Assembly (NCBI RefSeq): GCF_015709515.1
Contig: NZ_JADNQZ010000058.1
Coordinates: forward strand, 310,001-374,000
Source: Methylocystis sp. H62
Lineage (GTDB): Bacteria > Pseudomonadota > Alphaproteobacteria > Rhizobiales > Beijerinckiaceae
DNA: 64,000 nucleotides
Direction: 5' to 3'
Position numbers and translations under genes: made by a program. The notes beneath the pieces are model-generated. The model saw nothing but the letters and a program-made list of their open reading frames with translations. It was not told where the DNA came from and made no database searches. Every line of letters begins with the position of its first letter. Positions within the stretch are counted from its first letter, which is position 1. Of this stretch, positions 1-64,000 are shown in pieces.

Positions 1-637
1 AATGCAGCGTCTCAGGGATCAGAGAATAACCACCTCTGTCCGCCGCCTGCTTGCTCAAAGCGATCGAAAGAGCGGTCAACGCGACATCGGCGGCGCCGGT
101 CTCGGCGTATTGCGTCGCCTGCGAGATGTTCTCGCCGAACACGAGCTTGTCCTTCACCTTGTCCCAAAGGCCGGCGGCGCGCAGCACTTGTTCCGCGCAT
201 CTGCCGTAAGGCGCATGCGCCGGATTGGCGATCGCGATCTTGCCGATCTTGGGATCCGCAAGATCCTCCAAGCGCATTTTTGTCGCGTCGCGCGTCGCGC
301 TCCACAAAACGATCCTGCCGACCGCGTAGGGCATGGGCTCGGTCGCCGCGAAGCCGTCCTTGCGCAGCGCGCGCGCATAGGCGATGTCGGCCGAAAAGAA
401 AATGTCGAAGGGGGCGCCCTCGCGGATCTGCGTCTGCAGCTTGCCGGAAGAGCCGTAAATAACATCGACCTTGTCGCCCTTATGGGCGGCTTGAAAGTTG
501 GAGACGATTTCCTGCAACGCGAATTTGAGATCCGACGCCGCCGCGATGGTGATTTCGCCGGCTGTCGCCGCGCGCAGCGGCGCGAGCGTCAACACAATCA
601 GGCAACAGACGGCGAGAAAATCATGCAGTCGGCGCAT
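1..637 (-). CDS. modA: Molybdate ABC transporter substrate-binding protein ModA (3' end cut by window)
   Basis: Periplasmic solute-binding protein that delivers molybdate to the ModBC importer. Read on the minus strand from ATG at 637, it has an N-terminal signal peptide (about 26 residues, ending near LRAATA), then the start of the mature domain GEITIAAASDL, typical of ModA. Further family-like stretches are YGSSGKLQTQI, FDIFFSADIAYA and IANPAHAPYG, the last lying near the oxyanion-binding hinge. About 212 residues are visible; the C-terminus and any modBC genes lie outside the window. Family assignment is from motif recognition; other oxyanions such as tungstate are possible ligands. Confidence 0.9.
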   Translation of the reverse strand, partial: MRRLHDFLAVCCLIVLTLAPLRAATAGEITIAAASDLKFALQEIVSNFQAAHKGDKVDVIYGSSGKLQTQIREGAPFDIFFSADIAYARALRKDGFAATEPMPYAVGRIVLWSATRDATKMRLEDLADPKIGKIAIANPAHAPYGRCAEQVLRAAGLWDKVKDKLVFGENISQATQYAETGAADVALTALSIALSKQAADRGGYSLIPETLH

Positions 638-697
638 CTACGCAGCTCCCAAGGTTTGATGGCTCGAGAGCATGCCTGTTGCGATGCGCCGGCCGCT

Positions 698-722
698 GGA
701 CCCAATTGCCGGACCCAATTGC
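698..722. repeat. Short tandem direct repeat, 12 bp x2
   Basis: GGACCCAATTGC occurs at 698-709 and again at 711-722, just downstream of the trxA stop codon and upstream of modA. It could be a replication-slippage duplication; no function is evident. Confidence 0.5.
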
Positions 723-731
723 AAGAATCGT

Positions 732-1052
732 TCACACGGCTGCAGCGATCCACCGCGACAATTCGCCCTTGGGCGCGGCGCCGACCTTTTGCGCGGCCGC
801 CTTGCCGTCCTTGAACAGAATGAGCGTCGGAATCGATCGGATGCCGAGCTTGCTCGCCACGGCAGGATTTTCGTCGATGTTGAGCTTGACGACTTTGATC
901 TTGCCCTTCATCTCCGCGGCGATCTCCTCCAGCGCCGGGGCGATCATGCGGCAGGGACCGCACCATTCCGCCCAAAAATCGACAACAACCGGCTCGGCGG
1001 ATTTGAGCACTTCCTGTTCGAAAGTGGCGTCAGTGATTTTCTGCGTGGTCAT
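732..1052 (-). CDS. trxA: Thioredoxin
   Basis: Small cytoplasmic disulfide reductase of 106 residues, the usual length for TrxA. It has the WCGPC active site ([13 protein letters not shown]) and the cis-proline loop [11 protein letters not shown]. The start is placed at ATG 1052 because the protein then begins [11 protein letters not shown], as thioredoxins do, and GGAAGG lies upstream at ribosome-binding distance. An in-frame upstream extension exists, but it is not thioredoxin-like. In alphaproteobacteria trxA often follows addA/addB; here the upstream region instead holds a candidate small RNA and terminator. Confidence 0.96.
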
Positions 1053-1241
1053 GGCCGGCCTTCCATTGGGCTTTTCGTTAGACGTGCGCGGAACGTAGGA
1101 AGCGCGCCATCGCCCGTCAAGGCGACGTCCCAAGCAGTTCAGGTTCTGACCGATCGGAATCATTCCGCGACGCTTAGCGATTCATTAAACGCATGTGTCG
1201 CAAACGTATGTGTCGCGCGTCGATAAAAACACCGCGCGCCG

Positions 1242-1290
1242 ACAAAAAACACAAAGAGCGGGAAGGGCGTCCCGCCGCTCCCCGCTCTTT
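1242..1290 (-). terminator. Intrinsic terminator (minus strand)
   Basis: AAAGAGCGGG (1290 to 1281, minus strand) pairs with CCCGCTCTTT (1262 to 1253): a perfect 10-bp stem with an 18-nt loop. It is followed on the minus strand by GTGTTTTTTG, a U-rich tract. Confidence 0.8.
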
Positions 1291-1500
1291 GGTACCCCGT
1301 CCTTAACCAAACTGAAACGCCAAGCTCCGAAGTCTTAAGTCGCTCCGATAGCCCCGTTCGCGCCGACTCATCTTGCGAGCCTCGGCGAACTGCGTTCTGT
1401 TCGGCGTCCTCCCCGACTTGGACCGTAGCTGGGCCTAATTCCTGCGACGCATACGACGCTTAGGCTTTTACCCCAACCAACCTGGCGAGCGAACACTAGG
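1242..1500 (-). ncRNA. Candidate small non-coding RNA ending in an intrinsic terminator
   Basis: Minus-strand segment between two minus-strand genes that ends in a textbook terminator (1242-1290). It has no long reading frame, and its base composition and local self-complementarity look RNA-like. The 5' end (about 1500) is a guess. It was compared by eye with tmRNA, RNase P RNA, SRP RNA and 6S RNA, and none could be assigned; 6S RNA is the best alternative on size grounds. It could instead be a structured 3' UTR of the upstream carboxylase gene. Confidence 0.4.
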
Positions 1501-1649
1501 ACAAAACGGGCGGACTGTCACTTGAAAAATGTGCAGTTTGACGAATTTTGTGATCGGGCGCCGCTGAATTAGGCGGATCACGCGGACCCAGCCTCAATGG
1601 CGCGACGCGATCACATTTGCGACGGCGCCGCGCTCGTTATTGCGCCGCG

Positions 1650-3185
1650 TTACAAGGGAATGTTGTCGTGCTTCTTCCAGGGATTCTCCAATTCCTTGTG
1701 CCGAAGCAGCGCAAGCGCGCGAGCGATTCGTTTGCGGGTCGAACGCGGCGTAATCACCTCGTCGATATAACCACGCTCCGCGGCGACAAATGGCGACAAG
1801 AAGCGATCTTCATACTCCTTTGTGCGCTGAGCGATCTTCTCCGGATCGCCGAGATCGGCGCGGAAGATGATTTCGACGGCGCCCTTTGCGCCCATGACGG
1901 CGATCTGCGCCGACGGCCAGGCGTAGTTGACGTCGCCGCGGAGATGTTTTGACGCCATAACGTCATAGGCGCCGCCGAACGCCTTTCGCGTGATGACCGT
2001 CACTTTCGGCACCGTCGCTTCGGCGTATGCGAACAGCAGCTTCGCGCCATGCTTGATCAGGCCGCCATATTCTTGCGCCGTGCCGGGCAGGAATCCGGGC
2101 ACGTCGACAAAGGTGACGATCGGAATGTTGAAGCAGTCGCAAAAACGCACGAAACGCGCCGCCTTCTTGGAGGCGTCGATGTCGAGCACGCCGGCGAGCA
2201 CGAGAGGCTGATTAGCGACGAAACCGACCGTGCGCCCTTCGATGCGGCCAAAGCCGATCACGATATTGCGCGCATGCGCATCCTGTATCTCGAAGAAGTC
2301 CGCCTCGTCGACAATCTTATGGATGAGTTCCTTGATGTCGTACGGCTTGTTCGGATTATCCGGAACAATCGTGTCGAGTGATTCGTCGAGCCGGTCCACC
2401 TCGTCGAAAGCGGGCCATTCCGGCGCCTCGTCCTGGTTGGAGGAGGGCAGGAAATCGATCAGCCTGCGCATCTGCAGAAGCGTTTCGACGTCGTTGTCAT
2501 ATGCGCGATCGGCGATCGAGCTTTTGGTCGTGTGCACCGAAGCGCCGCCGAGCTCTTCCGCCGTGACGGTCTCGTTCGTCACCGTCTTCACGACGTCGGG
2601 CCCGGTCACGAACATATAGCTCGTGTCGCGCACCATGAAGATGAAGTCCGTCATCGCCGGCGAGTAGACGTCGCCGCCGGCGCAGGGGCCCATGATCACC
2701 GAGATTTGCGGAATGACGCCAGAGGCCATGACATTACGCTGGAAGACCTCGCCATAGCCGCCGAGCGCCGCGACGCCTTCCTGGATGCGCGCGCCGCCCG
2801 CGTCGAACAGGCCGATGATCGGGGCGCGATTTTTCAGCGCCATGTCCTGCAGCTTGGTGATCTTTTGCGCGTGAGTCTCGGAAAGAGAGCCGCCGAAGAC
2901 GGTGAAGTCCTTGGCGAAGACGAAGACGGCGCGGCCGTTGACCGTCCCCCAACCGGTGACGACGCCGTCGCCCGAGATTTTCTCGCCCTGATCCATGCCG
3001 AAATCGGTGCAGCGGTGGGCGACGAACATGTCGAATTCTTCGAACGAGCCGTGATCGAGCAGCAGTTCGATTCTCTCACGCGCCGTGAGCTTGCCGCGGG
3101 CGTGCTGCGCTTCGATGCGCTTTTGTCCGCCGCCAAGCCTCGCAGACGCGCGCCGCCGTTCAAGCCCGTCGAAAATATGTTTCAT
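1650..3185 (-). CDS. pccB: Propionyl-CoA carboxylase beta subunit (carboxyltransferase)
   Basis: Carboxyltransferase subunit, 511 residues, that moves CO2 from biotin to propionyl-CoA to give methylmalonyl-CoA. N-terminal and C-terminal crotonase-fold halves are both present, with oxyanion-hole glycines in [16 protein letters not shown] and [16 protein letters not shown]. The Asp in GGAYDVM is the residue that in characterised actinobacterial enzymes favours propionyl- over acetyl-CoA. Start chosen at ATG 3185 ([12 protein letters not shown]), the family's usual N-terminus; an upstream extension to 3254 looks non-coding. With the mutase subunit at 21.5 kb it fits the ethylmalonyl-CoA/propionyl-CoA route of serine-cycle methylotrophs. 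The biotin-carrying alpha subunit is not in the window. Confidence 0.93.
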
Positions 3186-3226
3186 GTGCTGCCCTGGTTG
3201 CTGATTATGGCTGTGATCCGGCGCGT

Positions 3227-3895
3227 CTAGAGCTTGCGCGACCCAAGCCGCCAACGAGCGATGTCGGCGCCGGTCAGCACGTAAAGCTTATCGGGCGACG
3301 TTCGCTCGGCGAGCTTCACGAGTTCGGTGCTCACGCCCATCATCGCCGCGTAGCGGGAAAGCGTCTGGAGCATGCCGCCATCGTCATAATTTCGCTCGCG
3401 CACGAGTCCGCCCTCGGCGATGTCGAAACTCGTCGAATAATTGAACATGCGGTGAATGCCGACGCTGCTCTGCGGCGGGATCACGCGCCTCCTGCCGCCC
3501 ATCAGCGCATAGACGCAGGCCGAATAGCAGCGGCCCGATACGAGCGCCATCGTGCGCGATTGATCCGCCCCGGGACGGGCGACGATCACCGCCATCCCGA
3601 GCTTGCGGATGGCCTGGCCGAGCTCCATCGAGGCGACGACCTTTCCGCCAGGCGAGTCGAGCAGCACAATTCCGTGCAGATTGCCGCCGCGAGCGTTTTC
3701 GCGCACGAAGGCGACGAAGGCGTCGGGCGTCTCCGGGCCGATTTCGCCTTGCGCCGCGATCACCTGTGGGCAGTTTGCGCCGCAGCCGCCGGAATTCACG
3801 CTGACGACGCGAAAGCTCATCTCTTCGGCATGCGCGAAGGTGGGGACGAAGGCGGCGACGCAGAGCGCAATGAAAACGGTTTTGATCAATCTCAT
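3227..3895 (-). CDS. Exported ClpP/crotonase-like protein (COG3904-type)
   Basis: Protein of 222 residues with a clear signal peptide ([16 protein letters not shown]...AHA) and a ClpP-like core: [21 protein letters not shown] resembles the SPGG strand-turn of ClpP-type proteases. A candidate catalytic Ser lies in [15 protein letters not shown], followed by a histidine in SVGIHRMF. Similar periplasmic proteins are common in Hyphomicrobiales and have no agreed function. It lies 41 bp upstream of pccB on the same strand, but a functional link is doubtful. Protease activity is an inference from fold and motifs. Confidence 0.75.
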
Positions 3896-3992
3896 CCGGG
3901 CGGCCTTCTTTGTCCCAGCAAGCTAAAGCGAATTCCTGGGCTTTGGAACACCAATTCCCGCGGCGAGCCCTGTGCCGTCTCGAGGGCGCCAG

Positions 3993-4068
3993 TGGTGGGC
4001 GGTGACGGTCTCGAACCGCCGACCCTCTCGGTGTAAACGAGATGCTCTACCAACTGAGCTAACCGCCC
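3993..4068 (-). tRNA. tRNA-Val (anticodon TAC)
   Basis: Minus-strand cloverleaf with acceptor GGGCGGT paired to ACCGCCC, D arm GCTC...GAGC, anticodon stem TCTCG/CGAGA with loop TTTACAC (anticodon TAC), T arm with the TTCGA loop, discriminator A and an encoded CCA end. Length is 76 nt including CCA. It follows hupB on the same strand, the common alphaproteobacterial order. Confidence 0.96.
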
Positions 4069-4210
4069 TGACATGATGCGCGCCCGCCGGGTTTTAAGGG
4101 CGGGCGCCGCGGGAGGCAAGCCGGTTCAAAAACTACGGCCGCCGGGGCTCCGACGGCCGTCGTGCGAACTTTCAAAAAACGCCTGCGACGCCAGGGCCTC
4201 GCGCGCTGAG

Positions 4211-4492
4211 CTACTTGGCTTTGTTGAGCGCGGCTTTCAGCGTCGCGCCGGGCTTGAAGCGGGCGCTCTTGGACGCGGGAATCTTGATTTCTTCGCCGGT
4301 CGCCGGATTGCGGCCTTTGCCGGCGGCGCGTTTCTTGACCGAAAAAGTGCCGAAGCCGACGAGGCGAACTTCGTCGCCCTTCTTGAGGGCCTTCGTGATG
4401 CCGTCGATGACGGCGTCGATGGCGGCGGCCGCCGCCGCTTTCGAGCTGTCCGTCTCGCTCGCGACGTGCTCAACGAGTTCCAATTTGTTCAT
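4211..4492 (-). CDS. hupB: DNA-binding protein HU
   Basis: Nucleoid protein of 93 residues that dimerises and bends DNA. It begins MNKLELVEHVA and contains the HU helical body, the GFGTFSVKKR segment and the DNA-binding beta arm RNPATGEEIKIPASKSARFKPG. The start at ATG 4492 is preceded by GAAGGAGAAGG, an excellent ribosome-binding site. It lies downstream of lon on the same strand; lon-hupB-tRNA-Val is a conserved arrangement. A separate promoter is likely because a terminator-like hairpin sits between lon and hupB. Confidence 0.97.
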   Translation of the reverse strand: MNKLELVEHVASETDSSKAAAAAAIDAVIDGITKALKKGDEVRLVGFGTFSVKKRAAGKGRNPATGEEIKIPASKSARFKPGATLKAALNKAK

Positions 4493-4707
4493 GGCTTTTC
4501 CTTCTCCTTCACTGCGAGCCGCCCGGCGTAAGAATGCGCGACCTCGAATCGGCGTTGCGCAGCGATGGCGAGTGTTGGTCGCGAATCGCAGGAAAAGCAA
4601 GGCTTACCGGCCGCCAAAGGCCAGGAATCGCTGGTTTTCCGGGGGAAATGGCGGCTCTGCCGCGAAATGCTCATACAATCTGGGGGATGCAGCGTGCATC
4701 AGCCGCC

Positions 4708-4745
4708 CAAAAGCAAAGAGCCCCGCTCTGGGGGAGCGGGGCTCT
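4708..4745 (-). terminator. Intrinsic terminator after lon
   Basis: An 11-bp inverted repeat (arms AGAGCCCCGCT at 4717-4727 and AGCGGGGCTCT at 4735-4745) with a 7-nt loop lies just beyond the lon stop codon. Read on the minus strand it is followed by TTGCTTTTGG, a modest U-run. Confidence 0.8.
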
Positions 4746-4768
4746 TGAGTGTGTTGTACGATCTGCGA

Positions 4769-7192
<2,424 letters not shown>

Positions 7193-7437
7193 TCTTTTTG
7201 TCCTGTCCTTGACGCGTCCCGCTAAAGCGGCGGCGCGAGACCGCAGGGCGATTTTTGGGTTTAGGCCGCGAATACGGTCGCCCGCCGATTTCGCGCCAAT
7301 TAAAGACCGCCGGCGGATGCGCCCGACGGCCCCGTTAACGCAAATGGTTACGCGAATAATTGATTCAAGGCGCTGCGGCGCCCAAGCTTAAACCGGCGCG
7401 CGGCGTCGCCGCCGCATAGCTGCTTCGTCTTCGCGCG

Positions 7438-8703
7438 TCAGGCGCTCGTGCCGCTCTTTTCGCTGCGTTCGGCGTAAATATAGAGCGGCCGGGCTTTGCC
7501 CTCGACGACTTCCGGTCCGATCACAACCTGTTCGACTCCCTCCAGACCTGGCAGATCGAACATCGTATCTAGCAAGATTCCTTCCATGATCGAGCGCAGG
7601 CCGCGCGCGCCGGTATGGCGTTCGATCGCCTTGCGCGCGACGGACGAAAGAGCGTCGTCCTGGAAGGTGAGCTCGACGTTTTCCATCTCGAAGAGTCGTT
7701 GATACTGCTTGACCAGCGCGTTCTTGGGCTCGGTGAGGATCCGCTTGAGCGCGTCCTCGTCGAGATCCTCGAGCGTCGCAATGACCGGGAGACGGCCGAC
7801 GAATTCGGGGATGAGCCCGAATTTCAGCAAGTCTTCCGGCTGCACTTGCCTAAAAATGTCGCCGGTGCGCCGTTCGTCGGGCGACTGCACGGTGGCGGCG
7901 AAGCCGATCGAGGTGTTGCGTCCGCGGGAGGAGATGATCTTTTCAAGCCCGGCGAAAGCGCCGCCACAGATGAACAGGATGTTCGTCGTGTCGACCTGCA
8001 GGAACTCCTGCTGCGGATGCTTGCGGCCGCCCTGGGGCGGCACGGAGGCGACGGTGCCTTCCATGATCTTCAACAGCGCCTGCTGCACGCCTTCGCCCGA
8101 AACGTCGCGGGTGATCGAAGGATTGTCGGACTTGCGCGAAATCTTGTCGATTTCGTCGACATAGACGATGCCGCGCTGGGCGCGCTCGACATTATAGTCC
8201 GACGCCTGCAGAAGCTTGAGAATGATGTTCTCGACATCCTCGCCGACGTAGCCCGCTTCGGTCAGGGTCGTGGCGTCGGCCATGGTGAACGGAACATCCA
8301 GGATGCGCGCCAGAGTCTGCGCCAGCATGGTCTTGCCCACGCCGGTCGGTCCGATCAGCAGAATGTTGGACTTCGCCAGCTCCACGTCGCCATGCTTGGT
8401 GGCATGGTTGAGGCGCTTGTAATGGTTGTGGACCGCCACCGAGAGAACGCGCTTGGCCTGGGACTGGCCGATGACATAGTCGTCCAGAACCTTACAAATT
8501 TCCCGCGGGGTAGGAATGCCGTCGCGCTGCTTGACCAGCGAGGATTTGTTCTCCTCGCGGATGATGTCCATGCACAGTTCGACGCATTCATCGCAGATGA
8601 ACACCGTCGGTCCGGCGATGAGCTTACGGACCTCGTGCTGGCTCTTGCCGCAAAAGGAGCAGTAAAGCGTGTTCTTGGAATCGCCGCCGCCGACCTTGCT
8701 CAT
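7438..8703 (-). CDS. clpX: ATP-dependent Clp protease ATP-binding subunit ClpX
   Basis: Hexameric AAA+ unfoldase, 421 residues, that recognises tagged substrates and feeds them to ClpP. An N-terminal zinc-binding domain is visible ([12 protein letters not shown]...[10 protein letters not shown]), then Walker A GPTGVGKT, Walker [10 protein letters not shown], and the GFAATV and [12 protein letters not shown] segments typical of ClpX. clpP, usually next door, is not present in this window: the upstream neighbour here is a phosphofructokinase. The start at ATG 8703 follows GGAGAG upstream. Confidence 0.98.
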
Positions 8704-8933
8704 ATTGCTCTCCTATCGGGCCGGCCTGCCGGGCGAATCGGCCCGAACACCTGTGTTACCGGCGCCAGACTAACAAAAAGTGGAAGCGGCTGGCGTGCCC
8801 GTTCCCATCCAGTTTCGGTCGTCAGCGACGAGCGCCCGAGAACCATGACTAGTTAGTGTATTTTACACGACGGCCAAATTGCAACCTTCGCCGGAAACTC
8901 TGTCGAAGCAAGAAAGGCGCCCTCGCCGGCAGC

Positions 8934-10154
8934 TCAGGCGGTAACGATCTTGGGAACTCGATTGAGCCGTAGCCGATAGGCGTCCGGCATGCCGCTTCCA
9001 AGCAAGGGGCGAAGATACATCCGGAAGGCGTCGGTGACGTCCGTGCCGCAGGGGCTAATGTATTCGTCCGGCATGACTTTTGTCTTTCCAGCGATCGCTT
9101 CAAGCGGCGTCAACTGATAATCGACCGAATAAAAGCCGGTCCGGTGGATCGTCACCGAGCCGTCGCGGTCGCCCCAAATGGCGTATTGCACGGCCTTTTC
9201 GCCGACCTCGCGCGCCTCGCGCTGGTCGACGTCGGAAACGCAACCGACGAAGCTCCTTTGCACATAGCCGAATGTATCGGCCCGCACCCGCTTGAATCCG
9301 AGCCTGTCCTTCACGAGGCGGGTGAGTTCGTCGGCCAGCGCGCCGCCGCCGAGATGGACATTGCCGTGATCGTCGCGCTCCACGGCCGTGGCGAGCTTTT
9401 CGGCGATGGGGGTATGGTTTTCGTCGCAGACGCCTTCTGACACCGCAACGACGCAGCGGCCGTATTTCGTCATCGTCGCCTTAACGTCGGCGAGGAATTT
9501 GTCGATGATGAAGGCGCGCTCAGGGATGTAGATGAGATGCGGGCCGTCGTCGGGGAATTTCTTGCCGAGCGCCGAGGCGGCGGTCAGAAAGCCCGCGTGC
9601 CGGCCCATGACGACGGCGATATATACGCCGGGGAGAGCCCAATTGTCGAGATTGGCGCCGGCGAACGCCTGCGCCACCCAGCGCGCCGCCGAGGGAAAGC
9701 CGGGCGTGTGGTCGTTGACCATCAGATCGTTGTCGATGGTTTTTGGAATGTGCACCGTCCGCAGCGGATAGCCGGCGCTTTGGGCTTCCTGCGAGACGAT
9801 GCGCACCGTGTCCGAGGAATCATTGCCGCCGATATAGAAAAAGCAGCCGACCCCATGCGCGCGCAGGACGCGGAAGATTTCCTGACAATATTTGAGATCC
9901 GGCTTGTCGCGCGTCGAGCCGAGCGCCGAAGACGGCGTGCAGGCGACGAGCTCGAGATTATGGGTCGTCTCCTGCGTGAGGTCGACGAAATCCTCGTTGA
10001 CGATGCCGCGAACGCCGTGGAAGGCGCCATAAACTCGCTCGACCTCGCGAAATTTGCGGGACTCCAGCACGGCCCCGACGAGCGACTGATTGATGACGGC
10101 GGTGGGGCCGCCGCCCTGAGCGACGAGCACTTTAGAAAAATCAATGGCGGTCAC
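8934..10154 (-). CDS. pfp: Pyrophosphate-dependent 6-phosphofructokinase
   Basis: Catalyses the reversible phosphorylation of fructose 6-phosphate with PPi as donor. The 406-residue protein has a PFK N-terminus (VAQGGGPTAVINQSL), GGNDS at 109-113 where ATP enzymes have GGDGS, and PKTIDND at 137-143 with the lysine that marks PPi-PFKs (ATP enzymes have PGTIDND). PPi-PFKs are known from methanotrophs, where they also act on sedoheptulose phosphates; whether this one does cannot be seen. It is not in an obvious operon: clpX follows after 230 bp. Confidence 0.88.
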   Translation of the reverse strand: MTAIDFSKVLVAQGGGPTAVINQSLVGAVLESRKFREVERVYGAFHGVRGIVNEDFVDLTQETTHNLELVACTPSSALGSTRDKPDLKYCQEIFRVLRAHGVGCFFYIGGNDSSDTVRIVSQEAQSAGYPLRTVHIPKTIDNDLMVNDHTPGFPSAARWVAQAFAGANLDNWALPGVYIAVVMGRHAGFLTAASALGKKFPDDGPHLIYIPERAFIIDKFLADVKATMTKYGRCVVAVSEGVCDENHTPIAEKLATAVERDDHGNVHLGGGALADELTRLVKDRLGFKRVRADTFGYVQRSFVGCVSDVDQREAREVGEKAVQYAIWGDRDGSVTIHRTGFYSVDYQLTPLEAIAGKTKVMPDEYISPCGTDVTDAFRMYLRPLLGSGMPDAYRLRLNRVPKIVTA

Positions 10155-10235
10155 GACAAGCTCCTGGAAACCCGCGGCGGCCGCTTTCTCGCGAACGCGA
10201 GACGGCGGCGCTCCAACCGCGCTGCGCTTATATTC

Positions 10236-10694
10236 TCAGGCGCGAGGCGGTTCAAATCGTTCCGGCCGCTCATCCGAGGACGTGCGCGCGCAGACTTTGG
10301 CGAAGAGTCCATCGTAATAGGGCGGCACCGGCGACCATTCGTCTTTCGGCGGATAGGGCTTGGTGATGTTTCCTTCGCCCATCTGGCCCTGCCGCCAGCC
10401 GCCGCCTTCGGACCTGTATTTCCGATTGGCGCAATCGAGCGACACTTTCTCGATTTCCGATAGCCCCTTTTCGGCAAGGCCGAACGCCGCGGCTTTTGGC
10501 GAGGCGGCGTTGTAATCGGTGAGCGCGTCGACCGTGACGATTCCGTCGGGCGAGGTCCGACGCGAGCCGGCGTCCAGATAGACGGTCGAGAAATCGTCCT
10601 TGGAGACCTGCACCCACTCGGCGCGGGCCGATGCGGAAGACGCCAGCGTCGACAGGAGAGCCGAGACGCTGATCTTCCACATCGCCGCCCGCAT
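10236..10694 (-). CDS. Small exported protein, surface-adhesin E-like
   Basis: About 152 residues, with an N-terminal signal peptide (MWKISVSALLSTLASSASARA) and a mature part of the pattern EWVQV...VYLD...VDALTDYN...LDCANRKY...WSPVPP...VCAR, which resembles the Surface-adhesin E/CNP1-like family. Two conserved cysteines could form a disulfide. The start is ATG 10694; ATG 10682 (MWKIS) is an alternative. It begins 7 bp after the secA stop codon, so it is probably co-transcribed. The exact role is unknown; the family name should not be read as proof of adhesion. Confidence 0.6.
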   Translation of the reverse strand: MRAAMWKISVSALLSTLASSASARAEWVQVSKDDFSTVYLDAGSRRTSPDGIVTVDALTDYNAASPKAAAFGLAEKGLSEIEKVSLDCANRKYRSEGGGWRQGQMGEGNITKPYPPKDEWSPVPPYYDGLFAKVCARTSSDERPERFEPPRA

Positions 10695-10701
10695 CCCCGG
10701 C

Positions 10702-13524
10702 TTAGACAAGAGCGCCGTGGCAATGCTTATATTTCTTACCCGAACCGCAAGGGCAGGGCTCATTGCGGCCCACCTTGCCCCAAGTGGCGGGATTGGTTGC
10801 GTCGCGCGCAACGGGCGCCTCGCTGACCGAGAGCCCGCGCGCCGAGAAATCGGCCCCCGCGAGACGCGTATTGAGATCATCGAGCGCAAGCTGCGCGCCG
10901 CCGCCGATCAGCGCCTCGGGATTGGGATGCGACATTTCCATCGGCGGCAGCTCCGGCGGCGCGGAAGGCGGGGCCTCGAAGGACACTTCCACGCGCATCA
11001 ATTGCGTGGTCACCGTTTCATCCCACCGCGTCATCAGGCTTTTGAACAGCTCGAGCGCTTCGGACTTGTACTCGTTAAGCGGGTCGCGCTGCGCCAGGCC
11101 GCGCCAGCCGATCACCTGACGAAGGTGGTCGAGCGCGACGAGATGTTCGCGCCACAGCGTATCGAGAGACTGCAGGACGACCTGCTTCTCGATCATGCGC
11201 ATCAGCGGCTCAGTGTTCTTTTCGACGCGCTCGGCGTAAGCGGCGTCGGCCGCCTCGAGCAGGCGCTCCTTGAGCTCCTCGTCGGCGATGCCTTCTTCCT
11301 TCGCCCAGCCGACGACCGGCAGATCGAGATTGAGCTTCGCTTTGACGTCTTCCGCCAGCCCGTTCACGTCCCAGGCCTCGGCGTAGGCGTCATGCGGAAT
11401 GTGCAGCGACACCATCGCGTCGACAACATCGGCGCGCATGTCGGCGGTCTGCTCCTCGACGCTCTCTTCGTCCATGATTTCGCGCCGGCGCTCGAAGATC
11501 ACCTTGCGCTGGTCGTTCATGACGTTGTCGAACTTGAGGATGTTCTTGCGGATGTCGAAGTTGCGCGCCTCGACCTTATGCTGCGCCTTCTCGATCGCCT
11601 TGTTGATCCAAGGATGGACGATGGCTTCGCCCTCCTGCAGGCCGAGCTTCACCAGCATCGAGTCCATGCGCTCGGAGCCGAAGATGCGCATGAGATCGTC
11701 CTGCAGCGACAGGAAAAATTTCGAGCGGCCAGGGTCGCCCTGACGTCCGGAGCGGCCGCGAAGCTGATTGTCGATGCGTCGGCTCTCGTGGCGCTCGGTG
11801 CCGATGATGTAAAGGCCGCCGGCGGCGATGGCCTTCTCCTTGAAGTCCGCGACTTCCTCGCGGATCTCGGCTTCCTTCTTGGCGCGCGCGTCGCCTTCGA
11901 GCCCGGCGCATTCCTGCATCACGCGCATCTCGACGTTGCCGCCGAGCTGAATGTCGGTGCCGCGGCCAGCCATATTGGTGGCGATGGTGATCGCGCCGGG
12001 CACGCCGGCTTCCGCGACGATATAGGCTTCCTGCTCGTGGAAGCGCGCATTGAGCACCGCGAAAAGCTTCGACGGCTTGCCGGACCGCGCCGCTGCGTAG
12101 AGTCCCGTCAGCCCCTTGGGATCGGCGAAGTCGATCATCGTATAGCCCTGCGCGAGCAGGAACTCCGCCAGCTGCTCCGACTTCTCGATCGACGTTGTGC
12201 CGACGAGAAGCGGCTGCATGCGCCCGTTTGCGTCCTGGATTTCGGCGGCGATCGCGCCGAGCTTTTCCTTGGCGCTGCGATAAACCTCGTCATCTTCATC
12301 GAGCCGGCAGACGTCGCGGTTCGTCGGAATTTCGACGACGTCCAGCTTGTAGATTTCGGCGAATTCATTCGCCTCCGTGGCCGCCGTGCCGGTCATGCCA
12401 GCGAGCTTGCCGTAGAGACGAAAGTAATTTTGGAAGGTGATCGACGCGAGGGTGACGTTTTCAGGCTGAACCTGAACGCGCTCCTTCGCTTCGAGGGCCT
12501 GATGCAGGCCTTCCGAATAGCGTCGGCCCGGCATCATGCGGCCGGTGAATTCGTCGATGATGACCACCTCGCCCTTGCGGACGATGTAATCCTTGTCCTT
12601 CTGGAAGAGCTTATGCGCGCGCAGCGCCTGATTGACGTGATGCACGAGCGTCACGTTGTGCGCTTCGTAAAGCGCGCCTTCCGTCAGTGCGCCGGACTCG
12701 GTCAGCAGCTCTTCCATATGCTCATTGCCGGCGTCGGTCAGATGAACCGTGCGCTGCTTCTCGTCGAGCTCGAAGTCGTCGGCGTTGAGCTTGGGCACCA
12801 GCTTGTCGATCGTATTGTAGAGATCGGACTTGTCGTCGATGGCGCCCGAGATGATGAGCGGCGTGCGCGCCTCGTCGATGAGGATCGAGTCGACTTCGTC
12901 GACGATCGCATAATTATGTCCGCGCTGAACCATCTGCGAGAACTCATATTTCATATTGTCGCGCAGATAGTCGAAGCCGAATTCGTTGTTGGTGCCGTAG
13001 GTGATGTCGCAGGCGTAGGCGGCGGCGCGATCCTCGTCCATGAGGTCATGCACCACGACCCCGACGCTCATGCCGAGAAATCTGTAGATCTGCCCCATCC
13101 ATTCGGAGTCGCGCTTGGCGAGATAGTCGTTCACCGTGACGACATGGACGCCTTTGCCGGCGAGCGCGTTGAGATAGACGGCGAGCGTGGCGACGAGTGT
13201 CTTGCCTTCGCCGGTGCGCATCTCCGAGATCGCGCCTTCGTGCAGCACCATGCCGCCGATGAGCTGGACGTCAAAGTGGCGTTGGCCGAGGGTGCGCTTG
13301 GCCGCCTCGCGCACCGTGGCGAAAGCCGGAACGAGCAGATCGTCGAGCGACTTGCCGGCGGCGTGCTCTTCGCGGAACTGGCGGGTGCGATCCCGTAGCT
13401 CATCATCGGTCAGCGCTTCGACGTCCGCCTCCAGGGCGTTGATCGCGTTGACCTTCGGCGCGTAGGTCTTAAGCCGGCGATCATTCGCCGTGCCGAAAAT
13501 CTTCTTGGCGAGTGCGCCGATCAT
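10702..13524 (-). CDS. secA: Preprotein translocase ATPase SecA
   Basis: Motor ATPase, 940 residues, that drives unfolded preproteins through SecYEG. Visible are the nucleotide-binding domain 1 with [32 protein letters not shown], the helicase-like motif [23 protein letters not shown] in domain 2, and a C-terminal zinc-binding SEC-C tail ([16 protein letters not shown]) used for SecB and lipid contact. Length and domain order are normal. The start [17 protein letters not shown] is typical. Confidence 0.98.
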
Positions 13525-13727
13525 TCTTGCGAACCTTTCTCCCGCGCAGCGTCTGCCGCCTTCTCGGCGCGCCGGGGAATGGCGGCCGGCGGAACGTCAC
13601 ATAATGCATGAATAACATACGCCTGCGACATCGACCCAATGGCGGCGGGGCGCCGAGACCGACGCGGCGTTTCCGCGCGAGAGATAAGAGCCGCCGGAAA
13701 CCTTGTCAATGAAGGGCCTTTCCCGCG

Positions 13728-14699
13728 TTAAGGCGCTTCATCGATCGGGCGCAGGGGCGACGGCATCGCGCCCGACTGCATCAGCCGCAAGAATTGCTTT
13801 ATGCCGACCGGCTCATTGCCGTTCGGGTGCACGAGCACGATCGAGCCCGGGCGGGGCCTTAAGCCGAGCGCCAGCCAGGAGTCGGCGCCGAGCGCGATGA
13901 GATGCCGGCTGCGGACGTTCTCCAGCAGCGCGGCGTCGGCGACAAGACCTGGAAAGCGGAAAAAAACCGACGGCGTTTCGCCTTGGGCGATGATGAGCTT
14001 CTCCGTCTCGAAAATCTCGCGATCGACGTCCACGCCCGGCCGCAGGAAGTAATTCCGCCCGTCCGGAAGGCGGCGAACATAGGGATGGCTGAAGGAATGA
14101 TTGGCCCAGGCGATGTCGAGCGCGCCGCTGCGCGCCTTCTCGCGCAGCCAGGCGAAGTCGGCGCCGTGGCGGGCGATCCAGCCGCCGGAGACGGCGAGCA
14201 TTACGGGCGTGCGCGGCCCCTGCGCGGCGAGTTCTTCGAAAAAGGCGCGGTCCAGCGGCTTGCGGCTCGGGCAGAGGTCGCCGGTCACAAAGGCGCCGCC
14301 GCCGGCGCCGTGAATGAGGCCGGCGTTGACGAGCGCCGGCGGACGCGCCGGGTCTTGCGGCGGATGCAGCGCTTTGAGATAGCGCGTCTCGGCCTGCGCC
14401 GCATCGCTCGTCTCCTGGCAGCGCCAGCAGGCGGCGCGCTCCAGCGACGTTTGTAGCGACTGTGGATCGACGGTCAGGATCAGCGGCGTCCCGTCGACGC
14501 TCATGCGCCGGATGGCCAGCCGCGCTGCGCCGCTTTCGCTCGCGCAGCTCTCGAAAACCGGCGCATAGGCGCGCACTCGCTCGCGCGTCGGCGGAACCCC
14601 GGGCATGATCTCGACCGGAGCGCAGGCGCTGTCTTCACCGCGCGCCGTTGCGGCGCCGGCTACGCATGTCCACAATAGCAGAACGACGACCCGTCTCAC
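13728..14699 (-). CDS. Exported polysaccharide deacetylase family protein
   Basis: Protein of 323 residues with a signal peptide (MRRVVVLLLWTCVAGAATARG) and a NodB-like C-terminal half: FVTGDLCPS supplies the metal-site aspartate region, and WANHSFSHPY gives the H-x3-H metal ligands. The N-terminal ~110 residues are less recognisable and contain several cysteines. It probably removes N- or O-acetyl groups from a cell-wall or envelope polysaccharide. Divergently arranged with the acetyltransferase at 14709, with only 9 bp between start codons, so the two promoters must lie inside the neighbouring genes or overlap. Confidence 0.75.
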   Translation of the reverse strand: MRRVVVLLLWTCVAGAATARGEDSACAPVEIMPGVPPTRERVRAYAPVFESCASESGAARLAIRRMSVDGTPLILTVDPQSLQTSLERAACWRCQETSDAAQAETRYLKALHPPQDPARPPALVNAGLIHGAGGGAFVTGDLCPSRKPLDRAFFEELAAQGPRTPVMLAVSGGWIARHGADFAWLREKARSGALDIAWANHSFSHPYVRRLPDGRNYFLRPGVDVDREIFETEKLIIAQGETPSVFFRFPGLVADAALLENVRSRHLIALGADSWLALGLRPRPGSIVLVHPNGNEPVGIKQFLRLMQSGAMPSPLRPIDEAP

Positions 14700-14708
14700 G
14701 GCCCGATC

Positions 14709-15140
14709 ATGATAAAAAAAGAAGAGATTGAGAAGCTCGCTCTGTCGATCGAAACGGCGGAATCAGCGGAGCTTGCGGCGCGTCTCGGCGCGGCGCTTGG
14801 CGAACGTTTCGGCGTGCGGGACGAAACGCCTTTCTCCATTCTGGCGCGCGGGGAAGATGGCGCGCTGATCGGCGGGATCAATGGCCTCATCCATTGGCGA
14901 TGGGCCTATGTGCGCCATCTCTGGGTGGCGGAGTCGCGGCGCGGCCAGGGCCTCGGCGCCCGGCTGATGGGGGAGGCGGAGCGCCTCGCGCGGGACCGTG
15001 GTTGCGTCGGCGTCTATATCGACACATTCGAGAAACGCGTCGCTGCATTCTATGAGAGGCTCGGCTTCGCGCGCGCGGGCGAAATCGCGGATTTTCCGCC
15101 GGGCCACAGCCGCATCTCCCTAAGCAAGCTTTTCCGATGA
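14709..15140 (+). CDS. GNAT family N-acetyltransferase
   Basis: GNAT fold protein of 143 residues. The acetyl-CoA pyrophosphate loop is seen in WVAESRRGQGLGARLM (R-x-x-G-x-G/A), followed by the C-terminal FYERLGFARAGEI strand-helix common in this family. The substrate is unknown. Its stop overlaps the start of the alcohol dehydrogenase gene (ATGA), so the two are translationally coupled. Confidence 0.85.
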   Translation: MIKKEEIEKLALSIETAESAELAARLGAALGERFGVRDETPFSILARGEDGALIGGINGLIHWRWAYVRHLWVAESRRGQGLGARLMGEAERLARDRGCVGVYIDTFEKRVAAFYERLGFARAGEIADFPPGHSRISLSKLFR

Positions 15141-16132
15141 CTGAGATCATGACAGCCATGGTCCTGCTGCGGCCCCACGCGCCGCTCGTCATGGAGGAGC
15201 GGCCGACCCCGTCGCCCGGCGTCGGAGACGTGCGGCTCAAGGTTGAGGCCTGCGGCGTGTGTCGCACCGATCTCCATGTCGTCGATGGCGAACTGACCGA
15301 GCCGAAGCTTCCGATCGTTCCGGGCCACGAAATCGTCGGGCGCGTCGAGGCGATCGGTCGCGGCGTGAGCGGTTTCTCGCTTGGACAGCGGGTCGGCGTT
15401 CCCTGGCTTGGCCACACCTGCGGGCATTGCCCCTACTGTATGAGCGCGCGCGAAAATTTATGCGACGATCCGCTCTTCACCGGCTACACGCGCGATGGCG
15501 GCTATGCGTCGCATGCGGTCGCGGATGCGTCCTACTGCTTTCCGTTGCCGGAGACTGGCGATCCGGCGACGCTCGCGCCATTGCTCTGCGCGGGCCTCAT
15601 CGGCTGGCGCACGCTGAAGATGGCGGGTCCGGCGGAAGCGATCGGCATCTACGGCTTCGGCGCCGCCGCCCACATCATTGCTCAGGTTGCGATCGCTCAA
15701 GGCAAGCGCGTTCACGCATTTGTGCGGCCGGGCGATCAGGCGGCGGCGGAATTCGCGCGCTCGCTCGGCGCGGCCTCGGCGCAGGATTCCGACGCGCCCT
15801 CGCCAGAGCCGCTCGACGTCGCGCTGATCTTCGCGCCCGTCGGCGCGCTCGTTCCGCGCGCGCTCGCCGCGACGAAAAAAGGCGGCGCGGTCGTGTGCGG
15901 CGGCATTCACATGAGCGACATTCCGAGTTTTCCATACGCGCTGCTTTGGGAGGAGCGACGACTGCTCTCTGTGGCGAATCTTACGCGCGAAGACGCGCGC
16001 GAGTTTCTTGCGCTCGCGCCGACGATTCCGCTGAACATGCATGCGACGCGCTATCCTCTGGCGCAGGCGAATGAGGCGCTCGCCGATCTGCGCGAGGGTC
16101 GGCTGCAAGGCGCCGCGGTGCTGATTCCATAG
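15137..16132 (+). CDS. Zinc-dependent alcohol dehydrogenase (MDR superfamily)
   Basis: NAD(P)-dependent oxidoreductase of 331 residues. The catalytic zinc site is CGVCRTDLH with GHE, and the structural zinc lobe is CGHCPYCMSARENLC with four cysteines. The Rossmann segment is GIYGFGAAAHIIAQVA. It resembles COG1064-type alcohol dehydrogenases that act on short primary alcohols or aldehydes; the exact substrate is not visible. It is coupled to the upstream acetyltransferase by a 4-bp overlap. An intergenic palindrome lies downstream. Confidence 0.88.
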   Translation: MTEIMTAMVLLRPHAPLVMEERPTPSPGVGDVRLKVEACGVCRTDLHVVDGELTEPKLPIVPGHEIVGRVEAIGRGVSGFSLGQRVGVPWLGHTCGHCPYCMSARENLCDDPLFTGYTRDGGYASHAVADASYCFPLPETGDPATLAPLLCAGLIGWRTLKMAGPAEAIGIYGFGAAAHIIAQVAIAQGKRVHAFVRPGDQAAAEFARSLGAASAQDSDAPSPEPLDVALIFAPVGALVPRALAATKKGGAVVCGGIHMSDIPSFPYALLWEERRLLSVANLTREDAREFLALAPTIPLNMHATRYPLAQANEALADLREGRLQGAAVLIP

Positions 16133-16164
16133 GACAGCGCTGCATTAGACTTTGACATGTTTCC

Positions 16165-16249
16165 CGTCATTGCGAGGCGCGACAGCGCCGAAGCAATCCA
16201 CGCTGTTGCGCGATTCTGGATTGCTTCGCCTTCGGCTCGCAATGACGAC
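16165..16249. repeat. Intergenic palindromic repeat (GTCATTGCGAG type)
   Basis: Two arms face each other: CGTCATTGCGAG...GAAGCAATCCA (16165-16200) and TGGATTGCTTC...CTCGCAATGACG (16217-16249). Repeats with these termini are common in Hyphomicrobiales genomes, from general knowledge. It sits between the convergent alcohol dehydrogenase and kinase genes. Confidence 0.75.
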
Positions 16250-16263
16250 GCATAACGCCTGCA

Positions 16264-17772
16264 TCATTCCCGTGAGGGCAATGCGTGGCGGGACTCAAAG
16301 GCCTTTCTTATTTGGGCGGCGATGATCGCCGTGTCTTTCGACGCGTCGATCTTGATCCATTCGATTTCGCCGCTCGGCTTCTCCATCTGCGCTTCGAGCA
16401 CGTCGCGCGTCGCGTCCGACACGTCGTTGACGCGCGCATCGACGCGCGCCGCGCGCCGGTCGAGATCGAGATCGAGCCAGACCCCGAGGAACGGCGCTCG
16501 CGCACGCTCCGCCGCGGTTTTTATTGCTTCGCGATCTTGAGAACGGTCGAAGACGGCGTCGACGATGACGGGCCAGCCGCGCGCGGCCGATCGCGCCACG
16601 GCGTCGAACATTTCGCCATAGACCTGCGCCGACACGGCGCTCGCGTAGGCTTCCTGCGGAAGACGCGCGGTCGGCGCGACGCCGAAGAGCCGTTTGCGCA
16701 TGCGATCGCTGTTGATGACGCGCGCGCCGGGCGGACTACCGATGCTCGCGGCGAGCGCCGCGGCGACGCTCGATTTTCCTGATCCGCTCAGCCCCCCGAT
16801 CGCGATGACGGCGCCTGTGGCCGGCGCGAGCAGCGCCATCGCCAAATCGAAATAGAGGCGCGCGCGTTCCAAGTTTTGCTGCGACGCCTCGACATGCGCG
16901 CGGATGGCGGCGCGCAGCGACATGAAGAAGGGAAGCAGCGGCAGGCCATCAGTTTCGTCGCGGGCGTCGAGATAGCGGTTGAACGCCAGATTGGCGCAGC
17001 CGAACGCGCCGACCCGCCAGAGATCCATCAGCAGGAAGCTGACGTCATACAGCACGTCGATCGTCGCGATCTCGTCGTCGAATTCGAGACAGTCGAAGAG
17101 CGTCGGGACGCCCTCGAACAGACAGATGTTGCGTAGCGTCAGATCGCCGTGGCAGCGGCGCACCTTGCCCCGCGTCTTGCGCGCGTCGAGAAGAGCCCCT
17201 TGCGCGTCGAGGGCTCCGTTAAGCCGGGCGATAAGCGAACCGATTTGTTCCGCGCTTGCAGCCGCCGCATTGCGCAAGCTCAAAGCCGTATCGTCCAGCG
17301 TTCGGCGCATCGCCGCCGCGCCGCCCTTTTCATAGTTCGGCGCCGCCGCGTCATGGGTCTTCGCGATTTGGCGCGCCAGGGCCTCCACCATCACGTGCGT
17401 CAGGCGGCCGTCCTTCGCAATCTGCTCCAAGAGGTCTTCGTCGGCGAAGCGCCGCATGACGACCACGGCGTCGATCATCTCGCCCGCGCCGTCGAGCGCC
17501 AGCCGGCCGTCCCTCTCGCGGGTCACGCGATGCGCGCCGAGATATAGTTCGGGCGCGAAGCTCGCGTTGAGCGTCGCTTCCCGCGCGCACATCTCCCATC
17601 GGCGGCTCGGCGTCGAAAAGTCGAGATAGGGGAAGCGCACCGCTTTCTTCAGCTTGTAGGCGCGCGTTCCGCAGAGCGCGACGACCGAAATGTGAGTCGT
17701 GACGATTCGCTCCGCGCCGCCTTCGAGCGAGGCGAGAAAGCGCACGACTTCATCTTGCGCGCCAAAATCCAT
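16264..17772 (-). CDS. Two-domain kinase: aminoglycoside-phosphotransferase-like domain plus P-loop kinase
   Basis: Protein of 502 residues. The N-terminal ~310 residues are APH/ChoK-like: catalytic loop CHGDLTLRNICLFEGVP, followed by FDCLEFDDEIATIDVLYD as the metal-binding segment. The C-terminal ~180 residues form a separate AAA/gluconokinase-like P-loop domain with Walker A GGLSGSGKSS. This COG2187+COG0645 fusion is widespread in proteobacteria with no settled substrate. It is not evidence of antibiotic resistance. It stands alone between a convergent repeat and the gapR-like gene. Confidence 0.8.
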   Translation of the reverse strand: MDFGAQDEVVRFLASLEGGAERIVTTHISVVALCGTRAYKLKKAVRFPYLDFSTPSRRWEMCAREATLNASFAPELYLGAHRVTRERDGRLALDGAGEMIDAVVVMRRFADEDLLEQIAKDGRLTHVMVEALARQIAKTHDAAAPNYEKGGAAAMRRTLDDTALSLRNAAAASAEQIGSLIARLNGALDAQGALLDARKTRGKVRRCHGDLTLRNICLFEGVPTLFDCLEFDDEIATIDVLYDVSFLLMDLWRVGAFGCANLAFNRYLDARDETDGLPLLPFFMSLRAAIRAHVEASQQNLERARLYFDLAMALLAPATGAVIAIGGLSGSGKSSVAAALAASIGSPPGARVINSDRMRKRLFGVAPTARLPQEAYASAVSAQVYGEMFDAVARSAARGWPVIVDAVFDRSQDREAIKTAAERARAPFLGVWLDLDLDRRAARVDARVNDVSDATRDVLEAQMEKPSGEIEWIKIDASKDTAIIAAQIRKAFESRHALPSRE

Positions 17773-17852
17773 ATGGAGTCTCGGAACTCGCGCCCACTGA
17801 CGCCGTGCGTGAGGCGAACCGTCCCCCGCGGCCGCCTTGGGTTTGATTGAGC

Positions 17853-18095
17853 CTATTCCATGCCGAGCGCGGAAAGATAGAGGTCGAGGATTTCCTCCTC
17901 CTCCTCCCGCTTGTGCTTATCCAAACGGCGTATCGACACGATCTTGCGCATCACCTTGGGGTCGAACCCGGTCCCTTTCGCTTCCGCGTAGACATCCTTG
18001 ATGTCATCGCTGATCGCACGCTTTTCCTCCTCGAGCTTCTCGATCCGCTCGATGAAGGCGCGCAAATGTCCGCCGTCGACGGCGTTGCTGGTCAT
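17853..18095 (-). CDS. gapR: GapR-like DNA-binding protein (DUF2312)
   Basis: Small protein of 80 residues with the DUF2312 signature: a long helical N-terminal part ([20 protein letters not shown]) and the [20 protein letters not shown] segment. In Caulobacter, GapR is an essential nucleoid protein that binds overtwisted AT-rich DNA and helps topoisomerases during replication. The start at ATG 18095 gives the normal family length; a much longer open frame upstream is not supported. Highly charged with a glutamate run near the C-terminus. Confidence 0.88.
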
Positions 18096-18284
18096 GTGCA
18101 ATTCCCGAGGCTGCTCCGGGCGGGCGGGGCGCGCGCCGGCTGGGCGGGAGCCTTGCGACAAACCAGCGGCGCTCGTCAAGGCGGCAGGGCCACTAATCCC
18201 CGAATTCCGCACCCCGAGCGGCGCACTTGAAACCGGCCTTAAGGTCGCCGATCTTTGGCGGGCCACCAGAAAGGCCGTAAATTG

Positions 18285-18767
18285 ATGACCGAGCGGGATC
18301 CCTTTTCCAGTCGCGAGCGCCCCATGGCCCCCATCGGGGCGCGCGCCGCGCCTTACATACCGCCACAGGCGCTCGAGGGCGTGCGCACGCGCCGCATCGG
18401 CGCCGTGATGCTCGATTTGATCCTCGTCTCCGGCATGTCGGCGGCGCTGTTCGTCGCTCTCTTCATCCTCAGCGCCGGATTGTCGGCGTTCATCCTGCCG
18501 CCTCTGTTCCCGATCGTCGCCTTTTTCTACAATGGCCTGACGGTGTCGGGGCGGAGGATGGCGACGCCCGGTATGGCCTTCATGGACCTGGAGATGCGCA
18601 CGATGGACGGAGACCCGGTGCCGTTTCTGCAGGCGGCCGTCCACGCCGTGCTGTTTTATGTCACATGGCTGTTCCCGCCGCTGCTGCTCGTTTCGCTGTT
18701 TGCAGGCGACAAGCGCTGCCTGCACGACATGCTGGCGGACGTCATCGTCTTGCGGCGCTCGTCTTAA
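18285..18767 (+). CDS. RDD family membrane protein
   Basis: About 160 residues with the RDD pattern: [14 protein letters not shown] (first segment, Arg and Asp), a second hydrophobic hairpin, and [17 protein letters not shown] at the end. Three to four membrane segments are expected. RDD proteins are inner-membrane proteins whose roles are mostly unknown. The start at ATG 18285 follows AAAGG; an ATG-less extension upstream is possible. It is followed after 85 bp by bpt on the same strand. Confidence 0.8.
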
Positions 18768-18852
18768 AATCCGCAACTTCGACGCCGAATCTGCCCTTGG
18801 CGCGCGCCGGGTGGGCGCTCTAGATAATTTTTGGGATTTGGGATTTTAGAGC

Positions 18853-19584
18853 GTGACGAAAGAGCCGCGCGACGCGCCGCAATTCTATCTGACCTCTCCG
18901 GCTCCGTGCCCCTATTTGCCGGGCCGCGAGGAGCGGAAGGTTTTTACGCATCTGATCGGGCTGCGCGCGCCGGCGCTCAACGACACGCTGACGCAATCCG
19001 GCTTCCGTCGCTCGCAGACCATCGCCTACCGCCCCGCTTGTGAGCAGTGCCGAGCCTGCGTGTCGGTGCGAGTCAAGATCGACGAATTCACGCCGTCGCA
19101 CGGCATGCGTCGCGTCCGCCGGCGTAACGCCGAGCTTGTCATCGAAACACGGCCGGCGCGGGCGACGCAGGAGCAATACGCCTTGTTTCGCCGCTACGTC
19201 AGCGCCCGCCATTCCGACGGCGGAATGGCCGACATGAGCATGATCGACTATCAGATGATGATCGAAGACAGCCACGTCGACACGCGGCTCGTCGAATATC
19301 GTCTCGCCCAAGGCAATGGCGAGAGCGGCGCGCTGGTCGCCTGCTGCTTGACCGACCGGCTCTCGGACGGGCTGTCGATGGTCTATTCCTTCTATGAGCC
19401 TGAACTCGAGCACAAATCCCTCGGGGTCTTCATGATTCTGGATCATGCGGAGCGCGCCCGCGCCTTTGGTCTGCCGCATGTGTACCTTGGCTATTGGGTC
19501 GAAGGTTCGCGCAAGATGGAATATAAGTCGCGCTTCCTGCCTCAAGAGCGCCTGGGCATGAGCGGCTGGGTCCGCGTGGACTAG
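18853..19584 (+). CDS. bpt: Aspartate/glutamate leucyltransferase (N-end rule)
   Basis: Transfers Leu from Leu-tRNA to proteins with N-terminal Asp or Glu, making them ClpS/ClpAP substrates. The 243-residue protein contains the ATE N-terminal motif [14 protein letters not shown] and [13 protein letters not shown], then the C-terminal GNAT-like domain with [20 protein letters not shown] and [18 protein letters not shown]. Length matches Bpt. It begins with GTG at 18853. Confidence 0.95.
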
Positions 19585-19749
19585 CCGCAGGAATGGGCTA
19601 AGGCTTGGCGGCGGCCGTTCGCCGCGCGCCGGCAGGCCACAAAATCGCCGGACTATTCGCGCCTTGTTAACGTCGAAGATGCACAACTCGATCGAAAGAG
19701 CCGGCGCGGTCCTCTAGGCGGCGTCGTCTTTCGGCTTGACCGCCGGAGC

Positions 19750-21105
19750 ATGCATCCGGCGATGCGATTGGAGCGATCTGTGCGAGAATCCGCAATTTTC
19801 CAGTTTGCCGGCGCCGCGCTCGTCCTTGGCGCGGTCGCTCTCACGCCCGCCGCAGCCGCCTGGGACCAGGACGGACAGGCTGAATGGGCGCAGCGCTATG
19901 ACGCCGACGCCCGCTTGACCGTGTCGCGATCGACGACCCCCATCCTGTCGACTCATACGGTGGCCGCCACGGAAGCGGCGATCGAGCGTTTGCGCGAAAT
20001 CGCGGCCAATGGCGGCTGGCCACAGGTGCCGGGCGGCCAACAGCTGCGGCTAGGCTCGAACAGTCCGGCGGTCTCGGCGTTACGCCGCCGCCTGATCGTT
20101 TCCGGGGACATTGGGGCCGAAACCGGCGCGAGCCCGGTGTTCGACTCCTATGTCGAAGCGGCGGTGCGCCGGTTCCAGGCGCGCCACGGCATCATTTCGA
20201 CCGGCGTCGTCAATCAGCAGACCGTTCAGGCGTTGAATGTGCCGGCCGAAACCCGGCTGAAGCAGCTCGAGACCAATCTGGTGCGTCTGCGCAGTTTTTC
20301 GCACGGCCTCGGCAACCGCTACGTCACCGCCAACATCCCGGCCGCGTCGGTCGAGACAGTCGAAAACGACGAGGTCGTCACCCATCACATGGCGGGAGTG
20401 GGCAAGATCGACCGCCAGTCGCCGGTGATGCAGACCAAGGCGATCCAGGTCAATTTCAATCCGTTCTGGACGGTGCCGGCGTCGGTGATCCGCAAGGATC
20501 TGATCCCCAAGATGCAGGCGGATCCAAACTATCTCAACGCCAATCACATCCGTGTCTACAGCAAGGACAATCAGGAGCTGCAGCCCGAGCAGATCAATTG
20601 GCGCTCGCTCGACGCGCTTAATTTCCGCTTCCGCCAGGACATCGGCGGCGACTTCAACTCGCTTGGCGTCGTGCGCATCGACATCGCCAACCCCTACGGC
20701 GTCTACATGCACGATACGCCCGCTAAAGGCGTTTTTGGCGACGACTTCCGCTTCGTCTCTTCGGGCTGCATCCGGCTTCAGAATGTTCGCGACTATGTCG
20801 CCTGGCTGCTGAAGGAGACGCCCGGCTGGGACCGCGACCATATTGACCAGGTCATCGCCTCAGGCGAACGCGTGGACGTCAAGATCACGCCGGCCGTGCC
20901 GGTCTACTGGGTCTACATTACGGCATGGGCGGCGCCGGACGGCGTCACGCAGTTTCGCGACGACATCTACCAGCGCGACGGCCTCGGCGTGCGGTCCGCC
21001 GGCGCCGATACGCCGGCGCCGGTGGTGCAGGCGGCGCGTCCGGTGCGCGGCGAAGGGCTGTTCCCGAGCGATGACGACAGCTATTTCGAGGAGCGCACCC
21101 GGTAA
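19750..21105 (+). CDS. L,D-transpeptidase (YcbB/LdtD-like) with peptidoglycan-binding domain
   Basis: Periplasmic enzyme that cross-links peptidoglycan by 3-3 bonds or attaches proteins to it. The 451 residues start with an N-terminal hydrophobic export segment (to about residue 37). Then comes a PG_binding_1-like domain (GSNSPAVSALRRRL...AAVRRFQARHGI...TGVVNQQTVQALNVP), followed by the YkuD catalytic domain with His in MHDTPAKGVF and catalytic Cys in SSGCIRLQN. The C-terminal ~60 residues are Pro/Ala-rich and probably disordered. L,D-transpeptidation is prominent in polar-growing Hyphomicrobiales. Confidence 0.92.
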   Translation: MHPAMRLERSVRESAIFQFAGAALVLGAVALTPAAAAWDQDGQAEWAQRYDADARLTVSRSTTPILSTHTVAATEAAIERLREIAANGGWPQVPGGQQLRLGSNSPAVSALRRRLIVSGDIGAETGASPVFDSYVEAAVRRFQARHGIISTGVVNQQTVQALNVPAETRLKQLETNLVRLRSFSHGLGNRYVTANIPAASVETVENDEVVTHHMAGVGKIDRQSPVMQTKAIQVNFNPFWTVPASVIRKDLIPKMQADPNYLNANHIRVYSKDNQELQPEQINWRSLDALNFRFRQDIGGDFNSLGVVRIDIANPYGVYMHDTPAKGVFGDDFRFVSSGCIRLQNVRDYVAWLLKETPGWDRDHIDQVIASGERVDVKITPAVPVYWVYITAWAAPDGVTQFRDDIYQRDGLGVRSAGADTPAPVVQAARPVRGEGLFPSDDDSYFEERTR

Positions 21106-21115
21106 AACTGCGGCC

Positions 21116-21532
21116 CTATTGCGCCGCAGCGGCGCTGCGCGAAGCGCGCCAGGTTCCGCCGCAAAGGTCGGTAGACGATGACCAAGGCCCGGAACCCATG
21201 CCGCCCCGCAGCGTTCCGTGGAAGCGCACGACCCGCTCGCCGTCGCCGGTGAATCGCGCCACGATGGTGCCTTTGTCATCGACATAGCCCCAAATTGAGG
21301 CAGCCGGCCCTGGCGCCGCCGCGATTTTATTGCCGACGATGTCGAAAGACGGCGGAATGAGACTGCGACACTCTCCAACGGTCGTCGTCGCTTCGATATT
21401 CCATCTGCCGTTTGGATCGCCGACCCGGCCGGACAGGGCTTGTTCGTTGTTGGCCTTTTGGCTGCGCGGCTGCTTGGCGGACGCTCCCGCGGCCGCTAAG
21501 CAGACCGCAAGCGCCAACGCTAAAATTCTCAT
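21116..21532 (-). CDS. Exported hypothetical protein
   Basis: Protein of 138 residues with a signal peptide (MRILALALAVCLAAAGASA). The mature part, GRWNIEATTTVGECRSLIPPSFDIVGNKI...WGYVDDKGTIVARFTGDGERVVRFHGTLRG...LCGGTWRA, looks like a small beta-barrel with two cysteines. Similar secreted proteins occur in alphaproteobacteria with no known role. Its ATG overlaps the stop of the mutase gene (ATGA), so it is translationally coupled to it. It converges with the L,D-transpeptidase gene. Confidence 0.65.
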   Translation of the reverse strand: MRILALALAVCLAAAGASAKQPRSQKANNEQALSGRVGDPNGRWNIEATTTVGECRSLIPPSFDIVGNKIAAAPGPAASIWGYVDDKGTIVARFTGDGERVVRFHGTLRGGMGSGPWSSSTDLCGGTWRASRSAAAAQ

Positions 21533-23394
21533 TTGGCCTCCGAAAGCGCGCGCCGCAGCGCGCCGTGCATGTCGCAGCCCGCGTAGATGAACTCCATCAC
21601 GCCCGCATGGCGCAGACGCTCCTCGAGTTCGCCCGGCCGGCCGGCGAGATAAAGCCCTGCGCCTGCGCCCCTTAGCGCCAGCGCCGCCGTTTCCGCCGAG
21701 TCTCCGTAGATCCTGTCGGACGAACAGAGGCAAGCGAGTTTGGCGCCAGACTCCCGGTAGGCGTCGACCAATTCGGTCGTGGTTTCCGTTTCAGGTCCAA
21801 AAACCGCTTCGACGCCGCCGGCTTCAAAAAAGTTCTTCGCGAAATTCGCCCGCGCGGTGAATGCGGCGACGGGGCCGAGATTTGCGAGAAATATCTTGGG
21901 GCGATCGCCTAACTCGGCAAGGCGGACGTCCGACTCTTCACGCAAAAGCTCGAAGGGCTCGGCGAGACGGCGCGGCGCGAGCGGAGCGCTCTTTCGCGCG
22001 CCAGTCGGCGGCTCAATGGTTTCAGCCGCAGCGTCATAGGGCGCGAGGACGTCGAGCGCCCCCTCGTGAATGTCGGGAAACTGGTTCGCGCCGGTGAGCT
22101 TATCCTTGGCGCGCGCGACGTTTTTCGCCCGCAACGCGGCCGCTTCGGCGACTCCCGCCTGAAACACTCCCGTCTCCAACGCTGTGGGAAGGCCGCCATC
22201 GGCCTCGATCTGCTGAAAAAGTCCCCACGCCCGCGCGCACAGCGCGTCGGTCAGCGCCTCGAAGCCGCCTGCGCCGCTCGTCGGATCGTCGACGGCGTCG
22301 ATATGCGATTCGTCCTGCAGCACGAGCTGGGTGTCTCGCGCCAGTCGTCGCGCGAATTCGTCGGGGGCGCCGAGCGGCTGGGTGAAGGGGAGAACGGCGA
22401 CGGCGTCGGCGCCGCCGATCGCCGCCGAGAACGCGGCGAGCGTCCCGCGCAAAATATTGTTCCATGGGTCGCGCCGCGACATCATCCGCCACGCTGTCTC
22501 GGCGAAGACCAACGCTGGTTTGGGAGAGAGGCCGCAGGCCTCTTCAACGCGCGCCCAAAGGCGCCGCGCGGCGCGGAATTTCGCCACGCCCAGCAATTCG
22601 TCGGCATCGGCGCAGAATCGAAACGCGATCAGTCCGCGCGCTGCGTCGAGGTCGACTCCGGCGTCCGCCAGCGCGCGTAAATAGGCGAGCGCCGACGAAA
22701 GCGCGAAAGCCAGCTCCTGCGACTCGGTCCCGCCCGCCGAATGCACGACGCGGGCGTCGGCGACGGCGGTCGCGTAAACGAAGCCGGCGTCGGCGGCCGC
22801 CTTCACGTCCCGCGCGAAGTTCTTGGATGCTTGCGCCCAGGGGTCAGCAGCGAATCCGTGCCGCGCCTGCGCGCCCAGCGGATCGAAGCCCATCGAGACG
22901 CGGGTGAGCGACGGTTCAATATGTTGGCGATCGACGAAACGCATGAGCGCCTGCGCGGCGCCAGGCGCGCGCGGCGACGAGTCGAGCGACAGCGGAATGC
23001 CGTAGTCGAGGCGAACATTGGCGAGCGCGTGAGCGATGGCGTCATCGTCGTCGCCAACGAGCCCCCCGCCGTAGGCGCCGATCGAGCCGGCGAAAACCAG
23101 ATGCAATCCGTCGGCGCCGCCGTCGAGGTCCTGCAGCGCCAAGCGGTTGGCGGCGTCAGCGTTGGGGACGTCGACGCGCGCGAGAATCGCCCAGCGGCCG
23201 GGGTTTTTGCGCAGGACCGGGAAGGGCGAACCAGCGGCGCGAGCGTAGATGGGCTCAAGGGAAAGCCCGTCGTAGCTCTTGGAGACGAGCGTTTCGAAGG
23301 ACGCGCCTTTAAGCGCCCGCTCAACAAGGGTGCGCCACTGCGCGTCGGTGGCCTGCGGAAACACCCCCGCCAGCGCCGTCTCCTGTCCCGTCAT
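21529..23394 (-). CDS. mutA: Methylmalonyl-CoA mutase small (beta) subunit
   Basis: About 621 residues, starting MTGQETALAGVFPQATDAQWRTLVERALKG as in mutase small subunits. The TIM-barrel half is visible (GLSLEPIYARA, LHLVFAGSIGAYGGG), and the C-terminal half is a degenerate cobalamin-binding fold with no DxHxxG motif, as expected of the non-catalytic subunit. ATG 23394 is preferred over an upstream ATG (23436) because GGAGGG sits upstream. The large subunit mutB, normally immediately downstream, is absent here, so the partner must be elsewhere. Confidence 0.87.
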   Translation of the reverse strand: MTGQETALAGVFPQATDAQWRTLVERALKGASFETLVSKSYDGLSLEPIYARAAGSPFPVLRKNPGRWAILARVDVPNADAANRLALQDLDGGADGLHLVFAGSIGAYGGGLVGDDDDAIAHALANVRLDYGIPLSLDSSPRAPGAAQALMRFVDRQHIEPSLTRVSMGFDPLGAQARHGFAADPWAQASKNFARDVKAAADAGFVYATAVADARVVHSAGGTESQELAFALSSALAYLRALADAGVDLDAARGLIAFRFCADADELLGVAKFRAARRLWARVEEACGLSPKPALVFAETAWRMMSRRDPWNNILRGTLAAFSAAIGGADAVAVLPFTQPLGAPDEFARRLARDTQLVLQDESHIDAVDDPTSGAGGFEALTDALCARAWGLFQQIEADGGLPTALETGVFQAGVAEAAALRAKNVARAKDKLTGANQFPDIHEGALDVLAPYDAAAETIEPPTGARKSAPLAPRRLAEPFELLREESDVRLAELGDRPKIFLANLGPVAAFTARANFAKNFFEAGGVEAVFGPETETTTELVDAYRESGAKLACLCSSDRIYGDSAETAALALRGAGAGLYLAGRPGELEERLRHAGVMEFIYAGCDMHGALRRALSEAK

Positions 23395-23500
23395 TTTCGC
23401 TGTCGCCCTCCGTTGTTTCGGGCGGCGTTTTCGCATGAAGCGCTCCGCCGGGCCACTGCAAATCGGCCGGGAGCGCGGCGGGCTTTATTTTCGAGGCCAA

Positions 23501-23603
23501 ACGCCTTAACCAGTGCCGACTGCGCCCGAGGGCGGGAACGGGGCGCTGGAGCGAGAAGAGCCAGAGGCGGGCGGTTCTGGCCACGCGCCCGGAATTAAGG
23601 CGT
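23501..23603. promoter_or_regulatory. Inverted repeat ahead of the lipid operon
   Basis: ACGCCTTAA (23501-23509) is mirrored by TTAAGGCGT (23595-23603). Between them lies a smaller hairpin GCCAGA...TCTGGC (around 23560-23582). These sit in the 290-bp gap between divergent mutA and the acyl carrier protein gene. They may be an operator for either gene; this is only a structural observation. Confidence 0.35.
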
Positions 23604-23685
23604 CGGATCGGCGCCGCCGCGTCAATGCGTCGCGCGCGAGCGCGGGTTGTCGCCGGGCGGCGAAGAGCCTGAAACGGAGGGATTC

Positions 23686-23961
23686 GTGACTGATAATCCG
23701 CAGGACAAGAATCAGCTCGTCGACGAGATCATCGAAGTGATCGCGTCGGAAGGCATGGTCGACAAAAGCAAGATCACCCCTGACGCGTCGATCGAGAGCC
23801 TCGACCTCAAATCCGTCGACATCGTTATGATTCTCACGGCGCTCGAGGAAAAGTTCAACGTCTACATCCCCATGGACGGGTCGCTGCAGGAAGCCAAGGA
23901 CGTCAAAAGTCTGATCGAGGCGATCGCCGACCACATCCAGAAAGAGCGCGAGAAGCAGTAA
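23686..23961 (+). CDS. Acyl carrier protein (atypical attachment motif)
   Basis: About 91 residues of four-helix ACP type: DEIIEVIASEGMVDKSKITPDASIESLDLKSVDIVMILTALEEKFNVYIP in overall pattern. The phosphopantetheine serine should be Ser43, in LKSVD instead of the usual DSLD. The GTG at 23686 follows GGAGGGATTC at good distance, so it is chosen over an upstream in-frame start at 23647. It is the first gene of a compact plus-strand run; the ketoacyl synthase begins directly after its stop. Probably a dedicated ACP rather than the housekeeping AcpP. Confidence 0.82.
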   Translation: MTDNPQDKNQLVDEIIEVIASEGMVDKSKITPDASIESLDLKSVDIVMILTALEEKFNVYIPMDGSLQEAKDVKSLIEAIADHIQKEREKQ

Positions 23962-25197
23962 ATGGCATTCTCGCGAGCGCGGGCCGAGGGGCGCCGCGTC
24001 GTTATTTCTGGCATGGGCGCGGTCTGCGCCTCTGGAGTCGGCGCGCAAAAGCTATGGGAAGCGGCGCGCGACGGCGTCGCCCAGATACGTCCGCTCAAGA
24101 CGGAGCGCCCTTATGACGGGCGCATCAAGATCGCGGCGCAGGTCCCCGACTTCAATCCCGCCGACTATATCGAACCCAACGTTCTTCCGTTCTGCGATCC
24201 CTTTACGCAGTTCTGCATCGTCGCCGCCGACGAAGCGGTGGCGCAGGCGGGTTTCGGACGCAAGGACGTCGCCGGGCCGAGAACGGCCGTCATCATCGGC
24301 TCCGGCATCGGCGGCATGACGACGATCGAGGACGGCATCTACCGCTATTACGTCGAAGGCACGCGGCCCGAGATGTTGAGCGTTCCCAAGCTCATCCCGA
24401 GCGCGGCGCCTGCGACGCTGGGGATGCGCTATTCTTGCCAAGGCCCGACATTCGCGATCGGCAGCGCCTGCTCCTCGGCGTCGCAGTCGATCGGACTTGG
24501 CATGCAGATGATCCGACAGGGCCTTGTGGACAAGGCCATCGTCGGCGGCGCCGAGGCTTGCGTCATCAACGCGACGATCCGCGCGTGGGAAGGCCTTCGC
24601 GTGCTGAGCCCGAATTTGTGCCGCCCCTTCTCCAAAGGCCGCAACGGCATGTCGCTTGGCGAAGGCGCGGCGGTTTTCGTTCTGGAAACGGAGGAGGCGG
24701 CGCGGGCCCGCGGCCACGCGCCCCTATGCGAACTCGTCGGCTACGGCACGACGAGCGACGCCAAGGACCCCGTGCGGCCGGATCTTGAAGGCGCGTCGAG
24801 CGCAATCGCTTTGGCGCTCGAAGATGCCGGAATGGCTCCGCGGGAGATTCATTACGTCAACGCGCACGGCACCGCGACCCACGCCAATGACATCACCGAA
24901 GCCGAAGCGATTCTGCGCGTGTTTGGCGATTATGGACGGGTCGTGCCGGTCTCGTCCACGAAACCTATTCACGGCCACGCGCTCGGCGCCAGCGGCGGCT
25001 TGGAGCTCGCGATTACGATAAACGCGTTGCACGAACAAATCGTCCCGCCGACCATCAACTTCCTGGAGCACGATCCGAGGTGCCCGCTCGACGTCGTCCC
25101 GAACGCGGCGCGCAAGCACAAGATCGACGCGGCCATGTCGAACTCCTTCGCCTTCGGAGGGATCAACGCCGTGTTGATCGTGCGTCATGCCGTCTGA
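23962..25197 (+). CDS. Beta-ketoacyl-ACP synthase II-type (FabF-like)
   Basis: Condensing enzyme of 411 residues that elongates an acyl-ACP with malonyl-ACP. The catalytic triad is intact: Cys170 (GSACSSASQ), His302 (NAHGTATHAND) and His339 with Lys334 (STKPIHGHALGASGG). It starts immediately after the ACP stop codon and its end overlaps the next gene by 11 bp. The dedicated ACP and dehydratases beside it suggest a specialised acyl chain rather than bulk membrane fatty acids. It could also be a polyketide-like KS; no chain-length-factor partner is present. Confidence 0.88.
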   Translation: MAFSRARAEGRRVVISGMGAVCASGVGAQKLWEAARDGVAQIRPLKTERPYDGRIKIAAQVPDFNPADYIEPNVLPFCDPFTQFCIVAADEAVAQAGFGRKDVAGPRTAVIIGSGIGGMTTIEDGIYRYYVEGTRPEMLSVPKLIPSAAPATLGMRYSCQGPTFAIGSACSSASQSIGLGMQMIRQGLVDKAIVGGAEACVINATIRAWEGLRVLSPNLCRPFSKGRNGMSLGEGAAVFVLETEEAARARGHAPLCELVGYGTTSDAKDPVRPDLEGASSAIALALEDAGMAPREIHYVNAHGTATHANDITEAEAILRVFGDYGRVVPVSSTKPIHGHALGASGGLELAITINALHEQIVPPTINFLEHDPRCPLDVVPNAARKHKIDAAMSNSFAFGGINAVLIVRHAV

Positions 25198-25582
25198 CCC
25201 GCCGCTTGCGCTGGGACCTTTTCGGTTGCGTGTCGATCCGGCGCGCGCCGCGGCCTATGCGCGCGAGACCGGCGGCGATGGCGCGAGCGTTCCGCTCGCC
25301 TATCCGGCGATCTGGCTCGCCGAGCCTTCACTTTTTTCAGTTGTGCGCGACCTGTGCGCGAAGCGCGACGTCGTGCCGGTGCATGAGTCGCAGAGCTTTT
25401 CCTATGACGCGCCGCTCGTCGCGGGCGAGAGCTACGACTTGAGCGTCACCATGAGCAGCGAGGAAACGCCGCCGCGTCTGACGATGGTCGGGACAGTCGC
25501 AACGCCCCAAGGCGAGCCCTGCGCACGGATCGAAACCATATTGCGGCTCGTGCCGCGCGCGGGATTTGGGAGCGCGTCATGA
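25187..25582 (+). CDS. Hotdog-fold dehydratase-like protein, non-catalytic half
   Basis: Protein of 131 residues with the look of the FAS1-like/MaoC N-terminal hotdog: YARETGGDGASVPLAYPAIWLAEP near the N-terminus and SQSFSYDAPLVAGESYDL later. The hydratase motif GDxNPxH is missing. It probably pairs with the next gene, which has the motif, as in heterodimeric (R)-hydratases such as mycobacterial HadAB. It overlaps the ketoacyl synthase by 11 bp and the next gene by 4 bp. Confidence 0.7.
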   Translation: MPSDPPLALGPFRLRVDPARAAAYARETGGDGASVPLAYPAIWLAEPSLFSVVRDLCAKRDVVPVHESQSFSYDAPLVAGESYDLSVTMSSEETPPRLTMVGTVATPQGEPCARIETILRLVPRAGFGSAS

Positions 25583-25983
25583 GCGACCCCATCAAAGTCG
25601 GCGACAAGCTGCCGGAGAGCGTCATTGGTCCGTTCGACGCGCCTTCGCTTGCGCGCTACGCCGAGGTCTCGGGCGACGCAAATCCATTGCATCTCGACGA
25701 CGCCGTGGCGGCGGCGATCGGGCTTGCCGCGCCGCCGGTACATGGCATGAAGCTCCTGGCCGCGTTTGAACCAATGCTGAGGGCGTGGCGCGGCGACCTC
25801 GTCATCTCTTCCATCGCCGGGAAGTTCGTGCAACCGATCCTGCGCGGCGAGACCGTCAGGCTGTCGGGGCGCGTGCTGCGCGCGACTGAAAACGAGATTT
25901 TCGTCCGTCTGGTGGCCTATGGCGCGGCGCGGGCGCCCGGCATCGTCGGCGAAGCGACCTTGCGGCCGGGGCCAACCACATGA
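25579..25983 (+). CDS. MaoC-like (R)-specific hydratase/dehydratase
   Basis: Protein of 134 residues with the complete hydratase 2 motif YAEVSGDANPLHLDDAVAA, where Asp and His are the catalytic pair, followed by AAPPVHGMKLLAAF. It would dehydrate 3-hydroxyacyl-ACP (or -CoA). Its ATG overlaps the stop of the preceding non-catalytic hotdog gene. Together with the ACP, ketoacyl synthase and SDR it supplies most of an elongation cycle; no enoyl reductase is seen in the run. Confidence 0.85.
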   Translation: MSDPIKVGDKLPESVIGPFDAPSLARYAEVSGDANPLHLDDAVAAAIGLAAPPVHGMKLLAAFEPMLRAWRGDLVISSIAGKFVQPILRGETVRLSGRVLRATENEIFVRLVAYGAARAPGIVGEATLRPGPTT

Positions 25984-26016
25984 ACGATCGGCTGCGCCGC
26001 AGGGCGGGGCGCGCAT

Positions 26017-26874
26017 ATGGCTAAGAGCGCTGTTCGGGTTCTTATCACCGGCGCCTCAAGCGGCATCGGACGCGCCTTGGCGCTCGCCTATGCGAGCGAA
26101 GGCGCAAGCCTTGTCTTGCTTGGCCGCGACGCCGAGCGGCTCGAGGCCGCCGCGCGCGCCTGTCTCGCGGCCGGCGCAGAGGAGGCGGAGACTCACATCG
26201 CCGATGTGCGGGATCGCGAAGCCATGGCGCGCATCGTTCGATCTGCGCATGAAAAGCGCCCGATCGACATTCTGGTCGCCAACGCCGGCGTCGCGACGGG
26301 CCTTTCGCCCGGCCAGCTTCTTGAAACGCCCGAGGCGGTCCGAGCAATGCTCAAGATCAATGTCGAGGGCGTCTTCAACACGGTCGAGCCGGCGATTGTG
26401 CCGATGTGCGCCCGAAAGAGCGGCAGGATCGCCATTGTCGGCTCGATGGCCGGCGTGCGCGCGCTCCCGCATTCGCCGGCCTATTGTGCGGCGAAGGCGT
26501 GCGTGCACATGTGGGCGGACAGCCTACGCGCCCAGCTCGCAGCCCATGGCGTGCATGTCGCGCTGATCGTGCCAGGGTATGTGAAGACGCCCATGTCGGC
26601 GCGCACCATCGTGAAGACGCCTTTTTCGGCGCGCGCCAAAGAAACGTCAGCGTCGGCGGGCGTCGAATCCTGGCAACCCGGCGCCATGTCCGACGCAGAA
26701 GCCGCGCGCATCATCAAGAACGGGCTGGAACGCCGCCGCAACGTCATCGCCTTTCCGCGTTACATGTATTGGGCGATGCGCCTCTTCTCGCTCTTGCCGG
26801 CGGCGCTCGTGGACGGCGTCATGCGCCAGTTTCCCGCCGAAGTCCCAGAGACGCCGGAACGGGAGATTTCGTGA
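26017..26874 (+). CDS. Short-chain dehydrogenase/reductase
   Basis: SDR of 285 residues: cofactor loop TGASSGIG, NAG motif (VANAGVA), catalytic Ser in VGSMAG and YxxxK in YCAAKACVH. The C-terminal 40 residues, after the Rossmann core, form a hydrophobic stretch (MYWAMRLFSLLPAALVDGV) that suggests peripheral membrane attachment. In context it most likely reduces a 3-ketoacyl intermediate or a related long-chain ketone. Its TGA overlaps the GTG start of the following glycosyltransferase. Confidence 0.85.
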   Translation: MAKSAVRVLITGASSGIGRALALAYASEGASLVLLGRDAERLEAAARACLAAGAEEAETHIADVRDREAMARIVRSAHEKRPIDILVANAGVATGLSPGQLLETPEAVRAMLKINVEGVFNTVEPAIVPMCARKSGRIAIVGSMAGVRALPHSPAYCAAKACVHMWADSLRAQLAAHGVHVALIVPGYVKTPMSARTIVKTPFSARAKETSASAGVESWQPGAMSDAEAARIIKNGLERRRNVIAFPRYMYWAMRLFSLLPAALVDGVMRQFPAEVPETPEREIS

Positions 26875-28031
26875 CGGCCTACAGCGTCCTCGCGTGGGCC
26901 GCAGGCGCCTATTGGACGATCGCCGTCGTGTTGCTTGTCGTCTCTGTCGCGGCGACGGTCGCGCAGCCCTGGCTCGCCGCGCGCCGCGCCACGCGCCGCG
27001 ACCAGCCGCCGGTCTCGATCGTGCTTCCCGTTAAGATGCTCGAAGACCAGTTCGACCGCACGCAAGAGTCGGCGCTGACGCAGCACTACGGCGATTTCGA
27101 CGTGACCGTCTCCGCAACCGACGTCGAGGGGCCGGCAGTCGAGCGCATGCGCGCCATTCTCGCGCTTCACCCGTCTGTGCCCGCGCGCATTCTGCGTTCG
27201 ACAGCGAAATTCGCCGTCAGTCCGAAGGTCGACAATCTTTATGCGCCGTTCATGCAGGCGACGCACGACGTCATACTGATGAAGGACGCCAATGTGCTGC
27301 TCGAGCCCGACGCGCTGGCGCAGCACGTCAGGCAGCTGACGGACGAGGTCGGGCTGGTCTGCGCCATTCCCTATTGCGCGCGCCTTGAAAATTTCGCCGC
27401 CCAAGTCGAGGCCGCGATCATTAACGGTCCGCACGCCCGCATGCTGTTTCTCGCCTCGGCGCTGGGGCAGGGGCATGGCGTCGGCAAGATTATGTTGTTT
27501 CGACGTTCGGACTTCCTGCGCGCGGGAGGCTTTGACGCGATTTCCCATACGGTCGGCGAAGACAACGCCTTGGCCAAAGCGATGCGGCGGATCGGCAAAC
27601 GGCCGGTGTTTTCTCACAGGCTGGTGCGCCAGGAACTCGGCGCGCGCCTGTTCGAAGATGTTTACCAGCGGCAATTGCGCTGGAGCGTCGTTCGCCGCAG
27701 CAATGAGCTCATCTCCTTCCTTGCCGAGCCAATATGCCAAGCGGTTCCAGCAGTTATCGCTTCGGCGCTCGCGGCGCCGCTCGTCGGGATCGCGCCAATT
27801 GTCGCCGGGTCGGCGACGCTTATGCTGTGGTTTGCGCTTGAGACATTGCTTTCCGTGGCCAAAGGATGGCAGTTATCGTGGGCCGCGCCCGCGGTGTTTG
27901 TGGTTCGCGAGGCGACGATGCTGGCGGTCTGGTTGAACGCCTGGGTCACTGACCAGGTGGTTTGGGCGAAGGACAGCGTGAATGCGCGCGCCGGGGCGAA
28001 GCCCTCGCCGGTTCCGCACGAAGAAGGATAG
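26871..28031 (+). CDS. Membrane glycosyltransferase, GT21 ceramide-glucosyltransferase-like
   Basis: About 386 residues. One N-terminal membrane segment (YWTIAVVLLVVSVAATVA) precedes a GT-A domain with VSIVLPVKMLED, the aspartates of ATDVEG, MKDANVLL and GEDNALAKAM, and the RQLRW form of (Q/R)xxRW. C-terminal membrane helices follow. This is the GT21 layout, shared by ceramide glucosyltransferases and the hopanoid enzyme HpnI. The likely acceptor is a lipid. Start is GTG 26871, overlapping the SDR stop (GTGA); a longer frame reading back into the SDR gene is a shadow. Confidence 0.8.
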   Translation: MTAYSVLAWAAGAYWTIAVVLLVVSVAATVAQPWLAARRATRRDQPPVSIVLPVKMLEDQFDRTQESALTQHYGDFDVTVSATDVEGPAVERMRAILALHPSVPARILRSTAKFAVSPKVDNLYAPFMQATHDVILMKDANVLLEPDALAQHVRQLTDEVGLVCAIPYCARLENFAAQVEAAIINGPHARMLFLASALGQGHGVGKIMLFRRSDFLRAGGFDAISHTVGEDNALAKAMRRIGKRPVFSHRLVRQELGARLFEDVYQRQLRWSVVRRSNELISFLAEPICQAVPAVIASALAAPLVGIAPIVAGSATLMLWFALETLLSVAKGWQLSWAAPAVFVVREATMLAVWLNAWVTDQVVWAKDSVNARAGAKPSPVPHEEG

Positions 28032-28036
28032 GCCGT

Positions 28037-29332
28037 TTGCTGGGGCTTTTTCAATTCCTCGTCGACTCGGTCGCGATGGTCTGCGCTTCGATCCTGATGG
28101 CGATCGGAATCGGCTATCTGATCGTCATCGGCCGCTTCTGTTATGACCAGCTGCGCGGCGTGCGCGATCCCGAAGCGCCTGCCATCGCAGACACGGATCT
28201 GCCGCGGGTCGTGCTTCAAATTCCTGTCTTCAACGAGCCGCTCGTCACCGAGCAGTCGTTGCGCTGCGTCGCGCTCCTCGATTGGCCCAAGGACAGACTG
28301 CGCATTCAGCTTCTCGATGATTCGACGGATGAGACAAGCGCTCGGGCGGACGCGGTGGCGGCGGAGCTGCGCATCGGCGGCGCGGTGATCGACCATGTGC
28401 GGCGCGCCGATCGCTCGGGCTTCAAGGCGGGCGCCTGCGCGCATGGCCTGACGCTCACCGACGAACCCTTTGTCGCCATGCTCGACGCCGACTTCCGTCC
28501 GCCGCCCAACTGGCTCAAGCGAACGGTCCCGCTTTTTTTGACCGACGAGCGCATCGGCTTCGTGCAGTCGCGCTGCGAGTTCCAGAATTTCGAGAAAAAC
28601 TGGCTGACGCGCGCCCAGGGCCTCGTGCAGGACGGCCATTATCTCGTCGAACAGCGCTCACGCGCGCATGCGGGATGGCTCTTTCAATTCAACGGCACCG
28701 GCGGAATCTGGCGACGCGCGACGGTCGAGGACGCCGGCGGCTGGTCCGACTATTCGCTCTGCGAGGACCTCGACCTCACCGTGCGCGCGGCGCTCCAGGG
28801 ATGGCATGGGCTTTTTGTCTCGGAGCCGGCGATTCCCGGTCAGGTGCCGGAGGGAATCCGCGATTTCCGCCGCCAGCAAAGGCGATGGTCGAACGGATTC
28901 GTGCAGGTCGCGCAAAAGACCGTCCTGCCGATCTGGCGTTCGCCATGGAGCCTGACGCGCCGCGTGATGGCGATCTCGCTAATCGCCCATCAGATTTTCT
29001 TCCCCACAGCCGCCATCGGACTCATCGCTTTCGTCCTTGGCGTGATCCTGCACGGATCGCTCGCGCCCTTCGCCGGGATGTTGGAGATCATCGGAATCAT
29101 GACGGTCCTGGTCGCGCTCGGCATCACGCTGCCGCCCTATCTGGCGCTCAAGCGCGGGACCCTCGCCGATTATGTGAAAACGGTCGCGTCGATTCCGCCG
29201 CTGATGATCTATCTCGCCTTCGCCAATGGCGCGAAGATTCTCCAGACCCTGCGCGGGCGCAAGTCGACGTTCAAGCGCACGCCCAAGCTCGACCATGAGG
29301 CTGCGACGCCCATCGACGCCGAGGTGGAGTAG
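28037..29332 (+). CDS. Membrane glycosyltransferase family 2 (cellulose-synthase-like)
   Basis: About 431 residues: an N-terminal membrane helix, a GT2 domain with VVLQIPVFNEP, QLLDDSTDE, MLDADFRPP (the DxD), SLCEDLDLTVRAA (the ED acid) and QQRRW (QxxRW), then three or four C-terminal membrane helices. It resembles processive or monoglucosyl GT2 enzymes such as beta-glucosyl lipid synthases. The TTG at 28037 is favoured because AAGGA lies about 8 nt upstream. It is the last gene of the lipid run and may add a second sugar to the product of the GT21 enzyme. Confidence 0.82.
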   Translation: MLGLFQFLVDSVAMVCASILMAIGIGYLIVIGRFCYDQLRGVRDPEAPAIADTDLPRVVLQIPVFNEPLVTEQSLRCVALLDWPKDRLRIQLLDDSTDETSARADAVAAELRIGGAVIDHVRRADRSGFKAGACAHGLTLTDEPFVAMLDADFRPPPNWLKRTVPLFLTDERIGFVQSRCEFQNFEKNWLTRAQGLVQDGHYLVEQRSRAHAGWLFQFNGTGGIWRRATVEDAGGWSDYSLCEDLDLTVRAALQGWHGLFVSEPAIPGQVPEGIRDFRRQQRRWSNGFVQVAQKTVLPIWRSPWSLTRRVMAISLIAHQIFFPTAAIGLIAFVLGVILHGSLAPFAGMLEIIGIMTVLVALGITLPPYLALKRGTLADYVKTVASIPPLMIYLAFANGAKILQTLRGRKSTFKRTPKLDHEAATPIDAEVE

Positions 29333-29350
29333 GGCGAGGGCCGGTCGCGG

Positions 29351-30157
29351 TCACTCCAGCCGCGCCGGGGCCTCGAAGGCGCCGGCGTCGGTGACGATCG
29401 TGAGCGTCGCGTCGGCGGCCTTGGCGGGCGCACTGCCGGAAAAAAGCTTAAGCTCGAAGCCATCTCCCGCGCGCGTGCTTTCAATGAAGAGCGGCTCAGC
29501 CGCTTCGGCGAAGACGTCCTCGGCCTTGCCGGGTCCAAGGTAGCGCAGCCGCCACGACCCGTCCGCGCTATTCCGCGAGACTGCAAAGCGCTTCTTGGCC
29601 TCGGCCGCGGTGAGTTTCCGTGGCACCAGCCGTTCGGCTTCGGCGATCGCCGCCGCATGAGGCGAAGCGCCGTCGCGCGGCAGCTGCAAAGACAGATCGG
29701 CGCGCGCCGGCAGGCAGATCTTGCCGCAGGAGGCGTAGTCGAGCACGAGATTGAGCGTCACCGGCGCGTTGGGATCGCGCGGCGTCACCTTCAACGGCAG
29801 GACGACTCGCGCATCGTAGCCGGCGACGATGGTTCCGGCCTCGTCGATATGTTTCGGCGCGGGAAAGGACGGTTCGACCTTGGCGACATTGACCGATTTC
29901 GAAAAATCGAAGGCCGGCGCGGAGCCCGCCTCGCCAGGCTGGCGCCAATAGGTGATGGTTTCCGGCGCGAGCGCGATCTCGACGGCGGCGCGGTAAGCCC
30001 CGCCCTGCAGAGGGCCGGCGGACAAAAGCCGAGCGCTCGACGCCGCGCCCTTTACGACGGAAGACGCGAAGGCTGTGTTCTCGGCGCGCGACGCCGCCGG
30101 AAAGCTCTGCGCCAGCGTGACGGCTAGGGGCGCGTAGAGAAAGAATTTTGAGCGCAT
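29351..30157 (-). CDS. Exported DsbD N-terminal-domain-like protein
   Basis: Protein of 268 residues with a signal peptide (MRSKFFLYAPLAVTLAQSFPAASRA) and a domain like the alpha domain of DsbD, with the cysteine pair in DYASCGKICLPARADLSL (C-x3-C). It lacks the membrane and thioredoxin parts of DsbD. In Hyphomicrobiales such proteins often lie beside yqgE, as here (divergent). A role in periplasmic thiol exchange or cytochrome/copper centre maturation is an inference. Confidence 0.78.
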   Translation of the reverse strand: MRSKFFLYAPLAVTLAQSFPAASRAENTAFASSVVKGAASSARLLSAGPLQGGAYRAAVEIALAPETITYWRQPGEAGSAPAFDFSKSVNVAKVEPSFPAPKHIDEAGTIVAGYDARVVLPLKVTPRDPNAPVTLNLVLDYASCGKICLPARADLSLQLPRDGASPHAAAIAEAERLVPRKLTAAEAKKRFAVSRNSADGSWRLRYLGPGKAEDVFAEAAEPLFIESTRAGDGFELKLFSGSAPAKAADATLTIVTDAGAFEAPARLE

Positions 30158-30253
30158 CGTGATCCTTCGGCGCCCCCGGTCCCCCAGTCAAGGCAGTCAG
30201 TTACGTCATTTGCGCCGCTTGTCCTGAGGACGCGGCGGGCGTAGCATGACCCT

Positions 30254-30904
30254 ATGAGGCCGAGCGGCAAGAAGCAAGATTTCGCGGAGAGGGTGAGCGA
30301 GCGCCGCAGCGGTCGTCCCGACGAGCGCCGCTTTCTTGACGGCCAATTGCTGATCGCGATGCCGAGCATGTTGGATCAGCGCTTCGCGCGCTCGGTGATC
30401 TATCTCTGCGCCCATTCCGAAGAAGGCGCGATGGGCATCGTCGTCAACCAGGCGGCACGTGTGCGCAATTTTCCAGATTTGCTCGTGCAGCTGCAAGTGA
30501 TCGCGCCCCAGGAGCGCATCAGCCTGCCCAGCCGCGCCGAAGACATCCAGGTGCTGTCCGGAGGGCCGGTTCAGACCGACCGTGGTTTCGTGCTGCATAC
30601 GCCGGACTTCTTCCTCGACAATTCCACCTTGCCGATCGACGACGGCGTCTCGCTCACGGCGACGATCGACATTCTGCGCGCGATCGCGGCGGGGCGCGGT
30701 CCGGACCGAGCGCTGCTGGCGCTCGGCTATGCGGGTTGGGATCCGGGTCAGCTCGAAGAAGAGATTCAGCGCAATGGATGGCTGAATTGTCCGACCGATC
30801 CCGCGTTGCTGTTCGATCATGACCTCGAGACGAAATATGCGCGCGCGCTGCGCTCGATCGGCGTCGATCCACAACGGCTGTCGACACACGCGGGACACGC
30901 CTGA
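30254..30904 (+). CDS. yqgE: YqgE/AlgH family protein (DUF179)
   Basis: Protein of 216 residues containing the DUF179 pattern: [39 protein letters not shown], then [15 protein letters not shown] and [16 protein letters not shown]. The family's biochemical role is unsettled. The N-terminal ~27 residues before RFLDGQL are charged and may not be translated. It lies divergent to the DsbD-like gene. Confidence 0.92.
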
Positions 30905-30913
30905 GCACCGGAC

Positions 30914-31408
30914 TCAGAGTTGGTCGAAGGCTGGCGCGTAGTCGACCTGTCCCTCCTTGGCCGGAAGCTCGCCGTTGACCGCCAGGGCCTGAAAACACGG
31001 TCCCGCATATGGCGAGCTAAAGCCGACTGCAAGCTCGGGTCGGAATCCGAAACGGCCGTAAAAGGCGCCGTCGCCCAATACAAAAATTGCGGGCCACTGG
31101 TCTTTCTGCACATGCGCCAAGCTCCAGTGCAAAAGCGTGCTCGCGACGCCTTTTTGGCGATGCGTCGCTGCGACAGCGATAGGACCGAGCCCTAGAGCCG
31201 GGAAGGGTGCCCTCATTCTCGACAGGGCGACATAGCCGATGATGTCGCCGTCGATGGCGGCGACGCCGCCGAACACCAAGTCGCCTGCCTTGCGCAGCGC
31301 CTTGACGAGATCGGCCTCCCCGGATCGGTGGAAAGCGGCACGAAGCAAGTCGGTTATTTCCGGATGATCGTGCGGCGTCTCCTCGCGAAGATTTGCGCTT
31401 CGGGTCAT
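30914..31408 (-). CDS. GNAT family N-acetyltransferase (YhbS-like)
   Basis: Protein of 164 residues: acetyl-CoA binding segment LGPIAVAATHRQKGVASTLL, then the FVLGDGAFYGRFGFRPE stretch typical of YhbS-like acetyltransferases. The substrate is unknown. Its ATG overlaps the stop of the aldo/keto reductase (4 bp), so the pair is co-translated. Confidence 0.85.
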   Translation of the reverse strand: MTRSANLREETPHDHPEITDLLRAAFHRSGEADLVKALRKAGDLVFGGVAAIDGDIIGYVALSRMRAPFPALGLGPIAVAATHRQKGVASTLLHWSLAHVQKDQWPAIFVLGDGAFYGRFGFRPELAVGFSSPYAGPCFQALAVNGELPAKEGQVDYAPAFDQL

Positions 31409-32454
31409 GGCGCGGGGTTGCTGTGGAGATGGTGGATGGCGTCAATACGCCGCTCGATTTCAGGCGTGATCCTGAACTCCACCGACGCGAGGTCGGCTTT
31501 GAGCTGCGCCATCGTCGTCGCGCCGATAATATTCGATGTCACGAAGGGCCGGGACGTCACGAAGGCGATGGCGAGCTGCGCCGGATCGACTCCAAGATCT
31601 TGCGCGAGCGTCAGATAAGCGGCGATCGCTTTTTCGACTTCCGGCTTCTCATAACGCTGCGCGCGCTCAAACAGCGTCGTGCGCGCGCCGGGCGGCCGCG
31701 CGCCGCCCTGATATTTGCCGGTGAGGTATCCTTGCGCGAGCGGCGAATAGGCGAGCAAACCGACGTGCTCGCGCTCAGCGAACTCAGTGAGCCCGATCTC
31801 GAAGGTGCGGTTGACGAGGTTGTAGGCGTTTTGAATCGAGACGACGCGAGGCCCGAGGCCGAGTTCCGCAGCGCGCAGAAAGCGCGCCACGCCCCACGGC
31901 GTTTCGTTGGACAGGCCGATGTGCCGAACCTTGCCGGCCTGGACGAGCCGCGCCAGGGCTTCGAGCGTCTCTTCAATCGGAATTTCGTCGCGTTTCGTCG
32001 GCCGTCGATAGACCGTGCCGCCTGCGCCCCAAAGCGGTAGCGAACGATCCGGCCAATGCAATTGATAGAGATCGATGTAATCGGTCTGTAGCCGCTTCAG
32101 TGATCCCTCGATCGCAGAGTCGATATTCTTGGCGTCGAGAACCGTTCCGACGCGCCCCGGACGCAGCCAGTTGGCGTCGCCGCGGCCGGCGACCTTGGTG
32201 GCGATGATCGCCTTGTCGCGGTTCTTACGTGCGGCGAGCCAACTTCCGATGATGCGCTCGGAGGAGCCTTGAGTTTCTGGCCTCGGCGGAATGGAATAGA
32301 TTTCCGCCGTGTCGATGAAATTGACGCCGCAATCGAAGGCGTAATCCAATTGCGCATGGCCTTCGGCTTCGCTGTTCTGCTGTCCCCACATCATCGAGCC
32401 GAGACAGATGGCGGAGACGGAGAGATCGCTGTCCCCGAGTTTGCGGTATTCCAC
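31405..32454 (-). CDS. Aldo/keto reductase (Tas-like)
   Basis: NADPH-dependent reductase of 349 residues with the AKR catalytic tetrad: Asp and Tyr in DTAEIYSIP, Lys in IIATKVAG and His in LYQLHWPD. SNIIGATTMAQLKADL near the C-terminus is the phosphate-binding region. It is closest to Tas/YajO-type reductases that act on aldehydes; the substrate is not known. It lies downstream of the two ParA-like genes but with no overlap. Confidence 0.9.
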   Translation of the reverse strand: MEYRKLGDSDLSVSAICLGSMMWGQQNSEAEGHAQLDYAFDCGVNFIDTAEIYSIPPRPETQGSSERIIGSWLAARKNRDKAIIATKVAGRGDANWLRPGRVGTVLDAKNIDSAIEGSLKRLQTDYIDLYQLHWPDRSLPLWGAGGTVYRRPTKRDEIPIEETLEALARLVQAGKVRHIGLSNETPWGVARFLRAAELGLGPRVVSIQNAYNLVNRTFEIGLTEFAEREHVGLLAYSPLAQGYLTGKYQGGARPPGARTTLFERAQRYEKPEVEKAIAAYLTLAQDLGVDPAQLAIAFVTSRPFVTSNIIGATTMAQLKADLASVEFRITPEIERRIDAIHHLHSNPAP

Positions 32455-32466
32455 GGCGCCCGTCCT

Positions 32467-33180
32467 TTAACGAAGCCATTCGCTCGACTGCAGCTCGAGC
32501 CGCAATTCGAAGCTTTGAAATTGGGTGAAGATTGGCGACAGCCATGCTTTGAGCGCCGCGCGAACCACGAGCGACATTCCTGCGGGCGGCTCCCGCATGA
32601 AGCGGGACAGCGACAGATCGACGTCGTTGAGCGCGCGCGCGATCGGCGCCTCAAGACTCGGGATCACGAATTTGCCGCTCGCTGGATAGCGCGCAAGAAT
32701 CGCCAACGAGTCGGCGCCGAGCGGCGAGGCGCCGCGATTGTGGATGACGTTCATCATGAGATCCGGCCAAGTGGTCTTGAGGACGAGCGCGCTGTTCGCC
32801 GCGCTCTCCGTGACGTCCGTCTGAAAGAGCACGATCGGCTCCACGCCGCGCCGCCGCGCTTCTTCGAGAAAGCCAATTTCGGCGATGGTCGCGAACAGAC
32901 GCTCATAGGAGCGATGCCAGACGTCGACGATCTTTGGCGTCTCGTCGGCGACGAGCAGGCGGTCGAACAGCGAAATCTGTCCCTTGATCTCGCTAACGTC
33001 GACGATGCGCGTCGCTTCCGGAAAGAACACTGCATAAAGCGGCTCCCGGAAATCCGTGTCAAAGCCTTCCACGTCGACATTGCGCGACAAATAATAATCG
33101 GTCAGCAAACGCGCCGCTGTCGTCACGCCTGTTCGCGAGTGCGGCGAGCAAACGAAGAACGCAAGAGTGCGAGGCGCCAT
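32467..33180 (-). CDS. ParA/MinD-like protein with degenerate Walker A
   Basis: Protein of 237 residues. The start resembles a deviant Walker A ATPase, but residues 11-21 read CSPHSRTGVTT instead of the KGGVGKTT pattern, so both signature lysines are missing. The fold otherwise seems kept (RLLTDYYLSRNVDVEGFDTD, then IVLFQTDVTESAANSALVLK). It lies 37 bp downstream of an intact ParA-like gene, suggesting an active and an inactive partner. Start at ATG 33180. Function unknown. Confidence 0.6.
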   Translation of the reverse strand: MAPRTLAFFVCSPHSRTGVTTAARLLTDYYLSRNVDVEGFDTDFREPLYAVFFPEATRIVDVSEIKGQISLFDRLLVADETPKIVDVWHRSYERLFATIAEIGFLEEARRRGVEPIVLFQTDVTESAANSALVLKTTWPDLMMNVIHNRGASPLGADSLAILARYPASGKFVIPSLEAPIARALNDVDLSLSRFMREPPAGMSLVVRAALKAWLSPIFTQFQSFELRLELQSSEWLR

Positions 33181-33217
33181 GTGGTCTTCGCGGAGACGAT
33201 GCGCGCCGCCGCGACCT

Positions 33218-34054
33218 CTATCGCCTCTTATCGCCGACAAGATCGAGAAGGCCGACCCGTTCGAACTCGTCGGCGACGCGCGCCAGCCAGGTGCGGACAT
33301 AGCCGCGCAACACGAACGAATGCTCCGCCGGGCGACCCTGCGCGTCCTGATTGCCGATGAATGTCGAGAACGGCGTGCCGGATAGCTCGACCTGCTCGTA
33401 GGCAAGTTCGCTGAGCTTGGGAATCGTGATCTCGCCCGAGGTGACGACATGCTCGAAATATTTCGCGTGCGTTTGTGGATCCCATTCGAAGAAGGTCGTG
33501 TCGTTGACGTGATTCTTCACCATGAAATAATTGGCGTCCGCGACGTAGGGCGCGATTTCGGCGATCTCCTCCAGCGAAGCGATGGAGGGCCCGATCACAT
33601 GCAGCAGCACGAAGCGGAATTCGCCGCCTTTCACCGCATCGAAGAAGCCGATTTCGTCGAGCGCCCCGAGCGCCGGGCTCAACCCGCCGGCGCGCACGTC
33701 GATGACGCTGACCTTGGCCTGCGACGTGTTCAGCGTGTCGATGATCTTCATCTGGTCCGAGGGTTCGGTCAGATCGACGATCATCGTCTCGTCAGGGTGG
33801 AAGCGGTGAAGCGTTCCGCGCGGCGTCTCGGTGTCGAACGCCCGCGTATGGATGTCATTGAGCGAAAGAAAATCGAGGATGGCTCTGGCGATCGTGGTTT
33901 TGCCGACGCCGCCCTTGTCCGCGCCAACGACGATGACCGCCGGGCGCGCGGCGGCGTTCGCGGCGACGGCCGGAGCCTCGGCCTTACGCGGCCGGCTTTC
34001 CGGCTCCCGTTTCGCGGGCGCTTCCCTGGTGATTTTGACCGGCTTCTTGACCAT
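33218..34054 (-). CDS. ParA-like ATPase
   Basis: Protein of 278 residues with a Pro/Ala/Lys-rich N-terminal tail (1-38) followed by a deviant Walker A GADKGGVGKTT at 44-54, which carries both signature lysines, then FDTETPRGTLHRFHP and VIDVRAGGLSPAL. It belongs to the ParA/MinD ATPase group, but no ParB or replication gene is nearby, so plasmid or chromosome partitioning is unlikely. It could position a protein complex. A 12-bp dyad lies 43 bp upstream of the start. Confidence 0.75.
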   Translation of the reverse strand: MVKKPVKITREAPAKREPESRPRKAEAPAVAANAAARPAVIVVGADKGGVGKTTIARAILDFLSLNDIHTRAFDTETPRGTLHRFHPDETMIVDLTEPSDQMKIIDTLNTSQAKVSVIDVRAGGLSPALGALDEIGFFDAVKGGEFRFVLLHVIGPSIASLEEIAEIAPYVADANYFMVKNHVNDTTFFEWDPQTHAKYFEHVVTSGEITIPKLSELAYEQVELSGTPFSTFIGNQDAQGRPAEHSFVLRGYVRTWLARVADEFERVGLLDLVGDKRR

Positions 34055-34329
34055 GGGTGCTCCTATCGCATGTCGCGCTGGCGCCGCTGTTTATGAATGA
34101 CAAGCGCTCAACAAACATGGTTTTTAGCGCTTGTCATGCTCTGTTTCAGCTAACGGCGGATGGCGCTCCAATTGTGACGCGCTTAAAACAACACGTGAAA
34201 TATGTAATTAAACACAAGCACCACAATATGGTCGTGAATTGACATTCGTGCGGTTTGGAGGTTTATGCGTTCGAAATACAGAACGTCCGTGGCTGCTGGC
34301 TGGCGCGGACCAGGTCGGCGCGTCAAGGC
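34055..34329. other. Divergent intergenic region with AT-rich stretch
   Basis: 275 bp between the ParA-like gene and the sulfate operon. It holds a 12-bp perfect dyad (34097-34137). An AT-rich part (34185-34245) contains TTGACA at 34239-34244, 17 bp ahead of TTTATG; this is a plausible but weak sigma-70 promoter for the ferredoxin gene. A CysB-type activator site is possible but cannot be recognised. Confidence 0.45.
34097..34137. promoter_or_regulatory. Perfect 12-bp inverted repeat, candidate operator
   Basis: ATGACAAGCGCT (34097-34108) is exactly mirrored by AGCGCTTGTCAT (34126-34137) across a 17-bp spacer. No U-run follows on either strand, so a binding site is more likely than a terminator. 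It sits just upstream of the ParA-like gene and within the shared divergent region. Confidence 0.55.
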
Positions 34330-34701
34330 ATGAGCAATATCGAGAATATCGTCGCGCGGCGGCCCGCCGAATCGTCGCAGCAGAGTCTGCCGACCCTGCA
34401 CGTCGAGGATCGCAGCGGCGTTGTCCATGAACTCGAAGCCGTCGAAGGCTGGCGGCTGATGGAGATCTTGCGCGACCATGGGGTCGGCATGGACAACACT
34501 TGTGGCGGCGCTCTTGCATGTGCGGAGTGCCACGTCGTTCTCGACGCGGAATCGGCCTGCCGCGTGCCGCCGCCGCGCGAAGAGGAAGTCGAAAAGCTCG
34601 ATGAATTGCCGATGCTTTACGAAAACTCGCGTCTCTCCTGCCAGATCATCTGGTCCGATGAGATGAGCGGCCTTCGGCTAAAGCTGGCGCAGGAAACGTG
34701 A
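34330..34701 (+). CDS. 2Fe-2S ferredoxin (adrenodoxin type)
   Basis: Ferredoxin of 123 residues. Cluster ligands: C-x5-C-x2-C in NTCGGALACAECHVV and a fourth Cys in NSRLSCQIIW; the acidic PPPREEEVEKLDELP loop is typical of the adrenodoxin/FdVI group. It starts at ATG 34330; a TTG-started extension at 34255 is less likely. As first gene of the sulfate operon, with no cysJ or cysG nearby, it may be the electron donor to CysI; this is an inference from position. Confidence 0.85.
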   Translation: MSNIENIVARRPAESSQQSLPTLHVEDRSGVVHELEAVEGWRLMEILRDHGVGMDNTCGGALACAECHVVLDAESACRVPPPREEEVEKLDELPMLYENSRLSCQIIWSDEMSGLRLKLAQET

Positions 34702-35018
34702 TGCCCGTCTTCAAACATCCCCAGATCCTGATCGCGTCGAATTTGACGGACGGCGAAGTGGTGTTTCTCGGCCCCTCGGGCTGGGAGCGCGACCACCGTC
34801 GCGCGCGCGTCGCGCGGAAGGCCGACGAGGCCGCCGCGCTCGAAGCCTTGGGCAAGGGCGACATTTCAGCCAATCGCGTGGTCGACGTCTATCTCGCCGA
34901 CGTCGAGATCGGGAGCGACGGCGCGCCGACGCCGTTACATTATCGAGAGAAGATGCGCGTGAAGGGACCGAGCGTTCGCCTTGATCTCGGCAAGCAGGCG
35001 GGCGAGGGCGCGCTATGA
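34701..35018 (+). CDS. DUF2849 protein
   Basis: About 105 residues: FKHPQILIASNLTDGEVVFLG...WERDHRRARVARKADEAAALEALGKGD...NRVVDVYLADVEI...PLHYREKMRVKGPSV. This pattern matches DUF2849 proteins that lie next to sulfite reductase genes in alphaproteobacteria, sometimes fused to cysG. Its role is unknown; help in siroheme or sulfite reductase function is often assumed. It overlaps the ferredoxin stop and the cysI start. Confidence 0.85.
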   Translation: MPVFKHPQILIASNLTDGEVVFLGPSGWERDHRRARVARKADEAAALEALGKGDISANRVVDVYLADVEIGSDGAPTPLHYREKMRVKGPSVRLDLGKQAGEGAL

Positions 35019-36739
35019 CGGCGGTCGATCTGCGTGTGGCGCAGCGGCCCAATGCGCCGATGACCACCTATCGTTACGATGAATATGACGCGGCTTTTGT
35101 AAGCGAACGCGTCGCGGAATTTCGTGAGCAGGTCAATCGGCGACTTTCCGGCGCGCTGACGGAAGAGGAGTTCCGCCCGTTCCGGCTGATGAACGGACTC
35201 TATCTGCAGCTACACGCCTATATGCTGCGCGTCGCCATTCCCTATGGCACGCTGACGGCGCGGCAGATGCGCCGGCTCGCCGATATCGCGGATAGATGGG
35301 ACAAGGGCTACGGCCATTTCACGACGCGCCAGAACCTCCAATACAATTGGCCCAAGCTCGTCGATACGCCGGACATTCTGGAATCGCTGGCGGACGTCGA
35401 GATGCACGCCATCCAGACGTCGGGCAATTGCATTCGCAATGTGACGGCCGATCACTTCGCCGGCGTCGCGCCGGACGAGATCGAAGATCCTCGGCCGACC
35501 GCCGAGTTTCTCCGCCAATGGTCGAGCCTGCATTCGGAGTTCTCGTTCCTGCCGCGCAAGTTCAAGATTGCGGTGACAGGCGCCGCGCATGATCGCGCCG
35601 CCATCCTGGTGCATGACATCGGCCTGCGCGTTGTCAAGAACGATACGGGAGAGATCGGCTATCAGGTCGTGGTCGGCGGCGGACTCGGCCGTTCGCCCTT
35701 TATCGGCAAGGTCGTCGGCGACTTCGTGCCGCGCGAGGATCTGCTCGCCTTTCTCGAGGCGATCCTGCGCGTCTATAACCGCTTCGGCAGGCGCGACAAC
35801 AAATACAAGGCGCGAGTCAAAATTCTCGTCCACGAGAAGGGAATTGACGAAATCCGCGCCGCGGTCGAAGCCGAATTCGCGGCGATGGACCGCTCGGCAT
35901 TCGACCACGACCCTGAGGAGTTTGCGCGCATCGCCGCTTTCTTCGCGCCGCCGCCCTATGAGTCGCTGCCGGCGACGTCCGCCTTGCTGCGCGCCGCGAA
36001 ACTGGAGACGCCGGCTTTCGCCAATTTCGTCGATGTCAACGTCGGCGCGCACAAGATCCCCGGCTACGCCATCGTCACCGTTTCGTTGAAGCCCATCGGC
36101 GGCGTTCCAGGCGACGCGACGTCCGAACAGATGCGCGTGCTCGCCGAGGCGAGCGAGCGCTTCGGTTTTGGCGAGCTGCGCGTCAGCCATGAGCAAAACA
36201 TCATCCTGCCGCATGTGAAGCAGGACGATCTTTTCGCCCTGTGGAGCATGCTCGACGCCGCTGGTCTTGCGACGGCGAACGCCGGTCTCGTCTCCGACAT
36301 CATCTCGTGCCCCGGTCTCGACTATTGCTCGCTCGCCACCGCGCGCTCGATTCCCATCGCGCAGGCGATCTCGAAGCGCTTCTCCGACATGTCGAGGCAG
36401 CGGCGCATCGGCAAACTCGGCGTCAAGATCTCAGGCTGCATCAACGCCTGCGGTCATCACCATGTCGGCGCGATCGGCATTCTCGGCCTGGAGAAGAAGG
36501 GCCAGGAATCCTATCAGATCACGCTCGGCGGCGACCCGACCTTCTCCGCGTCGATCGGCGAAATTCTGGGACCTGGGGTCACCGCCGAGCAGGTGCCCGA
36601 CGTCGTCGAACATCTCGTTGACTACTATCTCGCCGAGCGCGAGGAGGGCGAAGCCTTCATCGACACCTGGCGCCGGATCGGTCATGCGCGGTTCAAAGAC
36701 GTTCTGCGTCGGGAGGGCGAAGATGGCGCTGATATCTGA
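35015..36739 (+). CDS. cysI: Sulfite reductase hemoprotein (nitrite/sulfite reductase family)
   Basis: Six-electron reductase of sulfite to sulfide with siroheme and a 4Fe-4S cluster, 574 residues. Two ferrite-like repeats are visible, the first with HFTTRQNLQYNWPKL and the second with RVSHEQNIILPHV. The cluster/siroheme cysteines lie in SCPGLDYCSLATARS and KISGCINACGHHHVG. Length is that of the alphaproteobacterial single-subunit CysI. With a ferredoxin gene at the operon head and no flavoprotein CysJ, electrons probably come from ferredoxin. Confidence 0.93.
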   Translation: MTAVDLRVAQRPNAPMTTYRYDEYDAAFVSERVAEFREQVNRRLSGALTEEEFRPFRLMNGLYLQLHAYMLRVAIPYGTLTARQMRRLADIADRWDKGYGHFTTRQNLQYNWPKLVDTPDILESLADVEMHAIQTSGNCIRNVTADHFAGVAPDEIEDPRPTAEFLRQWSSLHSEFSFLPRKFKIAVTGAAHDRAAILVHDIGLRVVKNDTGEIGYQVVVGGGLGRSPFIGKVVGDFVPREDLLAFLEAILRVYNRFGRRDNKYKARVKILVHEKGIDEIRAAVEAEFAAMDRSAFDHDPEEFARIAAFFAPPPYESLPATSALLRAAKLETPAFANFVDVNVGAHKIPGYAIVTVSLKPIGGVPGDATSEQMRVLAEASERFGFGELRVSHEQNIILPHVKQDDLFALWSMLDAAGLATANAGLVSDIISCPGLDYCSLATARSIPIAQAISKRFSDMSRQRRIGKLGVKISGCINACGHHHVGAIGILGLEKKGQESYQITLGGDPTFSASIGEILGPGVTAEQVPDVVEHLVDYYLAEREEGEAFIDTWRRIGHARFKDVLRREGEDGADI

Positions 36740-37229
36740 CGGCCGCTTCATCGAGGATGCATGGCGCCGACTTGCCGACGAGGAAGCGCTGCCGAAGACC
36801 GGCAAGTTCATCGTGTCGTTGCCGCGACTCGAACATGCCGTGGAGGTCCTCGGGCCGACGGCCACGTTCGGCGTGATCATTCCGAACACGACGGAACCGT
36901 CGGCGCTCATCGCGGCCCTGCCGCGGCTCGACCTCATCTCGATCGCTTTCCCGGCTTTCGCTGACGGCCGCGGCTTCTCTTTGGCGCGCCTGTTGCGGCG
37001 GGCGGCGTTCAAAGGCGAGTTGCGGGCCAGCGGGCGTCTCGTCGCCGACCAATATCCGCACGCGATCGGCTGCGGCTTCGATACGATCGAAATCCCCGAC
37101 GATCTGGCCGAACGCCAGGACGAAGGACAGTGGCGCGCCGCGCTCAACGCCTATTCAATGAGCTATCAGCGTGGCTACGCCGGGCGCGGCTCGATCCTCG
37201 AAGCGCGCCGAAAGGCGGTGCGTTCATGA
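36723..37229 (+). CDS. DUF934 protein of the cys operon
   Basis: Protein of 168 residues with the DUF934 features: SDGRFIEDAWRRLADE, ISIAFPAFADGRGFSLARLLR and YPHAIGCGFDTIEI. The family is regularly found between cysI and cysH in proteobacteria, and is described as an oxidoreductase-related protein without a proven reaction. The start at ATG 36723 overlaps cysI by 17 bp. The stop overlaps cysH (ATGA), showing tight coupling. Confidence 0.88.
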   Translation: MALISDGRFIEDAWRRLADEEALPKTGKFIVSLPRLEHAVEVLGPTATFGVIIPNTTEPSALIAALPRLDLISIAFPAFADGRGFSLARLLRRAAFKGELRASGRLVADQYPHAIGCGFDTIEIPDDLAERQDEGQWRAALNAYSMSYQRGYAGRGSILEARRKAVRS

Positions 37230-37975
37230 AGCCTTCGATCCCCGAAACGCTGGCGCCGCGACTGGCGCCGCTCGATCTCGATCATCGTTTGCTGCTCGTG
37301 CGCGAGTTCATTCCCGGCCGGATCGTCTTCACCACGAGTTTTGGCGTCGAGGATCAGTTCATCGCGCATTCGATCTTCACGCAGGGCCTCGATATCGACG
37401 TCGCGACGATCGACACGGGGCGGCTCTTTCCCGAAACCTATGAGCTGTGGGAGCGCACCGAAGCGCGCTATGCGCGGCGTATTCGCGCGGTTTACCCGCA
37501 GGCCGCGCCGCTCGAAGCGCTCATCGAGGAGCAGGGGATCAACGGCTTTTATAAGTCCGTGGACGCGCGCAAGGCCTGCTGTCATGTTCGCAAGGTTGAA
37601 CCGCTGTCGCGGCTGCTCGAGGGTGTTTCCGGCTGGGTGACGGGGCTTCGCGCGGATCAGTCGCAGGCGCGCGCCGAGGCGCCGCTCATCGCCTTCGATG
37701 AGACGCACAGGGTGCTCAAGCTCAATCCGCTCGCAGATTACACGCGCGACGCGGTCGTCGCCGCGGTCGAGGAGTTTTCAGTGCCGATCAACGATCTCCA
37801 CGCCAAGGGATTTCTATCGATCGGCTGCGCGCCGTGCACGCGCGCGGTGCTGCCCGGTGAGGACGAACGCGCCGGACGCTGGTGGTGGGAAGAAGACAAC
37901 AAGAAGGAATGCGGCCTGCATGTCGGCGAAGACGGCGTGTTGCGTCGCGGCGCGCCGCAGGAGGCGAGCCTATGA
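37226..37975 (+). CDS. cysH: Adenylyl-sulfate (APS) reductase, CysH family
   Basis: Reduces adenylyl sulfate to sulfite and AMP. The 249-residue protein has the PAPS/APS reductase fold ([29 protein letters not shown]). The cysteine pattern [12 protein letters not shown] plus GCAPCTRAV is the four-Cys set of 4Fe-4S enzymes using APS directly, not the cluster-free PAPS type. This agrees with the absence of an APS kinase (CysC). The C-terminus RWWWEE...KKECGLH has the usual reactive cysteine. Confidence 0.93.
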
Positions 37976-38889
37976 CGGCGCTTGCGACACGTTCGCTGGG
38001 CCATCTCGATCGCCTCGAGGCCGAGAGCATTCATATCATGCGCGAGACCGTCGCCGAGTGCGAACGGCCGGTGATGCTCTATTCGATCGGCAAGGATTCG
38101 GCGGCGATGCTGCACGTCGCCATGAAGGCCTTTTATCCCTCCAAGCCGCCGTTTCCGCTGCTCCATGTCAATACGACCTGGAAATTTCGCGAGATGATCG
38201 AGTTTCGCGATCGTCGCATGAAGGAGCTTGGCCTCGAACTCATCGAATATATCAATCCCAGAGGGATTGAGATGAACATCAGTCCCTTCGTTCATGGCTC
38301 GAAGCTGCACACCGAGATCATGAAGACCGAGGCGCTGAAGCAGGCGCTGGACAAGTATAAATTCGACGCCGCGTTCGGCGGCGCACGCCGCGACGAGGAA
38401 AAATCCCGCGCCAAGGAGCGCGTGCTGTCCTTTCGAACCGCGCAGCACCGCTGGGACCCGAAGAATCAGCGCCCCGAATTCTGGCGTCTCTACAATACGC
38501 GAAAGGCGCCGGGCGAGAGCCTGCGCGTCTTCCCGATGTCTAATTGGACCGAGGCGGACATTTGGGACTACGTCGCGCGCGAGAACATCCCCGTTGTTCC
38601 GCTCTATTTCGCCAAGGAGCGGCCGGTCGTGCGCCGCAGCGGCACGCTCATCATGGTCGACGACGCCCGCATGGAGCTCGCGCCCGGCGAATCGATTGAA
38701 CATAAGATGGTGCGCTTCCGCACGCTCGGCTGCTATCCGTTGACCGGCGGCATCGAAAGCGATGCGGCCAGTCTCGAAGAGATCATTACGGAGATGCGCG
38801 AAAGCCGCTCCTCGGAGCGCCAAGGGCGGCTCATCGACCACGACGGCTCCAGCTCCATGGAGCAAAAGAAGCAGGAAGGATATTTCTGA
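37972..38889 (+). CDS. cysD: Sulfate adenylyltransferase subunit 2
   Basis: Catalytic subunit of ATP sulfurylase, 305 residues, making APS from sulfate and ATP. The PP-loop is seen in [16 protein letters not shown], and further conserved blocks are [32 protein letters not shown] and the C-terminal [12 protein letters not shown]. It overlaps cysH by 4 bp (ATGA) and is followed one base later by cysN. Confidence 0.97.
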
Positions 38890-38890
38890 C

Positions 38891-40519
38891 ATGCACGGCG
38901 CCGTCGCTGCCGCATCGCCGTCGCGCGCGCCAGCGCGGTTGGTCGGCGAAAAGCCGCTCTTGCGGTTCATCACCTGCGGCTCGGTCGACGACGGCAAATC
39001 GACGCTGATCGGTCGTCTACTGTACGACGCCGATCTTGCGCCCGACGACATCATCGCGGCGCTGGAAAGCGATTCGAAAAAGCATGGCACTCAGGGCGAA
39101 GACCTGGATTTCGCCTTGCTCGTCGACGGGCTTGCGGCCGAGCGCGAACAGGGCATCACCATCGACGTCGCCTATCGCTATTTCGCGACCGACAGGCGCA
39201 AGTTCATCGTCGCCGACACGCCGGGCCACGAGCAATACACCCGCAACATGGCCGTCGGCGCCTCAACCGCGGAACTCGCCATTCTGCTTGTCGACGCGCG
39301 CAAGGGAATTCTGCCGCAAACACGACGTCACAGCGTCATCACCTCGATGTTCGGCGTCCGCCATGTCGTCGTCGCCGTCAACAAGATGGATCTCGTCGGC
39401 TACAGCGAAGAGACGTTCCGCAAGATCGAAGCGGATTTTCATGCCTTCGCCGACCATCTTCGCTTCGCCTCCATCCATGTCGTGCCGCTTGTCGCCAAGG
39501 ATGGCGATAATCTTGTCCACCACAGCGCCAATATGCCCTGGCACGATGGGCCGCCGCTGCTCTCCTATCTTGAGGGCGTCGCGGTGGAGGACGCCACGCG
39601 GATCGCGCCCTTCCGCATGCCCGTGCAATGGGTGAATCGGCCCAATCTCGACTTCCGCGGGTTCTCCGGCTTCATCAGCGGCGGCAATATTCAGCCGGGT
39701 GACATCGTGCGCGTTCTGCCTTCGGGGCGCGACACGCGCGTCGCGAGGATCGTGACCTTCGACGGCGATCTCGAGAGCGCCGTTTCCGGCCAATCGGCGA
39801 CCCTCACGCTCACCGAAGAGATAGACATTTCGCGCGGCGATCTTTTGTGTTCGCCGGTCTCGCCGGCCAAGACCGGCGATCGTCTCGAAGCGAAGCTGTT
39901 GTGGCTGGTGCGTGAGCCTCTTGTCGTCGGCAAGAGCTATCTCTTAAAGCTCGGGACGAAGACTGCGCCGGCCGCCGTGACTACGGTCGATGCGCGAATC
40001 GACATCGAAACCGGCCTGCCGCAGCCGCTTCCTGAAGGGTCGACGCTCGCCTTCAACGAGATCGGCGGCGCGCGCCTGTCGCTCGAGACCGTGATCGCCT
40101 GCGATCCCTATGGCGAGAACCGCGAAACCGGCGGATTCATTCTCATCGACCGCATCACCAATGAAACGGTTGCGGTCGGCATGGTCAAAGCCGTCGCCGC
40201 ATCGAACGGCCGCGTCGCGCCGCCGCTGGCGGAGCTCAGCTACGCCTCCATGGAAGGACTGCCGCTGGCGCGGGAGTCGTTTCGACCGACCACGACGCGC
40301 AGCCTGGCGAAGGCGCTCACCTGGCTCCTGCCGGCGAGCATATCGACCTTCCTGATCGTCTACGCTTTCGTTCAGAGCGCCACACTCGCCGCCGAAATCA
40401 CCGGCGTTGAAATGATCGCGATCTTCGCGCTCTATTATCTTCATGAGCGATTCTGGCTGCGACTAAATTTTGGACTCGCGTCGGGAGAAACGCGCAGCGG
40501 CGACGGTCCGGGCTTGTGA
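38891..40519 (+). CDS. cysN: Sulfate adenylyltransferase subunit 1 (GTPase) fused to DUF2061 membrane domain
   Basis: GTPase that drives ATP sulfurylase, 542 residues. G1 GSVDDGKSTL, G3 DTPGHEQYTRNM and G4 NKMD are visible, then beta-barrel domains. A normal CysN ends near residue 475; here a C-terminal extension (about 483-540) has two membrane segments and the DUF2061 signature (KALTWLL at its start, LYYLHERFWLRLNFG at its end). Many bacteria instead fuse CysN to APS kinase (CysC); that domain is absent. The tail may tether the sulfurylase to the membrane; this is an inference. Confidence 0.92.
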   Translation: MHGAVAAASPSRAPARLVGEKPLLRFITCGSVDDGKSTLIGRLLYDADLAPDDIIAALESDSKKHGTQGEDLDFALLVDGLAAEREQGITIDVAYRYFATDRRKFIVADTPGHEQYTRNMAVGASTAELAILLVDARKGILPQTRRHSVITSMFGVRHVVVAVNKMDLVGYSEETFRKIEADFHAFADHLRFASIHVVPLVAKDGDNLVHHSANMPWHDGPPLLSYLEGVAVEDATRIAPFRMPVQWVNRPNLDFRGFSGFISGGNIQPGDIVRVLPSGRDTRVARIVTFDGDLESAVSGQSATLTLTEEIDISRGDLLCSPVSPAKTGDRLEAKLLWLVREPLVVGKSYLLKLGTKTAPAAVTTVDARIDIETGLPQPLPEGSTLAFNEIGGARLSLETVIACDPYGENRETGGFILIDRITNETVAVGMVKAVAASNGRVAPPLAELSYASMEGLPLARESFRPTTTRSLAKALTWLLPASISTFLIVYAFVQSATLAAEITGVEMIAIFALYYLHERFWLRLNFGLASGETRSGDGPGL

Positions 40520-40534
40520 TACGAATCGCGATTG

Positions 40535-40665
40535 ACCAGTTTGGTGGGCCTGTCATTCCCGGCAGGACGAAGGCCTGACCGGGAATCCAGAGCCAACTCA
40601 AGAATGTTGGTCTTGCTCTGGATTCCCGATCGCGCTTCGCGCGTCGGGAATGACCCCCAACTGGT
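40535..40665. repeat. Intergenic palindromic repeat, copy A
   Basis: Nested inverted repeat. Outer arms ACCAGTT/AACTGGT, then TCATTCCCGG/CGGGAATGA, and inner GGGAATCCAGAG/CTCTGGATTCCC. The core is 40553-40653. It closely matches the element at 51904-52014. Sits between cysN and polA, which converge, and could also stop transcription from both sides. Confidence 0.8.
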
Positions 40666-40688
40666 TTAGACGGAAATCATACGCGCCC

Positions 40689-43682
40689 TCAGTGCGCTTC
40701 GTCCCAATTGGCGGCGGCGCGGGCATCGACTTTCAGCGGCACGGCAAGATGGACGGCGGGCGCAGGCGCCTGCTCCATGACGCGGCGCGCGAGTTCGATC
40801 GTCGCCTCGGCTTCATCGTTCGGCGCTTCGAAGACAAGCTCGTCATGCACCTGCAGAAGCATCTGCGCCGATAGTCCGGCGCGTGCGAGCGCGTCATCCA
40901 TCCGTACCATGGCGCGTCTGATGATGTCCGCGGCCGCGCCCTGGATCGGCGCGTTGATCGCCGCGCGCTCATAGAAGGCGCGGTCGGACGCATTGGCCGA
41001 TGAGATGCCGGGGAAGTGGTAGATTCGGCCAAAAATCGTTGAGACTTCGCCTTTTTCGCGCACCGTCTTGCGCGTTGAATCCATGTAGTCGCGAATGCCA
41101 GGAAAGCGCTCGAAATAGCGCTTGATATAGGCGCTCGCCTCTTCACGTGGAATGCTGAGCTGATTGGCGAGGCCGAAGGCGGAAATGCCGTAGATGATGC
41201 CGAAGTTGATCGCCTTGGCGCGGCGGCGCGTTTCGGGCGGCATGTCCTTGATGGGCACATTGAACATCTCGCTCGCCGTCATCGCGTGAATGTCGAGATT
41301 TTCGGCGAAGGCGCGTCTGAGCTGAGGAATGTCGGCGATATGGGCGAGCAGCCGCAACTCGATCTGCGAATAATCCGCAGAGATCAGCACATGGCCGGGC
41401 GCCGAGACAAAAGCCTTGCGGATTTTGCGGCCGGCCTCGTTGCGTACGGGAATGTTCTGCAGATTGGGCTCGGATGAAGAGAGCCGTCCCGTCGTCGTGG
41501 CGGCGAGCGCATAGCTCGTGTGCACGCGACCGGTCTCGGCGTTGATATAGCCGGGCAGGGCGTCGGCGTAGGTGCTCTTGAGCTTGGAGAGCTGTCGCCA
41601 ATCGAGAATGCGGCGCGAAAAATCATTGCCGGCGACGGCGAGGTCTTCGAGAACGCTTGCGGAAGTCGACCAGGCGCCGGTCGCCGTTTTCTTCGCGCCG
41701 GGCAACCCCATCTTGCCGAAAAGTATGTCGCCCAACTGCTTGGGCGAGCCAAGGTTGAAACTCTCGCCGGCGAGTTCGAAGATCTCGGCCTCGAGACGCG
41801 CCATGTCCTGCGCAAATTCGCCTGAGAGCCGCGACAGGGTCGCGCGCTCGACCATGACGCCCCTTCGCTCCATGCGCGCGAGCGTCGCGACCATCGGCCG
41901 CTCCAATGTCTCGTAGACGGCAGTCATGCGCTCGGCCAAGAGCCGCGGCTTCAGCACGCGCCAAAGGCGCAGGGCAATGTCCGCCTGTTCCGCGGCGTAT
42001 TCCGTCGCCGCCGTGAGCGCAGCGCGGGCAAAGCCGAGGAAATTGCGGCCCGCGCCGGCGACGGAGGCGAAGGTCAGAGCGTCATGGCCGCAATAGTTTC
42101 GCGCCAACTCTTCGAGACGATGGTCGCGACGTCCGGAGTCCAGTGCGTAGGACATGAGCATGGCGTCGTCGATCGGCGCGACGTCGATTCCGTAGCGCGA
42201 AAGAACCAGCAGATCATGCTTCATGTTGTGCGCGATTTTGAGGATCGCGGCGTCCTCAAACAATGGCTTTAATCGCGCGAGAGCCGCGTCGAACGGGATC
42301 TGTCCTTCGATCAAATTGGCGCCGGAAAAAAGGTCGGCCGAGTCGCCCGAGCGATGCTGAATCGGGATATAGCAGGCGCGTCCCGGCGCGGTCGCCAAGG
42401 AGACGCCGATGAGTTCGCAACGCATCGGGTCCGGCAAGGTCGTTTCGACATTGATCGCGACGAGTCCTGCGCCAACGGCTTCCGTGATCCAGTCATCCAG
42501 ACGTTCGGTCGAGACGACCGTCTCATAGCTGGAGCGGTCGATCTTGACCGCCTTCGCTTCGGCGAGACGCGCGGCGACGAGGTTCGCAGGCGTGAGGGCG
42601 TCGCTTGTCGGCTTCTCGGCGCGGTGCGGCGCTTCAGCAGCAGGCGACGCGATCTCGGACACTTCGCCGTCGCGCCCGCGCCAGCCGGCCGCGCCGACAT
42701 AACCGGGATCCGGCTCGATATCCTGCGCCTGGACCCCATACATTTCAGCGACGCGGCGGGTGATCGTCGTGAACTCCATCGCCTGCAGAAAAGCGATAAG
42801 CTTCGCCGCGTCGGGTTGATGAAGGCCAAGCTCTTCGAGCGAGGTTTCCAGAGGGACGTCGCGCACCAGTTCGCAGAGCGTTTTTGAAAGAAGGATGCGC
42901 GCGACCGCATCCGGCTCGGTCAGCGCCTCGCGTCGCTTCGGCTGCTTGATGCCGGGCGCCTTAGCGAGCAGCGTTTCGAGATCGCCATATTCGTTGATGA
43001 GCTGAGCCGCGGTCTTAATGCCGATGCCTTTTGCGCCCGGCACATTGTCAGTGGAATCGCCTGCGAGCGCCTGCACGTCGACGACCTTGTCCGGCGTCAC
43101 GCCGAAATAATCGACGACCTCGGCGTCGCCGATGAGGCGTTCTTCGCGCGCGCCTTTCGTTCCGGCTATTCCCGAGGCGGGGTCGTACATTCTGACGCCG
43201 GGACCGACGAGCTGCATCAGATCCTTATCGGCCGAAACGATCAGCACGTCCGCGCCCTTGGCCTGCGCCTGCGTCGCATAGGTGGCGATGAGATCGTCGG
43301 CCTCGTAGACGTCCTGTTCGATCGGGGTGAGGCCGAAAGCGCGCACGACGGCGCGCATCAGCGGGAATTGCGGAATGAGATCGTCCGGCGGTTCGGAGCG
43401 ATGCGCCTTGTAGTCGGGATAAAGGTCCTTTCGGAAGGAATGCTCGCTCTTGTCGAAGATGATGGCGAGATGCGTGGGCGTCACGCCGGCCGCGCCTTCG
43501 CGCACGAACTGCAACAGCTTCGTGCAGAACAGCCGGACGGCGCCGGTCGGCAGCCGGTCGGAGCGATAGTTATATTTCGCATCCTGTCGGATCGACTGGA
43601 AATAGGCGCGAAAGACGAAGGAGGAGCCGTCGACGAGGAAGATGTGGCTCCCGGGGCCGACGGGCTTATGCGTGAGGGTCAT
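40689..43682 (-). CDS. polA: DNA polymerase I, proofreading site apparently inactive
   Basis: Repair and Okazaki-processing polymerase, 997 residues. The N-terminal 5'-nuclease is intact (LVDGSSFVFRAYF, YEADDLIATYA, SADKDLMQL), as is the family A polymerase (DYSQIELRLLAHI, RRAKAINFGIIYGIS, QVHDELVFEAP). In the middle 3'-5' exonuclease domain the metal ligands are altered: Asn411 replaces Asp in the DxE motif (AINVETT), and Gln566 replaces the Asp of YAAED (YAAEQAD). Asp490 (NMKHD), Glu413 and Tyr562 remain. Proofreading is therefore predicted to be lost. Confidence 0.96.
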   Translation of the reverse strand: MTLTHKPVGPGSHIFLVDGSSFVFRAYFQSIRQDAKYNYRSDRLPTGAVRLFCTKLLQFVREGAAGVTPTHLAIIFDKSEHSFRKDLYPDYKAHRSEPPDDLIPQFPLMRAVVRAFGLTPIEQDVYEADDLIATYATQAQAKGADVLIVSADKDLMQLVGPGVRMYDPASGIAGTKGAREERLIGDAEVVDYFGVTPDKVVDVQALAGDSTDNVPGAKGIGIKTAAQLINEYGDLETLLAKAPGIKQPKRREALTEPDAVARILLSKTLCELVRDVPLETSLEELGLHQPDAAKLIAFLQAMEFTTITRRVAEMYGVQAQDIEPDPGYVGAAGWRGRDGEVSEIASPAAEAPHRAEKPTSDALTPANLVAARLAEAKAVKIDRSSYETVVSTERLDDWITEAVGAGLVAINVETTLPDPMRCELIGVSLATAPGRACYIPIQHRSGDSADLFSGANLIEGQIPFDAALARLKPLFEDAAILKIAHNMKHDLLVLSRYGIDVAPIDDAMLMSYALDSGRRDHRLEELARNYCGHDALTFASVAGAGRNFLGFARAALTAATEYAAEQADIALRLWRVLKPRLLAERMTAVYETLERPMVATLARMERRGVMVERATLSRLSGEFAQDMARLEAEIFELAGESFNLGSPKQLGDILFGKMGLPGAKKTATGAWSTSASVLEDLAVAGNDFSRRILDWRQLSKLKSTYADALPGYINAETGRVHTSYALAATTTGRLSSSEPNLQNIPVRNEAGRKIRKAFVSAPGHVLISADYSQIELRLLAHIADIPQLRRAFAENLDIHAMTASEMFNVPIKDMPPETRRRAKAINFGIIYGISAFGLANQLSIPREEASAYIKRYFERFPGIRDYMDSTRKTVREKGEVSTIFGRIYHFPGISSANASDRAFYERAAINAPIQGAAADIIRRAMVRMDDALARAGLSAQMLLQVHDELVFEAPNDEAEATIELARRVMEQAPAPAVHLAVPLKVDARAAANWDEAH

Positions 43683-43776
43683 GCGCCTATCTTAGCGGCG
43701 CGCGCGCGCCGCGTCATGACGCGGGCGCCGGAAACCGCCCGTTTGACCGTCGCCGGCGCCAAGCCTAGAAGATCGC

Positions 43777-44859
43777 ATGTCCCACAACAGTTTCGGCCAT
43801 CTTTTCCGCGTCACCACCTTTGGCGAGAGCCATGGGCCGGCGCTCGGCGCGATCGTTGACGGCTGTCCGCCGAAAATTCCGCTGGATGCGGAGGAGATCC
43901 AGGGCTTTCTGGACAAGCGCAAGCCGGGACAATCGCGCTTCACCACGCAGCGGCGGGAGGCCGACGAGGTAAAGATTCTTTCGGGCGTTTTTTCTGACGG
44001 CGATGGCCGACAAGTGACGACCGGCGCGCCGATCGCGCTCGTGATCGAAAATACTGACCAGCGCTCCAAGGACTATGGCGAGATCGCCGACAAATATCGG
44101 CCCGGCCACGCCGATTACGTCTACGACGCGAAATATGGCGTGCGGGACTATCGCGGCGGCGGGCGCTCGTCGGCGCGGGAAACCGCGGCGCGAGTCGCCG
44201 CCGGGGCGGTCGCGCGCAAGGTGATCGCCGGCGTGACGATTCGCGGCGCGCTGGTGCAGGTGGGTCCGCACAGAATCGATCGCGCGCATTTCGATTGGGC
44301 GGAGGTCGAGCGCAATCCGCTGTTTTGCCCCGACGCGCGCGCGGCGGAACTATGGGCGAACTATCTCGACGACGTGCGCAAGGACGGCTCTTCCATCGGC
44401 GCGGTGATCGAGATTGTCGCCGAGGGCGTTCCGGTCGGTTGGGGCGCGCCGGTTTACGGCAAGCTCGACGCCGATCTCGCCGCGGCGATGATGTCGATCA
44501 ATGCGGTGAAGGGCGTCGAGATCGGCGCGGGCTTCGCCGCCGCCGAGCTGACCGGTGAAGACAACGCCGACGAAATGCGCGCCGGAAAAGGCGGACCGCA
44601 GTTTTTGTCCAATAACGCCGGCGGCGTGCTCGGCGGCATTTCGACAGGCCAGCCCATCGTCGTGCGCTTCGCGGTGAAGCCGACGTCGTCGATTCTGACG
44701 CCGCGCCGCACGATTGATCGCTTCGGCAAGGAGACAGACATCGTCACCAAGGGCCGTCACGATCCCTGCGTCGGCATTCGCGCCGTGCCGGTGGGCGAAG
44801 CGATGATGGCTTGCGTGCTCGCCGACCACTTCCTGCGCCATCGGGGGCAGGTGGGGTGA
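43777..44859 (+). CDS. aroC: Chorismate synthase
   Basis: Last shikimate-pathway enzyme: EPSP to chorismate, needing reduced FMN. The 360 residues start [24 protein letters not shown], the standard opening, with [34 protein letters not shown] and [15 protein letters not shown]. Length is normal. It is divergent from polA. Confidence 0.98.
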
Positions 44860-45074
44860 CGCTTGAAACGCGGTTGACTCGGCGAGAGGCCGGCGTCGAC
44901 TCGGCGGACTATCTGATTAGCGAGCGATTGCAGACCAGAGCGAAGCAATGGCGCATTGTTTTGTCTTGCATCAAAAATCGACGCGTCGCTTCGTCGCACA
45001 GGGTTTTCGTCACCTCGCTTGACCGCGCCCATGATTGAAACCTAAGTTCGGTGCTTGGAACCCGAGAGGCCACG

Positions 45075-45452
45075 GTGGATCCAATCTTCCAGCGGACACG
45101 TCAGCGCGCGCGCATTTTTGCCGCGCTCATCGCCTTCCTTATGCTCGCGCAGACCACGAGCACGGGCGCCGTTGCGCTGGGAGAAGGCGTCGCTTTCGGA
45201 ACGGTCTGCGCGCCGCAGGATGCGGTGAGCGGCGAGCCGCCACTTTTCCCAAACGAACGCCATCGCCACGGATTTTGTTGCATTCTTCACAATGGCGCGC
45301 TGGACGCGCCTCCTTCCAAGCCTGTTCTTTCGACCGCTCTGATTTTTCCGAGTGAGGCTCATTCGCCTCCGCTGGAGACGTCCAGTCAGGCGCCGCGCAT
45401 CGAGCCACGGCGCGCGCCACAATCGCCACGAGCTCCTCCCCGCGAGGGCTGA
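45075..45452 (+). CDS. Small exported Cys-containing protein (DUF2946-like?)
   Basis: About 125 residues. One N-terminal hydrophobic segment (IFAALIAFLMLAQTTSTGAVA) is followed by VCAP and later HRHGFCCILHN, and a long Pro/Ser-rich tail. The layout (short signal-anchor, CxP-type and paired cysteines) recalls DUF2946-type proteins often found near copper genes, but similarity is weak. GTG 45075 is preceded by GAGAGG; TTG 45051 is an alternative. It lies about 200 bp upstream of the lone pmoC on the same strand, so they may be functionally linked. Confidence 0.5.
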   Translation: MDPIFQRTRQRARIFAALIAFLMLAQTTSTGAVALGEGVAFGTVCAPQDAVSGEPPLFPNERHRHGFCCILHNGALDAPPSKPVLSTALIFPSEAHSPPLETSSQAPRIEPRRAPQSPRAPPREG

Positions 45453-45648
45453 AGGTTTTCTCGCGCTGAAATTTCAACGCAGCCGCCATCCTTACGATGG
45501 CGACGTCGGCGAGAGCGCGTTCGCGACGAATCTTTCAAACGATCCTGCCGCCACCGCTGCGAGAGCAGAAGCGGCGACCGCCACGCGCGCATCAAACCGT
45601 TCGAAGGGGCTTTCATGCCCCGCAAAAACAGTCTTTTGGAGATGACTT
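45453..45648 (+). promoter_or_regulatory. Leader region of the lone pmoC
   Basis: Holds a 10-bp palindrome TGAAATTTCA (45468-45477), a small hairpin GGGG CTTTCATG CCCC about 30 nt before the gene, and a good ribosome-binding site TTTGGAG ahead of ATG 45649. No clear promoter hexamers were identified. Confidence 0.4.
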
Positions 45649-46422
45649 ATGAGCATGACAAAAACAGAGGCCCGTTCCGCCGCCCGAAGCGCTGAACGAA
45701 TTATCGACACCAGGCCCGTTCTTATCGGCGTTCCGGCCTTGATGCTGTTCGTGGCTATCCTGCGCCTCTACGAACAACTTTTCGCCTGGAGATTTGGTCT
45801 CGATTCCTTCTCGCCAGAGTTTCAGCTCTACTGGATGGGCCTGTTGCAATTTGCGATTCTCGCGTCGTGCTCGGGCGCGATCGGCCTTGTCGGCTTTCTG
45901 TGGCGCACGCGCGATCGCGATCTGGCGAAGTTAGGAGCCGCAGCCGAAATGCGACGGCTCGTTTATCTCGTCCAGTGGCTGCTCGTTTTCTCGCTCGCCC
46001 TGTTTTGGGGCTTAAGCTTCTTTTCGGAGCAGACGGCTGTCTGGCACATGACCGCCGTGCGCGACACCGATTTCACGCCGAGTAATATCATCACCTTCTA
46101 TATTGCATATCCGCTCTTTGCGATCATCGGTCTCGGCGCGTTCTTCTATGCGAAAACGCGTCTGCCGACTTTCGCGAAGGGATATTCTCTCGCCTTCGTG
46201 GTTCTTGTCGTCGGCGTCTTCATGACGATCCCGAATGTGGGATTCAATGAATGGGGTCACACGTTCTGGGCGATGGACGAAGGCTTTGCAGGTCCGCTGC
46301 ACTGGGGCTTCGTCTTTTTCGGCTGGATGTCGCTGGCGACGTTCGGCGTCGTGCTGCTGATCCTTGGCCGTCTTCGCGAGCTCCTCGGCGCGGATGCGCT
46401 AGAGCAGCTCTATCGACGTTAA
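45649..46422 (+). CDS. pmoC: Orphan particulate methane monooxygenase subunit C homologue with altered metal site
   Basis: Membrane protein of 257 residues clearly of the PmoC/AmoC family: RLYEQLFAWRFGLDSFSPEF, YWMGLL, WRTRDRDL, EMRRLVYLVQW, RDTDFTPSN, GAFFYAKTRLP and NEWGHTFW. Six or so membrane helices are expected. In canonical Methylocystis PmoC one metal site uses Asp129, His133 and His146; here they are Thr129, His133 and Asn146. The second site (Asn200, His204, His218) is intact. pmoA and pmoB are not adjacent. The protein may replace normal PmoC under some condition or have another role. Confidence 0.92.
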   Translation: MSMTKTEARSAARSAERIIDTRPVLIGVPALMLFVAILRLYEQLFAWRFGLDSFSPEFQLYWMGLLQFAILASCSGAIGLVGFLWRTRDRDLAKLGAAAEMRRLVYLVQWLLVFSLALFWGLSFFSEQTAVWHMTAVRDTDFTPSNIITFYIAYPLFAIIGLGAFFYAKTRLPTFAKGYSLAFVVLVVGVFMTIPNVGFNEWGHTFWAMDEGFAGPLHWGFVFFGWMSLATFGVVLLILGRLRELLGADALEQLYRR

Positions 46423-46455
46423 GTTCGCCCGGCGCATCAGCCGCATATTGCGAAG

Positions 46456-46490
46456 CCGGCGCCGCTTGTTGGAGCGGCGCCGGTTGCATT
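46456..46490 (+). terminator. Terminator-like hairpin after pmoC
   Basis: Perfect 10-bp stem CCGGCGCCGC (46456-46465) / GCGGCGCCGG (46474-46483) with an 8-nt loop, 34 bp after the pmoC stop, followed by TTGCATT. The U-run is weak, so termination may be inefficient. Confidence 0.6.
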
Positions 46491-46544
46491 CCCAGGTTCG
46501 TCGTATGTGCGGAGGCCGACGCGTCCATGTGGCTGACATCTTGC

Positions 46545-47003
46545 TCACGGCAATGCGTGCTGCATCAGAAGAGCCGGGAATGAGACCTCCGAGTCGAGAG
46601 GGATATCTGCCCCCGTTACGGTTTTGAAGCCTAACGCCTTGTAAAAATTTTCGGCGGCGAACGTCGAGCAACAATGAAGTTCGCTTACGTCTCGAGCCTT
46701 GGCGTCGATGCAGCACTGATTCATAATGGAACACCCGACGCCCAAGCGGGTCCAGTCGGGATGGGTCGCAAAATGGCGGATATGCGCTTCCCCTCGGACG
46801 ATCTTTGCAGTTCCTGGACGCTCAAGCGACCAGCCTCCGCAGCCGATGAGTTCGCCATGGCTGCTCTGCGCGACGTAGAAGGCGCCAGAGGCGAGGAGTG
46901 TTGGATTCGCCTTTGTCATGAAAGGCAAGGCTCGCTCGAGCAAAGCCCTTTCGTAATGCGACGCCAACAGAGTTGAGTAGCTCGCCGCTAGAAGGGCGCT
47001 CAC
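46545..47003 (-). CDS. GNAT family N-acetyltransferase
   Basis: GNAT protein of 152 residues: LLASGAFYVAQ, GCGGWSLE, HIRHFATHPDWTRLGVGCSIM (acetyl-CoA loop) and STFAAENFYKALGF. The start is GTG 47003, but the open frame continues upstream as SDADSVSALL, as in related proteins, until a stop at 47040 with no ATG. The true N-terminus may be slightly truncated or begin at a rare codon. Substrate unknown. Confidence 0.8.
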   Translation of the reverse strand: MSALLAASYSTLLASHYERALLERALPFMTKANPTLLASGAFYVAQSSHGELIGCGGWSLERPGTAKIVRGEAHIRHFATHPDWTRLGVGCSIMNQCCIDAKARDVSELHCCSTFAAENFYKALGFKTVTGADIPLDSEVSFPALLMQHALP

Positions 47004-47091
47004 CGAGTCTGCATCAGAGGGGGCAGGGAGCGGAGAGCCTTACGATATAGGTCACTGTCGCGACCATTGCGCCAAGAGCCGCGGAGCGCCG

Positions 47092-48261
47092 CTAAGCGGC
47101 GAGATCGGCGACGACCGCATCGAGCACCGGAAAACCTTCGGAGCTCACGCGCAGCCTGTTGTCGCGGGTGAATTCGACCAGCCCGTCGCCGATGAGTTCG
47201 CTGATGCGCGATTGCGACAGGCGCTTGCCGGTCAGCAGGAAATAGCGCTGCGGATCGACGCCTTCGCGCAGCCGCAGCCCCATCAGCAGGAATTCGTCGC
47301 CTTCCTGCTCGGACGAGAGCAATTCATCCTCGATGATGCCGTGGCCTTCGGTCTCGACGCAGGTCAGCCACATCTCGGGATGCCGCTCGGTGGACTGGGC
47401 GCGCCGACCGCGCGGCGTGACCACCCGCCCATGCGCGCCGGGACCGACGCCGACATATTCGCCGTAGCGCCAATAGACCAGATTGTGCCGACACTCCGCG
47501 CCGGGCCGCGCATGATTGGAGACTTCGTAAGCCGGCAGGCCGGCGCGGGCGGTGACTTCCTGCGTGACGTCCCAGAGCGCGCGCTGCGTTTCGACGTCGG
47601 GCAACGCCATCTTGCCGGCGTTGACCATGCGCTCGAACATCGTGTCCGGCTCGATCGTCAGCTGATAGAGCGAGACATGCTCGGGCGAACGGGTGAGCGC
47701 CAGCTCCAGCTCTTTTCGCCAGGCGGCGGCCGTCTGGCCCGTGCGGCCGTAGATCAGATCGAAGGATGTGCGCTCGAAGACCGAATTGGCGACGTCGAGC
47801 GCCATGAGGGCTTCCGCGACCGAGTGCTGCCGCCCGAGGGCGCGCAGGTCGATGTCGTTCAGAGCCTGCAAGCCGAGCGAGACACGGTTGACGCCTGCGG
47901 CTTTGAAGCCCTTGAAACGCGAGGCCTCGACGCTCGTCGGATTGGCTTCGAGCGTGATTTCGCAGTCCTTGGCGAGGGGCCAGTGGCTCGAAATCTGGGA
48001 GAGAATGGCTTGAGCCGTCGAAGGCGCCATCAATGACGGCGTGCCGCCGCCAAAGAAGATCGAGCGGACTTCGCGCCCGGGCGTCAGCGCGGCGCGATGC
48101 GCAAGCTCCGCGCTGAAGGCCTCGACGAAGCGGTCCTCGTCGACGTCGCCGCGCCTCACGTGGCTGTTGAAGTCGCAATAGGGGCATTTCGACAGGCAAA
48201 ACGGCCAATGGACATAAACGCCAAAGCCGGGGTCGAAAGCATTGCGAATCGGTGTCGCCAT
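47092..48261 (-). CDS. hemW: Radical SAM heme chaperone HemW
   Basis: Protein of 389 residues with the radical SAM C-x3-C-x2-C motif plus the extra Cys-less end typical of HemW (YVHWPFCLSKCPYCDFNSH), GGGTPSL, and VSLGLQALNDIDLRALGR. The C-terminal HemN-like domain follows. HemW binds heme and passes it to respiratory enzymes; it is not a coproporphyrinogen oxidase despite similarity to HemN. Length fits HemW. Start at ATG 48261. Confidence 0.93.
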   Translation of the reverse strand: MATPIRNAFDPGFGVYVHWPFCLSKCPYCDFNSHVRRGDVDEDRFVEAFSAELAHRAALTPGREVRSIFFGGGTPSLMAPSTAQAILSQISSHWPLAKDCEITLEANPTSVEASRFKGFKAAGVNRVSLGLQALNDIDLRALGRQHSVAEALMALDVANSVFERTSFDLIYGRTGQTAAAWRKELELALTRSPEHVSLYQLTIEPDTMFERMVNAGKMALPDVETQRALWDVTQEVTARAGLPAYEVSNHARPGAECRHNLVYWRYGEYVGVGPGAHGRVVTPRGRRAQSTERHPEMWLTCVETEGHGIIEDELLSSEQEGDEFLLMGLRLREGVDPQRYFLLTGKRLSQSRISELIGDGLVEFTRDNRLRVSSEGFPVLDAVVADLAA

Positions 48262-48337
48262 GGCCCTTTATCGCACGGAACGACGGGAAGGGCACGGCGA
48301 TGGGGGCCGGCATCGGATAAAGGCTGGGCGTTTGCGT

Positions 48338-48477
48338 ACCCCTCCCCTTTACGGGGACGGGTGGGGAAAAATTTCGCTTGAGGACGTGAGGTTCCCCGCC
48401 CGGCGATCCCGCCGCCAAGTTTACGCAGATTGCGTAAACTTGGCTGGGATCGCCGACCTCCCCGCAAAGGGGGGTAT
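48338..48477. repeat. Nested palindromic element with 13-bp perfect hairpin
   Basis: The centre is CCAAGTTTACGCA (48415-48427) facing TGCGTAAACTTGG (48431-48443) with a 3-nt loop. Around it lie GCGATCCC (48403-48410)/GGGATCGC (48446-48453), and further out TACCCCTCCCC/GGGGGGTA. It fills the divergent gap between hemW and a hypothetical gene. It looks like a mobile-type intergenic palindrome rather than a simple terminator. Confidence 0.7.
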
Positions 48478-48510
48478 CTCGCGCCAAACATTGGGATCGT
48501 GTGAGATCGT

Positions 48511-49002
48511 ATGATGGCGTTTTGGGAGGTCTTGCGGTTCTGGCGGAGGACGCCGGTGGCTCAACAGCCGGACCCAGCGATGCTGGCGATCGCCGAGGCG
48601 ATCTCCCGCAATCTCGCGGCTCTCGGCCTCTATGTCGACGCGCGGCCGTACGGGCGCGGGTTCTTTGAAATCAAAGCGTCGACCTCCTCGAAATTGATCA
48701 CCACGCCCGAGGGGACGGAGGCGTCTGGGATCGCGCTTTTGCTCGCCGGCGCCTATGAGCCGCCGTCGCTGGTTTTCGAACAGATCAACTCTTTGCAGCG
48801 CGGCTTGGGGCGGGCGATGGTGGAGGCCGTCATCGCCGGGGTAAAGGAGCGTCCCGGCGCGTTCCAGCTGCTGCGGGTCAATGATCTCTCGCCGCGCTTG
48901 CAGGACGGGCGGCGATGGTGGGAGCATGTCGCCGCGGCGCATCCGGAATTCGATTGGGTGATCACGCATGAGGAGCCGTTCGGAAGTGCGCCTAGGACGT
49001 GA
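48511..49002 (+). CDS. Hypothetical protein
   Basis: Protein of 163 residues, no family recognised. It is soluble, with an N-terminal PAMLAIAEAISRNLAALGLYVDARPYGRGFFEI stretch and ends FDWVITHEEPFG. Segments such as LQRGLGRAMVEAVIAGVKERPGA have a weak GNAT feel without a clear acetyl-CoA loop. Nearby genes give no clue. Coding is supported by length, even composition and its place in an otherwise empty stretch. Confidence 0.55.
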   Translation: MMAFWEVLRFWRRTPVAQQPDPAMLAIAEAISRNLAALGLYVDARPYGRGFFEIKASTSSKLITTPEGTEASGIALLLAGAYEPPSLVFEQINSLQRGLGRAMVEAVIAGVKERPGAFQLLRVNDLSPRLQDGRRWWEHVAAAHPEFDWVITHEEPFGSAPRT

Positions 49003-49087
49003 GCGGCGGGGTTTTGACGCGCTGTCTTTTCTCCGCTCAAGGCATGCCGCACGGCGCTCGGCGCCCGCTGTCCAAGCTGTGCAGACA

Positions 49088-49666
49088 GTGAGCGAGATCG
49101 AAAACGCGCCCGATTTCTTAAGGAAGCGGCAAACGCTCGCGGCGCTCGTGGCGGAGTTCGGCTGCGACGTCAGCAAAGTGACCCTCAGCCCACAGAAAAA
49201 GACGTTCAACTATCTTGGCCAAAGCTTCACTTCGGAGGGACAGTCCTTTCCCGACGGCCGCATTGAAATCTATTTCGACCCGAACATGAGCCACGCGCGC
49301 CTTGGCTGCTGCCTTGCGCATGAACTGCAGCATGTGCGCTATTTTTTTGTGCGCGACGCCTATCGTGCAGAAAAGTCGGACGGACCTCTGCATCGCCGCT
49401 TCGCCAAATATACGCCGAAACTGCTCGCGGCGCAGCGCGGCGTCTCCAATTATTCGAACGAACATTGGGACGCCTGGAAAGGCGAAGCGCCGCCGAAGCT
49501 CTTCTCTCTCGAATTGGAGGAGGGGGAAAGCGAGCCCATCAATGAGACGATCGCGGAGGTCGCCAAGGCGCTCTACAATTGGGGGCCGGACGTGCGCATC
49601 AACGCTCTGTGGAAAGAGCTGCACGACGCGATCAATGAAGAATATGCCGCGCTGCGAAGCGCGTAG
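49088..49666 (+). CDS. Putative HExxH metallopeptidase-like protein
   Basis: About 192 residues. A zinc-peptidase-like motif HELQHVRYFF (HExxH-like with Leu-Gln between) lies mid-protein, preceded by the strand IEIYFDPNMSHARLGCCLA. Several acidic residues follow, including EPINETIAEV, which could give a third ligand. No named family recognised. The start is uncertain: GTG 49088 is chosen because the longer version (ATG 48968) begins with an Arg-rich stretch overlapping the previous gene. Enzyme activity is an inference. Confidence 0.55.
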   Translation: MSEIENAPDFLRKRQTLAALVAEFGCDVSKVTLSPQKKTFNYLGQSFTSEGQSFPDGRIEIYFDPNMSHARLGCCLAHELQHVRYFFVRDAYRAEKSDGPLHRRFAKYTPKLLAAQRGVSNYSNEHWDAWKGEAPPKLFSLELEEGESEPINETIAEVAKALYNWGPDVRINALWKELHDAINEEYAALRSA

Positions 49667-49678
49667 GGCGCCGCACAT

Positions 49679-50767
49679 TCACGGCTTGCGTTCACGTTTG
49701 AGCAGCTCGCGTTTGCGCTCCACGCCCCAATAGTAGCCGGAAAGTGCGCCGTCGCTGCGCACGACACGATGGCAAGGAACCGCGAGCGACACCGGATTGG
49801 CCGCGCAGGCGCCCGCCACCGCGCGCGTCGCCTTCGGCGCGCCGATGCGTTTCGCAATGTCGGCATAGCTCGCCGTTGCTCCCGCCGGAATGTCGCGCAG
49901 CGCGGCCCAGACGCGCTGCTGAAAGGCCGTGCCGCGCATATCGAGCGGCAGATCGAAAGATGATTGTGGCCGCTCCACCATGCCGACCGCCGCGGCGACA
50001 TAGCGTTCGAACGACTCATCGCCGCCGATGAGAGTCGCGCGCGGAAATCGATGTTGCAGATCGCGCAGCAGTTCTTCAGGGTCGTCGCCGAGCGAAATGG
50101 CGCAAACGCCCTTCGTGCTGGCCGCGACGAGCACCGCGCCCAGAGACGATTGGCCGATGGCGAAGCGAATGGCTTCGCGCGGCGCCCCGGCGCGATAGGC
50201 GCTTGCCGTCATGCCCAACGTGTCCTGCGCCGTTGCGTAGAACCGCGCGCTTGAATGATAGCCCGAGCCATAGATTGCATCTGTCACGGTGCGGCTTTCC
50301 TTCAGTTCTTCGTGCAGGCGCGTGCGCCGGTGCGCCTGAGCATAGGCCTTGGGCGTGACGCCACAAATGCGCGAAAACAGTCGGTGGAAGTGATAGGAGC
50401 TAAGTCCGGCGCCGCGCGCCAACTGCGCGAGCGTCGGCGGCGCTTCGGCCGCTTCGATCATTCGGCAGGCCCGGGCGATCTTCGCTGCATCCTGTTCCTG
50501 TTGCGGCGGCGCCTCTGGCCGACAACGGCGGCACGGACGAAACCCTGCCGCCTCCGCTTCGGCGGCCGTGGCGCAAAAGCGCACATTGGCGCGCTTCGCC
50601 GGCCGCGAGGGGCAGGAGGGACGGCAATAGACGCCGGTCGTTTCGACGCAATAGTAAAAGTCGCCGTCTCGGCGCGCATCGCGCGCGACAACCGCCGCCC
50701 AGCGCGTCTCATCGAGGTCGAGCGAATGTGCCTGCGTCGGGTCGTTCGTCTGCATGTCGCGCATCAT
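49679..50767 (-). CDS. ada: Bifunctional Ada: methylphosphotriester-DNA acceptor, AraC-type activator and O6-alkylguanine-DNA methyltransferase
   Basis: Protein of 362 residues in three parts: N-terminal zinc/phosphotriester domain with FYYCVETTGVYCRPSC and FRPCRRCRP, AraC-type helix-turn-helix (LARGAGLSSYHFHRLFSRICGVTPKAY), and C-terminal methyltransferase with the acceptor Cys in SLAVPCHRVVRSDGALSGY. All acceptor cysteines are present. Methylation of the N-terminal domain turns it into an activator of alkylation repair genes, normally including ada itself. An alkB neighbour is absent. Confidence 0.96.
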   Translation of the reverse strand: MMRDMQTNDPTQAHSLDLDETRWAAVVARDARRDGDFYYCVETTGVYCRPSCPSRPAKRANVRFCATAAEAEAAGFRPCRRCRPEAPPQQEQDAAKIARACRMIEAAEAPPTLAQLARGAGLSSYHFHRLFSRICGVTPKAYAQAHRRTRLHEELKESRTVTDAIYGSGYHSSARFYATAQDTLGMTASAYRAGAPREAIRFAIGQSSLGAVLVAASTKGVCAISLGDDPEELLRDLQHRFPRATLIGGDESFERYVAAAVGMVERPQSSFDLPLDMRGTAFQQRVWAALRDIPAGATASYADIAKRIGAPKATRAVAGACAANPVSLAVPCHRVVRSDGALSGYYWGVERKRELLKRERKP

Positions 50768-50863
50768 CGAACTTTTGCGCCCACCGCCGCAATGCGTTTC
50801 TTGCTGTCAAATCGAAATTGGCTGACAGTCCTTGGACGGTCCTAAGAAGCGAGCGGACTGGAA

Positions 50864-51889
50864 ATGGCGCGAAAAAGTTACGACGCCGCCTTTACGCGCC
50901 GGGCGGCGATCGCCGGCGCCGGCGCAAGCCTTGCCGGCTTCCGCGCGCGCGCTGCAACAGCCTCGACCCTGCTCGTCACGCACCGTGCGGCGCTGGCGCA
51001 TGACATGGGGCCGGCGCATGTCGAGCGGCCGGAGCGCCTTCGGGCGGTTCTGCGCGCGCTTGACGACCCGCGCTTCGCCGGCCTCATGCGCGCCGAGGCG
51101 CCTTTAGCGGCGCAGGAAACTTTGTTGCGCGCGCATAGTTTTGAACACCTCGCGCATCTTGCGCAATCGGCGCCTGCAGAGGGATATGCGCATATAGGTC
51201 CGGACATCGTCATGAACGGCGCCACGCATGAAGCGGCGCTGCGCGCAGCCGGGGGCGCGCTGGCGGCCGTCGATGCGGTGATGCGCGGCGACGCCAAGAA
51301 CGCGTTCGTCACCATGCGGCCGCCGGGACATCATGCGACGCGCGATGCGCCGATGGGCTTTTGCTTTTTCAATAACGCCGCCGTGGCGGCGCTGCGTGCG
51401 CGCGCGGCGCATGGCGCGTCGCGCATCGCCATCGTCGATTTTGACGTGCATCACGGCAATGGCGTGCAGGAGATTTTCTGGAGCGATCGAAACGTGCTTT
51501 ACGCGTCGACGCATCAGATGCCGCTCTATCCCGGAACTGGCGCGGTGAGCGAAACCGGCGCGCATGACACGATCGTCAACGCGCCGCTCGCAAAGGGCGA
51601 CGGCGGCGCGCAATTTCGCGAGGCGCTGGCGTCTCGCATTCTGCCGCGTGTCGAGGCGTTTTCGCCCGATCTCATCATTCTTTGCGCCGGATTCGACGCC
51701 CATCTTCACGATCCGCTTGGCGGATTAAGATTCGTCGACGAAGATTTCAGGGACGTCACGCTGCGCGTGATGGAGATCGCCGCGCGACGTTGCAAGGGAC
51801 GCATCGTCTCACTGCTCGAGGGCGGCTATCGGCCGGAAGATCTCGCGCGCAGCGCTGCGGCGCATGTCGGCGCCTTGATGGAAGCGTGA
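50864..51889 (+). CDS. Histone-deacetylase-like protein with Tat-type signal
   Basis: Protein of 341 residues of the HDAC/acetylpolyamine amidohydrolase family: RPPGHHATRDAPMGFCFFNN, the zinc-site DFDVHHGNG, and ILCAGFDAHLHDPLGG. The N-terminus has a twin-arginine motif and hydrophobic stretch (FTRRAAIAGAGASLAG followed by ARA), predicting export by Tat. Most bacterial members of this family are cytoplasmic, so a periplasmic location would be unusual. Possible substrates are acetylated polyamines or small amides. Start at ATG 50864. Confidence 0.85.
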   Translation: MARKSYDAAFTRRAAIAGAGASLAGFRARAATASTLLVTHRAALAHDMGPAHVERPERLRAVLRALDDPRFAGLMRAEAPLAAQETLLRAHSFEHLAHLAQSAPAEGYAHIGPDIVMNGATHEAALRAAGGALAAVDAVMRGDAKNAFVTMRPPGHHATRDAPMGFCFFNNAAVAALRARAAHGASRIAIVDFDVHHGNGVQEIFWSDRNVLYASTHQMPLYPGTGAVSETGAHDTIVNAPLAKGDGGAQFREALASRILPRVEAFSPDLIILCAGFDAHLHDPLGGLRFVDEDFRDVTLRVMEIAARRCKGRIVSLLEGGYRPEDLARSAAAHVGALMEA

Positions 51890-51903
51890 ATCGGTTTGCG
51901 GTT

Positions 51904-52014
51904 TGTCCTTCCCGGCGGACGTAAGTCCGACCGGGAATCCAGAACGACTTCCAAAATGCTTGTTGCGACTCTGGATTCCCGATCGCTTCGCTTTAAGCGA
52001 AGCGTCGGGAATGA
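51904..52014. repeat. Intergenic palindromic repeat, copy B
   Basis: Same element as the one at 40535-40665: CTTCCCGGCGGAC start, CCGGGAATCCAGA (inner arm), TCTGGATTCCCGATCGC, ending TCGGGAATGACA. Lies between convergent HDAC-like and hisG genes. Sequence between inner arms is not conserved with copy A. Confidence 0.8.
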
Positions 52015-52016
52015 CA

Positions 52017-52991
52017 TCAGCCAAGCCGCGCCGCCAGCTTGCTCCACAAGGCGTTCTCCGCCTGGAAGATATAATCGAGCCGCGCGCTGGTGACGCTTTT
52101 GGCGCCTCGGGCGATCAGCCAGTCGGCGAGCGCCGCAACCTTTTTCGCCGGGCAGGAGAACGTCGCTGACCCGTCGTCGATGTCGCGCAATCCGGCGCCG
52201 AAGTTCGCTTCCGCTTCTTTCAGGATATGTTCGCTAAGCGTAGGCAGGCTTGCGCGCACGTCGCGGGTCGTGCGCGCTTCTTCTTCCGCGGCGATGCGCG
52301 AGAGAATGACGCGCGCCGCTTCGCGCGCCGCATTGTCCCAAGGCGCCGTCAGCGAGGCGACGAGATTGGCCTGCGAGCGCAGAATGACGCCGTCCTCGAT
52401 GATCTTCAACGCATTCGCTGCGAGCGTCGCGCCTGTCGTCGTGATGTCCACGATGAGATCGGCGGAGCCTGCGGCGGGCGCGCCTTCGGTGGCGCCGGAG
52501 CTCTCGACGATGCGATAGTCCGATACGTCATGAGTAGCGAAGAAGCGCCGCGTTGTATTGATGTATTTCGTCGCGACGCGCAGCCCGCGGCCGTGGCGCG
52601 CGCGAAATCCATCGGCGACGTCGGCGAGATCGCTCATATAGCGCACGTCGATCCAGGCTTGCGGAACCGCGACGACGACATTCGCGGCGCCAAAGCCCAG
52701 CGGCGCGAGAAGCTCCACTTTCTTGTCGGCGTCGGCGATCTCCTCGCGCACCAGATCCTCGCCGGTGACGCCGAGATGGGCTTCGCCCAAGGCCAGCCGG
52801 CGCGTAATCTCGGAAGCGGAGAGATAGGCGACTTCCGCGCCTTCGACTCCGGCGACGGCGCCGCGATAGTCGCGCGCGCCGCGGCCTTGCGTCAGCTCCA
52901 GACCGGCGCGCGCGAAGAAGGCTGCGGCGTTCTCCTGCAGCCGGCCTTTTGACGGGGAGGCGATGATGAGTTTTTGCGCGGGCGTCATCAT
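52017..52991 (-). CDS. hisG: ATP phosphoribosyltransferase catalytic subunit
   Basis: First enzyme of histidine synthesis: condenses ATP with PRPP. The 324-residue protein has [18 protein letters not shown] at the start, the LGVTGEDLV segment, and the PRPP-binding [20 protein letters not shown] region. Length matches the hyphomicrobial HisG type that works with HisZ, and hisZ overlaps it by 4 bp upstream, supporting this. Confidence 0.94.
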
Positions 52992-54133
52992 GCTTGTCTC
53001 GCGCTCGGGGAAAGACGGTCGATCCAGATGGCGGCGCCGACGGCAGGGATGTCCGACGCCGCGCCGAGCGTCTTGAGCAGTCGGTCGTAGCGTCCGCCGC
53101 CGATCACCGGCGCGCCGTCGCTGGAGTGGCGGGCCTCGAAAACGAAGCCCGTGTAATAATCGAGATGACGCGCAAAACTTGCCGAAAAGCGGATCTCGTG
53201 AATCGTAAGGCCGCGCGCGCTAATGGCCTCAGCGCGCGCGTCAAACGCGTCCAGCGCGGCGGAGAGGTCAAGCTGCGCGTCGGCGGCCAGTCGACGCATG
53301 GCTGCGGAAGCTGACTCGGGCGCGCCTTCGATGGCGAAAAAAGTCTCCGCCAGCGCGCGCGTTTCGTTGGAAACGCCCGCGCCTTCGGCGAGCGTCGCCT
53401 GATCGAGAAAGCGTTCGGCGATTTCAGCCGCGCTGCGGCCGCCGACGGCGGTGATGCCGGCGATCGACAGCAGATCCTCGACGAGACGGCGCGCATCCGA
53501 CGGGTCGACTTTCGTCAGGGCCGCCAATACGCCCGACTGTTCCGATCCGCCATTGCGTTCGGGCGCCGCAAAAATATCGGATATTCTCTGGCCGCGCGCG
53601 TGCCCGGCCGCCAGACGCCGGCGCCAGACCGGCGGCATCTCAAGCCGTTCGAGGAAGGCGGCGACGAGACCGGCGTCGCCGATCAGAACCTTGAGCGCCG
53701 TCGCGCCGACCGCCGCCGCGGCGTCGAGGGAAGCAGCCAGAATTTCGGCGTCCGCGGCTTCGCGGTCCGGGCGGCCGAAGCTCTCCAGCCCGGCCTGCAG
53801 AAACTCGCCGTCGCCCGTCGCGCCATGTTCAGGCGCCCGAAAGATCGAGCCCCCATACGCATAGGCCGCCGGATCGCCCGCCCGAGCGGAGGCGAGGTAA
53901 TCGAGGCAGACGGGAATCGTATATTCCGGCCGCAGACAAAATTCAGCACCCGAGCCATCGCTCGTCAGGTAAAGCCGACCGCGGAAATCCTCGCCGGATC
54001 GATCCAGAAAGACATGCGCCGGCTGCAGGAGGCGCGGCTCGCAGCGTGTGAACCCCTCGCGCGCGAAATGCGCAAGGATGGCCGCAAGGCTCGTAGCTTC
54101 GCGTTCTGCTGAAGTGGCGGTGACGGCGTTCAA
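52988..54133 (-). CDS. hisZ: ATP phosphoribosyltransferase regulatory subunit
   Basis: HisRS-like paralogue without aminoacylation, required by HisG. About 381 residues with class II synthetase-like motifs: [22 protein letters not shown] (motif 2-like), [14 protein letters not shown], and [16 protein letters not shown] near the end. TTG 54133 with GAGGG upstream is preferred; a longer open frame (to 54247) has a low-quality N-terminus. It overlaps hisG (ATGA). Confidence 0.9.
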
Positions 54134-54444
54134 GCGCAAATCCCTCGAATTTGCGCTCTCTTTAGCAAGTGCGCCGCGCGCGCGCACCCCTGCTCCGGGC
54201 GAAAGGTGAACGCCGTAAGGCAAAGGCCGCGGTCCGGAGCCTTGCATCCCGCGCGCTCGTCTGCCAAATAAGGGGTCGGGAGGTTGGCGGTGGACGCTTC
54301 ACTCGCCAACCGGGTCAGGTCCGGAAGGAAGCAGCCCTAACGAGCTTGGGCGGGTCTTCGTTCAGCCTCCCACCTTCTTCGGCGAGCAGCGAATGGCGTG
54401 GCGCAATATACTGCGCTGTTCGTCGCTCGTCTGCCGCCGGATGG
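54134..54444. other. Divergent hisZ/dnaX intergenic region
   Basis: The 311-bp gap between hisZ (minus) and dnaX (plus) holds the SRP RNA gene and the leader of dnaX. Nothing else was recognised. Confidence 0.7.
54272..54375 (+). ncRNA. ffs: Signal recognition particle RNA (4.5S, bacterial small type)
   Basis: Contains the invariant SRP apical core GGTCAGGTCCGGAAGGAAGC and the matching AGCAGCCC. The outer stem pairs GGGAGG (54278-54283) with CCTCCC (54366-54371). The length is about 100 nt. It lies upstream of dnaX on the same strand, a common arrangement. Exact ends are approximate. Confidence 0.93.
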
Positions 54445-56322
54445 ATGCAGATGGACCACGAGCACGATCCGCCGAGGCCATCGCTGGGGCCCGATGACGG
54501 ACCTTCGCTGTTTGGCGCCGATCAGGCGCCGCCGTTGGCCTATCGCGTGCTGGCGCGCAAATATCGACCGACCACCTTCGCAGACCTGATCGGCCAAGAG
54601 CCGATGGTGCGCACGCTCGAAAACGCCTTCGATCTCAACCGAATTCATCAGGCCTATCTGCTCACCGGCGTGCGGGGCGTCGGCAAGACGACGACCGCCC
54701 GCATCCTCGCGCGCGCGTTCAACTATGAACTGCCGGCAGGAGACGCGCGGCCCGCGATCAATCAGCCGACGATCCATATGGAGGAGCTCGGCGTCCACTG
54801 TCAGGCGATCATCGACTCGCGCCATGTCGACGTGCTCGAAATGGACGCCGCCTCGCACACGGGCATCGACGACATCCGCGAGATCATCGACAACGCCCGT
54901 TACCGCCCGGTGATGGCGCGGACCAAAGTCTACATCATCGACGAAGTGCACATGCTCTCGAAGGCCGCGTTCAACGGTCTCTTAAAGACGCTCGAAGAGC
55001 CGCCCGAGCATGTGAAGTTCATCTTCGCGACGACCGAAATCGACAAGGTGCCGGTGACGGTGCGCTCGCGCTGCCAGCGCTTTGATCTGCGCCGCATCGA
55101 CGCCGGTCTGCTCGCCAATCATCTGCTTGGCGTCTGCAAGGCCGAGGGCGTCGCCATCGAGCCGGATGCGCTCGCCATGATCGCGCGCGCGGCGGAAGGC
55201 TCGGCGCGCGATGCGCTGTCCTTGCTCGATCAGGCGATCGCCTATGGCGCGGGGCATTCGGGGGGCGGCGCGATCGCCGCCGAGGATCTGCGGCTGATGC
55301 TCGGCGTCGCCGATAAGGCGCGAATCATCGACCTTTTCGAAGCGGCGATGTCGGGCGATATCGCCAAGGCGATCGCCATTCTCGAAGATCAGTATAACGG
55401 CGGCGCCGATCCGGCGCAGGTGCTGCTCGAACTCGCCGAATTCACGCATCTCGCGACGCGCCTGAAGCTTGCGCCGGAGACCGCCCAGTCGGCGGCGCTG
55501 ACGCCCGAAGAGAAACGTCGCGGCGAAGACGCGGCGACGCGCCTTTCCGTTCCCACGCTCACGCGCGCCTGGCAGATCTTGATGAAAGGCGTCGACGAAT
55601 TGCGCGGCGCGCAGCGACCGTTGGCGGCCGCCGACATGGTGCTCGTTAGGCTCGCTTACGCCGCCGACATGCCGTCGCCGGCGGAGACGCTGCGCCGCCT
55701 GGGGTTTGGCGAGAACGCATCGAGCGCCGACTCCGCGGCGCCTTCAACGCGAAGCGCAGGGCCCGCCGGACCCGCCGCTGCGCCGCAAGCGCGCAGCGGC
55801 GGCCAGGGACTCGCGCCCGCGCCGCGCGCCGCTACGCCTCAGCCCACTGCAGCGCCGGCGCCAAGATCTGCAACGCCGGAACCAGGACTCATCATCGAGA
55901 GCTTCGACGCGCTTGTCGCGCTCGCCGCGCAGAAGCGGGACATGCGCCTCAAGATAGGGCTCGAATCCGAAGTGCGGCTGGTGCGGTTTGAACATGCACG
56001 GATCGAGTTTGAGCTTGCGCCGGGCGGCGCGCGTGAACTGGCGTCGACTCTGATGCAGAGGCTTCAGGCCTGGACCGGCGAGCGCTGGATGGTGTCGGTC
56101 GTCGCCTCCGGCGGCGCGCCGACGCTCAAGGAACAGCGCGACGCGGAGGAGCGCAAGCGCCGCTCCTCGCTCGAATCAGATCCGCTCGTTGCGAGCGTTC
56201 TTGCGCGTTTTCCCGGCGCGCAGATCGTCGCCGTTCGGGGCAGGGACGAGGGCGCGGCGTCCACCGAAACGCTCTATGATGACGCGTCGCCAATCGAGGA
56301 AGACGACGGAGAAGCGCAATGA
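54445..56322 (+). CDS. dnaX: DNA polymerase III subunit gamma/tau
   Basis: Clamp-loader ATPase, 625 residues. Features: RKYRPTTFADLIGQ, Walker A GVRGVGKTTTAR, Walker B YIIDEVHMLS, sensor region FATTEIDKVPVTVRSRCQRF, then an Ala/Pro-rich linker (about 435-490) and a tau C-terminal domain that binds polymerase alpha. As in many alphaproteobacteria, the four-Cys zinc module after Walker A is reduced. Two near starts exist (ATG 54445 and 54451). ybaB overlaps its end. Confidence 0.95.
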   Translation: MQMDHEHDPPRPSLGPDDGPSLFGADQAPPLAYRVLARKYRPTTFADLIGQEPMVRTLENAFDLNRIHQAYLLTGVRGVGKTTTARILARAFNYELPAGDARPAINQPTIHMEELGVHCQAIIDSRHVDVLEMDAASHTGIDDIREIIDNARYRPVMARTKVYIIDEVHMLSKAAFNGLLKTLEEPPEHVKFIFATTEIDKVPVTVRSRCQRFDLRRIDAGLLANHLLGVCKAEGVAIEPDALAMIARAAEGSARDALSLLDQAIAYGAGHSGGGAIAAEDLRLMLGVADKARIIDLFEAAMSGDIAKAIAILEDQYNGGADPAQVLLELAEFTHLATRLKLAPETAQSAALTPEEKRRGEDAATRLSVPTLTRAWQILMKGVDELRGAQRPLAAADMVLVRLAYAADMPSPAETLRRLGFGENASSADSAAPSTRSAGPAGPAAAPQARSGGQGLAPAPRAATPQPTAAPAPRSATPEPGLIIESFDALVALAAQKRDMRLKIGLESEVRLVRFEHARIEFELAPGGARELASTLMQRLQAWTGERWMVSVVASGGAPTLKEQRDAEERKRRSSLESDPLVASVLARFPGAQIVAVRGRDEGAASTETLYDDASPIEEDDGEAQ

Positions 56323-56642
56323 TGGACTTCATGGGCCTGATGAAGCAGGCGCAGCAGATGCAGGCCAAAATGGCCGAAGCGCAGCTGGAGCTCGAACAGA
56401 CGGTCGTCGAAGGCGAGGCGGGCGGCGGCATGGTGAGGGTCGCGCTCACCGCGAAAGGCGGGATGAAAAGCATCTCCATCGACCCCAGTCTGTTGACTCC
56501 CGACGAGAAGGAAATTCTCCAAGACCTGATCCTCACGGCCCACATGCAGGCGCGCGCCAAAGCCGAGGAGGCCATGGCCGAAAAGATGAAAGCGCTCACC
56601 GGCGGGTTGCCGTTGCCGCCAGGCTTCAAACTGCCGTTCTGA
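56319..56642 (+). CDS. ybaB: Nucleoid-associated protein YbaB/EbfC
   Basis: Small DNA-binding dimer, 107 residues: MDFMGLMKQAQQMQAKMAEAQ helix, then the beta part GMVRVALTAKGGMKSISIDP and the C-terminal helix. dnaX-ybaB-recR is a near-universal gene order, seen here too. The ATG overlaps the dnaX stop. Confidence 0.96.
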   Translation: MMDFMGLMKQAQQMQAKMAEAQLELEQTVVEGEAGGGMVRVALTAKGGMKSISIDPSLLTPDEKEILQDLILTAHMQARAKAEEAMAEKMKALTGGLPLPPGFKLPF

Positions 56643-56667
56643 TGCGTATTGCTGCGATTCTCGCGTT

Positions 56668-56764
56668 ATGGCCGGCCTTGAGCCGGCCATCCTCGTGATG
56701 ACGCCGCGCAAAGCTTCCAATGATACGTAGCATTCTGACGTGGATGCCCGCGACAAGCGCGGGC
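56668..56764. repeat. Two short hairpins between ybaB and recR
   Basis: ATGGCCGGC/GCCGGCCAT (56668-56690) and GCCCGCG/CGCGGGC (56746-56764). They resemble the small intergenic palindromes seen elsewhere in the window and may moderate transcription into recR. Confidence 0.5.
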
Positions 56765-56798
56765 GTGACGCGAAACCACATGAGGCTTTGATCCGGCT

Positions 56799-57404
56799 AT
56801 GGCGGAAAAGGTGGCCGGTCCCGAGATCGAAAAGCTCGTCCAGCTCCTGGCCAAATTGCCGGGGCTCGGTCCGCGATCGGCGCGGCGCGCGGTGTTGCAT
56901 CTCATCCGCAAACGCGAAGAACTGCTGGCGCCGCTCGCCGAAGCGATGCGCATCGCTCAGGAGCGCATCGTCCTTTGCTCGGTCTGCGGCAATATCGATA
57001 CGAGCGATCCCTGCACGATCTGCCGCGACGCGCGCCGCGACGGGTCGATCCTGGTTGTCGTCGAGACGGTCGCCGATCTCTGGGCGCTGGAGCGGGCAGG
57101 GCTGCTCAACGCGCGCTATCACGTGCTCGGCGGCGTGTTGTCGCCGCTTGACGGCGTCGGCCCCGACGATCTCTCCATCGCCAGCCTCGTCGCGCGTGTG
57201 CGCGGAGAAGAGACCAGCGAAGTCGTGCTTGCGGTCAACGCAACGGTCGATGGACAGACGACCGCGCATTACATCGCCGATGTGCTGTCGCCGTCCGGCG
57301 TGAAGGTGACGCGTCTCGCCCACGGCGTGCCGGTCGGCGGCGAACTCGACTATCTCGACGAGGGAACGCTTGCGGCGGCGCTAGAGCGGCGGACGGCGTT
57401 CTAA
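56799..57404 (+). CDS. recR: Recombination protein RecR
   Basis: Recombination mediator that loads RecA with RecO/RecF, 201 residues. N-terminal HhH ([19 protein letters not shown]), zinc finger [16 protein letters not shown], Toprim ([14 protein letters not shown]) and the C-terminal [16 protein letters not shown] are all visible. It follows dnaX-ybaB. Confidence 0.97.
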
Positions 57405-57463
57405 AGGGCGTCTTTGAGAGCCGTCATGGCTGGCTTGACACCGCCATCGAGCGCAGGAAGCGA

Positions 57464-58114
57464 TCACTTCGCTGCGGTTTTCGATGTGATGATCTTTTCC
57501 CAATCCTCGACGCCGATCTCGCCGGTGTATTTGTCGCCATTGACGAAGAAGGTCGGCGTCGAGTTGACGCCAAATTTCTCGGCGGCGCGATTACGCACCT
57601 TGTTGACGTTCTCGTAAAGCGTCTGATCCTTTAAGACGGCCTCGAACTTCTCCTGGCCGATCCCAGCCTGTTTCAAGACATTGGCCAAACCGTCGAGCGG
57701 CTTGTCGGAGAAGGCCCAGTTCTTCTGCTGCGAGAACAGAAGATCGACCGTCGCGTCACGCTTGTCGCCGAGTTCGCGCGCTAGCATGAAGGCGGCCGTC
57801 GCGAGCGGATCGAGCGGGAACTCCCGCAAAATGAATTTCGCCTTGCCCGTGTCGATGTAGTTCTTCTTCAGCTCCGGATACACGTCGTGATGGAACGCCG
57901 CGCAGTGGCTGCAGGTCATCGAAGCATATTCGACAATCGTCACGGGAGCGTCCGCCGCGCCTTCCACCACGTCGGGCAGAGCGTTCGGCGCCATCAGTTC
58001 GTCAATTGCGACCTTGCCCGAAGCAGACTTTTCGGCAAGGGCGGGCATTGCGGCGAGGAGCGCGCAGGCGGCGCCGACAAGGAAACGACGACGGGGCATA
58101 AAAGCGAAGGGCAT
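57464..58114 (-). CDS. DsbA family thiol:disulfide protein
   Basis: Exported protein of 216 residues. Signal peptide FLVGAACALLAAMPALA, then a thioredoxin-fold with the CSHC active site (YASMTCSHCAAFHHDVYP) and cis-Pro loop STPTFFVNG. It is of the DsbA/DsbG-like (BdbD) type common in alphaproteobacteria. Start at ATG 58114; ATG 58099 is possible. It converges with recR. Confidence 0.9.
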   Translation of the reverse strand: MPFAFMPRRRFLVGAACALLAAMPALAEKSASGKVAIDELMAPNALPDVVEGAADAPVTIVEYASMTCSHCAAFHHDVYPELKKNYIDTGKAKFILREFPLDPLATAAFMLARELGDKRDATVDLLFSQQKNWAFSDKPLDGLANVLKQAGIGQEKFEAVLKDQTLYENVNKVRNRAAEKFGVNSTPTFFVNGDKYTGEIGVEDWEKIITSKTAAK

Positions 58115-58212
58115 GTGCGGTCCGTAACTGTTGCGACGCCAAAGACCATATCGTCTTCGACAATTGTGGCAAATCAAATCTGGCGAGCAGAATGGGGGCC
58201 GCTAACCGGGCG

Positions 58213-58416
58213 CTACAGCCCGTGTTTCGGCCGAATGAACCAGTAAAGCACGCCTATAAAAGCGAGCACGACGCCGAACCAGAAAACGACGTCGCCGAGC
58301 ATCAGGTCCCTCATGGTGTAGCTTAGAACGCTGACCAGCAAGCCGCCGATCGCGATCCAGAGGGGACGCTGACCGCGTTCCTTTTCCGCCGGCCGCTTCT
58401 TCGATAGCCCGGACAC
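58213..58416 (-). CDS. Small membrane protein
   Basis: About 67 residues with two hydrophobic segments (LWIAIGGLLVSVLSY and VVFWFGVVLAFIGVLYWFI). The GTG at 58416 has AGGAGAGG upstream at good distance, so it is chosen over longer frames. Similar small proteins of unknown function occur beside rpsD or dsbA in related bacteria. Confidence 0.6.
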   Translation of the reverse strand: MSGLSKKRPAEKERGQRPLWIAIGGLLVSVLSYTMRDLMLGDVVFWFGVVLAFIGVLYWFIRPKHGL

Positions 58417-58532
58417 GTGCCTCTCCTTCTGCGATCCCTTGGCGCGGCCGTTTTTCAAACGCTCGCAAGCGATGACGGCGCTTTTGCGCGTTAGACTTTC
58501 CGATTGCGGACCCACAGTCAACAATTCGGGCA

Positions 58533-58560
58533 TAAAAAAACAGCCGCTCGAAGCGGCTGT
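58533..58560 (-). terminator. Intrinsic terminator of rpsD
   Basis: Minus strand: ACAGCCGCTTCGAGCGGCTGT followed by seven T. The stem is 58540-58560. Strong and correctly oriented. Confidence 0.93.
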
Positions 58561-58586
58561 CTTCTTCACATTGCTGCGCGTCGAGG

Positions 58587-59204
58587 TTAGCGCGAATAGA
58601 ACTCGATGACGAGGTTCGGCTCCATCTGCACCGGATAGGGCACCTCCGTCGCATGCGGCACCCGGACGAGCTTCGCGGTCATCTTGGAGTGATCGACGTC
58701 GTAATATTCCGGGGCGTCGCGCTCGGCGAGCTGAACCGCCTCGAGAACGGTCACCGCCTGTTTCGAGGCTTCCTTCACCTCGATCACGTCGCCGACCTTC
58801 ACCTGATAAGACGGAATATTGACGCGCTTGCCGTTGACGCGGATGTGGCCGTGATTGACGAACTGGCGCGCGGCGAAAACCGTCGGAACGAATTTCGCGC
58901 GATAGACGATCGCGTCAAGGCGCCGCTCCAAAAGGCCGATCAGATTATCGCCCGAGTCGCCCTTCAACCGGATCGCTTCCGCATAATATTTGCGAAACTG
59001 CTTTTCGGAAATATTGCCGTAATAGCCCTTGAGCTTCTGCTTGGCTTTAAGCTGCGTGCCATAGTCGGAGAGCTTGCCCTTGCGCCGCTGTCCGTGTTGG
59101 CCGGGGCCATATTCGCGGCGGTTGACCGGGCTCTTCGGCCGGCCCCAGATGTTCTGGCCCAGGCGGCGGTCGAGCTTGTATTTTGATTCTGCGCGCTTCG
59201 TCAC
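58587..59204 (-). CDS. rpsD: 30S ribosomal protein S4
   Basis: Ribosomal protein of 205 residues: [46 protein letters not shown] is the alphaproteobacterial S4 opening, followed by the S4 RNA-binding domain ([38 protein letters not shown]). It begins with GTG (59204) with GAGAGGAC upstream. It is monocistronic, ending at a strong terminator. Confidence 0.97.
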
Positions 59205-59485
59205 TTTGACTTCGTCCTCTCATCATCGCGTTTGTTGCGTGCGAGAGGCGACAGACGAAAATCGTCCGGAGCCTTGCGCTCGGACGTCGTCCAGAATCGC
59301 GTCTCTCGCCGCCCCCGGCCAGCGCCGGGGCATCAAGAACGCGCCCTCCTCTGCCGTCATAACGGCCGACAGGCGTTTGCAGCAAACGCCACGGGTGCTG
59401 GCCTGGCGCGAACGGGCCGCGTCAGGCTCGTGGGGAGCTAAAGGAAAGCGCCCCTGAAGTCAAGATTTATGGAAAAAAGCCCGAC

Positions 59486-59824
59486 TTACGGCCACCAGAA
59501 CGGGAAACCCTCGTCGTAAGGCACGATCATGCTGGCGTTATAAGGCGGCCGCTGCGGAAGCGTCTCCTGCATATACCAGCTACGCTGGTTGCGCTCGATC
59601 GGATCGTGATTGAGGTAGGTCTGCTGGACCATGTAGCGGTTGGTGCTGCCGACCGGCACCTGGGTGCCGGGATCGAGCCAGCTGCGGCGCTGGATGTCGA
59701 TCGGACCGCGGCCGCAACACGCATCGCCCGAGGCGACGCGATAGCGAGACTTGGCGAGCGCATCGCCCGCCGCGAACAACACCAGACAGGCGAGCCCCGC
59801 CGACAGCACTCTATTCTTGCGCAT
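59486..59824 (-). CDS. Exported hypothetical protein
   Basis: About 112 residues with a signal peptide (VLSAGLACLVLFAAGDALA). The mature part has a GDACCGRGPIDIQRRSWLDPG stretch with paired cysteines and ends YNASMIVPYDEGFPFWWP. No family recognised. ATG 59824 has AGGGGA upstream, supporting expression. Confidence 0.65.
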   Translation of the reverse strand: MRKNRVLSAGLACLVLFAAGDALAKSRYRVASGDACCGRGPIDIQRRSWLDPGTQVPVGSTNRYMVQQTYLNHDPIERNQRSWYMQETLPQRPPYNASMIVPYDEGFPFWWP

Positions 59825-59938
59825 CACGATCCCCTTTGGACTGAACGCCTAGGATCATAATAGCGGATCGTTTCGCAAAAGCGAATTAAAGCGGGCTTTT
59901 CCCGCTAGCAATCCGCCGTCAGGGTGAATGCGGACTGC

Positions 59939-60874
59939 CTAGCGCGTGATCTCTGCGCCTCGGCGCGATGGCCTCGCATGCGCGCGGCGCGCGCCCTGCG
60001 CCGGACGCGCGGCGTTCTTTTGCGCTGGGATGGTCGCGGTCAGGTCGTCGCGCGAGATGTTGCCGCAGCCAATGGCGCGCGTCGACGCCGCTTGCGCGAA
60101 GAAGTCGTTCAGCGCCGGATTATCCCGACTCGCCGTGTAGTTGATATGGTCCAACATGCAGCCGAGCGCGACCCGGTCGATCGGTTTCGCCGATTCGCCG
60201 CATGCCAGTCCGGCGATTTCGAGAGCGAGCTTGCCATCGATGAAACGTGCGGCAAGGCAGCTGCGTTCGCTCGCCGCGACGCCTTCGGATGCAGTTTGCG
60301 AGAGCCGTATTTCGGCCGTCTCAAACGCCCCGAATTTGGTGATGAGCGCGCTCGGCTGGCCGATCTTCGCGACGTTAAGGCCGGCCTGGGCGGCGTGTCG
60401 GGTCATGTCGAGGAAGAAATCCGACGACTTTTCCTTGTCGACGATGTCCTGATGAATATCGACGCGCATGAAGGGCGCGCCCATGGCGAATTGCCCCACG
60501 GCGATCGTGTCGATACGGCCGGAGCCGTTCTCGCTGTCGCGCACGGCGAGCGTTTTTTTCTCCCGGTCGAATTCCGGCGCGGCGATGTCGAATGCGCTGA
60601 AGGGCTTTGCCATCAGCGCCGAGGCCTCGATGGCTTCGACGGAAACCTTGGTGGAAATCTTGCGAGATGGCGCGACAGAAACGCGCGGTTGTTCGACGTT
60701 CTCCGCGACTTTCGGTTCTGGGATCTGAGGTCCGCGCGGAAGAAGGACGAGTGCGGCGAGGAGAATGAGCGTCGCGCCGACGCCTATTCCGATCGCTGCG
60801 CGAACGCCCGCCGGGCGGGCGCGCAGCGGCTGCGCATAACGCCTGTAGTTGGGGTCGAATTCGGCAACGCTCAT
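59939..60874 (-). CDS. Membrane-anchored hypothetical protein
   Basis: About 311 residues: a short cytoplasmic head (MSVAEFDPNYRRY), one membrane segment (AIGIGVGATLILLAALVLLP), then a periplasmic region with RSCLAARFIDGKLALEIAGLACGE and a second Cys pair near MLDH and IGCGN, ending in a basic Arg/Pro-rich tail. Such proteins with FMRVDIHQD and MTRHAAQAGL segments are found in Hyphomicrobiales without known function. Start at ATG 60874; the frame extends further but poorly. Confidence 0.7.
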   Translation of the reverse strand: MSVAEFDPNYRRYAQPLRARPAGVRAAIGIGVGATLILLAALVLLPRGPQIPEPKVAENVEQPRVSVAPSRKISTKVSVEAIEASALMAKPFSAFDIAAPEFDREKKTLAVRDSENGSGRIDTIAVGQFAMGAPFMRVDIHQDIVDKEKSSDFFLDMTRHAAQAGLNVAKIGQPSALITKFGAFETAEIRLSQTASEGVAASERSCLAARFIDGKLALEIAGLACGESAKPIDRVALGCMLDHINYTASRDNPALNDFFAQAASTRAIGCGNISRDDLTATIPAQKNAARPAQGARRAHARPSRRGAEITR

Positions 60875-61007
60875 GGGACGCGACTCCGGCGGCCCGCGGC
60901 GGCCGCGGGCGGAAAACACGCCGACTTTGCCCAGTCGTTTCAGAAGTTAGCGTTAACGGCTCTGCGCGAATTGGGGTTTGGTGAATGAAAGGTTTACGCG
61001 AGGCGCA

Positions 61008-61036
61008 AAGAAAAGCCCGCGCCTTGCGGCGCGGGC
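61008..61036 (-). terminator. Intrinsic terminator of rpsA
   Basis: Minus strand stem GCCCGCGCC/GGCGCGGGC (61036 to 61015) with a 4-nt loop, followed by TTTTCTTTG. Confidence 0.9.
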
Positions 61037-61060
61037 CTGAAACTCGCGGTCGAGGAGATC

Positions 61061-62806
61061 TTACTCCTCGTCGTCCTTCTTGGCTTTCTTGGGCGTCTCT
61101 TCGCGGGCTTTGAGCGCCGCGCCAAGGATGTCGCCCAATGAAGCGCCGGAGTCGGCCGAGCCATATTGCGCGATGGCCTCCTTCTCTTCAGCGACTTCGA
61201 GCGCCTTGATCGAGACGGAGACCTTGCGGGCCTTGCGGTCGAACAGCGTCACGCGGGCGTCGACCTTCTCGCCGACGGCGAACCGTTCGGGGCGCTGGTC
61301 GGCGCGGTCGCGAGCGAGTTCGCTGCGCTTGATGAAGGTGGAGAGATCGGTGCCGGTGATCTTTACGTCGATGCCGGAATCCTTCACCTCGATCACCTCG
61401 CAGGTGATGACGAGGCCCTTTCTGAGCTCGGCGCCTTCTTCGGCGCTGACGGAAGCGAACGGATCGCCCGCAAGCTGCTTGACGCCCAGCGAGATGCGCT
61501 CCTTCTCCACGTCGACGTCGAGGACCTGGGCGTTGATCGTGTCGCCCTTTTTATACTCCTCGATGACCTGCTCGCCGGGACGGTTCCAGTCGAGATCCGA
61601 CAGATGGACCATGCCGTCCACGTCGCCGTCGAGCCCGATGAAGAGCCCGAACTCGGTCTTGTTCTTCACTTCGCCAGAGACGGTCGAGCCGATCGGATGC
61701 TTCTCGGCGAAGGCCTCCCACGGATTCTGCAGGCACTGCTTGAGGCCCAGCGAGATTCGGCGCTTGACCGGATCGACCTCGAGCACCTGAACGTCGACTT
61801 CCTGGCTCGTCGAGACGATCTTGCCGGGGTGGACGTTCTTTTTCGTCCAGCTCATTTCCGAGACATGGACGAGGCCTTCGATGCCAGGCTCCAGTTCGAC
61901 GAAAGCGCCGTAGTCGGTGATGTTGGTCACGCGGCCGTGGAATCTGGCGCTGATCGGATATTTCGCCTCGATGCCCTGCCAGGGATCCTCGAGGAGCTGC
62001 TTCATGCCGAGCGAGATGCGGTGCGTCTCGTGATTGATCTTGATGATCTTCACCTTGACGGTCTGACCGATGGTCAGCACCTCGGACGGATGATTGACGC
62101 GCCGCCATGCGATGTCGGTGACATGCAGCAGGCCGTCGATGCCGCCGAGATCCACGAAGGCGCCGTAGTCGGTGATATTCTTCACGACGCCGTCGATCAC
62201 CTGTCCCTCTTCGAGGTTGGCGACGATCTCGTGGCGCTGCTCGGCGCGGCTCTCTTCGAGCACGGTGCGACGCGAGACGACGATATTGCCGCGCCGGCGG
62301 TCCATCTTCAGGATGTGGAACGGCTGCGGCACGTTCATCAACGGGCCGACGTCGCGGATCGGTCGGATGTCGACCTGGCTGCGCGGCAGAAAGGCCACGG
62401 CGCCGTCGAGGTCGACGGTGAAGCCGCCCTTGACCTGATTGAAGATGACGCCCTCGACCTTTTCATTGGTCTCGAAGGCCTTTTCGAGCTTGACCCAGCT
62501 CTCTTCGCGGCGCGCCTTGTCGCGCGAAATGACGGCTTCGCCGAGCGCATTCTCGACGCGCTCCAGGTAGACTTCGACCTCTTCGCCTACTTGCGGGGCG
62601 GGGTCGCGGCCATAGCCGGTGAATTCCTTGATGGCGACGCGGCCCTCGGTCTTGAGGCCAATGTCGATGACGGCGACATCCTTTTCGATGGCGACGACGC
62701 GGCCCTTGATGACGGAACCTTCGAAGGCCTCGTTCTGGCCATAGCTTTCATCAAGCAGAGCGGCGAAATCTTCGCGCGTAGGCGCGCGATCGGTCGTGGC
62801 GGACAT
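61061..62806 (-). CDS. rpsA: 30S ribosomal protein S1
   Basis: Six-domain S1 of 581 residues that recruits mRNA to the 30S subunit. S1 repeats can be followed by their typical GAFVDL or GAFVEL and GLVH/GLLHVTD segments (e.g. KNITDYGAFVDLGGIDGL and TNITDYGAFVELEPGIEG). The C-terminus is an acidic/lysine-rich tail (KKAKKDDEE). ATG 62806 has AGGAG upstream. It ends at a strong terminator. Confidence 0.98.
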   Translation of the reverse strand: MSATTDRAPTREDFAALLDESYGQNEAFEGSVIKGRVVAIEKDVAVIDIGLKTEGRVAIKEFTGYGRDPAPQVGEEVEVYLERVENALGEAVISRDKARREESWVKLEKAFETNEKVEGVIFNQVKGGFTVDLDGAVAFLPRSQVDIRPIRDVGPLMNVPQPFHILKMDRRRGNIVVSRRTVLEESRAEQRHEIVANLEEGQVIDGVVKNITDYGAFVDLGGIDGLLHVTDIAWRRVNHPSEVLTIGQTVKVKIIKINHETHRISLGMKQLLEDPWQGIEAKYPISARFHGRVTNITDYGAFVELEPGIEGLVHVSEMSWTKKNVHPGKIVSTSQEVDVQVLEVDPVKRRISLGLKQCLQNPWEAFAEKHPIGSTVSGEVKNKTEFGLFIGLDGDVDGMVHLSDLDWNRPGEQVIEEYKKGDTINAQVLDVDVEKERISLGVKQLAGDPFASVSAEEGAELRKGLVITCEVIEVKDSGIDVKITGTDLSTFIKRSELARDRADQRPERFAVGEKVDARVTLFDRKARKVSVSIKALEVAEEKEAIAQYGSADSGASLGDILGAALKAREETPKKAKKDDEE

Positions 62807-63070
62807 ATGTTCTCCTGAGAGCCCAGAGAGGGCGGCGCCGGCAAGGGTTAGCGTTGCAGATCGGCTTTCGGTATCGGACGTCCCCCGCGGCTAAAACGCG
62901 AGGCTGGACGAAAAGTTCGCTAAGCGAACTGCCGGCGCGGCCCGATGTCGAAAACCAAAGCGAATGCCCCGGCTTGGTTACCGAGGCGGGGCCTATCTAC
63001 CAGCGGCGCGCCGCCGTCGCAAGCGCGCCAAAAAGAAAACAGTCGGCGCCGCCTGCCCAAAGTCATGATA

Positions 63071-63111
63071 TTGCACTGCAATAAGTTAACAATATACTGT
63101 TTTAATATAAT
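63071..63111 (+). promoter_or_regulatory. AT-rich candidate promoter
   Basis: TTGCAC (63071-63076) and TATACT (63093-63098) are spaced by 16 bp; a perfect TATAAT follows at 63106-63111. TTGCACTGCAA at 63071-63081 is itself an 11-bp palindrome that could be a regulator site. The island stands out strongly from the GC-rich surroundings. Confidence 0.45.
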
Positions 63112-63280
63112 AATCATAACTCAAAAAGGCTGATTTGTTGGCGAATTTCTCCCTAGCGGAATCGCAGCCGCACGCATAGTCTGCGCCGACTGCCAGGCTT
63201 CGGCGCGCCGCAGAACGTCAGCGGCGGCGAATTCGCCGATCGACAGGGGCGCCGGGACTTGGCCGAAGACCAGTGAACTT

Positions 63281-63308
63281 CGCCCTCGCCGTCCAGATGG
63301 CGAGGGCG
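63281..63308 (+). promoter_or_regulatory. Leader hairpin before the peptide gene
   Basis: CGCCCTCGCC (63281-63290) pairs perfectly with GGCGAGGGCG (63299-63308). It ends 44 bp before the ATG. No U-run follows, so a structural leader or attenuator-like element is possible. Confidence 0.5.
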
Positions 63309-63352
63309 TCGACTTCCCGTCGTTGCGATAGGGATATAAAGAGGAGAAAGAG

Positions 63353-63583
63353 ATGAAGACGAATATTATTTCAGGTTCGGCTCTCGCCGCCGCCGCCGTC
63401 GCCCTTGCTCTGAGCGGCGCATCGGTTGCGCCCGCCTACGCGCATTCCGCGAAGTCGACCCACGCGAAGACTCATTGCGGCGCCAAGGGAAGCTGCCGCC
63501 ACATGGCCAAATGCCACCACAAGGCGCAGTGCCACCATCACAAGGGCCGCTGCAACATGAAGAGCCGCTGCCACAGCAAGTAA
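63353..63583 (+). CDS. Exported Cys/His-rich peptide, candidate RiPP metallophore precursor
   Basis: Peptide of 76 residues. Signal peptide 1-30 (cut after AYA), mature part about 46 residues with six cysteines (42, 48, 54, 60, 67, 73) spaced 6-6-6-7-6 and ten histidines, plus many lysines. AGGAG precedes the ATG. Ninety bases later a DUF692/MNIO enzyme begins, the family that modifies cysteines in methanobactin- and bufferin-type precursors. The sequence is not clearly DUF2282 and lacks the EGKCG repeats of other MNIO precursors. Without modification it could still bind copper or other soft metals. Confidence 0.75.
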   Translation: MKTNIISGSALAAAAVALALSGASVAPAYAHSAKSTHAKTHCGAKGSCRHMAKCHHKAQCHHHKGRCNMKSRCHSK

Positions 63584-63672
63584 TCGCCTTGTGCGGGGGC
63601 GGCGGCTACAGCCGTCCCCGCCACGCCGATGCGGCTCCGGCATGAGCGGCGATGCCTGAGAGGGAAGACGTC

Positions 63673-64000
63673 ATGGAAAAGCCCCCGCCGCTTGGCTACG
63701 GCTTGGGCCTGCGGCCGATCTATTATGAAGAGATCCTGTCGTCGCGCCCGCCGATCGACTGGTTCGAAATCATTTCTGAAAACTACATGCTCGCCGGCGG
63801 GCGGCCGCTGGCGATGCTGGATCGGATACGCGCCGATTATCCCGTCGTCATGCATGGCGTCTCGATGTCGCTCGCCTCAACCGATCCGCTCAATTTCGAC
63901 TATTTGCGGCAGTTGAAGGCGCTCGCTGAACGCATTCAGCCGGCATGGGTTTCAGATCACGTCGCCTGGACAGGCGTTCATGGCGTGACGCTCCACGATC
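63673..64000 (+). CDS. DUF692/MNIO family enzyme (BufB/MbnB-like), 3' end cut by window
   Basis: 109 residues visible of an expected ~280. The opening matches DUF692: GYGLGLRPIYYEEI, DWFEIISENYM, VVMHGVSMSLAS (metal-ligand His) and WVSDHVAW. MNIO enzymes use two or three iron ions to convert cysteine residues of a precursor into heterocycle/thioamide groups. The ATG at 63673 has GAGAGGGAAG upstream. Placed directly after the Cys/His-rich peptide gene, so that peptide is its likely substrate. Partner protein (BufC-like, DUF2063) would be expected next, outside the window. Confidence 0.9.
   Translation, partial: MEKPPPLGYGLGLRPIYYEEILSSRPPIDWFEIISENYMLAGGRPLAMLDRIRADYPVVMHGVSMSLASTDPLNFDYLRQLKALAERIQPAWVSDHVAWTGVHGVTLHD

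Follow-up and report, generated by a model that had tools for sequence, protein, structure and literature searches.

A Cysteine- and Histidine-Rich Precursor Peptide, Apparently Derived from BufA2 Bufferins, in a bufABC-Type Operon of Methylocystis

The EGKCG captophorins (oxazolin, fontiphorin and bulbicupramide, kin of HvfABC) belong to systems with a Cys-rich precursor, an MNIO enzyme and a DUF2063 protein, and a 5-thiooxazole product is described for them in the available portions of PMC13097082, PMC12538549 and PMC13419390. In the same portion of PMC13097082 it is suggested that PME1-dependent MNIOs make 5-thiooxazoles broadly. For the bufferins, the accessible part of PMC12452194 states that the chemistry of Buf2 was not determined, and gives preliminary results according to which the signal sequence of Buf1 is part of the recognition by BufBC; recognition of the signal sequence was likewise suggested for HvfA in the accessible part of PMC13419390. 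In addition, hundreds of small ORFs bearing a signal sequence and 1–18 Cys residues, located before MNIO genes and assigned to no family, are reported in that part of PMC12452194.

The window analysed here (the whole stretch of 64,000 nucleotides of Methylocystis DNA) ends within a locus for which the original prediction was a RiPP metallophore operon of a methanotroph, with an exported Cys/His-rich peptide of unusual type followed by an MNIO gene. The precursor gene (63353..63583, + strand) was recognized from its ORF translation and its conservation, and encodes a Cys/His-rich, apparently BufA2-related peptide of 76 amino acids; it is preceded by the Shine-Dalgarno region AAGAGGAGAAAGAG (63339..63352, +), whose AGAGGAG was kept in 10 of 10 aligned loci. 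Residues 1–30 (63353..63442, +) form a Sec-type, BufA2-like signal sequence, assigned by eye and by profile with the cleavage site between AYA and H set by eye, which is the probable leader for the MNIO/DUF2063 pair. The mature core (residues 31–76; 63443..63580, +) contains six Cys, at residues 42, 48, 54, 60, 67 and 73 (steps of 6, 6, 6, 7 and 6), and ten His. The translation bore out the predicted signal sequence, the mature part of 46 residues, the regular spacing of its six Cys and the number of its His.

The MNIO (BufB) gene starts at ATG 63673, 89 nt past the precursor stop codon (predicted distance, 90 bp), and GAGAGGGAAG was found just before the ATG as predicted. Its N-terminal part lies in the window (63673..64000, +) and the gene continues to L006:3519 (window-equivalent 64518), where L006 is the contig past the window and the window position equals the L006 position + 60999. 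The complete enzyme has 281 amino acids from ATG 63673, or 288 counted from the first ATG. It matched PF05114 with 368.4 bits and passed the cut-off of the BufB model NF050167 (375.6 bits, cut-off 310), failing those of the HvfB model (274.8 bits, cut-off 360) and of the MbnB model TIGR04159 (80.4 bits, cut-off 325); it was also below the cut-offs of the ApyH and ChrH models. The partner gene (L006:3516-4358), which overlaps the MNIO gene by 4 bp, encodes a putatively RRE-like DUF2063 protein (PF09836, 63.4 bits, cut-off 27.2) that reached only 21.9 bits with NF050145 (HvfC, cut-off 142). Both the remainder of the MNIO gene and a DUF2063-type partner were thus present past position 64000, as had been expected.

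The nearest solved relative of the MNIO by sequence was 3bww (E 1.2e-46). Residues N175, D242 and H244 of HvfB, essential according to the accessible part of PMC13419390, aligned to the DVNN and VDTH motifs of the enzyme (N176/N177, D218 and H220). Among 120 aligned MNIO rows, in which the row of this enzyme was counted twice, the columns at least 98% identical included H61, H96, E141, D174, N177, H205, D218, H220 and E247. The conserved metal-site residues found by alignment supply the catalytic residues that the prediction had anticipated in the remainder of the enzyme, and the conserved columns presumably include the iron ligands.

The operon sits between a divergent rpsA-type gene with six S1 domains (61061..62806, − strand), which marks the orthologous locus in relatives, and fae, which follows the partner gene on the opposite strand. 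The closest MNIOs among named records (97–99%) came from Methylocystis/Methylocystaceae, including Methylocystis silviterrae, M. suflitae and M. rosea, which makes the host a type II methanotroph of that genus; fae fits this, and the result agrees with the predicted host. With a BufB-family MNIO, a DUF2063 partner and a Cys-containing, signal-bearing precursor directly before the MNIO gene, the locus is, by its gene content, a bufABC-type operon. It shares the gene order and a signal sequence with the Buf1 (DUF2282) bufferins but has no DUF2282 match, and no DoxX, metal regulator, sigma factor or NrsF gene lies directly beside it. Unlike the EGKCG captophorins, with which it has the Cys-rich precursor, MNIO and DUF2063 protein in common, it lacks EGKCG repeats and its MNIO is below the HvfB cut-off. 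Methanobactin (MbnABC) likewise combines a Cys peptide with an MNIO in a methanotroph, whereas the MNIO model and the partner differ.

Other MNIO loci of the same genome were also noted. A Buf1 operon (DUF2282, 86.7 bits; BufB, DUF2063 and DoxX) occurs together with ECF sigma, NrsF and BufA2 genes at 5539-10183 of L007 (G000:C51:32000-46000); the Buf1 precursor gene and the BufA2 gene flank the ECF sigma/NrsF pair, and the motif GTAACC-N16-CGAA is upstream of both. Genes for COX15/CtaA, a TIGR04222 membrane protein whose C-terminus is Cys-rich, an MNIO that scored 238.8 bits against the BufB model (below its cut-off) and a Pfam-less protein stand in a row at 4071-7509 of L008 (G000:C58:529000-542000). 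L009 (G000:C56:167000-180000) contains a methanobactin locus at 5847-7025, with MbnB (445.7 bits) and, directly before it, an ORF whose end is presumably MbnA-like (MTIRIAKRITLNV...CGATCSATNG).

When the precursor was compared with the Pfam and NCBIfam libraries, no model exceeded its own cut-off; PHROGs gave no match at E ≤ 0.1, and the DUF2282 model did not match. The BufA2 model NF050166 gave 13.8 bits, below the curated cut-off of 60, as compared with 8.9, 16.7 and 22.4 bits for three relatives of the same type, 18.0 bits for one hybrid precursor (see below), no match for another hybrid, and 86.7–94.9 bits for three canonical members and 97.3 for a fourth. In the comparison with DUF2282 and bufferin models that had been proposed to place the peptide, the precursor type was unusual in that no curated precursor model was passed. 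Buf2/BufA2 (Buf_6/12Cys, NF050166) shares with it the signal family, six Cys, the bufABC order, the BufB-type MNIO, the DUF2063 partner and the orthologous locus in the genus. However, the CxGxNxCKG/CKGQGW pattern of BufA2 is absent from its core, the Cys spacing of its type is 5,5,5,6,5 instead of the 5,5,6,5,12-13 that prevails in BufA2, and its type has 9–12 His as compared with 0–3 in BufA2 (62 sequences). In a literature search covering titles and beginnings of abstracts for part of the matches, this precursor type was not named, and a search for histidine-rich MNIO precursors found no paper; the peptide may be among the family-less ORFs of PMC12452194.

Precursors were labelled by our own sequence patterns, the Cys/His type being that of the window and the hybrid type having a BufA2-like/His-rich core. 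An orthologous MNIO (E ≤ 1e-90) was found in 32 of 39 genomes of the genus; five of the seven genomes without a match are 64–81% complete, and two are 98–99% complete. The MNIO was preceded by the Cys/His type alone in 20 of the 32, by a hybrid together with the Cys/His type in two, by a hybrid in six and by a canonical BufA2 in four. The Cys/His type also occurs in the cultured strains M. rosea SV97 and M. silviterrae FS. All 22 Cys/His-type sequences had the spacing 5,5,5,6,5 and 9–12 core His. The hybrid core starts C-x6-C-x5-CMTKxGVCKH, six of the eight genus hybrids end like the window peptide (CHHK..CHH.KGACNMK.KCH.K), and the two cores could be aligned with an internal gap in the window form. 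Since in one genome (G024) the flanking S1 and fae genes enclose a canonical BufA2 gene, an MNIO and a partner, together with one extra small peptide gene and an unassigned ORF on the S1 side, the change of precursor seems to have occurred in place. Outside Methylocystis, 62 loci (L134-L195) from the best 80 named loci contained BufA2 by pattern in 51 cases and BufA2-like precursors by eye in 10, none being found in L151; of the two named Methylosinus, one had BufA2 and the other a hybrid.

In several Methylocystis, an additional gene for a small His/Lys-rich peptide with a comparable signal and 2–3 Cys (CSAK or CGGKNGC) stands before BufA2, hybrid or Cys/His precursors (L245:7592-7852, L246:4964-5215, L247:5435-5656, L108:764-1096 and L132:2289-2600); it may represent another precursor family. 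In L245 (G034), a divergent PCuAC copper chaperone gene (8093-8845; 25 His in 250 residues) is separated by a single small gene from the locus in its BufA2 form, and was counted in favour of copper.

A tree of 75 MNIO sequences was rooted with five more distant MNIOs as outgroup, including the Buf1-locus enzyme of the same genome. The window MNIO fell in a clade of 17 rows, all with the Cys/His type (100/99), nested in 26 rows of Cys/His type and hybrids (96/86), and these in 36 rows (98/83) that add one Methylocystis hybrid, five other hybrids (one from Methylosinus and four from another genus in the same family) and four rows of Methylocystis with BufA2. The 36-row clade lies inside the BufA2-associated enzymes. 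The precursor labels required 8 changes on the tree, as compared with a least possible number of 4 and a shuffle mean of 34. The four BufA2 rows stand between two hybrid groups, which implies reversion, an independent origin or exchange of genes and leaves a one-way series unsupported.

Full-length matches to the peptide (E ≤ 6e-29) were found in 21 of 61 genomes (37 of the genus, its own included, and 24 from other families of the order), all within the genus. Among 17 distinct coding sequences taken from the clade of the window peptide, pN/pS was 0.17 overall (pS 0.276, pN 0.046), 0.10 in the signal and 0.20 in the core, as raw proportions without multiple-hit correction from pairs that are not independent. 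The six Cys, the eight Lys and all but two of the ten His did not vary among these sequences, and more than one codon was used in six of the eight invariant His columns. The precursor is under purifying selection. A profile of Cys/His-type and hybrid sequences matched at least five of 397 genomes in a sample of the order (the own genome with the Cys/His type, G009 with a hybrid and three whose precursor was judged by eye to be canonical BufA2) and at least one of 385, the own genome, in a sample of the class, both samples being drawn from larger groups with up to 14 candidates scored per genome. No match was found among 72,556 plasmid records. In the protein database the peptide had five matches and the profile at least 67 among 8000 scored candidates, some weak ones being canonical BufA2; the four profile matches shown with a taxon were all Methylocystis or Methylocystaceae. 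The peptide represents a real, conserved and lineage-specific precursor type within a bufferin operon.

Upstream of the precursor gene, a sigma-70-like promoter, TTAACA-17-AATAAT (63086..63114, +), is one of two promoter-like sites, one per strand (shuffle mean 0.4). The gap between rpsA and the precursor gene also contains an operator-like perfect dyad of varying centre, TATTGC-N3-GCAATA (63069..63083), perfect in 13 of the 17 loci of the clade and with one mismatch in the other four; no second perfect copy was found in the genome. It was not relied on as an operator of this operon, because versions with two mismatches lie far upstream in some hybrid loci, and it may therefore belong to rpsA. 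A GC-rich hairpin between the precursor and MNIO genes (63593..63621, +) is a possible processing or attenuation element; a long stem of differing sequence occurred at this position in all six folded loci (z −0.98 in the window, −0.98 to −2.60 overall).

The motif GTAACC-N16-CGAA, which we take to be a SigF-like promoter motif, occurs three times in the genome, before Buf1, before a BufA2 gene and in an unrelated region, and is absent within 350 bp upstream of the operon. The reversed control pattern matched ten times, so that the motif is weak alone and only its placement is informative. Its absence near the operon would count against a simple copper-stress role. In favour of copper, Caulobacter CCNA_02999-03001, copper-induced under SigF according to the accessible part of PMC8224329, look like a Buf2 operon. 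The main text of the Methylosinus OB3b copper transcriptome study (PMC12811070), as far as accessible, makes no mention of DUF692, DUF2063, DUF2282 or MbnB.

Scored against a BufA2 signal profile of 33 signal sequences from L135-L195, the N-terminus of the precursor ranked first (E 3e-7) among 412 signal-like N-termini taken from 464 kb of its genome, the runner-up being a true BufA2 of the same genome (E 3e-5) and the third reaching E 0.0016. Alignment of BufA2 with Cys/His cores by hhalign gave E 0.005 and a probability of 7; late start codons shortened some signal sequences in the core/signal alignments, the cores being unaffected. In a shuffle test on chosen cores (two Cys/His-type, five hybrid, four sister BufA2 and four other BufA2), with the Cys fixed and the other residues shuffled, window and hybrid cores were plainly homologous (z 8.7; 0/1000 shuffles reached the score), and hybrids matched the sister BufA2 (z 3.7; 1/1000), with C-x5-CMTxK-x2-CK in register, and other BufA2 weakly (124/1000). 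Direct matches of the window type to sister (212/1000) and other BufA2 cores (968/1000) were insignificant. Core kinship with BufA2 runs via the hybrids only, which leaves room for a module swap, in which a BufA2 signal was fused to a Cys/His-rich core from another source, with similar function and a different core ancestry. The strong similarity of the signals and the poor direct core matches are compatible with such a swap, whereas both links of the hybrids, to the window core and in register to sister BufA2, argue against it, and we regard it as unlikely. The precursor appears to descend from a BufA2 bufferin, strongly as to signal, locus and enzyme and through the hybrids only as to the core. 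The components of the predicted metallophore locus (MNIO, partner and signal-bearing precursor) are present, but its supposed unlikeness to bufferins did not hold: the precursor is tied to BufA2, within bufferin kinship, by its signal sequence, the position of the locus, the phylogeny of the enzyme and the hybrid intermediate.

That the peptide is an unmodified periplasmic His/Cys metal binder, the enzyme pair serving in trans the two canonical BufA2 of the genome that no MNIO gene directly follows, is quite improbable. One BufA2 gene (C58:10.5k, 86.7 bits) has no MNIO near it, the other (L007, 97.3 bits) is separated from the MNIO of the Buf1 locus by about 1.9 kb, and of the four MNIOs of the genome two pass the BufB cut-off, the other passing one grouping with the outgroup (those of L008 and L009 are outside the tree); against these points, one of the three precursor kinds directly precedes the orthologous MNIO in every one of the 32 genomes that have it, and constraint is stronger on the signal (pN/pS 0.10), which is the likely leader, than on the core (0.20). 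In addition to its own peptide, the pair may act in trans on the two further BufA2 precursors of the genome. Although the methanotroph host and the MNIO gene would suit a methanobactin-like chalkophore for copper uptake, a separate MbnB is encoded in the genome (TIGR04159, 445.7 bits, as compared with 80.4 for the window MNIO and a cut-off of 325), the partner is a DUF2063 protein and the precursor has a Sec-type signal, which makes this very improbable. A decaying or non-functional operon is scarcely credible in view of the purifying selection on the precursor and of the 40 MNIO matches listed for the genus, none of which has an internal stop.

The reading that we consider probable is that of a BufA2 bufferin with a core remodelled, in a methanotroph lineage, into a Cys/His-rich metal-binding peptide, modified by BufBC and exported. 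The BufA2-type signal sequence would be read as leader by the MNIO/DUF2063 pair, and a conserved signal with a core free to change fits the signal sequence as part of BufBC recognition. The Cys residues are likely the modification targets, and the MNIO would oxidize some or all six of them, most likely to 5-thiooxazoles. Export would proceed by Sec with cleavage after AxA, and the peptide would then buffer or store metal, most likely copper, in the periplasm, binding it through thiooxazole/thiolate groups and His. More speculatively, and doubtful in our judgement, thiooxazoles and His clusters might form a composite metallophore, a multi-metal N/S array that stores copper for, or delivers it to, the methane monooxygenase system of Methylocystis, evolved from a stress bufferin and uncoupled from SigF-type control.

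Profile-based annotation overlooks precursors of this bufferin-related family. Within a single genus, the same locus and its orthologous enzyme pair are found with several precursor states, a natural core-swap series that makes it testable whether the enzyme pair reads the signal sequence and accepts nearly any core with Cys. Should the peptide prove to be modified and to bind copper, these methanotrophs would make at least two MNIO products in one cell, an uptake chalkophore and a periplasmic His-rich bufferin.
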